Source of the DNA: Candidatus Zipacnadia bacterium
GTDB taxonomy: Bacteria > Armatimonadota > Zipacnadia > Zipacnadales > UBA5352
Direction: 5' to 3'
NCBI GenBank assembly: GCA_029820045.1
Contig: JALGVE010000027.1
Span: 1-53,905, forward strand
DNA: 53,905 nucleotides
Shown here: piece by piece, positions 1 through 53,905 of the stretch
How positions within the stretch are numbered: the first letter of the stretch is position 1
How the letters are laid out: each line of letters opens with the position of its first letter
Notes under the pieces: generated by a model
Database searches by the model: none
What the model was told of the DNA's origin: nothing
Seen by the model: the letters and a program-made list of their open reading frames with translations, nothing else
Translations under genes and position numbers: made by a program

Positions 1-503
1 CGGAGAAGGCGGGCCGGGCTCAGGTGCTCCCGCTCACGGCGGGATCACCTTCGCACGGCCCCTCCAGCTGTTGCCCTCGGTCATAGTGTCATTACCCAGG
101 ACATTACTCAGTCCATTCGGCATAGAGTCCCCACCGTTTGGAGCGGCCGCCTGAGGGCTCGCGTAGCGAGGCCGAAGTCGGCCGGCTGGCAGCACGGAGA
201 AGGCGGGCCGGGCTCAGGTGCTCCCGCTCACGGCGGGATCACCTTCGCACGGCCCCTCCAGCTGTTGCCCTCGGTCATAGTGTCACTACCCAGGACATTA
301 CTCAGTCCATTCGGGATAGAGTCCCCGCCGTTTGGAGCGGCCGCCTGAGGGCTCGCGTAGCGAGGCCGGAGTCGGCCCGCTGGCAGCACGGAGAAGGCGG
401 GCCGGGCTCAGGTGCTCCCGCTCACGGCGGGATCACCTTCGCACGGCCCCTCCAGCTGTTGCCCTCGGTCATAGTGTCATTACCCAGGACATTACTCAGT
501 CCA
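1..503. repeat. Tandem repeat, 194-bp period, about 2.6 copies, truncated by the window start
   Basis: Unit start cggagaaggcgggccgggctcagg at 1, 195 and 389 (exact 194-bp spacing); copies differ at only a few bases; similarity stops at 503. 194 is not a multiple of 3, so it is not a coding repeat. Confidence 0.95.
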
Positions 504-547
504 CGCTTAACTCTCATTGCCTGCTCACGCGTCGTCGAACGTACTGC

Positions 548-2653
548 TCATGCAGAACCGCGCCGCCTTGACGCCTGCGCCCCGGGCACCTCGGTCTCTT
601 CACGAGGCGGCTCCAGGGAGTACACCGACTCGACCGCGAGTATCAGCAGCGCCAGCAACGCCAACAGCGCTGACACCTCGGTGCGTGTCGGCATGGGCCT
701 GCGCAGGAAGTCGGGCAGCTCGGCAGCCTTGACCACCACCACGTCCAGCGGCGCCAGCCGCCGGCTTAGCTCCGTGGCAGTAAGCCGCGTTGGGTCCGAC
801 TCCGCTCGGTCAAGATTGACCGCGAAGGCGGCGACTTCCTTCCCACCGGCGCGCACGATGTATGTCCCCCTGTGCTCCGGTGCAAAGCTCCAGGATGACT
901 TATCCCGCCGCAGCGGTGCGGTATGCCCAGCGTCATCCCTGACCTCGACAGGTCCGGACCCGACGGGCATGAGGCCGACGGCAACCTCGCCCGGCCCGCC
1001 CGATGCGACCTGCGGCATGCGTCCCTGCGCGAGATAGTGTGCCAGCCTGTGCAGGAGCGGGACGTAAACGGGGCGACGCACGAGGTCGGACCAGGCTGCG
1101 CCCGCGGAGGTATTGAAGAGGATGGCCCGACCGCGCTCGTGGGCTGCCTCGATCAGTGCGGGAGTGCCATCCTCAAAGCGCGCGAGGACGATCAGGCCTG
1201 CGTCGTCTCGAACGCTGACCTCCCGCGCGCTCGTGAAACGCGGGCCCATCAGGTCGCCGGCCAGCGGGCTGGCGAAGGCGGCAAGGGGCGCGCGCGAGGT
1301 CTCGAAGTCGGTGATGGCCGCCCCACCGCTGAGTTCCACGGGTTTGCTCACCTGAAGGCCTTCGAGCGACAGTGCGGGCAGGACAGTACTATCGTAGGCG
1401 TCAGCTTGAACTCCCGGCCCGGTGAAGAGCAGCGCCCCGGCGCCGGTCGCAATGTGGCCGGCGAGTCGCTCCGAGGCCTGCTCGCTGAGGCGCTTGGCGT
1501 CGGCCAGTATGACAACATCAAAGGGCGTGAGGTCGGTCTCAGCCAGCGCGTCCGCCTCGACGCGCTCAACGTGGATGACGCTGCGCCGGTCGCCGGGAGG
1601 GAAAGGATTGAGCGCGGCGCGCAGGTAGCGACTGTCCGGCTCCGTCCCGACGATGAGCACGCTGATGGCGTCAAGGACATGCTCGGCGAAGAGACGCTCA
1701 TCGTCCAGCCGGAAAGCATCGGCGGGGGCCTCCGCCTTGCCCTCCAGCGCGCCGGCCCGCCCGGGCGTAACCTCGAACTCCGCGAAAGCGGCGCTCCCCG
1801 GACGCGGGCTGACGCCGCGGCTGACCGATGCCAGCGGCGGCGCACTCAGCGTCAGGGGAATGACCTTGTCCTTCGGCTTCCCCCAGGCCTCGACGCGCGC
1901 GCGCAGGCGCAAGGGCCGACCCCGTAACGCCGGCCGTTCCACCGCCGTCATTTCGGTGACCGCCGTGTTGCTCTGCACTTGCTCGCCGACGTCCACGACG
2001 ATCACCTGGCCCGTGCGTGGCATGATGCCTCGAGGAAGCGGGCCGAGTGAGGTCGCCTGCAGGTCAGTCATCAGGTAGATGCGGCCTGGCACTCGCCGCG
2101 CGCTCTCAAGCGTGCTCAAAGCCTCGAGCACGCAGTCGCTCAAGGAACCGTTCGCCTCAGTCGCTCCGAGCTCCCTGATGAGACGATCTGCCTCGGAGGC
2201 GCTGACCGGCACGTCGCGGAGAGGGCGAAGTCGCGAGGCGGCGCCCGCCAGCAGCAGTCGTGCACCAGCGGGCATTGCCCCTACGATCTGCTCAGCCGCC
2301 TTTTGCGCGCGGCTGAGGAAGCTTGATGATCCAGGCCGACAGTTCATGCTCGCGGAGGTATCGAGCAACAGCATCGGTTCAGCCTGCTCGGCGGCGAGCC
2401 AACGGAGGAGGCCGGCGCGCGTCACTGGGCCGGCCAGCGCCAGGCTCAGGAGCACGACGGCGGCCATCCGCATCAGGAGCGCCAGGATGCGGCGCAGGCG
2501 GATGGGGCTGCGCCGCTGCTGCTGTGCGGCTCGCAGCAGGCGCAGCGAGGGGAACTGAAAACGCCGCGGCCGCCGGCGCCCGAAGAGATGAATGAGCACC
2601 GGCGCCAGCACGCCCACCGCGCCGAGAAGATAGAGAGGGCTGAGAAAGGTCAT
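548..2653 (-). CDS. BatA-like membrane protein with VWA domain
   Basis: N-terminus MTFLSPLYLLGAVGVLAPVLIHLFGRRRPRRFQFPSLRLL is typical of the BatA/aerotolerance N-terminal domain; MIDAS-like LLLDTSASMN; C-terminal TM helix. Confidence 0.85.
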   Translation of the reverse strand: MTFLSPLYLLGAVGVLAPVLIHLFGRRRPRRFQFPSLRLLRAAQQQRRSPIRLRRILALLMRMAAVVLLSLALAGPVTRAGLLRWLAAEQAEPMLLLDTSASMNCRPGSSSFLSRAQKAAEQIVGAMPAGARLLLAGAASRLRPLRDVPVSASEADRLIRELGATEANGSLSDCVLEALSTLESARRVPGRIYLMTDLQATSLGPLPRGIMPRTGQVIVVDVGEQVQSNTAVTEMTAVERPALRGRPLRLRARVEAWGKPKDKVIPLTLSAPPLASVSRGVSPRPGSAAFAEFEVTPGRAGALEGKAEAPADAFRLDDERLFAEHVLDAISVLIVGTEPDSRYLRAALNPFPPGDRRSVIHVERVEADALAETDLTPFDVVILADAKRLSEQASERLAGHIATGAGALLFTGPGVQADAYDSTVLPALSLEGLQVSKPVELSGGAAITDFETSRAPLAAFASPLAGDLMGPRFTSAREVSVRDDAGLIVLARFEDGTPALIEAAHERGRAILFNTSAGAAWSDLVRRPVYVPLLHRLAHYLAQGRMPQVASGGPGEVAVGLMPVGSGPVEVRDDAGHTAPLRRDKSSWSFAPEHRGTYIVRAGGKEVAAFAVNLDRAESDPTRLTATELSRRLAPLDVVVVKAAELPDFLRRPMPTRTEVSALLALLALLILAVESVYSLEPPREETEVPGAQASRRRGSA

Positions 2654-2661
2654 GGTTGGCT

Positions 2662-2759
2662 CCGACCACCGACCTACGACCACCGACTACCGACCACCGA
2701 CCACCGACCTACGGCTTACCGACCCGGCCGTTCATTGTTGGTCGGATGTCGGATGTCCG
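2662..2759. repeat. Heptanucleotide tandem repeat (CCGACYW)n followed by inverted units (GTCGGAT)2
   Basis: 2662 onward parses as ccgacca|ccgacct|acgacca|ccgacta|ccgacca|ccgacca|ccgacct|acggctt|accgacc; then gtcggat|gtcggat|gtcc near 2741-2758. Confidence 0.85.
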
Positions 2760-2761
2760 TC

Positions 2762-5083
2762 TTACTGCAGCTTCGCGATCCATCCGGCCAGGTGGCGGCG
2801 GATGCTATCGTACTCGTCATAGTCCCAGACACCGGGGGTCTTCAGATGCCCGACGACCGCCTTCTGCCCGTCTTCGGTTACCGTCTCCCCACCGGTCCAC
2901 TCGCCCTGGGTCGGCCAGCCTGCCCACTTGGAGTAATCCACCTCCGCCATCCGTGCGGCGATCCAGGCGCGCGATTCCGCCACGATCCGCTTCTGCTCGG
3001 CAGTGCCTCCCGCCAGGGCGCGCTTACAGAGCTCATCCCACGTGTACAGGTAGCGGTAGTCGTCAATGCCCTCCCGCAGCGCCTCGAAGCCGATGGACGG
3101 GCCCCCTGCCTCCTCTCCCATCGGCGGGTAGCGGTGCATGAACACGAACTTGCGCTCCGGGTTAGGGCCGTAGGGATCGGGCACAACTGACCGATATGAC
3201 CAGGTGAAGGCGCCCTTGGCGCCATTGATCCAGAGGTGGAAGCCCTGGGAAAAGCGCGCAGTCTCCGGCCGGTGGCCGCTTATCTCCACGTTGTAGAACC
3301 AGATAGTCTTTCCGAGCGCCGCCATGCGGTCGCGGAACTCCTGCCAGGCCTCGGCATCGTACACACCGCGCTTGAGGAAGGGGCCGTCGTGGAAGTTGAG
3401 GTAGTCCATCAAAGGCAGCGCCTCCTCCAGACCATCGGGGTGCCCATTCATCCCATCGGCCTCGACCCTGACGCCCACTCCCTTGAGAATCTGCATCTCG
3501 CGCAGCATCTTCTCGAAGCGAGGTCGGTGCTCGAAGGCCTCGTCCACAGGCTGGAAGATGATCTCCGGCCAGGCCTCCTGTCTCCCCTTCGCCAGCACCG
3601 CGCGGATGACGCCGGCGTAGGCGTCGGCGTACTCCTGAGAGTCAAGCGCCCCCTGACTCGCAGCGAACTTGCCCACGTCCCCGCCCATCAGCCACTGCAC
3701 CGGTTCGGTGAAACCGGCGGCCCGGTATGCGGCCATCGCGCGCTCGAAATCGGTCTCACCCGTCCACGCTATGACGACCCGGCCGCCGCGCATGTCCATC
3801 TCCGCACCCAGGTTGCCGCAGAGGCCGACCGTGGTCATGCCATGCTCGGCCTGGTCACGCCACTTCTCCTCGAGCGCTCCCGGCTCATCGGAATACGTAC
3901 GCACGTAGTCGTACATCCCCCACGACATGCCCTCTGGGTGCATCAGCCTGATGGGCAGCACCTCGACCTCGACCGGAATCTCGGCGCTGCCAACTGCGGC
4001 GGTAACGGTGATGCTTCCCCGGTACGTGCCGGGCTGCGCGTCCTTGGGAACATGCACGGTAAACCAGAACCACTGAGACGTGTCTGCCGCCACGTTCACC
4101 GGATGCATCGGCTCAATGAACGCTGGCAGAGACAGCATGTCGCTGGTGCGGGGGTGGACTTTGCGCACGAGGCAGCGCACCACGCCGGGCTCCACGCAGT
4201 CAGCCGGAAGCGCCCCGGCGTCTCCCTTGAGCGTCGAGACAGAGGCGGAGAGAGCCTCGAGGTCCTTGAGCGCGCGCACCGCGAAGCTGATAGGCTCACG
4301 CTCGCCGGGCGCTGCGAACGCGCGCAGCGTTGGGCTGAACTGCTCCGCCGTCGGCACGATCGCCGGCATGACGACATCGAGGTAGTTCACGGCGAAGGGC
4401 ACGAAGCCGCGCTCGCGATCGGCGGCCGACAGCTCAGGCATCGGGGTCGGATCAATGTGTGTCAACGGTGGCATCTCCTTCAGGTCAGTCGGCTCGATAC
4501 TCAGGTCATCCAGCCAGGCGGTGATGGGACCCCTGCGCCGGAAGTTGACCCAGAACCGCACCCGCAGGTGGTGAGTGCCCTTCGGTGGCTGGCACAGGCC
4601 GACGAAGCGCTTCCAGGGCGTGTCCTGCGCGACGTGGAGGCACTCATAGTCAGCCCCGAGCCACTTGTTGTCCTTGGCCTGAAAGACCACGGCGACGTCC
4701 GCGGCGCCACCCTCGGCCCCTTCGACCTTGAGCCACGCGCCGATGCGCAGCACCTTCACTCCCTCGGGTATCATCACCCGCTCCTGCGACCAGACGCCGT
4801 CGTCCTGCGCACGCTTGATGCCGATGCGGAGGCTGCGCGCGCCCTGGCGGAACTCCTGGTCATCCCAGGCCCAGTCAGGCTCCTGGCGATCCATGTCCTC
4901 AGTGTCGCCCTGCTTTGTCCTCTTCCATGCGAAGCTCCAGCCGTCAGGCGTCCCGTCGCCGTCCTCGTCCTGCTCGAAGCCCGGGTTCGCGACCAGATTC
5001 TCCTGCGCGCTCGCAGGAGCGCACAGGGACACAACCACGAGGAGAACTGCAAGGCTAATGCTTGTTCGGGCAAATCCATGCAG
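2762..5083 (-). CDS. Secreted DUF4091-type glycoside-hydrolase-like protein
   Basis: Signal peptide (ISLAVLLVVVSLCAPASAQ), carbohydrate-binding-like N-terminus (ENLVANPGFEQDEDGDGTPDGW), C-terminal EGIDDYRYLYTWDEL typical of DUF4091. Start uncertain: no ATG/GTG immediately before the signal peptide; the ORF runs to 5311. Confidence 0.75.
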   Translation of the reverse strand: MHGFARTSISLAVLLVVVSLCAPASAQENLVANPGFEQDEDGDGTPDGWSFAWKRTKQGDTEDMDRQEPDWAWDDQEFRQGARSLRIGIKRAQDDGVWSQERVMIPEGVKVLRIGAWLKVEGAEGGAADVAVVFQAKDNKWLGADYECLHVAQDTPWKRFVGLCQPPKGTHHLRVRFWVNFRRRGPITAWLDDLSIEPTDLKEMPPLTHIDPTPMPELSAADRERGFVPFAVNYLDVVMPAIVPTAEQFSPTLRAFAAPGEREPISFAVRALKDLEALSASVSTLKGDAGALPADCVEPGVVRCLVRKVHPRTSDMLSLPAFIEPMHPVNVAADTSQWFWFTVHVPKDAQPGTYRGSITVTAAVGSAEIPVEVEVLPIRLMHPEGMSWGMYDYVRTYSDEPGALEEKWRDQAEHGMTTVGLCGNLGAEMDMRGGRVVIAWTGETDFERAMAAYRAAGFTEPVQWLMGGDVGKFAASQGALDSQEYADAYAGVIRAVLAKGRQEAWPEIIFQPVDEAFEHRPRFEKMLREMQILKGVGVRVEADGMNGHPDGLEEALPLMDYLNFHDGPFLKRGVYDAEAWQEFRDRMAALGKTIWFYNVEISGHRPETARFSQGFHLWINGAKGAFTWSYRSVVPDPYGPNPERKFVFMHRYPPMGEEAGGPSIGFEALREGIDDYRYLYTWDELCKRALAGGTAEQKRIVAESRAWIAARMAEVDYSKWAGWPTQGEWTGGETVTEDGQKAVVGHLKTPGVWDYDEYDSIRRHLAGWIAKLQ

Positions 5084-5107
5084 TACCGTGTTGCTGCGGT
5101 AGGTCGT

Positions 5108-5225
5108 ATGGAGGGGCCGCGCAAGGCCCTCGCGAAGCAGGGCCGAGCTCGGCCCCTTTCCGCGCAACGACGGGGCGACTTCGCCTGTCCCGCTGCGCCA
5201 GCCAGGGCTCAGGCGGGCCCTCCAT
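5108..5225. repeat. Palindromic multi-hairpin element with inverted ends
   Basis: Ends atggaggggcc (5108-5118) and gggccctccat (5215-5225) are inverted repeats (10/11); internal perfect 16-bp palindrome GGGCCGAGCTCGGCCC at 5140-5155. Confidence 0.7.
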
Positions 5226-5406
5226 CGCACACACGCTGCGTGACTGGCCTCACTCTTGCGCAAGCAGGCACGAGCACGTAAGCCCGACCGACTAATGCGC
5301 GCTTCTCTCACAGAGTACTCCTCCTGCTGCAGGTAGGGATACCGGTCAGCTTTACTTCACTGTTCTTCTTCGCCGGCGAAGGCCCTGTTCCTCCCGCGCG
5401 GACGGA

Positions 5407-5430
5407 GTCGGAGCAGGAGCTCCGACCTAC
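5407..5430. repeat. REP-like hairpin, 'CCGACCTAC' family
   Basis: GTCGGAGC-AGGA-GCTCCGAC, perfect 8-bp stem with 4-nt loop, followed by ctac; related copies at 21723, 22026 and 52046. Confidence 0.75.
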
Positions 5431-5567
5431 ACGGAGAACGGCGCGCATCGGCGGACGGAGAGTGAGCGCTTAGCGGATGCCCTGAGTAAGGTGAAAGGCC
5501 TCCTAACGCGGAAATGTACCTGGTGAAGAAGGCAGTCGTCCGACTTTATACCGCGAGGGATGAAACC

Positions 5568-6557
5568 ATGACAGAGCAGCGAGGCATAGGCGACGGACTG
5601 TGCAAGGCCGCTATCACTATGCAGGCGCGCCAACTGCTGGCGACGGTCTGCATCCTCGGTGGCGCGGACTGCCCCTTGATGGAGAAGGAACAGGCTCAGG
5701 AGATTCTCGACCGGGTGAAGCAAGACCCAACCCTCACCATCAGGCTGGAGTCGAACGCCGATGAGATCACGCACTACGAAGACCTCGGCCCGGAGTACTA
5801 CCTGGCTTTGGACCCGGAAGAAGTCCTCAACCGCAAGCGAGACCTGGACGTGCTGCAGAAGCTGGGCCTGGTGCCGGGCTCGATTCGCCGGGCGCGCTAT
5901 CTCTACGAGCTGCTGTTCACGCGAGTCGAGACGCCCGACGGCATCTGCGCCTATGACACGCCGGGCTGGGAGGGCTGCCCGCTGGCGCGCACCGGAGCCT
6001 ACGAGAGCGTTCGCGCACAGGGCTGGCAGGCCGTCGTCTACGCACGCAGCGACCAGGAGATAGCGGAGTACCGCCGCCGCAACGTCGAGCGCATCATGAA
6101 CGGTGACCGCCTGTACATCCGTCCGCACCACCTGATGTGCCTGGCTTGCTGGTACGCTGGCGGGAAGGGACAAGGGCCCAGGCCCAACGACACCATCTAC
6201 GAGGCGCTGCAGAGGATCCAACGCGAGCCTGAGGTGCCGATTGTCCTCGTCGAGGGTTGCTGCGAGGTCTGCGACTGTTGCGACGGCTTCAACCCGGCAA
6301 CCGGCCGGTGCGTTCATGCCGGCGGGCTGATCCGGGACTACAAGAAGGACCTCGACGTGCTGCAGAAGCTAGGCCTGATGCCCGGCGCGACCGTGCCCGC
6401 CCGGGAGTTGTTCGACCTGCTATTCGAGCGCATCGAGTCCACGACTGAGATTTGCGGCTACGGAGACGATATCGTCATGTCTCAGGAATGGACCATCTGC
6501 AGCGGCCCCGGGGGCAACTCCGGCTACGTGGCGACGCGTGAGACGGGCGTGTTCTGA
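5568..6557 (+). CDS. Cys-rich protein with internal duplication; second half DUF1284-like
   Basis: Two copies of KRDLDVLQKLGLVPG..ARYLYELLFTRVETPDGICAY / KKDLDVLQKLGLMPG..ARELFDLLFERIESTTEICGY; RPHHLMCLAC and GCCEVCDCC motifs in the second half. Purine-rich GAGGGA upstream of ATG 5568. Confidence 0.75.
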   Translation: MTEQRGIGDGLCKAAITMQARQLLATVCILGGADCPLMEKEQAQEILDRVKQDPTLTIRLESNADEITHYEDLGPEYYLALDPEEVLNRKRDLDVLQKLGLVPGSIRRARYLYELLFTRVETPDGICAYDTPGWEGCPLARTGAYESVRAQGWQAVVYARSDQEIAEYRRRNVERIMNGDRLYIRPHHLMCLACWYAGGKGQGPRPNDTIYEALQRIQREPEVPIVLVEGCCEVCDCCDGFNPATGRCVHAGGLIRDYKKDLDVLQKLGLMPGATVPARELFDLLFERIESTTEICGYGDDIVMSQEWTICSGPGGNSGYVATRETGVF

Positions 6558-6596
6558 CGGAGCAACACGCCCGAGGACCTCTCAGGCAAGCGGAGC

Positions 6597-7541
6597 TCAG
6601 GCCGAGATGGGGAGACCCACGGTGAAGGTCGTGGTCAGCGGGTTGCTGGTGATGTCGAGGCGGCCGCCCAGGTCCTTCGTCAGTGCCACGCACAGTGGCA
6701 AGCCAACGGCATTCGGCGCTGACGCTCCCTCTTCGGCCACGCTCGCAGGGGCCTGCTCGAAGACCGCGGCGATGTCCGTATCCGACATCTGCGGGCCGTG
6801 GTCAGCAATGTTCAACAACAGAAACTCACCGCTGGGTTCGGCCCTGATCTGTATCGCGTCGCCCTCAGAGCTGCGAATGATACTGCTCAAGGCTAGGTGA
6901 TACACAACCTGCTTAAAGCGGCGCTCATCAGCCTCAACCGAGGGTAGACTGTCGGGGACCTCCACCTCCAGGCTTACCTTGGCCGCCCGTGCCTGCCCCA
7001 CCAGCAGAAGCTGAACGCGCTCCACTAGCTCTCGCGGGGCGATGGGCTCAGGATCGGAGGGCAATACGTAGCTGCGCGCACGGCCGACATCCAGGATATC
7101 GGTGATAATGCGCAGGATGCGCTGACCAGCCTCGTGGGCCTCCCTTGCAGCGTCTACTTGCTGTTCCGTAAGCTCGCCCAGGACGCCATCCCTCAGCATC
7201 TCGGAGTAGCCGAGCGTAACGTTCAGGGGGGTGCGCAACTCATGGCTGATGTTGCTCATGAGGCGTTGCTGAACACCCGGGAACTCCTGCCCATCCTGGC
7301 CGAACTCGCGGCGTGGCCGCCGAGTCGGCCTCCCGTGAGCCGCCACCACCAGCAGAACCAGCGCCGTCACCGCGAGACCGATCACCGGAAAGCCGGCGAG
7401 CGCCGCCGGGGCGATGTGGAGTACCTGAGCGGCCACCACCAACAGCACAATGAGAAGCAGTAGGACAGCAGCAGCGTACGTCAGTAGCGAGCCGCCGCCC
7501 GTAGTTCGCCTGGATGGCTGTCTCAAGCCCGAAGCGCTCAC
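6597..7541 (-). CDS. Membrane-anchored sensor histidine kinase
   Basis: Two N-terminal TM segments; H-box NISHELRTPLNVTLGYSEML; HATPase_c region (NIADHGPQMSDTDIAAVFEQ, NAVGLPLCVALTKDLGGRLDI). Confidence 0.9.
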   Translation of the reverse strand: MSASGLRQPSRRTTGGGSLLTYAAAVLLLLIVLLVVAAQVLHIAPAALAGFPVIGLAVTALVLLVVAAHGRPTRRPRREFGQDGQEFPGVQQRLMSNISHELRTPLNVTLGYSEMLRDGVLGELTEQQVDAAREAHEAGQRILRIITDILDVGRARSYVLPSDPEPIAPRELVERVQLLLVGQARAAKVSLEVEVPDSLPSVEADERRFKQVVYHLALSSIIRSSEGDAIQIRAEPSGEFLLLNIADHGPQMSDTDIAAVFEQAPASVAEEGASAPNAVGLPLCVALTKDLGGRLDITSNPLTTTFTVGLPISA

Positions 7542-7643
7542 AATGCGGACTTCCCTCCCCCATCATGATACCCCGTTGTGTGGGTTTTGTCACCACTCTT
7601 GACTCTTGCGGCGCGACAACAACGGACTCGTCAAAGCCTAAGC

Positions 7644-7830
7644 CCGAGGGCTCGCGCGAACTCAGCAGCCAGCGTCAGGGCCGGGCCGTCAGGCCCGGCC
7701 CTGGCCGTGGCGCCAGCAAAGCCGCCCCGTAGGGGCGGCTGGCACGCATATGCGTGCCGCAAGCGAAGCTTGCTTGCGGGCGCCACGGCGCGAGCGCGCA
7801 GCGCTCGCACGCTGGCTGCGCGGGCCTCGG
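7644..7830. other. Multi-branched nested palindromic element (possible structured RNA or DNA element)
   Basis: Closing stem CAGCCAGCGT 7666-7675 / ACGCTGGCTG 7809-7818; arms 7677-7687/7692-7702 (11 bp), 7704-7714/7779-7789 (11 bp), 7720-7728/7732-7740 (9 bp), palindrome GGCACGCATATGCGTGCC 7741-7758, 7759-7764/7768-7773, 7790-7797/7801-7808; outer CCGAGG 7644-7649 / CCTCGG 7825-7830. Confidence 0.85.
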
Positions 7831-8757
7831 TCAGACTCCTCGCTGGCGGCCCCGGCTGACCAGGCCCCTGGCCCAGCCCAAGGCCCGCCGGATGGCGCCG
7901 CCGGCCCGCAGCAGGGCCCGAACGCCGTGGTACTGCCAGGAGGGAAGGGCGCTGCGGTAGTGCTTGGCGTAGAACCGCAGGAAGCTGCGGTGGGACTCGG
8001 CGATCATCGCTTGCTGGACCTGCGAGGTGGAGGCCCCACCGAAGTGCGTCATGGTAGCCGCGGGGGTGAACCAGATCTCCCAACCTGCTTCCGACAGCCG
8101 CTTACACAAGTCCACGTCGTTGAAGAAGATCGGGAAGTCTTCGTCCATCAGCCCGATCTCATCCAAGGCGCGCTGGCGCAGCAGCAGCGCTGAGGCCATG
8201 GGCTGCTCGACCGTGCGCTCCTCGTCGTAGCCCCACCAGGTCATGCGGTACTTGCCGAACCGCTGGCTGTGCGGGAAGAGCCTGCTCAGGCCCAGCGCCT
8301 CGTAAAGGACGGTGTCCGGCGTGGGGAAGGCGCGGCAGCTTGCCTGGACCTTACCGTCAGGGAACAGGAGTCGCGGGGCGACGGCGCCGGCCTGCGGGCG
8401 CCGCTGCATCAGTGTGACAAGGCTGTCGAGCGACCCCCGGTGCACGATGATGTCCGGGTTGAGCAGGAGCTTAAGGGGCGCGACAGCGCGTTCCAGCGCC
8501 TGGTTATTTGCGGCCGCGTAGCCGAGGTTCTCCGCGTTCTCGATGAGGGTTACCTGAGGGTGACGCTCGCGGATCATTGCGGCGGTGCCGTCCGCAGAGG
8601 CGTTGTCAACGACGATAACCTCGCGGCTGACGGCGTCCGGCGCCTCGGCGATGCTGCGCAGGCAGTCGTCGAGCATCTCCCGCGTGTTCCACGTGACGAT
8701 GCAGATTGAGAGCGCAGGTCGGGCATTCTTGCCCGACTCCGGTGGGCGTGCGCTCAC
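7831..8757 (-). CDS. Glycosyltransferase family 2 (rhamnosyltransferase-like)
   Basis: SICIVTWNTREMLDDCLRSI...VIVVDNASADGTAAMI...ENLGYAAANNQAL...LLLNPDIIV. Confidence 0.9.
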   Translation of the reverse strand: MSARPPESGKNARPALSICIVTWNTREMLDDCLRSIAEAPDAVSREVIVVDNASADGTAAMIRERHPQVTLIENAENLGYAAANNQALERAVAPLKLLLNPDIIVHRGSLDSLVTLMQRRPQAGAVAPRLLFPDGKVQASCRAFPTPDTVLYEALGLSRLFPHSQRFGKYRMTWWGYDEERTVEQPMASALLLRQRALDEIGLMDEDFPIFFNDVDLCKRLSEAGWEIWFTPAATMTHFGGASTSQVQQAMIAESHRSFLRFYAKHYRSALPSWQYHGVRALLRAGGAIRRALGWARGLVSRGRQRGV

Positions 8758-9839
8758 CAGTCCTCCACCACCCGTAGCCAGCAGGCCTCCCAGCGCTCGC
8801 GGCTGTGCCGCTCAAGAGCCGCGGCGCGCTGTTGCTGGGATAGCTGCTCGGCGTTCTTCCACGCATAAAGCAACTTCTCGGCCAGGTCCGCCACGGAGAC
8901 TTCCGCGTGCAGGGCGGGGACATCGAGCAGTCCCCCGGCCTTGGTCGTCACCACGGGTGTACCGCAGGCCATGCTTTCCAGCGCCGCCAGCGAGGTGCCC
9001 TCGCCGCAGCGCGAGGGGATGACCGTGACGCGAGCGGCCGAGTAAAGCCCCGGCATCTCTTCCCACGGCACGGGGCCGATGAGTCGAACGCGCTCTCCAA
9101 GCTCGCCAAGCGCGATCTGCCGTCTCACCTCTTCCACGGCGGCTACCTGCGAGGGCTTGCCGGCGACAACCAGGCGCGCCCCCGGGATCTGCTTCACTAT
9201 CTGCGCGAAGGCGGCGACCGCCAGGTCCACGCCCCGGTTGTGATAGATGTTGCGCGGGACCAGGATCGCCTGGAAGGCCGGAGAGCGCTCGTCAGGCGGT
9301 CGCGGGTAGAAGACCCGTTCATCCACGCAGTTCGGCACGTACCACTTACCGGGCGCCACCTCACGAAAGCCCTCGGCGCCCGGCGGCAGCTCGAGGCCCA
9401 TCTCCCGCAGGAAGAACGTGTCGTTAGCCACGTAGCGCGCGCACGCCTCGAACGCCCACTGCGCCCACCGTTTCTTGTGACGCGCCGCAGCGCCGTCCGG
9501 AGCATCGTCCCAGGTGACGCCGTGTGACAGCCCAACGGTGCGCAGATGGAAGCGTGCGGGACGGCAGTACTGAGGGTAGTGCCCGACGAGCACCTCGAAC
9601 TCAGCCAGCTCCCGGCGGCGGAGCGAGAGGAAGTGCGGCAGCAGCCAGAACTCCTTGAGGCTGAGCGGCCAGGGCAGCCGAGGCAATCGCCGGATACGCG
9701 CGTCGCTTGGCTGCGTGTGACGCTGATAGGTGATGACCTCGTGCCCGGCTGACTCAAACAGGAGCCGAAGCTGCTCGGCGTAGGCGTCGGCGCCGCCGGT
9801 GATGGGCAGATAGCTGTAAGTGAGTTGAGCGATGCGCAT
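8754..9839 (-). CDS. Glycosyltransferase family 4 (group 1)
   Basis: MRIAQLTYSYLPITGGADAYAEQL; C-terminal CGEGTSLAALESMACGTPVVTTKAGGLLD. Confidence 0.92.
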   Translation of the reverse strand: MRIAQLTYSYLPITGGADAYAEQLRLLFESAGHEVITYQRHTQPSDARIRRLPRLPWPLSLKEFWLLPHFLSLRRRELAEFEVLVGHYPQYCRPARFHLRTVGLSHGVTWDDAPDGAAARHKKRWAQWAFEACARYVANDTFFLREMGLELPPGAEGFREVAPGKWYVPNCVDERVFYPRPPDERSPAFQAILVPRNIYHNRGVDLAVAAFAQIVKQIPGARLVVAGKPSQVAAVEEVRRQIALGELGERVRLIGPVPWEEMPGLYSAARVTVIPSRCGEGTSLAALESMACGTPVVTTKAGGLLDVPALHAEVSVADLAEKLLYAWKNAEQLSQQQRAAALERHSRERWEACWLRVVEDW

Positions 9840-9845
9840 AGTCTG

Positions 9846-10805
9846 TCAGCTCGCGGGTGGCTCCGGCTCTCTGTACAACTGCTCGAAGCGGAGCGCCTGG
9901 TTCGCGACCTCCGAGTGCGTGTGCGGGTCCGTGATGATGCCTGGCGGCTTGGCGAGCAGGGGGCCGGCGATGTTCCAGAAGTTCCCCCTGACCACCGCGC
10001 CAGATGCTACCATCAACCGCGCAAGTACTTCCGGGGCCCGCCCGTAGTGCTTGCCGAAGAAGCGTAAGTTCGACCGCTGCGAGGCGAGGATACGTTCGCG
10101 GCTGGTCGAACTCCAGCTTGCCGCCTCGTGGTGGATGACCTTGGCCTCAGGCAGATACCAGCACTCCAGGCCTTCCTGCGCCAGGCGGTAGCACCAGTCA
10201 ATCTCCTGCGAGCACTTGGAGTACTCCTCGTCCAGGTCGCCTACCTGCTCCCACGCCTCGCGGGAGACCGCCAGGCAGGCGCCGCTCACCCAGTCAACGC
10301 GGCGCGGCGCGGCGTGGTCCCACCAAGTCATGTCATACGCGCCGAAGACGGAACTGCGCGGGAAGAGCCGGTGAAGGGCGAGTTGCGCGTAGAGCGTCAG
10401 CGCCAGGCTGGGGAAGGGGTGACATGTGAGCTCAAGTTCACCGTCGGGCCTGGTGAGCCTGGCTCCAACGGCGCCCACCCAGGGCCGGCCGCGCAGGAAG
10501 GCGATGAGGTGTTCGAGTGCGCCAGGCTGAACCTCGGTGTCAGGGTCCAGCATCATGAGAAAGTCACCGCTGGCGCGCTCCATCGCCCGGTTGGTAGCGG
10601 CCGCCGACCCCAGGTTCTCATCGTTCGCCAGGCACACGACCTGCCCGAACTCGTTGGCCAGCATCTCCAGCGTGCCGTCGTCGGAGGCGTTGTCCGCCAC
10701 GATGATCTCATGCTCGAGACCGGTGGCGGTGCGCTGAATGCTCGCCAGGCAGTCGCGGAGGGCGTCGCGGCAGTTGTAACTGACGATACACACTGATAGG
10801 TCCAT
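9846..10805 (-). CDS. Glycosyltransferase family 2
   Basis: MDLSVCIVSYNCRDALRDCLASI...IIVADNASDDGTLEML...ENLGSAAATNRAM...LMLDPDTEV. Confidence 0.92.
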   Translation of the reverse strand: MDLSVCIVSYNCRDALRDCLASIQRTATGLEHEIIVADNASDDGTLEMLANEFGQVVCLANDENLGSAAATNRAMERASGDFLMMLDPDTEVQPGALEHLIAFLRGRPWVGAVGARLTRPDGELELTCHPFPSLALTLYAQLALHRLFPRSSVFGAYDMTWWDHAAPRRVDWVSGACLAVSREAWEQVGDLDEEYSKCSQEIDWCYRLAQEGLECWYLPEAKVIHHEAASWSSTSRERILASQRSNLRFFGKHYGRAPEVLARLMVASGAVVRGNFWNIAGPLLAKPPGIITDPHTHSEVANQALRFEQLYREPEPPAS

Positions 10806-10820
10806 GGAAGGCTCCGCTTA

Positions 10821-10869
10821 CTGACTACCGACAGCCGACTGCGCACCAACGGCGAACGACGACGACCGA
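10821..10869. repeat. Degenerate heptanucleotide repeat (CCGACTA-like)
   Basis: Parses in phase as ctgacta|ccgacag|ccgactg|cgcacca|acggcga|acgacga|cgaccga. Confidence 0.5.
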
Positions 10870-10894
10870 CATCTGCCGGAGGCCGGGGCGTGCC

Positions 10895-11395
10895 CTACTC
10901 CTCTTCGGCGAGCTGGGCGAAGATCGCGTCACAGACCTCGCGCACGGCTCCGTAGCCGCCCGGCCGCTCGGTCACCCATCCGGCAGCCGCCGTCACCTCG
11001 TCAACCGCGTCAGCGACCGCCACGCCCAGCCCAACCGCGCGCATGATCGGCAGGTCGGTGACGTCATCACCCACGCATACTGCCTGCTCCGGCTCCACGC
11101 CCGCCGCGGCCAGCACCTCCGCCAGCGCGCTCTCCTTCTCCATCCTTCCCAGGACCGTGTGCGCGATGCGCAACTTCTCGCAGCGGGCGGCTGTGATGGG
11201 CGAGTCGTCACCGCTGATGACGGCGGTCGGGAAGCCCATCTCCGCCAGCCGCACCAGCGCCAGGCCGTCCTTGACATCGAAGCGCTTCAGCGCCTGGCCG
11301 TTGGCATCGAAGTACATGCCACCGTCGGTCAGGACGCCGTCGCAGTCCATGATGAGTATTCCCACGGGGTCAGGCAAAGGCATTTTCGGCTTCAC
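10895..11395 (-). CDS. KdsC-like HAD phosphatase
   Basis: ILIMDCDGVLTDGGMYFDANGQALKRFDVKDGLALVRLAEMGFPTAVISGDDSP...VCVGDDVTDLPIMRAVGLGVAVADA. Start (GTG 11395 or ATG 11383) uncertain. Confidence 0.88.
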   Translation of the reverse strand: MKPKMPLPDPVGILIMDCDGVLTDGGMYFDANGQALKRFDVKDGLALVRLAEMGFPTAVISGDDSPITAARCEKLRIAHTVLGRMEKESALAEVLAAAGVEPEQAVCVGDDVTDLPIMRAVGLGVAVADAVDEVTAAAGWVTERPGGYGAVREVCDAIFAQLAEEE

Positions 11396-11406
11396 GATGA
11401 GGCTCC

Positions 11407-13035
11407 TTAGTCGGCGATGCTGAACACGTAGACCAGCGGTACGCCGTGCAGTGGCGCCACCGCCAGCGGCTGGCGCTCGGCCAGCAGTCGTCGCGCGATA
11501 TCTGAGAACTCCGTGACCTTGTTCTGAAAGATGGCGTAGTCCGCCCCAGGCAGGGCCTGAGGGCCGGCGGTGGTGCGTATGTCGCGCCGCAGGATGCCCA
11601 GGTTGCGGTAGACTCCCATCATTGACTCGCAGCCGGGCGGCTCGATCCATGCGACCGCCCCGCGGGGCGCATTGCGGTTCAACCACAACGCTGCGTCGAG
11701 ATAAGTCTCGCCCCAGTAAGTCACTTCCATCCCGGCTCTCGCCGCGCCCGGCAGCCCGCCGATGAACATGTTGTAGTAGCTCAGCTCGTGCGGGTGGAAG
11801 TCTACCACGGCGCGCGCCGGGCCAACCAGCGCGAGCGCGAGAACCATCGCCATCGCCAGGCTGCGCGTCCTCTGAGCGTTCTCCGGGCTATGCGCGGCGG
11901 CCCAGTTGCCGACGATGCGCGCCACCCAGCCGATGCCCACGCCCGCGGCGATGGCGATGAACGGGAACACCGGCAGGAAGAGCCGGCAGCCTGTGTACTT
12001 AGGAGTGCTCGGCAGAGAGGCGAAGAGGTAGTTGACCGCCAGGCCCCAGATGAGGAGGGCGCCGGCGGCTCGCCGCCGCCATGACGGGTCTTGCCAGCGC
12101 TCGCGCTGAGCGCCCATCTCAGCGGTTGCCGCGCGCTCGCGAATCATCCGCCATGCGCCGAGGATGGCGGCCACGAGGGTCGCCGGTGGCATCGTGATCG
12201 CGCTCATGACGATCGGGTAGTGCCAGGGCGCGACTTGGTACTTCCGCCCGAAGTAAGTCACGTTAATCTGCCAGTGATGCGCGTGGAACTGCAAGTACGC
12301 GAGCAAGCGGGGCCAGGTGTCGTGCCAGAGCCACGGCCAGGTTGCGAAGAACGTGAGCGGGCCAAGCGTCGCGCCACACACTAGCGCCGGCACGACGGCG
12401 TCCCTCGCGCACAACAGCAACCACGGGAGCGCGATGATAGGGACAAAGACCGCGTTCACCTTGCAGCCGAGGGCGATGCCCCACGTCGCGCCCGCCAGCG
12501 CCGCCCAGCCCCAGCTCCGCTCGCGCGCGGTCAGGAACAGGAGGTGCAGCGTCATGAAGGTGGTAGCCATTACCGGCGCGTCAAGCGCGAACAGGTGACT
12601 GTGCGCGAATACGCGCGGCATCGTCAGCAGTGCGCCCACCGAGGCTAGCGCCTCCGCGCGACCCCACACTGAGGCGACGAACAGATACATGCTGGCGCAA
12701 AGCGTCGCTACCAGCAGCAGCGTCCCCGCCCGCAAGGCGCCCAGCACCGGCAGAACCGCCGAGGCTGGCCCCGTGGTCAGGGCGCCGACGAGCTTGAGGA
12801 AGCCAGGCTGCTCGTCACGGGCGTGCCAGTACCTCGTGATGGCTGCATCGCCGAGAGCCTCGCCGGGAGCCAACACGAGCAGCGAAAGCCAGATGCGCGC
12901 CTCCTGCGCCCGCGACATGTACACCGGCTCATCGTAGCCCAGCCCGTAGTGATGGGCGGTCAGCGCAAGTGTCACCAGCACCGCGAGCGCGATGAGTGTC
13001 GCTTCCAGCCCGCGCCGTCCGCCCTCACTCACCAC
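11407..13035 (-). CDS. GT39/PMT-like membrane glycosyltransferase
   Basis: Polytopic membrane protein; GYDEPVYMSRA near the first TM, VFAHSHLFALDAPVMATTFM, HPHELSYYNMFIGG. Confidence 0.75.
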   Translation of the reverse strand: MVSEGGRRGLEATLIALAVLVTLALTAHHYGLGYDEPVYMSRAQEARIWLSLLVLAPGEALGDAAITRYWHARDEQPGFLKLVGALTTGPASAVLPVLGALRAGTLLLVATLCASMYLFVASVWGRAEALASVGALLTMPRVFAHSHLFALDAPVMATTFMTLHLLFLTARERSWGWAALAGATWGIALGCKVNAVFVPIIALPWLLLCARDAVVPALVCGATLGPLTFFATWPWLWHDTWPRLLAYLQFHAHHWQINVTYFGRKYQVAPWHYPIVMSAITMPPATLVAAILGAWRMIRERAATAEMGAQRERWQDPSWRRRAAGALLIWGLAVNYLFASLPSTPKYTGCRLFLPVFPFIAIAAGVGIGWVARIVGNWAAAHSPENAQRTRSLAMAMVLALALVGPARAVVDFHPHELSYYNMFIGGLPGAARAGMEVTYWGETYLDAALWLNRNAPRGAVAWIEPPGCESMMGVYRNLGILRRDIRTTAGPQALPGADYAIFQNKVTEFSDIARRLLAERQPLAVAPLHGVPLVYVFSIAD

Positions 13036-15418
13036 AGCGCCTCCTCAACGCGACTGCCGCAGCCAGCGCTGCCAGCGCCGCCAGAGCCAGAGACGACGCG
13101 AACGCGCCAAGCTGGAAGCTGGCTGGCAGATAGCTGAAGGTCACAGTCCTCGCGGGCCGCGAGAGGTGGACTGCCCTCAGCACGTAGTTGGCGGGGACAA
13201 TCGTCCCCTCGTCTCCGTCAACGTACACCCGCCAGCCCGGGTAGAGCACATCCGACAGCACGATCCACTGCCCCGCCCGGAAGTCGCCGGAGAGTTCGAC
13301 CCGGTTCGTCCCGTAGTGCGAGATCTCGACTGCTCCGGCGTCGGCGGCCTCGATCCGTGGTGAGGTCGTGGCCTGCGCCTCCGAACGCAGCAGATGAATC
13401 ACCCACGGGTCAAGCTGCCTACCGGTCACAACACGGAGTATCTCGTCATCACTCTTCTGCCACTCAACGCTGCGGGGGACGAAGGCGCGCGGCATGGCAT
13501 CTTCGTTCACGTAGAGCCTGGTCTCGTAGCTCTGCTCAAGCCGCCAGCCCTTGTCCTCGATGCGCAGCGGCGTCAGCAGGTACTTGACGCCCAGCAGGTC
13601 CAGTGCGGGCAGGGCCGGGTCGGGCTGCAGATAGCCCAGCCGCTCGTTGGATATCCCCCCAAGAACGCGCTGATACCGGCCGTAGACGAGGGAGTCCGAG
13701 CCCTGGATGTCCTGCAGGTCGAAGAGCATCGGAACGTTGGGCGCCATGCGGTTGAGGAAGTCGTCCCCGACGGAGCAGAAGCGCACCGGCTCCCGGTCCG
13801 CCTTGACCGTGCTGATGACGTCAAGCTTCACCTTGAGGTACTCGGTGCGGCCCTCGGGAGTGAACTTCTGTGCGAAGATACCCAGGTCAATCACCACGAG
13901 CACAGCAAGCCCGCACCAGGCGGCCGTCGAGCCTCGCGTCACGCCCCAGAGGATGAGAGCAGCCGAGGCCACCACCAGCAAGGCGAACCGCCCGACCTGC
14001 GCGAGCGTGTACGCGCCAAGCTGCACCTCGCCGATCGCTGTCGAGCCCAGCACGACCCAGATGTATGCCCCGGCGATAACCCCGATGGTCAGCAGCGCCA
14101 GGCTGGTCGCGATCACCGTCCTCCCGGCGTTCCGCTCCCGGGCGTCCTTTCTCATCAGAGCGTCCGCGCCAAGCGCCGCGAGCACCGATCCTGCCGTGCA
14201 GGCCAGGTAGAACGCCCGGCTCAGGCCGCTGAGCTTGTTGAAGCCCGGGACGAGATAGTAGAGCACGGCGTCAAGAGGTGTGCCGAAGACCAGCGCCAGG
14301 GCGAGCAGCCAGATGCCGAGCCAGAACCACGACTGCCGCCGCGGGCGGACGGCTAAGCCCGCGATGCCCAACAGCAGCGGGGCAATGCCGATGTACCACG
14401 CAGTCTCAGTGTACGTTCGGTAGGCGCGACCCCACCAGCAGTTCAACTCTGCGCCCCAGTGGTTGTAGTCCACCGGGTTGCCGAACGCATCCGGCATCAG
14501 CGCCAGCAGCAGGTAAGGCGGCGCCAGGGCATACGTCATCTGCTGCGCGTACGATTGAGTGCCCGTGCGCGAGCACAGAGCTGCCATCTCGAGACTCGGC
14601 CCAAGCTGGCAGCCCGCCAGCATCGTTCCCACGGCGACAGCCGCCACTGCCAACCCGGCATCGCGGGCCGCGCGCCGCCACGTGCCACCTCGCATCAGCA
14701 GATGGGCAACGCGCGCAATGACGTACGCGCCGAAACCCATCAGCACGTAGATGGAGATGTGCAGATTGCCGGCCAGGAACTGCGTCCCTGTGCCCAGGGC
14801 CGTCAGCCCCAGCCAGCCCGGCCGCTCGCTCCTGACGGCCTTCTCAAAGCCCAGCAACATCAGCGGCAGCCATGCCCCCACCGAGCGGAAGGTCGGGAAG
14901 CATAACCAGCCGATGAAGAAGCCGTTAAGCATGAAGGCCACCGCGCCGATGGTGCTGGCTAGCGGCCTCACCCGGATGGTTCGCAGAAATCCGTACATGA
15001 AGGACCCGGCGAGGAAGAAGAACAGCGCCGTCGCCCAGCCGAGCGCGCGCAGCGGCTCCATGAAGTAATGCAGCCAGGTCTCGGGGTAGAAGATCGCCGA
15101 CTGGTTGTTGCCGACGAAAGGGGTGCCGCACAGCATCAGCGGGTTCCACAGCGGAACGATGCCCTCGCGGACCTGCCGCGAGGCGTAAAGGCGCCAGGGG
15201 TAGAACTGCTGCACGGCGTCGAGGATGGGGTTCTGCGGCCGGCGGAAGTCAGGGAACTGAGCGGCATGAGCTCGCCACGGCTGCATCCGCAGATAGAGCC
15301 CGGTCGGCAGCATCGCCCGGCCTCCAAGCGTCACCGGCCAGGTGACGCCAAGCGCCACCACCAGGATAAAGGCCAGGGCGCACAGGTCATTCCTGTGCCT
15401 GCGAATGACTGCCCTCAT
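13025..15418 (-). CDS. YfhO-family membrane protein (copy 1)
   Basis: Large polytopic protein; FYPWRLYASRQVREGIVPLWNPLMLCGTPFVGNNQSAIFYPETWL and C-terminal LYPGWRVYVDGDEG typical of YfhO. Confidence 0.85.
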   Translation of the reverse strand: MRAVIRRHRNDLCALAFILVVALGVTWPVTLGGRAMLPTGLYLRMQPWRAHAAQFPDFRRPQNPILDAVQQFYPWRLYASRQVREGIVPLWNPLMLCGTPFVGNNQSAIFYPETWLHYFMEPLRALGWATALFFFLAGSFMYGFLRTIRVRPLASTIGAVAFMLNGFFIGWLCFPTFRSVGAWLPLMLLGFEKAVRSERPGWLGLTALGTGTQFLAGNLHISIYVLMGFGAYVIARVAHLLMRGGTWRRAARDAGLAVAAVAVGTMLAGCQLGPSLEMAALCSRTGTQSYAQQMTYALAPPYLLLALMPDAFGNPVDYNHWGAELNCWWGRAYRTYTETAWYIGIAPLLLGIAGLAVRPRRQSWFWLGIWLLALALVFGTPLDAVLYYLVPGFNKLSGLSRAFYLACTAGSVLAALGADALMRKDARERNAGRTVIATSLALLTIGVIAGAYIWVVLGSTAIGEVQLGAYTLAQVGRFALLVVASAALILWGVTRGSTAAWCGLAVLVVIDLGIFAQKFTPEGRTEYLKVKLDVISTVKADREPVRFCSVGDDFLNRMAPNVPMLFDLQDIQGSDSLVYGRYQRVLGGISNERLGYLQPDPALPALDLLGVKYLLTPLRIEDKGWRLEQSYETRLYVNEDAMPRAFVPRSVEWQKSDDEILRVVTGRQLDPWVIHLLRSEAQATTSPRIEAADAGAVEISHYGTNRVELSGDFRAGQWIVLSDVLYPGWRVYVDGDEGTIVPANYVLRAVHLSRPARTVTFSYLPASFQLGAFASSLALAALAALAAAVALRRRCGE

Positions 15419-16154
15419 AGACTCCCTCGCGCAGATTGCGCCTTATTGCTCGTAACTGCCGCCAGGCCTCGACCGCGTTGGCGAGCGGGCGCACGCGGCT
15501 GTCCCGGCAGTCATTCCATGTGATCGGCGCCTCAACCACCTTCAGGCCGAGCTTCTCCGCTATCACCAGCAGCTCGGCGTCGAAGGCCCACCCGTTGATG
15601 GTGCTTAACGCGAACACGCGGCGGGCGGCATCACGCGTGAACCCCTTGAAGCCGCAGGTCACGTCCGACACGCTGAGGTCCAGCATCGAGCAGGCAAGCC
15701 ACCTGAACCCCACGCCGAAGGTGCGCCGCAGCAGAGGCTGCCTCTGCATGACGTTGGCCCCCGGGCGGAAGCGCGAGCCGATGACGAGGTCCGCGCCCTC
15801 CCTCACGGCCGCCAGAACCTTGTCTATCTCGCTCACGGGCGTGGACAGGTCAGCATCGAGAAAGACAATGACGTCGGCATCCGCGGCCGCCACGCCCTGC
15901 CTCACCGCATAGCCCTTCCCGCGGTTGGTGTCGTACCTAACGATATGCACACGCGCGTCGCCGGTCGCCACCTGCTGCGCAAGCGCGCGCGTCTCGTCAG
16001 CGCTGCCGTCGTCCACCACGATGACTTGGCCCTCAACCCCCGCTTCATCGAGGTAACGCAAGACCTGCGACAGGGCCTCCTCTATCCTCTCGCTCTCGTT
16101 GTAAGCGGGCACAATCACGGCCAACGTTTCCGTGGCTCTCTCAACGCCCTGCAT
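15387..16154 (-). CDS. Dolichyl-phosphate mannosyltransferase-like GT2
   Basis: AVIVPAYNESERIEEALSQVL...VIVVDDGSADETRALA...NRGKGYAVRQGV...VIVFLDADLSTPVSEI. Confidence 0.92.
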   Translation of the reverse strand: MQGVERATETLAVIVPAYNESERIEEALSQVLRYLDEAGVEGQVIVVDDGSADETRALAQQVATGDARVHIVRYDTNRGKGYAVRQGVAAADADVIVFLDADLSTPVSEIDKVLAAVREGADLVIGSRFRPGANVMQRQPLLRRTFGVGFRWLACSMLDLSVSDVTCGFKGFTRDAARRVFALSTINGWAFDAELLVIAEKLGLKVVEAPITWNDCRDSRVRPLANAVEAWRQLRAIRRNLREGVYEGSHSQAQE

Positions 16155-16190
16155 GACGACTATCTCCAGTGTCAGCCAACTTGCGTCGTT

Positions 16191-16239
16191 GCCGTCAGTC
16201 GTTAGTCGGATGTCAGAAGTCGGATGCCGGTAGTCGGAG
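16191..16239. repeat. Heptanucleotide repeat (GTCGGAT-like)
   Basis: Seven units in phase: gccgtca|gtcgtta|gtcggat|gtcagaa|gtcggat|gccggta|gtcggag. Confidence 0.75.
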
Positions 16240-18015
16240 CCGATAGATCGTGACCTGCTCGTTCGAGAACACCGGGCGCAGCAGAGGTGCAGTTTCCTCT
16301 TGGAAGACCCCTCTGACGTCCTCCGGGGGCTCGATCCCGGCTGCCCTCATCATGCTCTCGGCAATCAGGATCTCGTGAGGACCGTAGTATACCAGGTCTA
16401 TTCCCGCCTGGCTAAGCGCGGCCCGACGCCTGCGCGCATCCCAGCCGGGCAGGAAGAACTCCCCGGCCCAACTCACAGCGTCCCCGAAATGCAGCGTCTC
16501 AGCCCAGTGACCCGCGAACACGTGGCACGGCGCGTGTGCGGGGATGTGATTGCCGGTCAGCGATGAGCTCAGCACCACCTCGTCCGGCCTGGCGCGCTCG
16601 GCAAGATACGCTAGCGCCTGCACCTCATCCCAGGACAGGTACATCGGCGGGGCAAGCACATGCAGCATGTCCCTGTTGTTGGCGGCCGTATGCTCCATGC
16701 AGTCGCCCACGAAGAGCACGTTGGAGGGAAGCGACAGCACAACCGCCAGGGCGATGACCAGCGGCAGCCGCCGGGCGCGCAGCTCACTCTGCCGGAGGGG
16801 ATCGCGTGCGCCGCGCGCGCCTACTGCCTGCCCGATGACCATGACCAGCCCCAGCCCGGCAAGCATGCACAGCGGTATGTGCATGCCCTCGGCCAGCTTG
16901 CGCTGAAACGACACCGGCGCATAGACAAGCGCCGCGTTGGCCGCCACCCAGCAGACCGGAAAGACCATACGCCAGTGATACCTGCGCACTCGCACCGCGT
17001 AGACGGCGCCGATCAATGCCAGCAGCAGGATCAGCCCGTAGCCCGCCGCGTAGTCAATCGGCCGCGGCGACAGCGTCGGCGTGTTCACCTTTGCCAGGTA
17101 GGCCGGGTCGGCATGGGAAGCGTAGTACGCCCACACGGGCGAGGGCGCGCCGAGCGCGAAGATGATGGCATAGTGAAGCAGGGCTCGACGCAGCGGCAGT
17201 TTGCCGGCAGCGACCGACACAATCAGATACAGCACGAGCGCTCCATGAACGACGAACACGTCATAGCTATGCACATTGCCCAGCAGCAGCAGCAACAGAC
17301 CTGCCGCAACAGCATAGCCTGCCCTGTCGCGCTTGAGCCCCACCAGCGCGGCGAGAAAGACGAGACACAGCAGGCCCATTGACCACACGAACAGCGGATT
17401 GAGCAGCAGCGATAAGAAGGTGACCGCCTCCGGCATCGCCTGCCAGTTGAGGGCGTAGTCGGGGGACCGCAGCGGCGCTGGCAGGTAGTCCGGTCGCGAG
17501 CGAGCCCACATTGCCGCCAGCCACCCGAAGCCCGAACCCAGCGAGGCCAGGGAGAGCGTCGCCCACCGCACGGCAGTCGTCGCGGTCAGATAGGCCGTCA
17601 GCAGGTATATGCACACCAGCAGAAAGAGCCCGCCGACCAGCCGCGCGACGTGAAAGACCACCGCCGGCGGTTGACCCGTCGCTGCCGCGAGCTTGCCCAG
17701 GCCGAGAAGGAAGACGTTGAAGAAGTGCGCATCCTGCGGCATGGTGGTGTACTGGTTGCGCAGCAGCAGCTCGCCCTTGGCTGCCTGGCGAATCCACGAC
17801 AGATAGACGTTGCCGTCGTCCACGCCCCAGATGAAGCCCTCGAACTGATGTCCCTGCAGGGGCTTGCCGGCTCCGGTCAGGCTGATTGCCCACAGATAGG
17901 GCAGAGCGGTCAAGACCATCACAAACACCGCCCAGGCCAGCACGAGGGCGACCTCGCGCCGCGTCACCAGGCGCTGAGCATGGTGCGGACGCTCTTCGCT
18001 GGTCGGCAGGTCCAT
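16213..18015 (-). CDS. Polytopic membrane protein of the glycan operon
   Basis: Many hydrophobic segments; WGVDDGNVYLSWIRQAAKGELLLRNQYTT; operon position; ATG 18015 (MDLPTSEERP). Confidence 0.7.
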   Translation of the reverse strand: MDLPTSEERPHHAQRLVTRREVALVLAWAVFVMVLTALPYLWAISLTGAGKPLQGHQFEGFIWGVDDGNVYLSWIRQAAKGELLLRNQYTTMPQDAHFFNVFLLGLGKLAAATGQPPAVVFHVARLVGGLFLLVCIYLLTAYLTATTAVRWATLSLASLGSGFGWLAAMWARSRPDYLPAPLRSPDYALNWQAMPEAVTFLSLLLNPLFVWSMGLLCLVFLAALVGLKRDRAGYAVAAGLLLLLLGNVHSYDVFVVHGALVLYLIVSVAAGKLPLRRALLHYAIIFALGAPSPVWAYYASHADPAYLAKVNTPTLSPRPIDYAAGYGLILLLALIGAVYAVRVRRYHWRMVFPVCWVAANAALVYAPVSFQRKLAEGMHIPLCMLAGLGLVMVIGQAVGARGARDPLRQSELRARRLPLVIALAVVLSLPSNVLFVGDCMEHTAANNRDMLHVLAPPMYLSWDEVQALAYLAERARPDEVVLSSSLTGNHIPAHAPCHVFAGHWAETLHFGDAVSWAGEFFLPGWDARRRRAALSQAGIDLVYYGPHEILIAESMMRAAGIEPPEDVRGVFQEETAPLLRPVFSNEQVTIYRLRLPASDF

Positions 18016-18017
18016 CG

Positions 18018-19385
18018 CTAGAACCTCTTCACCTTCAGCAGCCCCTTGCGAATGCCCGAGACGCCCAGCATTGACCGCACCGTCCGCCACAGGCGCCTCG
18101 GGCCCAGGTAGAACTGCACATAGGCGAGCCTCTTGAGGTAATTGAGCTTCCGCGCGGGTAGGACGCCCTCGGTGCCGTAGACGGGCGTCTTGTAGTAGTC
18201 GAACTCCGAGAAGTCCGCGCGGATCAGGTCCTTGGTCATCTCGTAGAGGTCGGTGTGCGGCAGCGGCGTAGTGATGCTGAAGGTAACGTCGTCGAGCGGA
18301 AGCTCGTTCGCCAGCCGGATGCTCGCCCGCACCTCTTCCTCAGTCTCGGTGGGCGCTCCCAGCATGAAGTACCCGCGCACCTTGAGCTTCAGGCTCTTGG
18401 CGGTCGCGACCGCCTCGCGCACCTGCTCGATGGTGATGCCCTTGTGATAGATGTCATCCAGCACTCGCTGCGAGGCTGACTCGATGCCGAGGTGCACGAT
18501 GCGCAGGCCCGCCTCCTTCATCTCCGCCAGCGTCTCCCGGTCCCACGTGTCTGCGCGGATGTTGCATCCCCAGATCAGGCCCAGGTCAGCCTCAACGAGC
18601 GCCTCGCACAGCTTACGCATCCAGCGGCGGTCCAGCAGGAAGGTATCATCGAGCCACATCAGACCATCAATGTCGTACCGCGCCTTGAGTTCGGCGGCCT
18701 CGGCGACCAGGCTCTCCGGTGAGCGTCGCCGCACGCGCCTGCCGAAGATGGTGCGCAGCGTCGGCTGGCAATACGAGCAGTTGTGCGGGCACCCACGCGA
18801 GGCCATGATCGAGGTCCCCCGCAGCCCGTAGCGCACCGCATCGAGCTGATACCACAAACTGAGGTACTTGCTCATGTCCAGCAGGTCCCACGCGGGAAAG
18901 GGGAGCGCGTCCAGGTCGGCGATCGGTTCCGCGCGGTCGTTGCGCACGATCTCCCCCTCGCGCACGTACCACAGGCCAGGTTGGTCCTCGACCCGCAGGT
19001 CGCCCTCGATGAAGTCCGGCAGGGTCTCCTCCGCCTCCCCTAGCATGACCGCGTCGAAGGCTCCAAGCGAGAGCGTGTGCTCCGGCGCCACGGTCGCGTG
19101 CGCCCCACCCGCGATGACCATCGTGTCAGGGCTGATCTCTTTGATTGTCCGCGCAATCTCCGCCGCGTCGCCTATCATTGAGGTCAGCGTGCTGATGCCT
19201 ACCAGGTCGTAGCGAGTGTCGCGCACACGTCGCCTCAGCTCACGCACCGGTTGCGGGACGAAGGTCGCGTCGAACACGTCAACGGCCAGCCCGCGCTCCC
19301 GCAGAACGGCAGCCAGGTACGCAACTCCCAGCGGAGGATCGCCCGACGGGTACTTGAAGCGTGGGAAGACCAGCAGGGTTTTCAA
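18018..19385 (-). CDS. B12-binding-domain radical SAM protein
   Basis: N-terminal B12-binding-like region (LVFPRFKYPSGDPPLGVAYLAAVLRERG), radical SAM motif SRGCPHNCSYCQP, GIESASQRVLDDIYHKG. Possible TTG start 19385 overlaps the TGA of the upstream YfhO gene. Confidence 0.9.
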   Translation of the reverse strand: MKTLLVFPRFKYPSGDPPLGVAYLAAVLRERGLAVDVFDATFVPQPVRELRRRVRDTRYDLVGISTLTSMIGDAAEIARTIKEISPDTMVIAGGAHATVAPEHTLSLGAFDAVMLGEAEETLPDFIEGDLRVEDQPGLWYVREGEIVRNDRAEPIADLDALPFPAWDLLDMSKYLSLWYQLDAVRYGLRGTSIMASRGCPHNCSYCQPTLRTIFGRRVRRRSPESLVAEAAELKARYDIDGLMWLDDTFLLDRRWMRKLCEALVEADLGLIWGCNIRADTWDRETLAEMKEAGLRIVHLGIESASQRVLDDIYHKGITIEQVREAVATAKSLKLKVRGYFMLGAPTETEEEVRASIRLANELPLDDVTFSITTPLPHTDLYEMTKDLIRADFSEFDYYKTPVYGTEGVLPARKLNYLKRLAYVQFYLGPRRLWRTVRSMLGVSGIRKGLLKVKRF

Positions 19386-21589
19386 GAACGAACAGCCTTC
19401 CGCAAGGGCCGGATGCCCACGAGCAGCGCACACAGCGCCGCCAGGCCCACTAGTGTCACGAACACGCCGACTTGCACGCTCTCGGGCATAAATACCAGCC
19501 GTACTGCCCTGTCCCGGTCCGCGACGCGCACCCCGCAGAACGTGCCCGCGACCGTCTCTATCTCCCGCCGCTGCCCGTCAACATAGGCGCGCCAGCCGGG
19601 ATAGAAGGTCTCACTGACCACCAGGTAGCAGTCCCGGCCCTCGACTTGGGGCAAGGTGACTGCGATCCGCCCGAGCCCCACGCGCTGTTTGGTACACGGC
19701 GTGACCTCAGCACCGCCAAGTTCAGGGCCACGGAAGACACCCAGGGGCCAGAAGTCGCTTCTCGCAGAGTCCGTCCAGCTCTTCCCCCGAGCCACGAAAG
19801 CCAGCGGGTAGGCAAGTGAACCCTCGTAGCGATGAAGCCCAGCGGTCTGAGCGACCTCTCGCAGGCCGTAATGATGCCGCAACTCTTCCGTGGTCAGTAC
19901 ACAGCGCAGCCCTGCTAACTCCTGAAGCCAGCCGACACCACGGTTGGGCAGAAGCATGTTCCCGTTCGTCACCGGGGCCGGGTCTGCGCTCTCGGCCACG
20001 GCAGCAAACTCCCGATACGACCGCGGGAAAAGGGAGTCGTATCCGGCCACGCTGTCGTATTCGTAGACCGTCGCGGAGTTCGGCGGCAACACGGCGTGCG
20101 GGACCCGATCCAGCCGCCACTCCTTATGCGGCGTGATCGCCAGCACGCGTCCTTTGCACCCCATCAGCCGCTGGATGGTCGGTGTCACCGGATAGACGTG
20201 CTCGCGGCGGCAGCGGGGCAGGAACTCATGGGCCCACGGCAGCAGCTCGTAGACGATGAGCAGCAGTGCAATGAGAGAGAGGCCCCGGCCGGCCGTCAGG
20301 TTCCACGGAGAGGCGCCCTCGTCATCTTCGTGCAGGACGTCGCGGCCCACGTACCTGCAGAGTGCGTTGAGACCCAGACCTCCCGCTACGGCTAGGGCAA
20401 AGGTGTACACGCACAGCAGCCGATGAAAGCCGCCGGCTAACCCCAGCTTCGGCACCCCGAAGTACAGCCACCGTGCCAGCGGCCCGCCCATCGCCACGTT
20501 CAGCAGCGCCACGGCCAGCACCACAAAGAACGCAAAATGCCGGGTGCGCGACAGCAGGATGCCGACCAGGGCCAGCAGCACGGTGGTTATGCCCACGAAA
20601 CCGCAATGCTCGCTGTAACTGAAGACCTGCGCAAGCTGATAGTCACCGTGTGCCGGGCTGCCCAACCGGTTGGGTCGAAGCAGGTTAAGCACCTCAAAGG
20701 GCTGAAGCGCCCGCGCCCGGTGGAACTCGAAGCCCGCCTCGCTGACCCGGTCGCCGCCGCGCGGCGAGTTCAGGCCTAGCTCAAGCGTAGGCAGCGCCTG
20801 CGCACAGGAGAGCGCAGCCCCCAGCGCGAAAGCGGCAAGGAGCGGTGCGGCGTGCATGGCGCGCTGGTTGACTCCCTCCCAGACCAAGCGCGCCAACGCG
20901 TACAGGCCCGTTATCATCCACACGTAGGCGGCGATCTGAAAGTGCCCGGCGAGCACGCTCATCGCCAGCGAGACGCCCAGCGTCGGCGCGCCCCACCGGC
21001 TGCGGCCGTAGATGAGGCTCACGCCCAGCAGGCAGCCGGGCAGCCAGACGGCTGAGTTCATCAGCGTTGGCAGCTCAGTCCAGGTGACCATGAACCCGCC
21101 GTAAGCATAGGCGATGCCGGCGAAAGCCGCGGGCAAGTGTCGCAGGTTGATCTGCCGGCAGAAGAGGTAGGTCAGCGCCGCGGCCAGGAAGTAGTGCAGC
21201 GCTGCCAGCGCGCCGAGCCCCCACTTGACGTCAACGAGGGCCAGCAGCCAGTTGGGCGGATAGAAGAGCGCCGACTGACCATTGGCTGCAAACGGGTAGC
21301 CGCAGAACTGATGGGGATTCCAGAGGGCCAGCTCGCCTCGGCGCAGCGCCCGAGCGGCGAACAGGCGCCACGGGTAGAACTGCGCCACGCCATCCCAGAG
21401 CAGCGCGTCCCACTGCCGCGTAGTGCCGGGCAAATCAGCCTCGCTCCGCCACGGCTCCATCTCAGCCTGAGGGCCGGCCGCCAGCGGCGTGTTGGGCCCA
21501 AGCAGGCAGTCCACCCAGAACAAGACGGAGAGCAATGCCAGCCCGGCCAGCACCAGGTATGTCAGTTTCCTCGCGCGCGTGTCAGGCAT
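19382..21589 (-). CDS. YfhO-family membrane protein (copy 2)
   Basis: FYPWRLFAARALRRGELALWNPHQFCGYPFAANGQSALFYPPNW; FYPGWRAYVDGQRREI. Confidence 0.85.
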   Translation of the reverse strand: MPDTRARKLTYLVLAGLALLSVLFWVDCLLGPNTPLAAGPQAEMEPWRSEADLPGTTRQWDALLWDGVAQFYPWRLFAARALRRGELALWNPHQFCGYPFAANGQSALFYPPNWLLALVDVKWGLGALAALHYFLAAALTYLFCRQINLRHLPAAFAGIAYAYGGFMVTWTELPTLMNSAVWLPGCLLGVSLIYGRSRWGAPTLGVSLAMSVLAGHFQIAAYVWMITGLYALARLVWEGVNQRAMHAAPLLAAFALGAALSCAQALPTLELGLNSPRGGDRVSEAGFEFHRARALQPFEVLNLLRPNRLGSPAHGDYQLAQVFSYSEHCGFVGITTVLLALVGILLSRTRHFAFFVVLAVALLNVAMGGPLARWLYFGVPKLGLAGGFHRLLCVYTFALAVAGGLGLNALCRYVGRDVLHEDDEGASPWNLTAGRGLSLIALLLIVYELLPWAHEFLPRCRREHVYPVTPTIQRLMGCKGRVLAITPHKEWRLDRVPHAVLPPNSATVYEYDSVAGYDSLFPRSYREFAAVAESADPAPVTNGNMLLPNRGVGWLQELAGLRCVLTTEELRHHYGLREVAQTAGLHRYEGSLAYPLAFVARGKSWTDSARSDFWPLGVFRGPELGGAEVTPCTKQRVGLGRIAVTLPQVEGRDCYLVVSETFYPGWRAYVDGQRREIETVAGTFCGVRVADRDRAVRLVFMPESVQVGVFVTLVGLAALCALLVGIRPLRKAVRS

Positions 21590-21722
21590 TCCGCAGGCAT
21601 TATACGAGAAAAGGCAAATGCAGGCCAGAGGGAGGGTCAGGAGCCAGGAGCATCGTTTTTAGCTAGCTGGTGGGTGTGAAGTCTTCTGACTAGGGCCGGG
21701 ACCTGTGTCGCGCCGCATTGAG

Positions 21723-21748
21723 AGTCGGGCTAGGAAGCCCGACCTACG
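21723..21748. repeat. REP-like hairpin, 'CCGACCTAC' family
   Basis: gtcgggct-agga-agcccgac followed by ctacg; a second stem GGGCCGGGCT-TC-AGCCCGGCCC follows within about 50 bp. Confidence 0.75.
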
Positions 21749-21800
21749 CGAGCCGGGAGCCGTTGGAGGGGCCGGGCTTCAGCCCGGCCCGCGAGACGCA

Positions 21801-22012
21801 ATGTGAGCGCCGTACGGAGGGCGGGGCTTCAGCCCCGCCAGGCAGAGACGGCTCACAACGGCAACGCCCGGCAGGACTGAAGTCCTGCCCTCCGTATGCT
21901 ATCGCTTTGTTAGCAGACCTGCGCCCTGACGGCTGCCTCGGTACCCGCCCGCTCAGACCCTGGCAATACCCAGCCTTACTACTCACAAGCCGACTTACTC
22001 TAAAACCGATGC
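21801..22012. repeat. Composite intergenic element, copy 1
   Basis: Left end atgtgagcgccgtacggagggcggggcttcagccccgc and right end gaagtcctgccctccgtatgctatcgctttgttagcagacc ... agccttactactcacaagccgacttactctaaaaccgatgc match 33265-33480. Confidence 0.9.
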
Positions 22013-22025
22013 GTACGATAGGCGA

Positions 22026-22049
22026 GGCGGAGCAGGAGCTCCGACCTAC
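22026..22049. repeat. REP-like hairpin, 'CCGACCTAC' family
   Basis: ggcggagcaggagctccgacctac; near-identical to 5407-5430. Confidence 0.65.
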
Positions 22050-22099
22050 GGGGACATCACGACACGAAGCGGGTACCCGCGAGAGCGCCGGCGCGCCAT

Positions 22100-22558
22100 C
22101 TACTGCGGCTGCTCAACGGCGGGGGGAGGCTGGGCTTGGGACTCTGCCGCCCCTCGGTAGCTGCCGGCGACGGTGAGAACGCCGATAACGATCAACCCCA
22201 CGCCGATTATGCGCAGAGGGGGAAGGCTCTCGCCCAGCAGCAGCCAGCAGAGCACCAGCACCATCACGAAGCTTAGCGCGACGAATGGGTACGCGAAGCT
22301 CAACTGCAGCCGGGAGAGAGCGATGAGGTAGAAGAGGGAGCTGACCCCGTACAGGACGAACCCGCCGAAGACATAGGGCGTAAAGATGCCCTTGAGCACG
22401 ACGACCGGCGACGCGCCCTCACCGAGCAGATTGACACCGTACTTGAGGCACATCTGTCCAGCGGCGCCGAGAGACACTGCAATGATAAGCATCACGACTG
22501 CGCGTACCACCTCACTGGTCACCTCCGACTGGACTGAGAGCCCCAACACAAGAGCCAT
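22100..22558 (-). CDS. Small EamA/SMR-like membrane protein (4-TM)
   Basis: VVMLIIAVSLGAAGQMCLKYGV...FVLYGVSSLFYLIALSRLQLSFAYPFVALSFVMVLVLCWLLLGESLPPLRIIGVGLIVIGVLTV. Confidence 0.8.
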   Translation of the reverse strand: MALVLGLSVQSEVTSEVVRAVVMLIIAVSLGAAGQMCLKYGVNLLGEGASPVVVLKGIFTPYVFGGFVLYGVSSLFYLIALSRLQLSFAYPFVALSFVMVLVLCWLLLGESLPPLRIIGVGLIVIGVLTVAGSYRGAAESQAQPPPAVEQPQ

Positions 22559-22648
22559 CGTCGCCCCTCGAACCCCACGGCCGTTCGGGTAAGGCGCGAC
22601 GATGGCCCCACAAACAGGCGTCGGGACTGCCATCGTGCTCTGACTAGC

Positions 22649-23281
22649 TTACGCGAGCAGCTCCCCAACTTTGTCCACGGCAGAGGCCGCGTCGGGCGCG
22701 TACCCATCTGCGCCGATCTCGTCGGCGTAGTTCTGGGTGACGGGCGCGCCGCCGATGATGACCTTCACGTTGTCGCGCACGCCAGCCTCTTCCAGCGCGT
22801 CAATCGTGTCCTTCATGGAGGGCATCGTGGTGGTCAACAGAGCCGAGAGCGCGACAACTTGCGCGTTGCCCTCATTGACTACCTCCACGAACTTCTCCGG
22901 CGACACGTCCACCTCGAGGTCAATGATCTCGTAGCCGCCGCCCTCGAGCATCATGCTCACGAGGTTCTTGCCGATGTCGTGCAGGTCCCCCTTGACAGTG
23001 CCAATGGCGACTGTGCCCCGGGGTTCGACGCCGGACTCGGCGAGCAGCGGCTTGACCACATCCATCGCCGCGTGCATGGCGCGAGCCGCGATGAGCACCT
23101 CGGGCACGTAGAACTCGTTGTTCTTGAACTTCTCGCCGACCACGCTCATCCCGGCGATGAGGCCGTCATTGACGATGGTCACCGGGTCCGTCCCATCTGC
23201 CACCGCCTCCCTGGTAAGGCGTTCGGCCTCTTCTTTGTTGCCGCTGATCACTGTCTCTGCCAGAGCTTGCAGATCCGCCAT
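22649..23281 (-). CDS. Corrinoid (B12-binding) protein, MtbC/MttC-like
   Basis: Cap domain plus B12-binding motif GTVKGDLHDIGKNLVSMML; VSALLTTTMPSMKDTIDAL; GGAPVTQNYADEIGADGYAPDA. Confidence 0.95.
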   Translation of the reverse strand: MADLQALAETVISGNKEEAERLTREAVADGTDPVTIVNDGLIAGMSVVGEKFKNNEFYVPEVLIAARAMHAAMDVVKPLLAESGVEPRGTVAIGTVKGDLHDIGKNLVSMMLEGGGYEIIDLEVDVSPEKFVEVVNEGNAQVVALSALLTTTMPSMKDTIDALEEAGVRDNVKVIIGGAPVTQNYADEIGADGYAPDAASAVDKVGELLA

Positions 23282-23355
23282 CTGTGGACCTCCTGTCCGA
23301 ATGTTGCTACCACACGTCAACCCCTGATTGACCTATTATACCACAACAGAACGGC

Positions 23356-25209
23356 TTATCCGCCAGCCTCGCCTGCCGCCGGGAAAATCATGCTGTCCGC
23401 GAACACCATCTGGAAATCGGTACGCGTGAACAACTCAATATGCTCGGCGTTCTTCGCCAACTCCGCCGCCACCCTGCGCTCGCTCATTGACACCAGCGCA
23501 AGCAAGGCCCCTGCCCCCGCTGCATTGCCGATGCCCTGGACGCGCTCCACCGGCATCGGCGGCAGCAGCCCCATGCGCAACGCACTGCCCGCATCTATGT
23601 AGTTGCCGAACGCTCCCGCTAGCAACACCTCTTGCAGGTCGTCCGGTTTGATCCCTGCTTCTGTGCACAGTATTTCCACAGCGGCGCGCACGGCGCCTTT
23701 CGCCAGTTGGACTTCGCGCAAGTCTTTTTGCGTGAAGACAATGTCGCGCCCGTCGGCGGCATCCGCGCCAGAGGCCAGCAGGAACTCGCGCTTAGGACCC
23801 TCGCCGCGCAGACGCCTGGCGATGCTCTCGGCTAACTCACCCGCTCGTTCAGCATCCGCCATTCGCCCCATGGCATCAGCCGCGCCGCTGTCAAGCAGCG
23901 CGGCTACCACATCGAAGATGCCCGAACCGCAGATACCGCTGGGCGCCCGGCCGCCGATCGTGCTGATACGCACGTCGCCGTCGTGCAGCCAGACGCGGTC
24001 TATCGCTCCTGCCGCGGCGCGCACGCCATGCTCTATCTCTGCGCCCTCAAAAGCGGGCCCGGCGGCGCACGATGTCACCAGGAGTCGCGCACCTGACCAT
24101 AACATTACCTCGCCGTTGGTACCGATGTCAATCGCTAATGCAGGTTTTTCGCGCGTGCTAAGACGTGAGAGCGCCAGCACCGCCACCGTGTCGCTGCCCA
24201 CAAAGCCAGCGATCACGGGCAGGCAGTAGATGTTGCCCTGTGGGTTGATCGCGAGGCCGACCTCACGTGGGGAGGCCGACAGCGGTCGGTTCATCACGGG
24301 AATGTACGGCGCCTGCGCCAGGTTGGTCGGGTCCAGGCCGAGGAAGAGATGGTGCATGCAGGTGTTGCCGACTATCGTCGCCTCGAAGATGTCGTCAGGT
24401 GAGACCCCGGCCTCTGAGGTGGCCTGCGAGACTAAACCATTAACGCAGCCCACGACCGTCGAGCGCAACTCCTCCAGGCCGCCTTCGCCCTGGCTCACGT
24501 GCTCAATACGCGAGATGACGTCGTGGCCGTACCGGTCTTGAGGGTTCAACGTCGAGGTCGTGGCAAGCTGCTCGCCGGTCTGCAGGTCCACGAGGTAGAC
24601 GACCACTGTCGTCGTGCCGATGTCAATAGCCACGCCTAGAGATCGGGCCAGGGCGGACGCGGGCAACACGCGCGCCAGCCTGGAGCCTACGGTCGTGGCA
24701 GTGACCGAGAAGTCCTCGGCACGGACCGCATCTGACAGCGACCGAAGAACCACCGGCTCGGCTTCGAGTTCGTCTCCGCCCTCGTCCAGCGCCTCAGCGA
24801 GCCGGGTGAAGTCACTCCGCTGGTCTTCGAGCGCAGGCTCTGCCAGCTTCAAGCTCTGCTGGCGAACGTTCGGCGCCGGTTCCACTTCGCGCCAGGAGTA
24901 CTCGGAGATGATCTTCGCGGCTGTGGTTCGCGACTCGGCGGGAACGGTTATAACCGCATCGCCACGCAGTTGAGCCTGGCACGCGAGGCGGTAGCCTGCC
25001 GTCAGGTCTTCTTCAGACAGATGCTCCGTCTCGGCGGCGGTGGGAGCAGCGCAATCGCCCTCGACGATGACGCGGCAGCGACCACAACGACCATCCCCGC
25101 CGCAGGGGGCCGTGATGGGCACTTGCAGGCTTTCGGCGGCCGCGAGCACTGTCAGGCCGGGTTCAACCTCACCGGCCTCTCCGCTCGGCTGAAAGGTTAC
25201 GTGTATCAT
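23356..25209 (-). CDS. RACo-like reductive activator of corrinoid proteins (2Fe-2S ferredoxin plus ASKHA/DUF4445)
   Basis: MIHVTFQPSG..., CGGDGRCGRCRV...ACQA for the 2Fe-2S cluster; VAIDIGTTTVVVYLVDLQTG and LAIDIGTNGEVML for the ASKHA domain; LLAGAFGNYIDAGSALRMGLLP. Confidence 0.95.
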   Translation of the reverse strand: MIHVTFQPSGEAGEVEPGLTVLAAAESLQVPITAPCGGDGRCGRCRVIVEGDCAAPTAAETEHLSEEDLTAGYRLACQAQLRGDAVITVPAESRTTAAKIISEYSWREVEPAPNVRQQSLKLAEPALEDQRSDFTRLAEALDEGGDELEAEPVVLRSLSDAVRAEDFSVTATTVGSRLARVLPASALARSLGVAIDIGTTTVVVYLVDLQTGEQLATTSTLNPQDRYGHDVISRIEHVSQGEGGLEELRSTVVGCVNGLVSQATSEAGVSPDDIFEATIVGNTCMHHLFLGLDPTNLAQAPYIPVMNRPLSASPREVGLAINPQGNIYCLPVIAGFVGSDTVAVLALSRLSTREKPALAIDIGTNGEVMLWSGARLLVTSCAAGPAFEGAEIEHGVRAAAGAIDRVWLHDGDVRISTIGGRAPSGICGSGIFDVVAALLDSGAADAMGRMADAERAGELAESIARRLRGEGPKREFLLASGADAADGRDIVFTQKDLREVQLAKGAVRAAVEILCTEAGIKPDDLQEVLLAGAFGNYIDAGSALRMGLLPPMPVERVQGIGNAAGAGALLALVSMSERRVAAELAKNAEHIELFTRTDFQMVFADSMIFPAAGEAGG

Positions 25210-25283
25210 GTTATCACAAACAGCCGGGCCTTGCGGCGGGCGCACGCGCCTGCCCCCTCCGGGCCCGGCACTGTCCTCTCCAC

Positions 25284-25646
25284 TCAATCGTAGTATGCGA
25301 GTTGCTCTTGCGCCTTCGCGCCCTGCACGCTGGAGGGGTCCATCTCGACGATCTTCAGGAAGAGGGGCTTGGCCTCCTCATACATCCCGAGCATTGTATA
25401 GTGCATTGCCGTATCGAGCAAGTACTGCGGGTTGTTGGGCTCAAGCTCAGCCGCGCGGTTGAGCGCCGCCAGGGCCTCATCGAACTCGCCGGTGTTCATC
25501 AGAGACAGCCCCATGCCCCAGAGCGCTTCGGCATGGTCAGGCTCAGCCTCCAGAACCTGCCGGTACAGGGCCATCGCATCTTCGTAGGCGCCGTTCATAC
25601 GATACTTGTGCGCCTCAGCCAGTTGCTCCTGCACAGACTCGCCCAT
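25284..25646 (-). CDS. TPR-repeat protein
   Basis: AMALYRQVLEAEPDHAEALWGMGLSLMNTGEFDEALAALNRAAELEPNNPQYLL. Confidence 0.85.
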   Translation of the reverse strand: MGESVQEQLAEAHKYRMNGAYEDAMALYRQVLEAEPDHAEALWGMGLSLMNTGEFDEALAALNRAAELEPNNPQYLLDTAMHYTMLGMYEEAKPLFLKIVEMDPSSVQGAKAQEQLAYYD

Positions 25647-25722
25647 GAGCGTTATTCCTTCGCGCGGGCGCTCAGATATGCGCTGAGTTCATCCGACTGC
25701 CCGACCCACGCCCCGCAGCGCC

Positions 25723-26661
25723 CTAGCGCAAACAGTCACCGGCCCGCAGCCGCGCACCGCGCAGAAACTCGGCTGCGGACATAGGCCGCTTGCCAGCGGG
25801 TTGCACACGCTCGAGTAACAGCCCTCCGCTTCCCGTCCGCACCACCAGCCCTGCGTGTGTTCCTACTTCGACGACCTCCCCACAGACTCCTTCCTCTCTT
25901 AAGGTATTTTGAACGGCACTGACCGCCAGGACCTTCAGCCGCTTATCATCCAGCAGGCACCAGGCGCCGGGCCACGGGGTGCAAGCGCGCACCTGGTTGT
26001 TGATCTCCTGTGTCGCGTCAGACCAGCGGATGCGGCAGTCATCTGCGCGCACTCGCCCCACATAGGTAGCCTGCGAATCATCCTGCGGCGTGCGCGGCGC
26101 CTCTCTCTGAGTGAGCAGGGCCAGCGCCTCCAGCAGCAGATCAATCCCCAGCTCGGTCAGGCGCTCAGTCAGTGTGCCGCGGTTATCGTCCCCGCGTATG
26201 TCGAGGGCACGCTGCAGGATGATGTCGCCCGCGTCGAGTTCTTCGGCCACGTGCTGGATGGTCACACCGGTCTCGGCGTGGCCCTCGCGCAGCGCTCCGT
26301 AGACCGGGGCGGCGCCGCGAAGCAGCGGCAGCAGCGAGTAATGCACATTCACGAATGCCACCGACGGGATCGCCAGGAGCGCCCCGGTCAGTATCTGCCC
26401 GTAGGCCACCACGACGCACGCTTCGGGCTCGAGCTCCGCGACAGCGCGGATGAAGTCAGCAGAGGCGGCTGAGCCGGGTTCCAGGACCTGCAACCCGCGA
26501 GCCAGCGCCGCCTCCTTGACGGCGCTGGCCTTCAGCTTGCGCCCACGGCCTGCCGGCCGGTCGGGCTGGGTGACAACAGCCGCGATCTCATGCCCCGCAG
26601 CTTGGATCGCCTCCAGGTAGCCGACGGCAATGGACGGGGTGCCGAAGAAAACGATGCGCAT
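25723..26661 (-). CDS. fmt: Methionyl-tRNA formyltransferase
   Basis: MRIVFFGTPSIAVGYLEAI...VVTQPDRPAGRGRKL...VNVHYSLLPLLRGAAPVYGAL; adjacent to def. Confidence 0.97.
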   Translation of the reverse strand: MRIVFFGTPSIAVGYLEAIQAAGHEIAAVVTQPDRPAGRGRKLKASAVKEAALARGLQVLEPGSAASADFIRAVAELEPEACVVVAYGQILTGALLAIPSVAFVNVHYSLLPLLRGAAPVYGALREGHAETGVTIQHVAEELDAGDIILQRALDIRGDDNRGTLTERLTELGIDLLLEALALLTQREAPRTPQDDSQATYVGRVRADDCRIRWSDATQEINNQVRACTPWPGAWCLLDDKRLKVLAVSAVQNTLREEGVCGEVVEVGTHAGLVVRTGSGGLLLERVQPAGKRPMSAAEFLRGARLRAGDCLR

Positions 26662-26663
26662 TG

Positions 26664-27233
26664 CTAAGCTTCGCTCCGCCTCTTACGCAGGCGCTCGAAG
26701 GCAGCCAGGGCCTCCTCCATCGTGGTCGGGTCGAGGCGGTAGCCTGACTCCTTGCGGTCATCCGGGCGCAGCCACGCCAGGCTGTCCGGCTCGACCCGGT
26801 CAATGAATAGCGTGCCAGCCAGGTGATCCACCTCGTGCACCAGCGCCCTTGCCATCAGCCCCTCGCCCTCGACCACGACCTCCTCGCCGTCCGGGGTGAC
26901 AGCTTCAACCACAACGCGCTGCGGCCGGATGACAGTGCCGCGCAGCGTCGGCAGGCTCAGGCAGCCCTCCAGCCCCTCCTCCTCGCCCTCGGTCTCGACG
27001 ATGCGAGGGTTTATCAACTCCAGCACGTCCTCTTGCTCGGGGTCGGGCCGCACGACGATGATAGTTTTCGATTCTCCTACCTGCGGTCCGGCCAGCCCCA
27101 GGCCGGAGTTCTCGAGCATCGTCTCCACCATGTCTCCCAGCAGCTCGATGATGCGTCCGTCAATGTTCTTCACGCGCTTCGCCTGTCGCCGCAGCACCGG
27201 CTCTCCGCAGATGACTATCCTTTTCTTGGCCAT
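26664..27233 (-). CDS. def: Peptide deformylase
   Basis: NSGLGLAGPQVGESKTIIVV, EEGLEGCLSLPTLRG, ALVHEVDHLAGTLFIDRV. The usual HExDH is HEVDH. Confidence 0.97.
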   Translation of the reverse strand: MAKKRIVICGEPVLRRQAKRVKNIDGRIIELLGDMVETMLENSGLGLAGPQVGESKTIIVVRPDPEQEDVLELINPRIVETEGEEEGLEGCLSLPTLRGTVIRPQRVVVEAVTPDGEEVVVEGEGLMARALVHEVDHLAGTLFIDRVEPDSLAWLRPDDRKESGYRLDPTTMEEALAAFERLRKRRSEA

Positions 27234-27265
27234 CGGAACTTCCCTCAGTCAGGTCACACTTGCTC

Positions 27266-29818
27266 TTACATCATGTCCAGCGGATCAACGTCAACGATCA
27301 CAGCACCAGCGTCGCCTTCCATCCGTTCCAAGGCCGTCATCAGCGTGCCGCGCAGTTCGTCCACGCTGGGTCCTTTGAGCAGGAGATGAAAGCGGTGGCG
27401 TCCCCGCAGCTTGTGCAGTGGCGCAGGGGCGGGACCGACGTACTGTCGCTGCCCTGCCTTCTCCCTTACGCCGAACTCTTCCAGGTGTTTCGCCAGGGCC
27501 TGCGCCACTTCCCAGGCGTGCTGCTTGTTCTCATCGGCGATAGTGAGGTTGATCAGCCGCGTGAAGGGAGGATACAGGTTCTCCCTGCGCTTGGCAAGTT
27601 CATACTCATAGAACTGTGCGTAATCGTGATGGCTGGCAGCCACGATGGCCGGATGGTCGGGGTTGTAGGTCTGCACCAGCACGATACCGGGCTTGTCCGC
27701 GCGCCCGGCCCGGCCCGCCACCTGCGTGAGAATCTGGAAGGTCTGCTCAGCCGCCCGGAAGTCTGGCCGGTTCAGGCCAACGTCGGCGTTGAGCACACCT
27801 ACCAGGGTCACGTCCGGGAAGTCGTGGCCCTTCGCGATCATCTGCGTGCCGATGAGCACGTTCGCCTCTCCGCGCCCGAACCGCCGCAGGATGTCCGTGT
27901 AAGCCCCCTTACGCGCGGTCGTGTCCCGGTCCATGCGCAGCACGCGGGCCTGCGGGAACTCGCGCTGCACCTGGTCCATCACCCGCTCCGTCCCCAGCCC
28001 GTGGAAGCCGATGTCCTTGGAGCCGCATTGCTCGCACTCATGGGGCACCGGACGCGCGTAGTCGCAGTGATGGCAGCGCATGTCGCGCGTAGCGTGATGG
28101 TATATCAGCGAGACCGCGCAGTCCGGGCAGCGCAGCGTGTAACCGCAACTGCGGCACATCACGAAGGTCGAGAAGCCCCGGCGATTGAGAAAGAGCATTG
28201 CCTGCTCGTCGCGCGCCAGGCACTCGGCCAGCGCGTCGAGCAGGCGCTGGCTGAAGGTGCCGCCCTTGCCCATCAGCGTCTCCCCGCGCAGGTCAATGAT
28301 CTCGACCTCCGGCAGGGGGCGGTTATCTATGCGCTCTGGCAGGTGGACCAGCGTGAGGTCGCTGTGCTCGCCCTGGGTCGCGTGGTAAGTCTCCACCGAG
28401 GGCGTGGCGCCACCGAGTATGAGCACGGCGTTGTGCTCGCGCGCGAGCTGCCGCGCGACCTCAACGGCGTGGTAGCGCGGCGGACTGTCCTGTTTGTACG
28501 CGCGCTCGTTCTCCTCATCTATGACGATCACGCCGATGTTCTCGAGCGGCGCGAAGATCGCCGAGCGCGCGCCGACGACCAGGTTCGCCTCGCCGCGGAG
28601 GATGCGATGCCACTCGTCGAAGCGCTCGCCCGGGCCGAGCGCGCTGTGCAGCAGCGCCAGGCGATCGCCGAACCTGGCGCGGAAGCGTCCGACCATCTGC
28701 GGCGTCAGCGCGATCTCGGGCACGAGGACGATCGCGCTCCGCCCGCGCCGCAGTGCCGCCTCTATGCAGTGGAGGTAGACCTCAGTCTTGCCGCTTCCCG
28801 TCACGCCGTGCAGCAGCACGCCGCGATGCTCGCCAGCGTCCAGGGCCCGCTCGACGAGATCGAAGCCGCGCTGCTGAGCGGGGTTAAGGGGGAGGAACTC
28901 CGTCGCCTCACCTCCGAGGCCGGCGGCCTCCGGGCGACGCTGTTGAACTTCGTCCTCGACCTCGACCAGGCCCTTGTCCGCAAGGGCGTTTACCGCCCCT
29001 CGCGACAGGTCGGCTACCGGGAGGCCGTCGGCGTCGGCTTCCAGCAGAGCCTCGATGACTTCAGCCTGTCTCGGCGCACGCCTGCGCACTTCGGCCAGCA
29101 CCTCGTCCCACCCCTTCTCCGCCTCACTCAGACGCGCTACTTGGTGGCGAAGCTCACGGACGCGCGGCCGCTGAAGCCGCCTCTCCACGGACACCAGGCC
29201 GCGCTCCTGTAGGCTGTCGAGCGCCGACCGCACCACCGAAGTTGTGACCGTCGCATCGCCTTGCGCGAGCCGCGCCACGAGATCATCCAACTCCAGCGCC
29301 TCGCCAGCCTCACGCAACACCTCGAAAACCTGTCGCTGCCGAGGGGCTCGCCCGAGGCTGGTGGCCGCGTCGGGGGACTGCCCTTGCTCGGTGAGTTCGA
29401 TCAGCGTTTGTGCCGCGCGTCCAGCGCCGGGCGGCAAGAGACAGCGGAGGGCGTCTCTCAGCGAAGAGAGGTACTCGGCGGCCAGCCACTCGGCCAGCCT
29501 CAGTCGGCGCACATCGAAGAGCGGCTCGTCCAGAAGCAGCCCTTGGATGGCCTTCAGGCGCACCGCCGGCGCTTCGTCGGTCCATCCGACGAAGAAGCCT
29601 GGGAGCCGCCGCCTCCCGAAGGGCACGAGCACGTAACTCCCGATCTCCAGGCGCCGGGCGAGCGGCTCGGGGGCAAGGTAAGTGAAGGCCTGGTCGAGGG
29701 CGCGGCCCGCCTGGTCCACGACCACCTGAGCAAAGCGCCCCTGCCTCGGAGGCACTGCCTCAGTGGGGGGCGCTGGCTCGTCTTCCAGAAGTCGGCGTTG
29801 GTGTGGGCTGCGGCTCAC
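27266..29818 (-). CDS. priA: Primosomal replication protein N' (helicase PriA)
   Basis: [43 protein letters not shown]; Zn-binding [17 protein letters not shown]...[22 protein letters not shown] start 29818 overlaps the metK stop. Confidence 0.96.
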
Positions 29819-30963
29819 AGACCCGCCTCTTCGCGCAACATGTCCACCGCGTCGAGCCTCTCCCATGTGAACTCAGGCTCTTCCCTGCCGAAGTGGCCGT
29901 AGGCAGCGGTCTTTCGGTAGATGGGGCGTCGCAGGTCGAGCTTCTCGATCATGCCCTTGGGGCTGAAGTCGAAGTTGCTCAGGACGATCTCCGCGATCCG
30001 TTCCTCCGGGATCGCCCCCGTGCCGAAAGAGAACACTGCGGCCGAGAACGGCTGCGTGTCACCGATGGCATACGCGATCTCGATCTCACACTTCTTGGCA
30101 AGCCCCGCCGCCACCACGTTCTTAGCCACATAGCGCATCATATATGCCCCTGAGCGGTCTACCTTGGTCGGGTCCTTGCCCGAAAAGGCCCCACCTCCGT
30201 GGCGCGCGTAGCCGCCGTAGGTGTCAACAATGATCTTGCGGCCGGTTACGCCGGTATCTGCCTCAGGGCCGCCGATCTCAAAGCGCCCGGTGCGGTTGGA
30301 GAGCACCTCCATGTCCGCTGCGCGCAGTTCCTCTGGGATGACCGGTTCGACAACATACTCGACCAACTCATCGTGCAGTTCATCCTGGTCGTAGTCGCGC
30401 GCATGCTGCGCCGCTATCAGGACCTTGGTAACTGCCACGGGCCGACCGTCCTCGTACCGCACGGTCACCTGGGTCTTACCGTCCGGCCGCAGGTGGGGCA
30501 ATGTGCCGTCCTTGCGCACCTGCGCGAGCCGCTGAGCCAGCCTGTGCGCGTAGTAGATCGGCATGGGCATATACGTGTCCGTTTCGTCGCAGGCGAAGCC
30601 GAACATCATCCCCTGGTCGCCCGCGCCGCCCACGTCCACGCCCTGGGCGATGTTCCGTGACTGACCGTGAATGGCCGACAGCACTCCGACCGTCTGCGAG
30701 TCGAAGCCGTACTTCGCCCGCGTGTACCCGATAGCGGCGATAACTCGGCGGGCCACCTTGTCCACCGGTACGTAGCAGGTCGTCGTCATCTCTCCCGCTA
30801 CGATGCAGGTACCGTTTGTCACCAGCGTCTCGACGGCCACCCGACCCTCGGGGTCCTCCTTCATTACGAAGTCGAGGACCTCATCCGAAATCTGGTCACA
30901 CACCTTGTCCGGGTGTCCCTCGGTTACTGACTCGGAGGTGAAGAGGTAGCTCTTCTGTGCCAT
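29815..30963 (-). CDS. metK: S-adenosylmethionine synthetase
   Basis: [75 protein letters not shown]. Confidence 0.98.
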
Positions 30964-31000
30964 GGTGCTTCCTCCCTGACGATGACACGGTATGAGTTGC

Positions 31001-32210
31001 TCAGTAGTCGTCCCCACTGGCAACCAGTTCCTGTACTCGGTCCAGCACACGCCCGGCGACCTCGGCCTTGCTCATGGTCGGCAGTTCCTCAGCGCCGCCG
31101 TGGGCATCGAGGATGGTAACGCGGTTGGTGTCCGCGCCGAAGCCGCTGTCGTCGTCGGTCACATCGTTGGCTACGATCAGGTCCATGTTCTTCTCGCGCA
31201 GCTTGCGCTCGGCGTTCGCGCGCGGGTCCTCGGTCTCGGCTGCAAAGCCGACGATGAGGGGGCGCGGCTCCCACTCGGCGACGGCCGCAATGATGTCGGG
31301 CGTGCGCTCCAGGCTGAGCGTCAACTCCGTGCGTTGGGCCTTCTTGATTTTGCTGGCTTCCACGCGTGCGGGCCGGAAGTCGGCAACGGCCGCCGCGCCG
31401 ATGAAGACATCGGCTTCGCCCGAGCGCTTTTGAACGACGTCATGCATCTCAGCCGCCGACATCACCCGCACGACCTCCACGCCCGCCGGGTCCGCTAGCT
31501 CCGTCGGCCCGCTTACCAGCAGGACCTCCGCCCCCCGCGCGGCAGCCGCTTCCGCGAGCGCGTAGCCCATCTTGCCGGTGGAGGGATTGCTGAGAAAGCG
31601 CACCGGGTCGAGGGCCTCGCGCGTGGGCCCGGCGGTCACCAGCACCCGACGCCCGGCCAGGGGGCTATCGGTCTCAAGGCCCAGAGCGCGCTCAACGGCC
31701 TCAACAAGCACGTCTGTCGCTGGCAGCCGCCCCGGACCTGTGTCGCCGCAGGCCAGGCGTCCCGCCTCCGGCTCGATGATTGTCACGCCGCGCTCCCGCA
31801 GGCGCTCGAGGTTTTCCTGAACGACGCGGTTCTCGAGCATGCGCGTGTTCATGGCTGGGGCCAGCACCACCGGGCAGGTCACGGTCAGAAGCGTCGTCGC
31901 GAGCAGATTGTCGGCGATGCCGGTCGCGAACTTGCCGATGAGGTTGGCAGTGGCGGGAGCAACGATGACGACCTCCGCGAAGTCCGCCAGGGAGATGTGC
32001 GCCATCTCCTCCCGCTCGGCCCACATGTCGGTGGCGACTGAGTGGTTGGTGAGGGTCGCGAAGGTCAGCGGGCTGACGAAGCGCTGGGCGTTGTCGGTCA
32101 TGACCACGCGGACTTGCGCGCCCGCCTGCGTCAGGCGGCTAGCCAGCTCACAGGCCTTGTAGGCCGCGATGCCGCCGGTAACGCCGATGACGACTCTTCG
32201 GTCCCTCATC
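31001..32210 (-). CDS. coaBC: Bifunctional phosphopantothenoylcysteine decarboxylase / phosphopantothenate-cysteine ligase
   Basis: [72 protein letters not shown]. Confidence 0.97.
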
Positions 32211-32274
32211 GCCCTGCTTTCACCTGTGCTGCGTGCACCAGGAGGCCCCACATTAGTGTCGGCCAGGTGGTCTT

Positions 32275-32455
32275 GAGGGGGCCCGACATTCTTGTCGGGC
32301 ACTCCGTCGGCGACAAGAATCTCGCCGCCCCTAGTTCACCCTCACGCGGCCGCATCGGAGCGCGAGGCCCGGCGTTCCTATCGCGCACTGCCACGAGGGG
32401 GCCCGACATTCTTGTCGGGCACTCCGTCGGCGACAAGAATCTCGCCGCCCCTAGT
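32275..32455. repeat. Duplicated inverted-repeat element, two copies exactly 120 bp apart
   Basis: gggggcccgacattcttgtcgggcactccgtcggcgacaagaatctcgccgcccctagt occurs twice (around 32276 and 32396); each copy contains gcccgaca-ttct-tgtcgggc and ATTCTTGTCG...CGACAAGAAT. Confidence 0.95.
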
Positions 32456-32516
32456 CCAGCCTCGCACGCCCCCCCATGCCAGGCGGGACGGCGCCCTCCT
32501 TTGGAAGCGTTATACC

Positions 32517-33170
32517 TTAGAGTTCGGACTCGAGCTCTCCCAGCAGTCTCTCCTGAAGGCCCTGCCACCGCAGCGCTCTCATGCGCACGCCTTCGGCGAG
32601 GTAGATCGCTACCAGCGTCTCGATGGCCTTATCAAGCTCGTCGTTGACGATCACGTACTGGAACATGCCGAGGTTGGTGATCTCGGTCCTAACGCTGCGC
32701 AGGCGCCTCGCGATCTCCTCGTCCGACTCGGTGTGCCGATCTTCAAGCCGGCTCTTGAGAGCCTCAATGCTGGGCGGCGCCACGAATACCAGCGCTGCCT
32801 CCGGCATGGCCGTGCGAATGCTGCGCGCACCCTGGTAGTCTATCTCCAGAACAATGTCACGCCCGGCGGCGAGGGCCTCCTCAACGGGCCTGCGCGGCGT
32901 GCCGTAGTGATCGGTCCCGTGCACGACGGCTGTCTCCAGTAGCTCGCCCTCGCGCCGCATCCGTTCGAACTCGGCCTCGGTGACGAAGTGGTAGTCCTCA
33001 CCGTCCACCTCGGTCTCTCGCGGCTCACGTGTGGTGCAGGACACGGACCACTCGATCTCGGGGTATTGCTCCAGCAGGGCCTTTATGAGAGTGCCCTTGC
33101 CCACGGCTGTTGGCCCGGCGACGACCAACAGGACACCCCGTCTGGGCTGATCGCCCTTGTCAGCGCTCAA
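32517..33170 (-). CDS. gmk: Guanylate kinase
   Basis: GVLLVVAGPTAVGKGTLIKALLEQYPEIEWSVSCTTREPRETEVDGEDYHFVTEAEF. Confidence 0.97.
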   Translation of the reverse strand: MSADKGDQPRRGVLLVVAGPTAVGKGTLIKALLEQYPEIEWSVSCTTREPRETEVDGEDYHFVTEAEFERMRREGELLETAVVHGTDHYGTPRRPVEEALAAGRDIVLEIDYQGARSIRTAMPEAALVFVAPPSIEALKSRLEDRHTESDEEIARRLRSVRTEITNLGMFQYVIVNDELDKAIETLVAIYLAEGVRMRALRWQGLQERLLGELESEL

Positions 33171-33264
33171 GGCGGCTTCTCCGTGGCGATTGCGCTCTTG
33201 CTCGTGCTAGGGAGCATGAGTGTAGCACAACGGTTCGGCGATTGCAATTCCAGACGCCGGCGCG

Positions 33265-33480
33265 ATGTGAACGCCGTACGGAGGGCGGGGCTTCAGCCCC
33301 GCTGGCCGTAAGACGGCAGGGCTATCCCCCGTCGTCCCGCCTCGGCGGGACTATGGGGGACGACCCATAGCTCGCCGTAAAACGGCGAGCGACGGGTCGA
33401 AGTCCTGCCCTCCGTACGCTATCGCTTTGTTAGCAGACCAGCCTTACTACTCACAAGCCGACTTACTCTAAGACCGATGC
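33265..33480. repeat. Composite intergenic element, copy 2
   Basis: Same ends as 21801-22012; different core hairpins GTCCCGCC-TC-GGCGGGAC (33334-33351) and GCTCGCCGT-AAA-ACGGCGAGC (33370-33390). Confidence 0.9.
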
Positions 33481-33574
33481 TCCTGGCCGGCGCAGAGCGG
33501 CGAGCGTTGGCTCGGCAGCCAGTTCGCTTGCAGCCTGCCCAGTTGGCCTCATTCAAACCTGCCTGGGGCGGCTG

Positions 33575-35293
33575 TTACTGCAGACGGTAGAGCAGGGTCT
33601 CCGTCTTGGGCAGCGTGACGGTGAACTCCGTCCCTCCGGGCAGCGCGACCTCCCCGGTGTAGGCGTCCGTCACCACGCGGCTTTCGGGCAGGGAGATGGG
33701 CAGCGTCACTTCGGTCTCGTTCCCGTTATGCAGCATCAGGAGGCGGTTGTCGGCCTTCAGCACGACATCCTGGTTGCAGTATATGTGCACGCCTGCGTAC
33801 CGCGCGACGCCTCGCAGCAGCCCCGAGGTCATGAGCGGCACCGCGCAATACACCGAACGCCAGTTGCTGAAATCCCTCACTGCCAGCGCCGCCTGCCCAT
33901 CGGGGTAGCGGGCCAGGACTGTGGCTTGTGGATCGTCTATGTAAAACACCGGCGCGAACTCCGGCGGGTGCAGCTCCCGCGAAATGGCGTAGCCGAAGGG
34001 ATGAATCGCATAGAGCTTCGTCGCGTCGAGGCCCTCTGTTATCGGGTGGTCGGTATTCGAAAGCTGGTACTGCATCAGCTCCTTACCGGGCTTCTTGCCC
34101 ACCGCGATGCCCGTGGTCTGCTCGATGTTGCTCACCTGGAGGCCGTTCTGCCTGCTCACGTACCCCGGCGCATAGAAGAACAGCAGCGTCTTTCCGTCAC
34201 GCTTGAGGTCGGCTATGCGCTGGCGGTCCTGTGGCGTCAGGAAGAACGTGTTGAGGAAGACGTACAGCTTGTACCCGCCGCGCACCGCCTCATCCTCCAG
34301 GTCCTCCAGCATGTAGATGTCATACGGCGCTCCGACCTTGCCCATCGCCTCCCAGAGGGTGTACACGATCAGGTTGTGGTAGATGGGCGGGGCGCGGTAC
34401 ACGTCGTGATACGCCATCGTCCTGCCCGAGGTGAAGACCGCTATCTCCGACACCGACCGCTTCTCCCGCGCCAGGGCCTGCCCGTGAATCTCATGAGTCT
34501 CCCTGATAGTGCGCAGGATGCCCGGGTCCATGAACCAGCCGACGCCCTCGCGTCCCGTAGCCTTGCTCCAGTCAGCGAACCAATAGCCCGCGCCATCAAT
34601 GATGGCGCCCGCCATGTCGCGCTTCATTACGGCGTCGGTCTCCCGGTCGCTGCGCATCCGGCCGTACGTGGTGGGAGCGGCGATGAAGGTGCGATCGTCC
34701 ATCTCTCCGATGAGCAGCTTGCGGTGCAGCCGCAGCGAATCGTAGGTGAAGGAGGTGTAGAAGGGAGTGCCCGGGCGACGGTTGGAGTACGGCGTCGGCG
34801 CCGCGAAGAAGTCCCAGTCAGGGTTCTCGAGCCTCTCGTGCAGGTCGAAGTTGTTGTTTTGCAGCCAGCCGCCGGGCGTGTTGTAGCCGCGCAGGTGCGC
34901 CACGTTGTAGCCGTAGTAGGTGCCGACTATTACGGGCCGGCCCGCCTCCTGCTTGATGGTGCGCATGACCCGCGAGTAGAACCGTCCCATCACCCCGGAC
35001 AGCCACTCCGCGTAATCGAAGGTCATGGCGCTTCCCAGCGGATCGCGGAAGACACCACCATCTGCGCCCTCCGCCACCAACTCCGACACAACCGGCCTGG
35101 CCGTCTCAAAGCTGATCTGCGGGTCCTGCCATGCTCGGCGCAACTCCGCCACCGAGCCGTCATACTTGTCTTTCAGCCACTGCCGGAACTCCTCGATGGC
35201 CTGCGGGTTGTAGTCGCCGATGGTGAGCTTCGAGCGGTCCTTCTGGAAGAGGTTCTGCTCGACTCCCCCCCATCGCCGAGTCAGGCGCTCCAC
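33575..35293 (-). CDS. Glycoside-hydrolase-like (beta-galactosidase-type TIM barrel) C-terminal part, separated by a frameshift from the next feature
   Basis: EEFRQWLKDKYDGSVAELRRAW, AEWLSGVMGRFYSRVMRTIKQEAGRPVIVGTYYGYN; the reading continues the 35160-37406 protein if one G of a G7 run at 35265-35271 is removed. Confidence 0.75.
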   Translation of the reverse strand: MERLTRRWGGVEQNLFQKDRSKLTIGDYNPQAIEEFRQWLKDKYDGSVAELRRAWQDPQISFETARPVVSELVAEGADGGVFRDPLGSAMTFDYAEWLSGVMGRFYSRVMRTIKQEAGRPVIVGTYYGYNVAHLRGYNTPGGWLQNNNFDLHERLENPDWDFFAAPTPYSNRRPGTPFYTSFTYDSLRLHRKLLIGEMDDRTFIAAPTTYGRMRSDRETDAVMKRDMAGAIIDGAGYWFADWSKATGREGVGWFMDPGILRTIRETHEIHGQALAREKRSVSEIAVFTSGRTMAYHDVYRAPPIYHNLIVYTLWEAMGKVGAPYDIYMLEDLEDEAVRGGYKLYVFLNTFFLTPQDRQRIADLKRDGKTLLFFYAPGYVSRQNGLQVSNIEQTTGIAVGKKPGKELMQYQLSNTDHPITEGLDATKLYAIHPFGYAISRELHPPEFAPVFYIDDPQATVLARYPDGQAALAVRDFSNWRSVYCAVPLMTSGLLRGVARYAGVHIYCNQDVVLKADNRLLMLHNGNETEVTLPISLPESRVVTDAYTGEVALPGGTEFTVTLPKTETLLYRLQ

Positions 35294-37406
35294 AGCTCAT
35301 GGGGAGATAGCCGGCGATGCTGTCGTAGTAGGGCCGCGTCTTCAGATACCTGAGGAGCCGCCGGACATACTCCTGCACTCCCTGGTTGTACTTCGCGGAG
35401 GAGTACGAGACCGGCCCCAGCAGACCCGTCGCGGTCACCAGCCGTTCCCCGGGGTTGCGCTCCAGCCAGCCCGGCGTCGGACGGAGATCGGCATGAACAA
35501 TGAACTGTGCCGCGGGATCTACACGCAGCGTACAGGCGAGGCGCTGGTCCAAGTGTCGGCAGACCCCTTCGAAGTACCCGGGTTCGTCATCGTAACGGAG
35601 CGGGTGGGTCTTCAGGTGATACAGGTGGACGCCGGTCTGCGAGTAGTAGTGATAGCGGTCGTACGAGGGCGCGGTGAAGGCCCAGGCGACAGGCGGGAGT
35701 ATTTCGCCGCCCAGACTGAGCGAGGCCGAGGCGTTGACGAAGGAGAGGCCCACCGAGGGCTCCACCCGCCCGGGCGGGGTCTTGAATCGGCGCGTGTCGA
35801 GCTTTGCGATCTCGTTGAGCTGGTTCCCATCCGGGCCCAGGAGCTCCAGGGCGGTGTCAGTGCTCACGCTCAGTGCCTTGAGCCGAACCTGCGTCGGGCC
35901 GTCGGGAGCATAGGCCGGGAGGTACACCTCGAACTTGAGCTTGCGATCCTGCCCCGGCGGCCACTGAGAGGTCGGCGTCTCCGGCTCCATCACAGCCTTC
36001 GCCACCGAGAAGTCGCTGTATCCCGGCGCCTCGGGCCGGTCGGCTATCTCCAGCAGGAAGACGTAGTCGTTCTGAAGCTTCCTTGGCGGCCGTAGGCTCA
36101 CCTCAATGGTCACCGTCTGCCCGGGGCGAGGTCGCGTGGGCGCGACGGTCGCTCCTGTGAAGGCGATGCGTTCGGTCACCGTGCTTGGCTTGAGCCTCGT
36201 GATAATCGGCTGCTTGGGCCCGCGCACCGCGAGGGTCGTCAGCTCCAGGTCCTCGGGGAGACCTCCTTCGACAACGACGCGGAGCCGATCGGTGGTAATC
36301 TCATCGAACGCGGCGCTAACCTCTCGCTCGTCATGTGGAGTGTCAACTTCGACCTCCCGCAGCAGCTTCCAGGCGTCTCGGTCCCACGCGTAGATGGAGA
36401 ACGCGGAGACCTGTCCGGGGTTCTTCTGCCGCAGGATCACTTCGTTGAGGCGCAGCGGTACGCCCCATCGCACCTCAAGCCACTGAGGCAGCGAAGGTTC
36501 GAAGGGCCGCCATGAGGTCGTGTCATTGCCGTCAATCAGATTGTCGGGATAGAGGCTCTCGTAGTTGGCGAAGGATGAGGCCAGCACGAAGGCGCCATCG
36601 GCGGCGAGGGCCAGATTGCCCTCGACAGGCGGCAGCCGGTCGGCGAGGTCGGGCTTCTCGAACGCCTCCGGCGGGGCTGCCTTCAGCGTGGCCTGGTAGT
36701 ACTGTCGCACTTCCTCGCTCGAGAGTGCCTGCGGCCAGACCGTGAACTCATCAATCGCCGTCTTCTCCTTGCCCAGGTAGGCCCAGCCCTTGTAGGAGGT
36801 TCCCACGGCGATCTCCCAGCGTCCCGTGTCTGGCAGCTCGATGGCGGCGGCTTCACCGGCCGGCTCCCCGTCAATGAACAGCCGATAGCGCGCCGCGTCC
36901 CAGCTCAGCGCGAGGTGATGCCACTCGCCCTCCTGCCACACGTTAATGGGCGCCTGGATCCGAGCGCTCTTGTCACCAGCGACCGTGTTCTGCGCCAGGA
37001 CCGTCAGGTTCCTGTCGTTGTACATCTTGTAGAGGATGACCCGCACGTAGTCCCGTTGGACCTCGGTGTAAGTGAAGCTGGCGAAGAAGACGAAGTGATC
37101 TGAGGTAGCGGGCGTCCAGTCCTCCGCTCTGACCCACAGCGAGCAGGTTCCCTCCGCTGGGAAGAAGCCGCTGTCCACGAAGTAGCTGCACCGATTCATC
37201 CCGCCGAGGACGCGCCCCTTGCCCTTGAGAGCGGGAACATACGGCCCGTTCATGGTCGTGTAGGCGATGATCGTCTCAGGCGCCTGGACACTGAGGGTTG
37301 CCTCGTCCCCGCCATCGAACGGGGCATAGAAGAGCGGCCCTTGTTGCGCCCAGGCGCCGGCGCAGATCATAAGGGACGTGATAAGCAAAGGCGCGGTGCC
37401 TCGCAT
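35160..37406 (-). CDS. Secreted LamG-domain plus F5/8-type-domain protein, N-terminal part of a frameshifted GH-like protein
   Basis: Signal peptide MRGTAPLLITSLMICAGAWAQ; LamG-like region; LIDGNDTTSWRPFEPSLPQWLEVRWG; the last about 35 residues after DSAMGG look out of frame. Confidence 0.75.
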   Translation of the reverse strand: MRGTAPLLITSLMICAGAWAQQGPLFYAPFDGGDEATLSVQAPETIIAYTTMNGPYVPALKGKGRVLGGMNRCSYFVDSGFFPAEGTCSLWVRAEDWTPATSDHFVFFASFTYTEVQRDYVRVILYKMYNDRNLTVLAQNTVAGDKSARIQAPINVWQEGEWHHLALSWDAARYRLFIDGEPAGEAAAIELPDTGRWEIAVGTSYKGWAYLGKEKTAIDEFTVWPQALSSEEVRQYYQATLKAAPPEAFEKPDLADRLPPVEGNLALAADGAFVLASSFANYESLYPDNLIDGNDTTSWRPFEPSLPQWLEVRWGVPLRLNEVILRQKNPGQVSAFSIYAWDRDAWKLLREVEVDTPHDEREVSAAFDEITTDRLRVVVEGGLPEDLELTTLAVRGPKQPIITRLKPSTVTERIAFTGATVAPTRPRPGQTVTIEVSLRPPRKLQNDYVFLLEIADRPEAPGYSDFSVAKAVMEPETPTSQWPPGQDRKLKFEVYLPAYAPDGPTQVRLKALSVSTDTALELLGPDGNQLNEIAKLDTRRFKTPPGRVEPSVGLSFVNASASLSLGGEILPPVAWAFTAPSYDRYHYYSQTGVHLYHLKTHPLRYDDEPGYFEGVCRHLDQRLACTLRVDPAAQFIVHADLRPTPGWLERNPGERLVTATGLLGPVSYSSAKYNQGVQEYVRRLLRYLKTRPYYDSIAGYLPMSCGAPDSAMGGSRAEPLPEGPLEAHHRRLQPAGHRGVPAVAERQV

Positions 37407-37454
37407 GTTCTGACCTCCACCCGAAGGCCCGCAAGCTGTGGGGCGGGGCACAGG

Positions 37455-37572
37455 AGCCTGTCCGGAAAGTCGGAAGCTGACCCTTTTGGCCCCGATTGTG
37501 TCCAAGATTGGGTGCCTAAACCTAGACGCTGAGCCCCCAAAAACGGGCCGAAGTGGACTTAACGGACAGGCT
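37455..37572. mobile_element. MITE, 118 bp, non-autonomous
   Basis: Ends AGCCTGTCCG / CGGACAGGCT are perfect 10-bp TIRs (15/17 when extended: agcctgtccggaaagtc vs agcctgtccgttaagtc); flanked by CACAGG at 37449-37454 and 37573-37578. Confidence 0.88.
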
Positions 37573-37613
37573 CACAGGTCCCCGTCCTACAACGGCCAGG
37601 GGACAGGGTGCTG

Positions 37614-40600
37614 CTACAGCGGGTTGTTCCACGGGCCGTAGTTCCAGTTCGTGAACAGGTTGTTTGCCGCGCGGTCCATCACCGCGTTCTGAGGCAGCAG
37701 CACCACCGCATCGAACTGCGCCCCTGCGCCTGCCCCCAGGGTCAGCCGATGTTCCCCCGTCGCAAGGTCCCAGTCCAGGACGCGATACCACGCCCAGCAC
37801 TCGCCCTGTCTCGGGTAGTGGACGAAACCCTTTGTGTATGCGCGCTCCGGGTTCGTCCACTCGTAGAACCCGATCATGCGATGGATCCGAAGCTGCCGCG
37901 TATCGCCCTCATCCAACCGGAGCGTCATGGAGGTCCGACTGCCCGGCTGCCACCGCGCCCGCAGCCAGAGGGCGTGTTTGCCGGCGACCGGCGCGCTGAA
38001 ATCGAAGGCGAGCGAGCCATCACCAGTGAAGGTCACTCCCTCGGCGCGGCTCAGCTCCGCGACCTCGGCGGCGGCCGCTTCGCCGGATATCTCGTCCGCA
38101 CGCTCGGCTTCGCGAACGAGCGGAGCGTCTGCAACCAGCGCCTCCGCCGGCACGCGGCGCTCGCTGGCGCCGTCGCGCACCACCACCTCGAAGGCGTGAA
38201 TCTGCCCCTCGGCGACCTCGGGCACACTGACTGTGAACTGCACGCTGGCAGGCTGCTCCGCGCTGGTCACTGCGACCCGCTGCCGGCCGGGTTCGGCGCC
38301 CCAGTCCTCGGGCAGGCCCTCAAGCGACACCTCGCCCGTGAGCTTCCGGCCCTGGAGGGTCACTCGCACGGGCACCTTGTCGCCCGGCGCCGCGATAAAC
38401 AAATTGCGATGCCGCGCATGGTCGAGGTTGTAATAGCTGATAGCATTCAGCGAGACGCCCAGGTCGCTCAGACGGCGTTCAATCCACGAGCAGGTCGTCT
38501 TGATGGGCGCCGTCACCGGCCCGCCGGTAAAGCTGATGCGGTTCTCGCCGAGCGAGAGCTTGCCCGGCAGCGACAGTGCGGAGTTCACCAGCACCGTGCG
38601 TACCTTGAGTCCGGTCACGGCCGCGCCCGGGTCGGGAGCCAGCTCCACCTTGAGCCAGTAGGCGTAGCGGCCGGCCACCTGCTCCAGCAGGCTGACGGAC
38701 ATCTCCCCGGCCTTATCGGGGCTGCGCCAGAGTTGCGTCCAGTTCTCGCCCTCGTCGAAGGACAGAGACAGGCTGATTGCGCCCGCTTGGTCCGCTTGGT
38801 AGTCGCCGGTGACCAGCCCGTCCGCGAAGATGTAGGGGCACTCGGCGCGATAGATCAGGCTCGCGGGCTTAGCCGGGTCCTGCGCGCGCAGCACTGAGGC
38901 GCCCTGATTCGCCGCCTGGACCGCCAGGTTGTCGAACTCCGCCGCCTCTCCCTCGCCGGTCGGCTCATAGACGATCGCGCCGTTGCCGAAGTACGGTGGT
39001 ATCTTCGCCAGAGAGATGGGCCTACGATCCTGGTCTGTGACCTCGAACCATCGTCCCTCGTTCTGCCAGGAGATGCTGGCCCGCTCACCGGCGCGCAGCG
39101 GGAAGTCCATGTTGTGCGGACGCCCTGCTGAGCCGAAGGGCGGCCCGCCTGGACGGCCCGGGTAGTAGGAGTTAAGGTTCCCTGGCTGCCGCAGCTTGCA
39201 GTACGGGTCTTCGCCCACGTCGGGCAGCCCGAGAACTGTCTCGTTGTCCCGGTGCAGCCAGTACATGCGGGCGGAGAGGTCGTAGAGCCGCCAGTCCCCG
39301 TCGAAGTATGCCTGCTGAAACTGATGGTGAGTGCCCGGCGAGTTGTTGGAGGAGATGCCAACGGCCAGGAACAGCTTGCGCAGCGTGAAGTTCAGAGGCC
39401 CGCACTGATCGTAGGGGTAGATGTTCAGGGCCTTGATGAAGGTGTAGGAGACACGCGGACGATGACGTCCGCCCGGGAGGGTCTCGCAGTAGTGAGCGTC
39501 GTAGTAGGCGGTGGTGTCCAGGACATACTGCATGACCGCGAACGCCTTCTCCGGGTCGCTCTTCGCGTCCGGCGCCAGCGTCGCGGCGAGGCTCTCAGCG
39601 CTGAAGGGCACCACGTTGTCATTCGCGCGCCAGCGCGGCAGCAGGGTCGTCTCAGGCCCGGCGTCCTCCGCTCGCTCGAAGGTGACCGTGCCCATCAGCG
39701 GCTCCAGGTCCCCGCCAACCTCCAAGGTGAAGTCATCAGCCCTGCCGGTGACGATGCGCTCGACCTGCCGCTTGCGGTACTCGACGAAGCGTGGGTCGGG
39801 CATCTGCTCGGGTGGCTCCCATCTGTCCTTCAGGTTGTTGTCGCCTCGGTTCCTCTCGAACAGCGCCTCGGGCGCGTAGGGCTTGACGAGAGCTGCCCGG
39901 GCCTCGACCTCTCCATTCCTGAGGACCTCAAGCGTGGCTTCTTGCTCCTGGGGCTGATGCTCGCAGTCGAGGTAGGCGCGAACGAAGCGGTCATCGCCGC
40001 CGTGCACACCGTTGCGCTCATTCTCGAAGTGAAAGAGTACCCTGGTATTGTCGTCAACCGCAAACTCCTCCCGCGCGGGGGTGAAGTCGCCTGAGTACCG
40101 CACCACATCGGAGATGCGGAACTCATCCAGCACCGCCTCCGCCGCGTCGCCCTCAGACCAGACCTTCGCCGCCATCCTTCCGCCGATGAAGGCCTGCATC
40201 GGGATGCTCCGCTTATCCACGTCGGAGATACCGTTCCCCTTGAACTGTGTGCCCTCAGGCCCCTTGTAAGTCAGGCTGCTGGGCCACGGCTCTGCCCCGG
40301 GGCCTTGCGCGGCGACGCGCTTCCCGTCCACGAAGAGCTGGAGCTGCGCCTTGGGCAGGTCCCAGGTAGCCGCGAGGTGATGCCAGCGTCCCGCTTGCAG
40401 CGGCGCCGGGCCGCGCACCGTGTGCAGGTCTCGGTTGGAGTCCGAGATGGTGAACTCGAGGTCATTGTTGCCATCGGCGTTGAGCTTGCGCAGGCGCGAT
40501 TGCAGCCGGTACAGGTACGCGTACCCCTGGAAGAAGATGCGCTCGCGCCCGTCGTCGGCGTTCCATGAGGGCTTGCACCAGAACTCCAGCGTCCCGGTCT

Positions 40601-41747
40601 GAAGGCCCCAGTGCACCGACTTCGGGTCGTGCTCGCGCCAGGACGCAGTAAGTGTGGCCTCGGAGGCGCCGTTGAAGGCAAGCCGCCGCTGGCCCGTGAA
40701 CTCGAAGCCGCGGTTGAGCGGAGCATTCTCCAGCGCGCCCTCCGCGAAGCAGGCGTTAGTTGCGGCGGGCCAGGGCCAGCGCTCCCCCGGGCGGACCACC
40801 ACGCGGTCAAGCCAGACGGTGAAGAACGACTCGGGCCCGGTAACCGTCTCCCCCGTGTCGGCGTCCCTCACGTAGCACCGCAGGCGGACATGAACCTCCA
40901 CGGTCGCGGCCTCGGGATCGAACCGGCCGCGCTGGCGGAACTGCACAAGCTGTCCCTGGGCAAGCTCCAGCGTCAGCCAGCGCGGCTGGATGGCGCACTC
41001 CGGAATCCGCGACCCATCCGCGCGGAACTGCCGAAGCTCAATGCAGACCGGCGCCCCGTAGGCCGCCCGTTCGGCCAGCAGGTCACACTCAAAGGCCATC
41101 TCCTGCCCGGCGAACTCGCGCACATCAATCCGCTGTGAGATGGTGACCTCGCGGTCAACGTCGTCCGGCGTGTTCTCGTCCACCTGGATCTTCAGGGACC
41201 GCTCGCCGGTGGTATGCTCGCAGGCGCCGAGGCTTGCCAGCTCTGCCGGCGCTACCTCCCAACCGGAAGGCAGCCCCGCCGCCTCGTCCTCGAAGCCCGG
41301 GTTGGCGAGCAGGTTCTCGGGCGGCAGCCGGTCCGCCGGGTAATCCTGGGCCTCAATGCCGCGGTCCCTGGTGTCGAAGTAGATGTCGTAGACGCCAAGC
41401 CGACTTGCCGTGGGTCGTGCCATCCAGGTGAGATAGGACTGCTCGCGCCCGGCCGGCGCGTTGAACTCCGTTCGCCAGGCAAACGGCGCCTGTCTCTCCT
41501 CAGTGCGCTCGATGATGCGCACTGATGCCGGGTCGAACTCACCCTCCACGCCCGCCTTCTTCAGCAGCAGCGGGAAGTCTACCGCGACCTCGACCGGTCG
41601 CGGCGCATCGCTGCGATAGGGCGTTGGCCGGGTCACGGTCGTGCGGAATTGCCACCTCGGATTCCACCAGCCCGGCTCCTGAGCGGCCATCACCATGGAA
41701 CATGTCGCAATTGCGCAGAGCATCATGGTCGCAAGCTTCGCAGTCAT
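37614..41747 (-). CDS. Large secreted protein with DUF2341-like, LamG-like and transglutaminase-core domains
   Basis: Signal peptide MTAKLATMMLCAIATCSMVMA; GWWNPRWQFRTTVTRP; WHHLAATWDLPKAQLQLFVDGKRV; YPYDQCGPLNFTLRKLFLAVGISSNNSPGTHHQFQQAYFDGDWRLYDLSA with Cys-His-Asp spacing. Confidence 0.75.
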   Translation of the reverse strand: MTAKLATMMLCAIATCSMVMAAQEPGWWNPRWQFRTTVTRPTPYRSDAPRPVEVAVDFPLLLKKAGVEGEFDPASVRIIERTEERQAPFAWRTEFNAPAGREQSYLTWMARPTASRLGVYDIYFDTRDRGIEAQDYPADRLPPENLLANPGFEDEAAGLPSGWEVAPAELASLGACEHTTGERSLKIQVDENTPDDVDREVTISQRIDVREFAGQEMAFECDLLAERAAYGAPVCIELRQFRADGSRIPECAIQPRWLTLELAQGQLVQFRQRGRFDPEAATVEVHVRLRCYVRDADTGETVTGPESFFTVWLDRVVVRPGERWPWPAATNACFAEGALENAPLNRGFEFTGQRRLAFNGASEATLTASWREHDPKSVHWGLQTGTLEFWCKPSWNADDGRERIFFQGYAYLYRLQSRLRKLNADGNNDLEFTISDSNRDLHTVRGPAPLQAGRWHHLAATWDLPKAQLQLFVDGKRVAAQGPGAEPWPSSLTYKGPEGTQFKGNGISDVDKRSIPMQAFIGGRMAAKVWSEGDAAEAVLDEFRISDVVRYSGDFTPAREEFAVDDNTRVLFHFENERNGVHGGDDRFVRAYLDCEHQPQEQEATLEVLRNGEVEARAALVKPYAPEALFERNRGDNNLKDRWEPPEQMPDPRFVEYRKRQVERIVTGRADDFTLEVGGDLEPLMGTVTFERAEDAGPETTLLPRWRANDNVVPFSAESLAATLAPDAKSDPEKAFAVMQYVLDTTAYYDAHYCETLPGGRHRPRVSYTFIKALNIYPYDQCGPLNFTLRKLFLAVGISSNNSPGTHHQFQQAYFDGDWRLYDLSARMYWLHRDNETVLGLPDVGEDPYCKLRQPGNLNSYYPGRPGGPPFGSAGRPHNMDFPLRAGERASISWQNEGRWFEVTDQDRRPISLAKIPPYFGNGAIVYEPTGEGEAAEFDNLAVQAANQGASVLRAQDPAKPASLIYRAECPYIFADGLVTGDYQADQAGAISLSLSFDEGENWTQLWRSPDKAGEMSVSLLEQVAGRYAYWLKVELAPDPGAAVTGLKVRTVLVNSALSLPGKLSLGENRISFTGGPVTAPIKTTCSWIERRLSDLGVSLNAISYYNLDHARHRNLFIAAPGDKVPVRVTLQGRKLTGEVSLEGLPEDWGAEPGRQRVAVTSAEQPASVQFTVSVPEVAEGQIHAFEVVVRDGASERRVPAEALVADAPLVREAERADEISGEAAAAEVAELSRAEGVTFTGDGSLAFDFSAPVAGKHALWLRARWQPGSRTSMTLRLDEGDTRQLRIHRMIGFYEWTNPERAYTKGFVHYPRQGECWAWYRVLDWDLATGEHRLTLGAGAGAQFDAVVLLPQNAVMDRAANNLFTNWNYGPWNNPL

Positions 41748-41776
41748 ACTCTCACCTCTCGTTTTCAATCATTCGC

Positions 41777-41866
41777 GTAGGTCGGCCTGCGCCTGGTCCC
41801 GCCCAGCGGGCGGTAACAGGCGCAGGTGAAAGCGCGTCCTGCAGCGCTTTCAGCCTTCAGCCCGAC
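41777..41866. repeat. Nested inverted-repeat element (GTAGGTCGGCCTG family), copy 1
   Basis: CTGCGCCTG...CAGGCGCAG and GAAAGCGC...GCGCTTTC nested stems; outer gtcgg...cccgac; related to 53598-53677. Confidence 0.8.
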
Positions 41867-41895
41867 ACAGCCGATGGGCCAGTCAGATGAACCCC

Positions 41896-44508
41896 TCAGA
41901 TCGCGATGAAGCTGGAAAAGCCGTACGGATGCGGCGGCAGCAGCGGCCCGGCGGTTGGCGCCTGGTCGCTCACGATGGTCTGCCGCGCCTTGGCCTCATA
42001 GCCGGTGATCCACGCCTCCGCCTTCACGGCGGCGGCGGCCTCTCCCAGGATGTCCACGGTCAGCGAACTCCAGCCACCGTCGGGCACCTTGAAGATGTAA
42101 TCATCCCGCTCCCTGGGGCCGACCGGCGGCAGGAAGCGAGCCGTCCCGTAGCCGCGCGTCTCCTTGCGAAAGACCCTCTCCACGGCCGCGATGTGCCGGG
42201 CCTCCACCCCAGGGTAGCGGGAGCTGCCCGCGCGCACCGTGACGGAATCGAGGACCTCCTGCGGCCCGCGCAGAGTAACGAGCAGCTCAGCCCTCTCGAA
42301 GCGATGGGGGATGCCCGCGTACCACTGCAGCCGCCAGCCTCGCTCGATGGCCTCGTCGGCAGTCTTCTCGGCGGTCAACTCGGGAATCTGCATGTCCGGA
42401 TGGACGGTCGGCCCGATCTTATCGGTCAGCGGCTTGTTGCCCGGGAAGCAGTACTCGAAGCCGCCCTCGCACGCCTCCACCATGAAGGGAACACCGGGAA
42501 GCGGCGAGGGGTCCGGCCGTGGCTCGCACAGGAGCTGCACCAGCCGCACCTCGTGGCCCAGCAGCGTCAGCCCTTGCAGCAGCGGCAGGTCCTGCCAGAA
42601 GGGGTAGACCTGCCGGACAGTCCGGGGTGCGTACCCCAGCTCGTTGGCCCAGGACATGGCCATCGTCTGCGGCTGCGGAGATGGATTGCGCAGAACCAGC
42701 CACGCGCTGTCCTCAGCGCTCCCGGTGGCGGGGACATTCCTGTCCGCGGGATGCAGGAACCCGTACACCTCCCCGAAGGCCGGATTGCCCCCGACCATGC
42801 GCGTGTCCCGCGTGCCCAGCTCATCGGCGTGATAGTGCAGCCAGTCGAGGACCTGCTGAAGACTGTCGGCCTGCCACTGTCTCAGGTCCTCAGGACACAC
42901 AGTCACGTGCAGGTAGGTCGTGCCTCTCGTGAAGGCCAGCACGGCGTTGTCGAGCCAGGTATGCGGCTCCTGGGTAAAGCAGTTGTCGAGCGCGTCGGCG
43001 AACCCATGATTGTCGAAGCCATCCAGCGGGCAGGGCGTCTCCGAGCGCCGGGTGATCTGATAGTACATGGCGTCGCGATGGGTAATCTCCCGATCACGCT
43101 GTGTGCGCGAGGGCCAGGAGGCGTACTCGCAGTCCCCCGAATTGACGAGCCAGACGTGGTTCGCCCACTGAAGCCACCAGGGGCTGGGCCACCAGCCGTT
43201 GCGCGTGATGAGGTCCGGGTTCTTCGCCCTCATACGCCGGTCAATGCGGTTGAAGGCCCTGATGGAGGCCTCCCGCACATGGTCGGGCGTCGGATAGCGC
43301 TCGGCAAACTCGCCGCTGGTCGCGCACTCGTTATCCCAGTCTATCTTCAGGTGCCTGGCGCCGATTTCCCCCACCAGCCGCTCAAAGCGCTCGCTTAGCG
43401 CCTCCTCGTAGTCAGGCTGCATCATGATGACATACTCGCCATGAGCGTACGAGCCGGGCCCCTCGCCCGTCTTCCATCCCTGCGACTTGATCCACTCCAT
43501 GTCGAAGCCGGTGCGCCCGTTGTGACTGACCCACAGCGACAGCTCCAGGCCTTTCTCCTCCAGGGCCTCGCGGAAGGCAATGAAGCGGCTATCCTCATCG
43601 TCGTCGGCCTTGTGCCGGAAAAGCGACCGGCGTTCGAAGTAACCTGCGTCCAGCGCGAGGGCATCGGGATGCAGGCCGAGGTCGAGCATCGCCTTCACGA
43701 AGGCTTCGTTCGCCTCAAAGGAACCGAGATACTCGCCCTGCCCGAGCGCCCGGGTGGACCAGCCGACACTGATGGTCACGAAAGGCTTCGCGAGTCGCGG
43801 CAGGCGGATGTCCCAGAGGTAGTCCATGAAGGCCTTGGCAACGTGGTGGTGATGGGTCGCCGCGCCGAAAACCGCCGGGAAGCTCTCGATGACGCCGCGC
43901 TCATCCCAGACCGGATGGTGGAAAAGCTCCAGCCGCTCCCCCTTCGCCCCGTTGCGCGGTGCTTCGGGGGACAAGTCACCGGGTACGGTGAAGGCCGCCG
44001 GGTGCTCCAGGCCGATGAACCAGTCGTCGGCGTAGACGGGATAGCCGCAGCCGGGCTGGGTCCCGTAGGTGTCCAGGCCGGTTTGCTCCTCGGCATCCGG
44101 CCCGCCGCGCAGACCGTAGCCAACGCGCCGCAGCGGAGTCGGCGCCTCCTGCTGGATGTCCACCCAGACACGCTCCGGCGTTGGGCTGTCCGCCGAAGCT
44201 CGCAGGACCACCTGCTTGCGGAACCAGGGCTTGTCCCCCTCCAGCCAGTACTTGACTTCGGCCTCGATGCCGGCGCCCTCGTGTTGGTAGGAGAACACGA
44301 CCTCCTCCGGGGTCGCCGCGAAGTCAGTGAAGGTGAAGCTCTCGCCGGTCAGGTATTCGCCCGCCAGGCGCAGGGCGAAGGCCGGGAAGCTCAGTTGGCG
44401 CGTGCGGCCGGAAAGGCGGTTCTGTGCCTGCAGGCTGCCCTCTTCCCAGCTCAGGCAGAGGGCGGCATTCTCAAGCCTTGCGCTGATGGCTTCCGGCTTG
44501 TTGCTCAT
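41896..44508 (-). CDS. Alpha-galactosidase-like (GH36/31-type TIM barrel) protein
   Basis: FVTISVGWSTRALGQGEYLGSFEANEAFVKAMLDLGLHPDALALDAGYFE, GARHLKIDWDNECATSGEFAERYPTPDHVREASIRAFNRIDRRMRAKNPDLITRNGWWPSPWW. Confidence 0.65.
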   Translation of the reverse strand: MSNKPEAISARLENAALCLSWEEGSLQAQNRLSGRTRQLSFPAFALRLAGEYLTGESFTFTDFAATPEEVVFSYQHEGAGIEAEVKYWLEGDKPWFRKQVVLRASADSPTPERVWVDIQQEAPTPLRRVGYGLRGGPDAEEQTGLDTYGTQPGCGYPVYADDWFIGLEHPAAFTVPGDLSPEAPRNGAKGERLELFHHPVWDERGVIESFPAVFGAATHHHHVAKAFMDYLWDIRLPRLAKPFVTISVGWSTRALGQGEYLGSFEANEAFVKAMLDLGLHPDALALDAGYFERRSLFRHKADDDEDSRFIAFREALEEKGLELSLWVSHNGRTGFDMEWIKSQGWKTGEGPGSYAHGEYVIMMQPDYEEALSERFERLVGEIGARHLKIDWDNECATSGEFAERYPTPDHVREASIRAFNRIDRRMRAKNPDLITRNGWWPSPWWLQWANHVWLVNSGDCEYASWPSRTQRDREITHRDAMYYQITRRSETPCPLDGFDNHGFADALDNCFTQEPHTWLDNAVLAFTRGTTYLHVTVCPEDLRQWQADSLQQVLDWLHYHADELGTRDTRMVGGNPAFGEVYGFLHPADRNVPATGSAEDSAWLVLRNPSPQPQTMAMSWANELGYAPRTVRQVYPFWQDLPLLQGLTLLGHEVRLVQLLCEPRPDPSPLPGVPFMVEACEGGFEYCFPGNKPLTDKIGPTVHPDMQIPELTAEKTADEAIERGWRLQWYAGIPHRFERAELLVTLRGPQEVLDSVTVRAGSSRYPGVEARHIAAVERVFRKETRGYGTARFLPPVGPRERDDYIFKVPDGGWSSLTVDILGEAAAAVKAEAWITGYEAKARQTIVSDQAPTAGPLLPPHPYGFSSFIAI

Positions 44509-44626
44509 GACGGCACTCCCCTCTGCGCGCAGGTACGAACCCGGCTGCCCATAAGATTCAGCGGCGCGGCCCCGGCACCTCCGCCGAGCGCCGGAAAGGA
44601 GCCTCTCGGCCCGTGTGTTTCCGCTC

Positions 44627-46852
44627 TCACACCCAGAAGCTGTACGTGCTTATCTGCAGGATGATCCCGATGATGCACCACAAGCTGCCCACGATAAACT
44701 CGCCTAGCACCAGGCCCAAGGCGATAGGCGCGGCCTTCTGAAAGACCTTGTAACCGCCGTAACGCATGATCAGCAGCTTAACCAGCCAGGCGATGAAGAT
44801 CGGCAGCCAAAGGCAGTTCATGGACCAACTGCTGGAGATGGCGTACCCTACTGGATGGAAGGGCCACTGAACGAAGTTGACGCGCAGGAACATGAGCGCG
44901 AGCGTGAACAGGAAGCCCACGCCATAGGCGCCGAGCTGTGGCCAGCGTGTCGCAAAGGGATGATCGAGCCACGACGCCAGGCGTTGGTAGGGCTCCCGGC
45001 CAAAGGTGGTAGCCACGCCGCTCATCTTCGCGCTGATGCCGTAGACGTAGTAGTTGTGCACCTGTGCCCAGAACGCGGCGACGACGCCGACGATGGTCGC
45101 GATTGTCAGAGCCAGCGCCATGCTCGACTGCCGGATGCCGGCGCTCTCCGCCATCTTGAACGACTCGAGCTGAATCGGCATCGGGTGCGCCCGGTAGGCG
45201 CGGTTGAACCAATAGCACATGCTGAGCGCCGTAAGCTGCTTGGGCTTGAAGACCGCCTCGCTGGTTCCGAAGATGTTGGTGAGTATGAGGTCCGGCCCGC
45301 CGCGGTGCAGGTCATGAGCCGGCGGCCCCAGCTCTGCGCGGATCCGCGTCACGGCGAGGGAGATGCCGAAGTACAGCACAAAGACCAGCGCCGCCACCCA
45401 CAGCCACATGCCGATGCTGGCCGCGAATATCGCCAGGAAGAGCGCGCCGCCCACCAGCACGTAGAGCGCTACCCGGTAACCCATCGGCTCGCCCTCGTCC
45501 TCAAGTGCACTCTTGCCCATCACCCCCTGAGCGATGTGCCGAAGCTGGTCCCTGCCCATCCACAGCGAGAAGGCGGCCAGGCCGAGGTAGGCGGCGGAGG
45601 ACTGCTCGTGGACGTAGGGGAAGCCGGGGATGCGGCTCAGACCCAGGAGCGTGGAGAAGAGCCCCTGCGCCTTCCAGAACAGGTAGAAGAACCAGCAGGA
45701 GAAGGCCAGGTCGAGCGGCAGCATCATGCCCAGGCCGATGGCGAAAGGATAGAAGGAGATGCGCGTGCCCGCGAGCGCCCCCCAGGGGTATCCGCGGAAG
45801 ATGCCGCGCATGTGCTGGTCGAAGTGCACCACCCGCACTTTGATCAGCGGCCAGGCTGGCCACAGCTCGTGCAGGCCGTTGACCAGGTCCACCAGCCCGG
45901 CTACCGCAAAGCCGATCCACATCAGCTTGTTGCGCAGCAGCGGCGCGCCGGTCGCCGTCAGCTCCAGCGGCATGTGCGTGATCGGGTAGGTCAGCTTCTC
46001 GCGCACCATCCAGCGCTTGCGCAGCAGCGCATTCATGGCGAGCATCATCGTGGTCAGCACGGCCAGGAACAGGGCCCAGCTTCCTACCGGCGTCGCCCAG
46101 GCCAGCAGGCGCTCCCGCGTGTACAGCGTGGCGCCGCCCTCGAAGGCCGGCAGGTAGATGGTGGGGTCGCTGATGGTCAGATGTCGCGGAAGGTACTGAA
46201 AGAACAACTCCTCCCAGCGGTTCTCGGGCGTCGCCAGCCAGAAGGGCATGATGATCTGTGGTGTGACCACCTGCACCAGGTCGTGGCCGCAGAGCGCGGA
46301 GGCAACGGTGACCATCGCGTAGATGACCAGGAGCTCATTGCGGTGCAGGGCAAGGCGGGGGGAAAGGCGGTGCAGCGCGCTGTTGAGGACTACGAGGAGA
46401 AACAGGATGAAGACCGCGTTGAAGAAGAGCGAGACCGTCGTGGGATGGCCCTGGTAGCGCACCACGGCCATCTGCGTGATCCAATAAGCGTTCAGAGGCA
46501 GAAGCAGACAGGCGATGATGACAGCCCGCACCGTGACGCCCCGGCTCGCGCCTGCGGGCCGCTGGGTTGCCGCATGTGCGTCTCTTGAGTTCGCGTCCGT
46601 TCTCCCCTCTCCCGAGGTGCTTGTCGCCCGTAGTCCCGCCCGTGGGCAGGACGAAGGCGGATCGTCGCGGGGGAGGGGGGCGGGGGGTGAGGCCGCCGTT
46701 GACGTCTGATCTCCACCTCCCAATAATGGCTTGCCGACACATTCCCGCCGATTGCGCCCCTTTCCTCCGTTGGCGGACCGAAGCGCGGCCGCCAACTCGT
46801 CAGGCGTATCCTCAGAGCCGTAGAGGTCTTCTCCCATGAGTTGGTGAACCAC
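44627..46852 (-). CDS. DUF6785/DUF6784-like multi-pass membrane protein; start uncertain
   Basis: Many TM helices; AYWITQMAVVRYQGHPTTVSLFFNAVFILFLLV, HDLVQVVTPQIIMPFWLATPENRWEELFFQYLPRHLTI. The N-terminal part crosses a repeat (46604-46701), so the true start may lie near 46530. Confidence 0.75.
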   Translation of the reverse strand: MVHQLMGEDLYGSEDTPDELAAALRSANGGKGRNRRECVGKPLLGGGDQTSTAASPPAPLPRDDPPSSCPRAGLRATSTSGEGRTDANSRDAHAATQRPAGASRGVTVRAVIIACLLLPLNAYWITQMAVVRYQGHPTTVSLFFNAVFILFLLVVLNSALHRLSPRLALHRNELLVIYAMVTVASALCGHDLVQVVTPQIIMPFWLATPENRWEELFFQYLPRHLTISDPTIYLPAFEGGATLYTRERLLAWATPVGSWALFLAVLTTMMLAMNALLRKRWMVREKLTYPITHMPLELTATGAPLLRNKLMWIGFAVAGLVDLVNGLHELWPAWPLIKVRVVHFDQHMRGIFRGYPWGALAGTRISFYPFAIGLGMMLPLDLAFSCWFFYLFWKAQGLFSTLLGLSRIPGFPYVHEQSSAAYLGLAAFSLWMGRDQLRHIAQGVMGKSALEDEGEPMGYRVALYVLVGGALFLAIFAASIGMWLWVAALVFVLYFGISLAVTRIRAELGPPAHDLHRGGPDLILTNIFGTSEAVFKPKQLTALSMCYWFNRAYRAHPMPIQLESFKMAESAGIRQSSMALALTIATIVGVVAAFWAQVHNYYVYGISAKMSGVATTFGREPYQRLASWLDHPFATRWPQLGAYGVGFLFTLALMFLRVNFVQWPFHPVGYAISSSWSMNCLWLPIFIAWLVKLLIMRYGGYKVFQKAAPIALGLVLGEFIVGSLWCIIGIILQISTYSFWV
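46604..46701. repeat. CCCCTCTCCC...GGGGTGAGGCCGCCGTTG element, copy 1
   Basis: Shares both end sequences with 53786-53896. Confidence 0.7.
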
Positions 46853-46960
46853 GGTTCAGAGAGCCGCATCGTTTCCGTCGCACGGTCGCCTTGACGGCTA
46901 CCTTCGCGCAATCGGACGTGAGCTGATCTCGTGAGCCGTTCAAGGTAGGGAAGAGGTAAC

Positions 46961-47767
46961 ATGGCGCAGCCAACCCTCGTCAAGCCCGGCACGAAAGTGA
47001 AGCTGGCGGACTACGATCCCGACTATCACGGCAGCCTCAGCAAGCGCGACCCGGAGGTCGCGCAGAGGCTCGAAGCGGCGGCGACGAGCATGTACAAGCT
47101 TCAGCAGCGCCTCTATGCCGAGAGCGAGCAGGCGCTTCTCATCGTGCTCCAGGCCATGGACACCGGCGGCAAGGACGGCACCATCAGGCATGTCATGAGC
47201 GGCCTCAATCCGCAGGGCTGCCACGTCGCCAGCTTCAAGGTGCCAACAACGCAGGAGCTGGCGCATGACTTCCTCTGGCGCGTACACAGACAGACCCCGC
47301 GCAAGGGCCAGATCGCGGTGTTCAACCGCTCGCACTACGAGGACGTGCTCGTGGTGCGGGTCCACAAGCTCGTGCCCAAGAAGGTCTGGCGGCGACGCTA
47401 CCGGCAGATCAACGAGTTCGAGCGATTGCTCACGGAGACAGGCACGCGCATTCTCAAGTTCTTCCTTTACATCTCAAAGGATGAACAGAAGGAGCGCCTG
47501 GAGGCTCGCCTCCGCGATCCCAGCAAGCACTGGAAGTTCTCCGTCGCTGACCTGAAGGAGAGAAAGCTGTGGGACCAGTACATGGAGGCCTACGAGGACG
47601 CCCTTACCAACTGCAACACTGAGGCTGCGCCCTGGCATATCATCCCAGCCAACCGCAAGTGGTACAGAAACATGGTGGTGGCGGAGACCATCGAGGCTAC
47701 GCTGCGTGACATGGACCCACAGTGGCCGGAAACCGACGTTGACCTCTCGGACATCGTCGTCGAGTAG
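46961..47767 (+). CDS. ppk2: PPK2-family polyphosphate kinase
   Basis: LIVLQAMDTGGKDGTIRHVMSGLNPQGCHVASFKVPT, GQIAVFNRSHYEDVLVVRVH, KFFLYISKDEQKERLEARLRDPSKHWKFSVADLKER. Confidence 0.96.
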   Translation: MAQPTLVKPGTKVKLADYDPDYHGSLSKRDPEVAQRLEAAATSMYKLQQRLYAESEQALLIVLQAMDTGGKDGTIRHVMSGLNPQGCHVASFKVPTTQELAHDFLWRVHRQTPRKGQIAVFNRSHYEDVLVVRVHKLVPKKVWRRRYRQINEFERLLTETGTRILKFFLYISKDEQKERLEARLRDPSKHWKFSVADLKERKLWDQYMEAYEDALTNCNTEAAPWHIIPANRKWYRNMVVAETIEATLRDMDPQWPETDVDLSDIVVE

Positions 47768-47843
47768 AGCGCAGGGATGGCCCGGCACTACGGCGACAGC
47801 AACAGCAGTTCTTCCCGCAGAGAGTGAGACCAGCCGTCGCGGT

Positions 47844-48296
47844 TTACCAGTCCATCGCGACTTTGACGACCAGCTTCTCGAGCTGCCCCTCGCCGCGCAT
47901 GGGGCCATGGGCGTCCTCGGGGAAGAACACCGCGAAGCTCCCCGGTGTCAGCGGGAACCACGCCTCGGGCTGGTCCTCGAACTTGATGACATCCTTCGCC
48001 TCGTCATACTCGCCCGCGGGCGTCGCGCACTCAGAGGTTGGCTTCCATCCGAACGACTCGTCCCCGGCCACGAGGTACTGGATGTCCACATAGCGGCGGT
48101 GGGCCTCCAGCTTAATCTCATCCGCGGTGCGTGCGGGCGCACGGACAACATTGACTGTGAGGCGAGCACCGTCCACCTCGCGCGCTCCGGCCTCTGCCGC
48201 GGCGAAGTCGAACTCGCTCAGCAGCCGGAAGGCTGCGGCGAAGCCGGGGTGCAGCGCACAGTAACGATCGGCGTTATCGAGCTTGTCAATGATCAT
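47844..48296 (-). CDS. YhcH/YjgK/YiaL family protein
   Basis: MIIDKLDNADRYCALHPGFAAAFRLL...EAHRRYVDIQYLVAGDESFGW...FAVFFPEDAHGPM. Confidence 0.95.
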   Translation of the reverse strand: MIIDKLDNADRYCALHPGFAAAFRLLSEFDFAAAEAGAREVDGARLTVNVVRAPARTADEIKLEAHRRYVDIQYLVAGDESFGWKPTSECATPAGEYDEAKDVIKFEDQPEAWFPLTPGSFAVFFPEDAHGPMRGEGQLEKLVVKVAMDW

Positions 48297-48371
48297 TTGC
48301 TTCCCCTTTCCGAGCGTCGTCACCCGTTCGCCGTTCCCCTTTGCATCTTGCCCCCTTGCCTTTGCCGGCCG

Positions 48372-49739
48372 TCACCGTCCCTTGACCAGCTTCAGGTATG
48401 CGGCGAGCCTCTGGATGTTCCTCTCGAAGGTGGGCATCTTGATGAGGCCCTTGTCCACCCATCGTCCGCGCTCATCCTGCGCGTCAAGGATCTCTCTGAC
48501 CGTCCCCTCCATGCCCTCCGCCTTGGCGATGCGCTCCTGCTCGGTCATCTGCTTCGGCTCGCGGTCCTTGAGGTACTGCTCGATGCCCTTCTCCTTGATC
48601 TCATTGTATGCTGTCTCAGTGCGGCTCGGATAGCTCTGGCCCTTGAACCCGTAATGGTCCGGGCAGTCGCTGTCATCGTAGGTGAGCCAGTAGCTGGTGC
48701 GGTTGTCGCTGGTGAAGTACAGCGGCCGGTTGGTCTTCAGCTCATAGAATCGCGCCCACCTCCCGTCCGGCAGTTGCGAACTCTTGTACCAATCCAGCGC
48801 TGCGGGAATCGGCGCCAGGTACTTCTCATCACCAGTGAATAACGCTATCTCGGTAAGGAGGCGCAGCACACCCCGGCTCTCGCCGCCACACGGCCCGGGC
48901 GGCTCGAAGCGCCGCGCCCAGGCCGGCTTCAGGTCGAAGTCGTACTGCTGCCCCCAGACCGCCTGCGGCTTCGGAAGCTGCGTCTTGATGATGAAGTCGC
49001 CACACTTGCGCACCGCCTCGGCGTAGCGCTCGTCCCCGTAGGTGCGGTACGCGATCATCATCACGTCCGTGCAGTCGCGGATGGTATTGTCATTGAAGGT
49101 GAAGAAGTCGCCGTAGCCGCGGCCCGAGGGTGGGTAGCGCTGTGGCCATCCCCCGCTCTCGTGCTGAGCCTCCAGGATGAACTCCAGGGCGTAGAGCGCC
49201 GCCTCGTGGATGGCCTGGTCCTTCTCCTCCAGCGCCTGGTCCATGGCTATCAGCAGCCGGGTCGCGTGTTGTGTCACATTGTCATCGAAGGTCGCCTGAT
49301 TGCGGCCGGACTTGAGGCTCTCGTCATTGCTGTCCCGGTTGTGGTGGTAGAACCAGCGCTTCGCCCCCTCCGGGGAGTGATCCACGATGTAGGCCCAACC
49401 GCCGCACTCAAGCTGGCCGTAGACCAGGGCATCGGCGACCTCTTTCGCGCCGTCGAGGTAGAACTGATCCCCGGTCGCCTCCCACGCGCGCAGGAAGGCG
49501 AAGCCCACGCTTGGGCTGCCCGGCGGCTGAATCCAGTTCTGGGTGCGGGTCGCGTGGCCCTCGCCCCACTGGTCGCTCAGGTCCTCGAGGTAGTAGTTGA
49601 GATAGCCGCCGCCGTAGGCGACATCGGAGCGCAGGTAGTCTACGGCCTTGTGCATGCCCATCTCGGCCGCCTTGACCAGGTCCTGGTCCAGCGCCCAGCC
49701 GGTCCCGGCGAACAACGCGATACCGACGCAGATCATCAT
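48372..49739 (-). CDS. Pectate lyase (PelA/PL10-like), secreted
   Basis: Signal peptide MMICVGIALFAGTGWA; GGWPQRYPPSGRGYGDFFTFNDNTIRDCTDVMM; QPPGSPSVGFAFLRAW. Confidence 0.88.
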   Translation of the reverse strand: MMICVGIALFAGTGWALDQDLVKAAEMGMHKAVDYLRSDVAYGGGYLNYYLEDLSDQWGEGHATRTQNWIQPPGSPSVGFAFLRAWEATGDQFYLDGAKEVADALVYGQLECGGWAYIVDHSPEGAKRWFYHHNRDSNDESLKSGRNQATFDDNVTQHATRLLIAMDQALEEKDQAIHEAALYALEFILEAQHESGGWPQRYPPSGRGYGDFFTFNDNTIRDCTDVMMIAYRTYGDERYAEAVRKCGDFIIKTQLPKPQAVWGQQYDFDLKPAWARRFEPPGPCGGESRGVLRLLTEIALFTGDEKYLAPIPAALDWYKSSQLPDGRWARFYELKTNRPLYFTSDNRTSYWLTYDDSDCPDHYGFKGQSYPSRTETAYNEIKEKGIEQYLKDREPKQMTEQERIAKAEGMEGTVREILDAQDERGRWVDKGLIKMPTFERNIQRLAAYLKLVKGR

Positions 49740-50113
49740 GGTCTTTCGCACTTGCGAGCTCCCCTTTCGTGCGGCAAAGGCGTGCAGGCAACTTCCTGCA
49801 GCCCGTGCTTCTCCTTCGACTTCGGATAGCCGTATCCTGCCTTCCCCTCGCCCCTGGCTGCTGAGCCGGTGGTTTCCCATTTCCCTGGGTAGTTTCCACC
49901 TCAACTGCGCGGGGTCCTTCGCGATTTGCGGTTCCATCTGGTTTGTCAAGGAAATAAAGGTATCGCTTGCTACGGACGCGAACTTGCACGGCGGCTGGTG
50001 CTGGGCGGCAGATAAGGAGCGGGGCAGCGGTCCCCACCCTACAGCGGCCGCCATCGCTTCGCGAGCCCCTCCATGAACGTGGGGCGTCTGCGGCATGAGC
50101 AGGGGCTGAGGCT

Positions 50114-52006
50114 ATGAGTTTCTCGTTCGCAGCGCAAAGAAAGCGAGCCGTGAGCATCGCGCTCGCGCCTGACCCGCCGCCGGCAGTTGAGTTTGCCGCG
50201 CGGGAGTTGAGCCGCTATCTGGCGATCATCACCGGCGCGCGTTTCCCCATTGAGCAGGGGAAGGGCGCGCCGGTGCTGCGTCTGGGCGTTCACCTGCCGA
50301 ACGCGCCCGATCTGACCGGGCGCAAGCGCGGAAGCCTGGCCTACCAGGTTGCTGAGGATGGAATAGCCATCACGGGGACCGATGGCCTGGCGGTGCTTCA
50401 CGCGGTGTACACGCTGCTGGAGGAGCTGGGGTGCGTCTGGCTTCATGCCTGGGAGGGAGGGGAGATCATCCCGCGCAACCTGGAGGCGTCTCTGCCGCTT
50501 GGCACGCGCCTGCACGAGCCCGCGATGGTGCAGCGCGAGTTCACGAACCTCATGCCCATTGATGACAGCTACCCCCTGATGATTGACTGGATGGCGAAGA
50601 ACCGTTTCAACCGCTTCATGGTCTTCGCCAACCTCGGCCCTCCTCGGGTAGGACAGACGCCCTCGTCTGTCGGCAGTGTCGGCGTTCGCACAGGCGAGGG
50701 CGCCCGTGGTACCAACGAGGAGAAGGACTCGTTCGAGAGATACACGGAATTGCTCGAAGCAGAGATCGTCGCCCGCGGGATGCAGGCGACCATGGGGCAT
50801 CACAGCTTCCGCTACTTCCTGCCCCCCGGGGAGTTCTTCGAGGACCATCCGGAGTACTATGCTCTGCTGAATGGAGAGCGTAACCCCAACGGGCAACTGT
50901 GCACCTCTAACCCGGAGGTCGTCAGGCTCGTCGCCGAGCGCGTATGCAGGTTCTTCAGCGAGCATCCGCACATCGAGATGATCGGCCTGTGGCCTAATGA
51001 CGGCTTCGGCTGGTGCGAGTGCGAGCGCTGCCAGGCGCTTGAGCCGCAGCGACCCTCCTTCTACGACCCGAACCGTCCTCGGCGCACGGATACGTATCTG
51101 CGGTTCGTGAATGCTGTCGCTGAGCGCGTGGCTGAGGAGCATCCCGGCCGGCGCTTGAGCGCGCTGGCCTACGTCAACTACGTGGAACCGCCCGAGCAGG
51201 TCGAGCCGGCGGAGAACGTTGCGGTCTGCTTCGCGCCCTTCAAGCGGTGCATCAAGCACACGGTGCCACCCTCGGGGGAATGTGAGCGGAACAACGAGGC
51301 CTACGGCCGGATGCTTGGGCAGTGGCGCGAGAAGGTCAGCGGCGACCTCTATCTGTTTTGCTACCTGATGCAGATACAGATGTGCTCGCTGCCGTACCGG
51401 ATCACGCACATGCTGGGCAGGCAGTGGCAACTCTGGGCAGAGGCTGGCGTGGACGGCTATGTGATGGAGTTTATCCCTGAGGAATGGGGTACCTTCGGCG
51501 TCAACGCTCACCTCATCGGGCGGCTGTCATGGGACCCCGCCTTGGACGTGGACGCGTGGCTTGGTGAGTACTACAAGCATCTCTTCGGGCCGGCAGCGGA
51601 GGAGATGGGCGAGTTCTATCGGCGCTATGAGGAGGACTTCATCCTCCCCGGGCCCTGCACCGGGCACTACGACGTGACCTACACCGCGCGGGCCAGTGAT
51701 GAACTGTTGCGGCCAGCGATGGAGGCCTTCGGCAGGGCGAGGGCGGCTGCCGCCACCGGCGAGAAGCGCCACTGGGAGGCGACGGAGCGCGTCTGGGTGG
51801 GCATGGAGCTGCTGAGACGCTTCGGTGCCTGGCAGCGGCTGGTGAAGCAGGCTGAGGAGGCGCGAGAGGACCGTAGGGCGGAGCTTGAGACGCGCGCGAG
51901 GCAGAACGCTGGCGAACTCCTGGTCTGGGCGCGGGAACACGCGGACAGCGGCGCGCTGGAGATAGGCTGGCTGGAGCGGATGCTGGGGAGAGCGACCGAG
52001 ACGTAG
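50114..52006 (+). CDS. DUF4838 domain-containing protein (alpha-glucuronidase N-terminal-like first domain)
   Basis: FAARELSRYLAIITGARFPI...DGLAVLHAVYTLLEELGCVWLHAWEGGEIIPRN; ERVCRFFSEHPHIEMIGLWPNDGFGWCECERC. Confidence 0.88.
   Translation: MSFSFAAQRKRAVSIALAPDPPPAVEFAARELSRYLAIITGARFPIEQGKGAPVLRLGVHLPNAPDLTGRKRGSLAYQVAEDGIAITGTDGLAVLHAVYTLLEELGCVWLHAWEGGEIIPRNLEASLPLGTRLHEPAMVQREFTNLMPIDDSYPLMIDWMAKNRFNRFMVFANLGPPRVGQTPSSVGSVGVRTGEGARGTNEEKDSFERYTELLEAEIVARGMQATMGHHSFRYFLPPGEFFEDHPEYYALLNGERNPNGQLCTSNPEVVRLVAERVCRFFSEHPHIEMIGLWPNDGFGWCECERCQALEPQRPSFYDPNRPRRTDTYLRFVNAVAERVAEEHPGRRLSALAYVNYVEPPEQVEPAENVAVCFAPFKRCIKHTVPPSGECERNNEAYGRMLGQWREKVSGDLYLFCYLMQIQMCSLPYRITHMLGRQWQLWAEAGVDGYVMEFIPEEWGTFGVNAHLIGRLSWDPALDVDAWLGEYYKHLFGPAAEEMGEFYRRYEEDFILPGPCTGHYDVTYTARASDELLRPAMEAFGRARAAAATGEKRHWEATERVWVGMELLRRFGAWQRLVKQAEEAREDRRAELETRARQNAGELLVWAREHADSGALEIGWLERMLGRATET
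50633..50713. repeat. 81-bp (27-codon) hairpin element inside the DUF4838 CDS
   Basis: GACAGACG-CCCT-CGTCTGTC (50652-50671, perfect) and CACAGGCG-AGGG-CGCCCGTG (50689-50708, one mismatch); the two hairpins are mutual inverted repeats; encodes LGPPRVGQTPSSVGSVGVRTGEGARGT. Confidence 0.75.
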
Positions 52007-52045
52007 CCCATGCAGGGCGCGGACTCCCGCCATGCCGCCTTCAGA

Positions 52046-52069
52046 GTCGGGTTAGAAAGCCCGACCTAC
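52046..52069. repeat. REP-like hairpin, 'CCGACCTAC' family
   Basis: gtcgggtt-agaa-agcccgac followed by ctac. Confidence 0.75.
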
Positions 52070-52155
52070 ACGGGCGGCCGTATGTGTAGGGCGCGGCGCC
52101 GCGTCGGCGTCGAGTGCGCTGCACCAAGGCGGTGCGACGAAGAAGGAGGCCCAAC

Positions 52156-53583
52156 ATGAACATCCTCTGGATAGCGCTCGACACGCAACGGGCGGATCAT
52201 CTGAGCTGCTACGGCTACCCGCGCAAGACCTCGCCCAACCTGGACGCGCTGGCCGCCGACGGCGTGCTGTTTGAGAACTACATCTCCTCCAGCGCGCATA
52301 CGACGCCTGCGTTCAGCTCGATGTTCACCGGCCAGGAGCCCTTCCACCACGGCGTCATCGCCACCCTGCACGCCTCGGACAATGAGCCGCAGATGCGCGT
52401 GCGCGGCGAGACGCTGACCCTGGCCGAGGTTCTGTACTCGCGTGGCTGGCTGACGCACGGCTTCGACAACCAGCTTCACTTCCGCGCGCACCCGGAGTGG
52501 ATGGCGCGCGGCTATCGCTACTACATCAACCTGACCGCACCCCAGTCCAGCCCCGCGGCCCTGGCCTGTGAGGACATGAACGCGGAGCTGGTTCCCTGGC
52601 TGCGGCGGCTCGACCGGCAGCGCGACAACTTCATCTTCGTGCACTACTGGGACCCGCACCAGCGCTACGATCCGCCGGAGCCCTTCCTGGGAACCTTCGA
52701 CCGCAGCCTGTCTGACCTGACCGATATCGCCGCACCGAGCGGCGAGCGATGGCTGCTGGGGGCGGGGCCGAAGCGCCTGCTGGAGCACGATGAGTTCGCG
52801 CGCGAGTCGGTCTGCCGGCATAATGAGGAGCTGTTGCGGGTGGACGCCGCCATCGGCGAGGTCATCGCGACTCTCAAACAAGAGGGCCTCTACGATGACG
52901 CGCTGATCATCGTCAACGCCGATCATGGGGACGACATGCGCGAGCACCACTCGAACTTCGAGCACCGCGAGCCGTACGAATGCTGCACGCACCTGCCGCT
53001 CATCGTCAAGCCTGCGGTGGGCACGCCCGAGGCCGAGGCGGCTGGCTCGCGCGTGCCGGCGCTGGTGAGCCACGCCGACCTGATGCCGAGCGTCCTGGAG
53101 GCGGCGGGCGTCGAGTACCGTCTGGGGCCGCTCCAGCGCAGCTTCCAGCCGTTGATACTCGACCTCGATGGGGCCAGCGTACTGCCGCTGATGCGGGGCG
53201 AGGTCGAGGCGATAAGGGAGCACGTGGTGTCCGTTGGCTCGTACGTGCGGCATGAGGACCTGTACCGGTGCGTGGAGGTTGCAGCGCGCGACCTGACCCA
53301 TCGGTTGTATATCCGCTCGCGGATCGTCCCGGCGTCCTACACGAGCCACGAATCAACCGGCCTGATCAAGGCCGACCGGCGGGCGGGGGACGGCCTGAGC
53401 TTCAACACCCTGCCGAGAGCCGAGCTGCTGGACATAGCCAGCGACCCAACTGAGACCCGGAATCGCCTGACCGAGGAGCCGCAGATTGCGCGGCGGCTTT
53501 ACGACGTGCTGCTTCCTTGCATGATCTCGCCGCTGTTCCTGGGCGAGCCGCCGGCGTTCGGCGAACTGGTGGCGGGCATCTAG
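52156..53583 (+). CDS. Sulfatase-like hydrolase (alkaline phosphatase superfamily)
   Basis: MNILWIALDTQRADHLSCYGYPRKTSPNLDALAADGVLFENYISSSAHTTPAFSSMFTG; FVHYWDPHQRYDPP; IIVNADHGDDMREHHSNFEHREPYECCTHLPLIV. RBS aaggagg upstream of ATG 52156. Confidence 0.93.
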   Translation: MNILWIALDTQRADHLSCYGYPRKTSPNLDALAADGVLFENYISSSAHTTPAFSSMFTGQEPFHHGVIATLHASDNEPQMRVRGETLTLAEVLYSRGWLTHGFDNQLHFRAHPEWMARGYRYYINLTAPQSSPAALACEDMNAELVPWLRRLDRQRDNFIFVHYWDPHQRYDPPEPFLGTFDRSLSDLTDIAAPSGERWLLGAGPKRLLEHDEFARESVCRHNEELLRVDAAIGEVIATLKQEGLYDDALIIVNADHGDDMREHHSNFEHREPYECCTHLPLIVKPAVGTPEAEAAGSRVPALVSHADLMPSVLEAAGVEYRLGPLQRSFQPLILDLDGASVLPLMRGEVEAIREHVVSVGSYVRHEDLYRCVEVAARDLTHRLYIRSRIVPASYTSHESTGLIKADRRAGDGLSFNTLPRAELLDIASDPTETRNRLTEEPQIARRLYDVLLPCMISPLFLGEPPAFGELVAGI

Positions 53584-53597
53584 CCAGAGTCATTCCC

Positions 53598-53677
53598 GTA
53601 GGTCGGCCTGTGCCTGTCGGTTACCGACAGGCGCAGGCGAAAGCGCGCCGTCCAGCGTTTTTGGCTTCCAGCCCGAC
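53598..53677. repeat. Nested inverted-repeat element (GTAGGTCGGCCTG family), copy 2
   Basis: gtaggtcggcctgtgcctgtcggttaccgacaggcgcaggcgaaagcgc...ttccagcccgac; same ends and order of stems as 41777-41866. Confidence 0.8.
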
Positions 53678-53687
53678 AAAGGACGGC

Positions 53688-53709
53688 GGGCCGCTCGGGC
53701 GAGCGGCCC
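53688..53709. terminator. GC-rich hairpin 3' of the sulfatase-like gene (terminator-like or REP)
   Basis: GGGCCGCTC-GGGC-GAGCGGCCC, perfect 9-bp stem; no U-tract follows. Confidence 0.45.
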
Positions 53710-53785
53710 CTCCTGAATGGCAATGGACCCGGGGCGGGTGAACGACGGGGCCGCACCGAAAGCAGAGCGTGGCCTTGTGGTGTCT

Positions 53786-53896
53786 CCCCTCTCCCAAGGG
53801 CCGACGAAGGAGGCCTGCGGGAGAGGGGAAAGAGGCCGCGTGAGACTGCCGGGAGCAGTCTCGAGCGGCCTCAGGGGTGAGGCCGCCGTTGCCGTT
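53786..53896. repeat. CCCCTCTCCC...GGGGTGAGGCCGCCGTTG element, copy 2
   Basis: CCCCTCTCCC (53786-53795) pairs with GGGAGAGGGG (53819-53828); nested hairpin GAGGCCGC-gt-GAGACTGC-cggga-GCAGTCTC-ga-GCGGCCTC (53832-53872). Confidence 0.85.
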
Positions 53897-53905
53897 GCGC
53901 GGAGG

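Follow-up and report, generated by a model that had tools for sequence, protein, structure and literature searches.

What is the multi-branched palindrome that lies at positions 7644 to 7830 of this DNA, and does anything like it occur elsewhere? The window, that is, the whole stretch of 53,905 nucleotides that was analysed, is contig C130 of a 2.6 Mb MAG that is 59.6% complete. The palindrome (Table 1) is located between the gene of a family 2 glycosyltransferase (GT2) and that of a sensor histidine kinase. The glycosyltransferase has its named relatives in Candidatus Zipacnadia (Armatimonadota), the group of the MAG. The core of the palindrome (7665-7819, 155 nt) consists of seven helices, all of them perfect; its 68 pairs are all Watson-Crick, G-T pairs and mismatches are absent, and 88% of its bases are paired. 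A preliminary description of this locus had held that nearly all of 7666-7818 can be paired, which is correct. The same description had rightly placed an 11-bp inner stem around three hairpins, a perfect 18-bp palindrome among these, an 8-bp last hairpin, and an outer stem that touches the GT2 stop codon. Two of its helices turn out to be longer: the closing stem is where it was said to be and has 11 bp, among them the 10 bp first noted, while hairpin A, also present, has 12 bp instead of 11.

Table 1. Positions in the window of the parts of the element, the neighbouring genes and the two forms of a second palindromic family (Z1).
Feature	Position	Strand	Basis or remark
Family 2 glycosyltransferase (GT2), stop codon 7831-7833	7831..8757	-	Pfam PF00535
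Sensor histidine kinase, next gene in the same direction	6597..7541	-	Pfam HisKA, HATPase_c
Outermost short stem, 5' arm CCGAGG	7644..7649	.	pairs with 7825-7830; fold on both strands
Outer arm, 5' side GCAGCCAGCGT	7665..7675	+	related to family arm GGGCAGCGTG
Hairpin A, 12 bp, loop GTCA	7676..7703 (arms 7676-7687/7692-7703)	+	fold
Inner arm B, 5' side GCCGTGGCGCC	7704..7714	+	11-bp stem with 7779-7789
Hairpin C, 9 bp, triloop GTA	7720..7740	+	fold
Hairpin D, perfect 18-bp palindrome GGCACGCATATGCGTGCC, 9 bp per arm	7741..7758	+	fold
Hairpin E, 6 bp, triloop GAA	7759..7773	+	fold
Inner arm B', 3' side GGCGCCACGGC	7779..7789	+	pairs with 7704-7714
Hairpin F, 8 bp, triloop GCA	7790..7808	+	fold
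Outer arm, 3' side ACGCTGGCTGC	7809..7819	+	closes 11-bp stem with 7665-7675
Outermost short stem, 3' arm CCTCGG	7825..7830	.	adjoins GT2 stop codon
Z1 family, long form, nested palindrome	33275..33418 (with surroundings 33261-33442)	-	38 bits with R1, weak
Z1 family, short form: outer arms and left hairpin of the long form, simple spacer	21797..21922	+	

Folding of both strands, which the preliminary description had proposed as a check, gives the same fold on each. As RNA, the core reaches -159.9 (z -10.5) on one strand and -155.3 (z -10.3) on the other, and as ssDNA it reaches -103.1 (z -11.9). These z-scores compare the element with dinucleotide shuffles (n=200) and place it 10 to 12 SD below them; none of the 200 shuffles is as stable, either in RNA (on either strand) or in ssDNA. 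In a structure scan of 410 kb of its own genome (16% of the total), with 258 kb from two relatives added to the sample, the element ranks first for structure among the 10,155 GC-corrected scan windows of its own genome.

Is this structure a one-off? It is not: the element is one copy of a dispersed repeat family, which we call M, and its structure is real. Its own genome (G000) contains at least six copies, five with two levels and one with a single level, all apparently intergenic, and two further, simpler copies of one level are found in G005, a genome of a related genus (g6). The second most structured place in the 410 kb, on contig C96, has its branches in the same order as the element, and the copies on C75 and C68 have DNA similarities of 86% and 76% to that on C96. 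From these three only, with the element at 7665-7819 left out, a covariance model (R1) was built. The model finds a further copy, on C78, and scores the element at 53 bits (E 4e-6 in 440 kb, R1 E-values being rough), that is, the element fits a seven-helix model made from other members. After the members, the R1 search returns an element of the Z1 family at 38 bits, with all others below 25 bits. The order of parts in all five two-level copies is arm, hairpin A, inner arm B, C, D, E, B', hairpin F and arm.

The element is closest to other members in hairpin F together with the outer arm (GCGAGCGCGCAGCGCTCGCACGCTGGC versus CGGGCGCGGAGCGCCCGCACGCTGCC), and also in hairpin E, of which an alternative register (CCGCAAGC/GCTTGCGG, 7757-7779) resembles CCGCCCGC/GCGGGCGG of other members. 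The 8 bp of the outer arm are nearly invariant in the family, yet they deviate in the element and in C78. Hairpin D has 23 bp per arm in the four other two-level members against 9 bp in the element, and its sequence is wholly unlike between C96/C75, C68 and C78. The outermost short stem of the element (CCGAGG/CCTCGG) is not conserved in the other members.

One-level cloverleaves with GGGCAGCG/CGCTGCCC arms are found at two places in G005 (C72 and C26) and at one in G000 (C75:1190-1312). A G005 copy of 118 nt, found with a second covariance model, has the arm GGGCAGCGC around three hairpins only; that model was built with the element and took in reverse-strand matches, so it gives no independent scores for members. 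A search for the arm pattern gave two more one-level copies, one of them in the element's own genome. Since one-level copies exist, the two-level form can be described as holding a second cloverleaf in place of the central hairpin. When the arm pattern was searched in 121 genomes, a hairpin directly after the arm was seen only at the three known loci among the matches listed, judged on their first 80 nt. Most of the arm-pattern matches are due to chance, since a reversed-pattern control also matches; its matches are common elsewhere and zero in G000 and G005.

A strict detector of perfect branched palindromes reports only members of the family and Z1, and none in shuffles. BLAST searches with the element, run on the genome that carries it and on 100 relatives, phages and plasmids, give only short GC-rich chance matches, and only structure scanning and the covariance model revealed the family. 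Its absence from relatives is provisional, because model searches of whole genomes assign scores to none but the best candidates in each. Homologues with the same arm order exist, covariation is present (see below) and shuffled sequences fold less well; none of the outcomes that, according to the preliminary description, were to reduce the structure to a chance of composition was observed.

We turn to the sites at which the copies are found. They are unrelated, and so are their flanks, except for 47 bp common to C96 and C68, from which it follows that some copies may stem from segment duplication. This stretch (CCCTCCCCGCTCACCTTCC..., L107 11142-11188 and L164 2473-2519, 91% alike) occurs beside two elements only, and it may belong either to a longer element or to a duplicated segment. 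Neither a target-site duplication nor a clean empty site was found for family M. At the locus of the element, the order of the glycosyltransferase and histidine kinase genes is kept in eight relatives within the family, in which the 53-179 nt between the two genes contain no comparable structure; the element is absent from the orthologous site. A separate observation concerns the histidine kinase itself, which has 314 aa here, whereas the corresponding open frames of the family run to 431-489 aa, and whose first ~85 residues are without counterpart in relatives, so its N-terminal part was replaced or lost.

The location in a 3' UTR, as first suggested, is a real tendency that is shared by seven of the eight family members, whose distances to the stop codon upstream of them are 0, 1, 11, 14, 35, 43 and 73 nt (the copy on C78 has no clear upstream stop codon). 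In each of the six tandem cases, the distance to the next start (24-235 nt) exceeds that to the upstream stop. Placement after the stop is as known for REPs, and a function at the 3' end would give likewise. The main rival to mobility is such a role at the glycosyltransferase gene, where the element would act in cis in the mRNA, terminating transcription, blocking RNases or stabilising the upstream message, which has been suggested of REPs too. Besides these positions, the promoter-like site that the downstream kinase has of its own (7593-7565, - strand) and the very stable RNA fold on both strands would suit this role. We consider it rather unlikely, however, since no U-tract follows the structure and a terminator scan of 7450-7950 finds no terminator at the element, since G-U pairs and one-sided changes, both expected of a selected RNA, are missing, and since the orthologous genes in eight relatives are without the element. 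The same positions would result if insertions near promoters were not tolerated.

The changes in the stems carry the argument further. In the alignment of C96, C75 and C68, 20 of the 78 pairs are altered on both sides, no pair is altered on just one, and 98.3% of the cells are paired, as against 37-46% with the partners slid. Across the five two-level members no G-T is found in 380 pairs, although G-T was permitted. The helices of the five, when aligned by hand, give 363 cells with one mismatch and no G-T, and 66 double-changed columns, a generous count because helices of unequal length were aligned from the stem base. RNA structures under selection usually pass through G-U intermediates. The lack of G-T together with strictly two-sided changes points to pairing at the DNA level, with the arms probably copied from each other and rewritten jointly. 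Perfect pairing in spite of a nearly complete change of the stems speaks for a mobile DNA repeat of the hairpin type, and not for a chance fold.

Template switching homogenises the arms of inverted repeats (PMC8604942), and the palindromes might have grown in place, without being mobile, if such switching at replication forks perfected and extended inverted repeats. The 20 two-sided changes versus 0 one-sided ones are what arm homogenisation gives, and the perfect stems, with loops of mostly 3-4 nt, agree with it as well. What growth in place leaves unexplained is the seven-helix order with a related arm and hairpin F at five unrelated sites, and the arms common to one-level copies in another genus. 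As the whole explanation it is unlikely, and template switching may well act together with mobility.

The conserved secondary structure and the strong covariation could also be taken as signs of a family of structured non-coding RNA genes, one of the roles first proposed. The window contains no Rfam match above the gathering threshold, those below it being at chance level; no single-stranded position is conserved, the loops vary freely, and the two strands are equally stable. Together with the lack of any G-U pair and the concerted two-sided changes, these results leave a transcribed ncRNA unsupported, and we regard this reading as very unlikely.

Loops of the form C(GNA)G and C(GNNA)G are known to be stable in ssDNA. 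It is extremely improbable that the element is a chromosomal remnant of a plasmid, phage or integron, derived from one of their ssDNA sites for replication or recombination (sso, attC-like), for although the shape resembles folded ssDNA sites and the + strand loops of the element have this form, phage records give no match and plasmid records chance matches only, attC-type GTTRRRY/RYYYAAC boxes are missing at the ends (7640-7835, both strands), and the copies are dispersed among unrelated genes. As a trait of family M these special loops were rejected: they are true of the element's + strand and not of the other members.

The explanation that we favour, and to which we give about an even chance, is that the element is a dispersed, non-autonomous, palindromic, REPIN-like mobile DNA that would move as a folded single strand and has been nested once. 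Of the roles first proposed, a mobile element or an accretion of REP units is the one best supported, on account of the dispersed copies at unrelated sites, the one- and two-level forms, and the REPIN/RAYT systems in the genome. The basic unit would be a cloverleaf of ~120 nt, with an arm of 8-11 bp and conserved sequence (GGGCAGCG ... CGCTGCCC) around three hairpins, of which the central one is long; where this long hairpin would stand, the five two-level copies have another cloverleaf, which possesses an arm and three hairpins itself. Spread would occur as folded ssDNA recognised by its shape and arm, in the way of REPINs with RAYT (HUH/Y1) transposases. The two sides of each stem may be kept matched by template switching between the arms, by selection for the fold, or by both, and the element would be tolerated just downstream of stop codons. 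Counting against this explanation is the low copy number, six found in a MAG that is 59.6% complete.

Palindromic repeats abound in the genome, and four RAYT-type Y1 transposase genes are found in it above the Pfam cut-off, with 40% of the genome missing from the MAG. Each of those on C50, C168 and C27 lies between palindromic or inverted repeats, and that on C85 (L160:5-595) is flanked by the branched palindromic GGAGGGGCCG family. In this incomplete genome the RAYT flanks inspected carry other repeat families, not M, and no transposase is linked to family M. The GGAGGGGCCG(C/T)C(C/T)GAGGGC ... ACGGCCCCTCC arms are seen around fully covarying hairpins at L160 (C85) 1-1250, L091 15842-16120 and L098 10842-11120. 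The RAYT gene on C50 (L162 1465-3075) lies amid REPIN-like palindromes (TGGGAGCGCGGGCGTCCCGCCCGCA and its inverse), whose matches in the genome are confined to that contig. The genome also contains GTAGGTCGGGC doublets. REPIN-like doublets GTAGGTCGGGCnnnnGCCCGAC ... GTCGGGCnnnnGCCCGACCTAC, with inner bases that vary jointly in both units, are found at L098 8885-8985, L092 11270-11375 and L096 4921, and in the window at 5405 and 52044. Other repeats of the window are a 194-bp unit present three times in tandem at the contig end (1-582; 97% and 70% identity) and two 77-bp copies, 120 bp apart, with CCCGACATTCTTGTCGGG palindromes (32275-32471); L096, L102 and L106 contain repeats of this motif as well.

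For the idea of nesting, the Z1 family offers a filled and empty pair. Z1 has 64 matches in the genome, many of them at contig ends, and its two forms have in common the arms GCCGTACGGAGGGC/GCCCTCCGTACG and the flanks CGATGTGAAC / CTTTGTTAGC. The inner part is 120 nt, with a multi-hairpin spacer, in the long form versus 64 nt, with a simple spacer, in the short one.

How does family M compare with known systems? With REPIN/RAYT systems (PMC3116915, PMC2817692, PMC8266576) it shares short extragenic palindromic DNA whose inverted arms form one large hairpin on folding, compensatory changes, and the presence in the genome of RAYT genes bordered by REPIN-like repeats. As in REPINs, the copies are dispersed and extragenic (five two-level and one one-level in G000), and in every member the outer arm and hairpin A have their mirror image in hairpin F and the outer arm. 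Unlike in REPINs, the M arm encloses three hairpins, the unit is nested in itself, and the paired hairpins of one element (A/F and C/E) differ in sequence and are not the copies of each other that a REPIN's two REPs usually are. Instead of an almost invariant 16-mer in high copy, M has six copies and a nearly invariant 8-bp arm, and the constant GTAG/GGAG/CGTC tetranucleotide tag 5' of the hairpin was not found in the eight members. In outline M would work like a REPIN; on the grounds of copy number, tag and invariant 16-mer, it is not filed as one.

GTAG/CGTC REP dimers inserted in larger palindromes are described in A. variabilis, T. roseum and H. neapolitanus (PMC3733652), and in the parts of that work that bear on M palindromes likewise lie within palindromes, and dimers have structured spacers. 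There, however, a tagged REP dimer is combined with one target palindrome, and those parts describe no recursive cloverleaf in which the outer arms are conserved and the stems change freely. The hairpin repeats of organelles, in the portions concerning sponge RHE (PMC2800124) and Lobosphaera LIMP (PMC4524435), are similarly dispersed and intergenic in compact genomes; they are hairpins of mitochondrial DNA, with no nested branching in these portions. The attC sites of integrons are recognised as folded ssDNA, but they have imperfect stems, whereas those of M are perfect and come without R boxes or a cassette array. A Rho-independent terminator is also a GC-rich hairpin right after a stop codon; the element differs in its seven helices, its lack of a U-tract, and its being palindromic on both strands. 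A search of open-access PMC papers gave no description of nested cloverleaf repeats, and M would represent a new branched, nested design of REPIN-like non-autonomous element.

A bolder version can be put forward tentatively. In it the family would be selfish DNA of a new kind, a cloverleaf similar to itself whose identity lies in its branching shape and short arm and not in its stem sequence, which can insert itself into its own central hairpin and whose stems are rewritten simultaneously on both sides; if true, insertion into its own central hairpin would build the cloverleaf within a cloverleaf. That BLAST with the element gave only noise suggests that sequence-based repeat searches may miss such families. 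Family M provides a natural case in which the shape of a DNA is strictly kept while its sequence is nearly free. With it one can test whether branched shape lets HUH-type or other enzymes mobilise a DNA, and at what pace a palindrome is rewritten on both arms by template switching.
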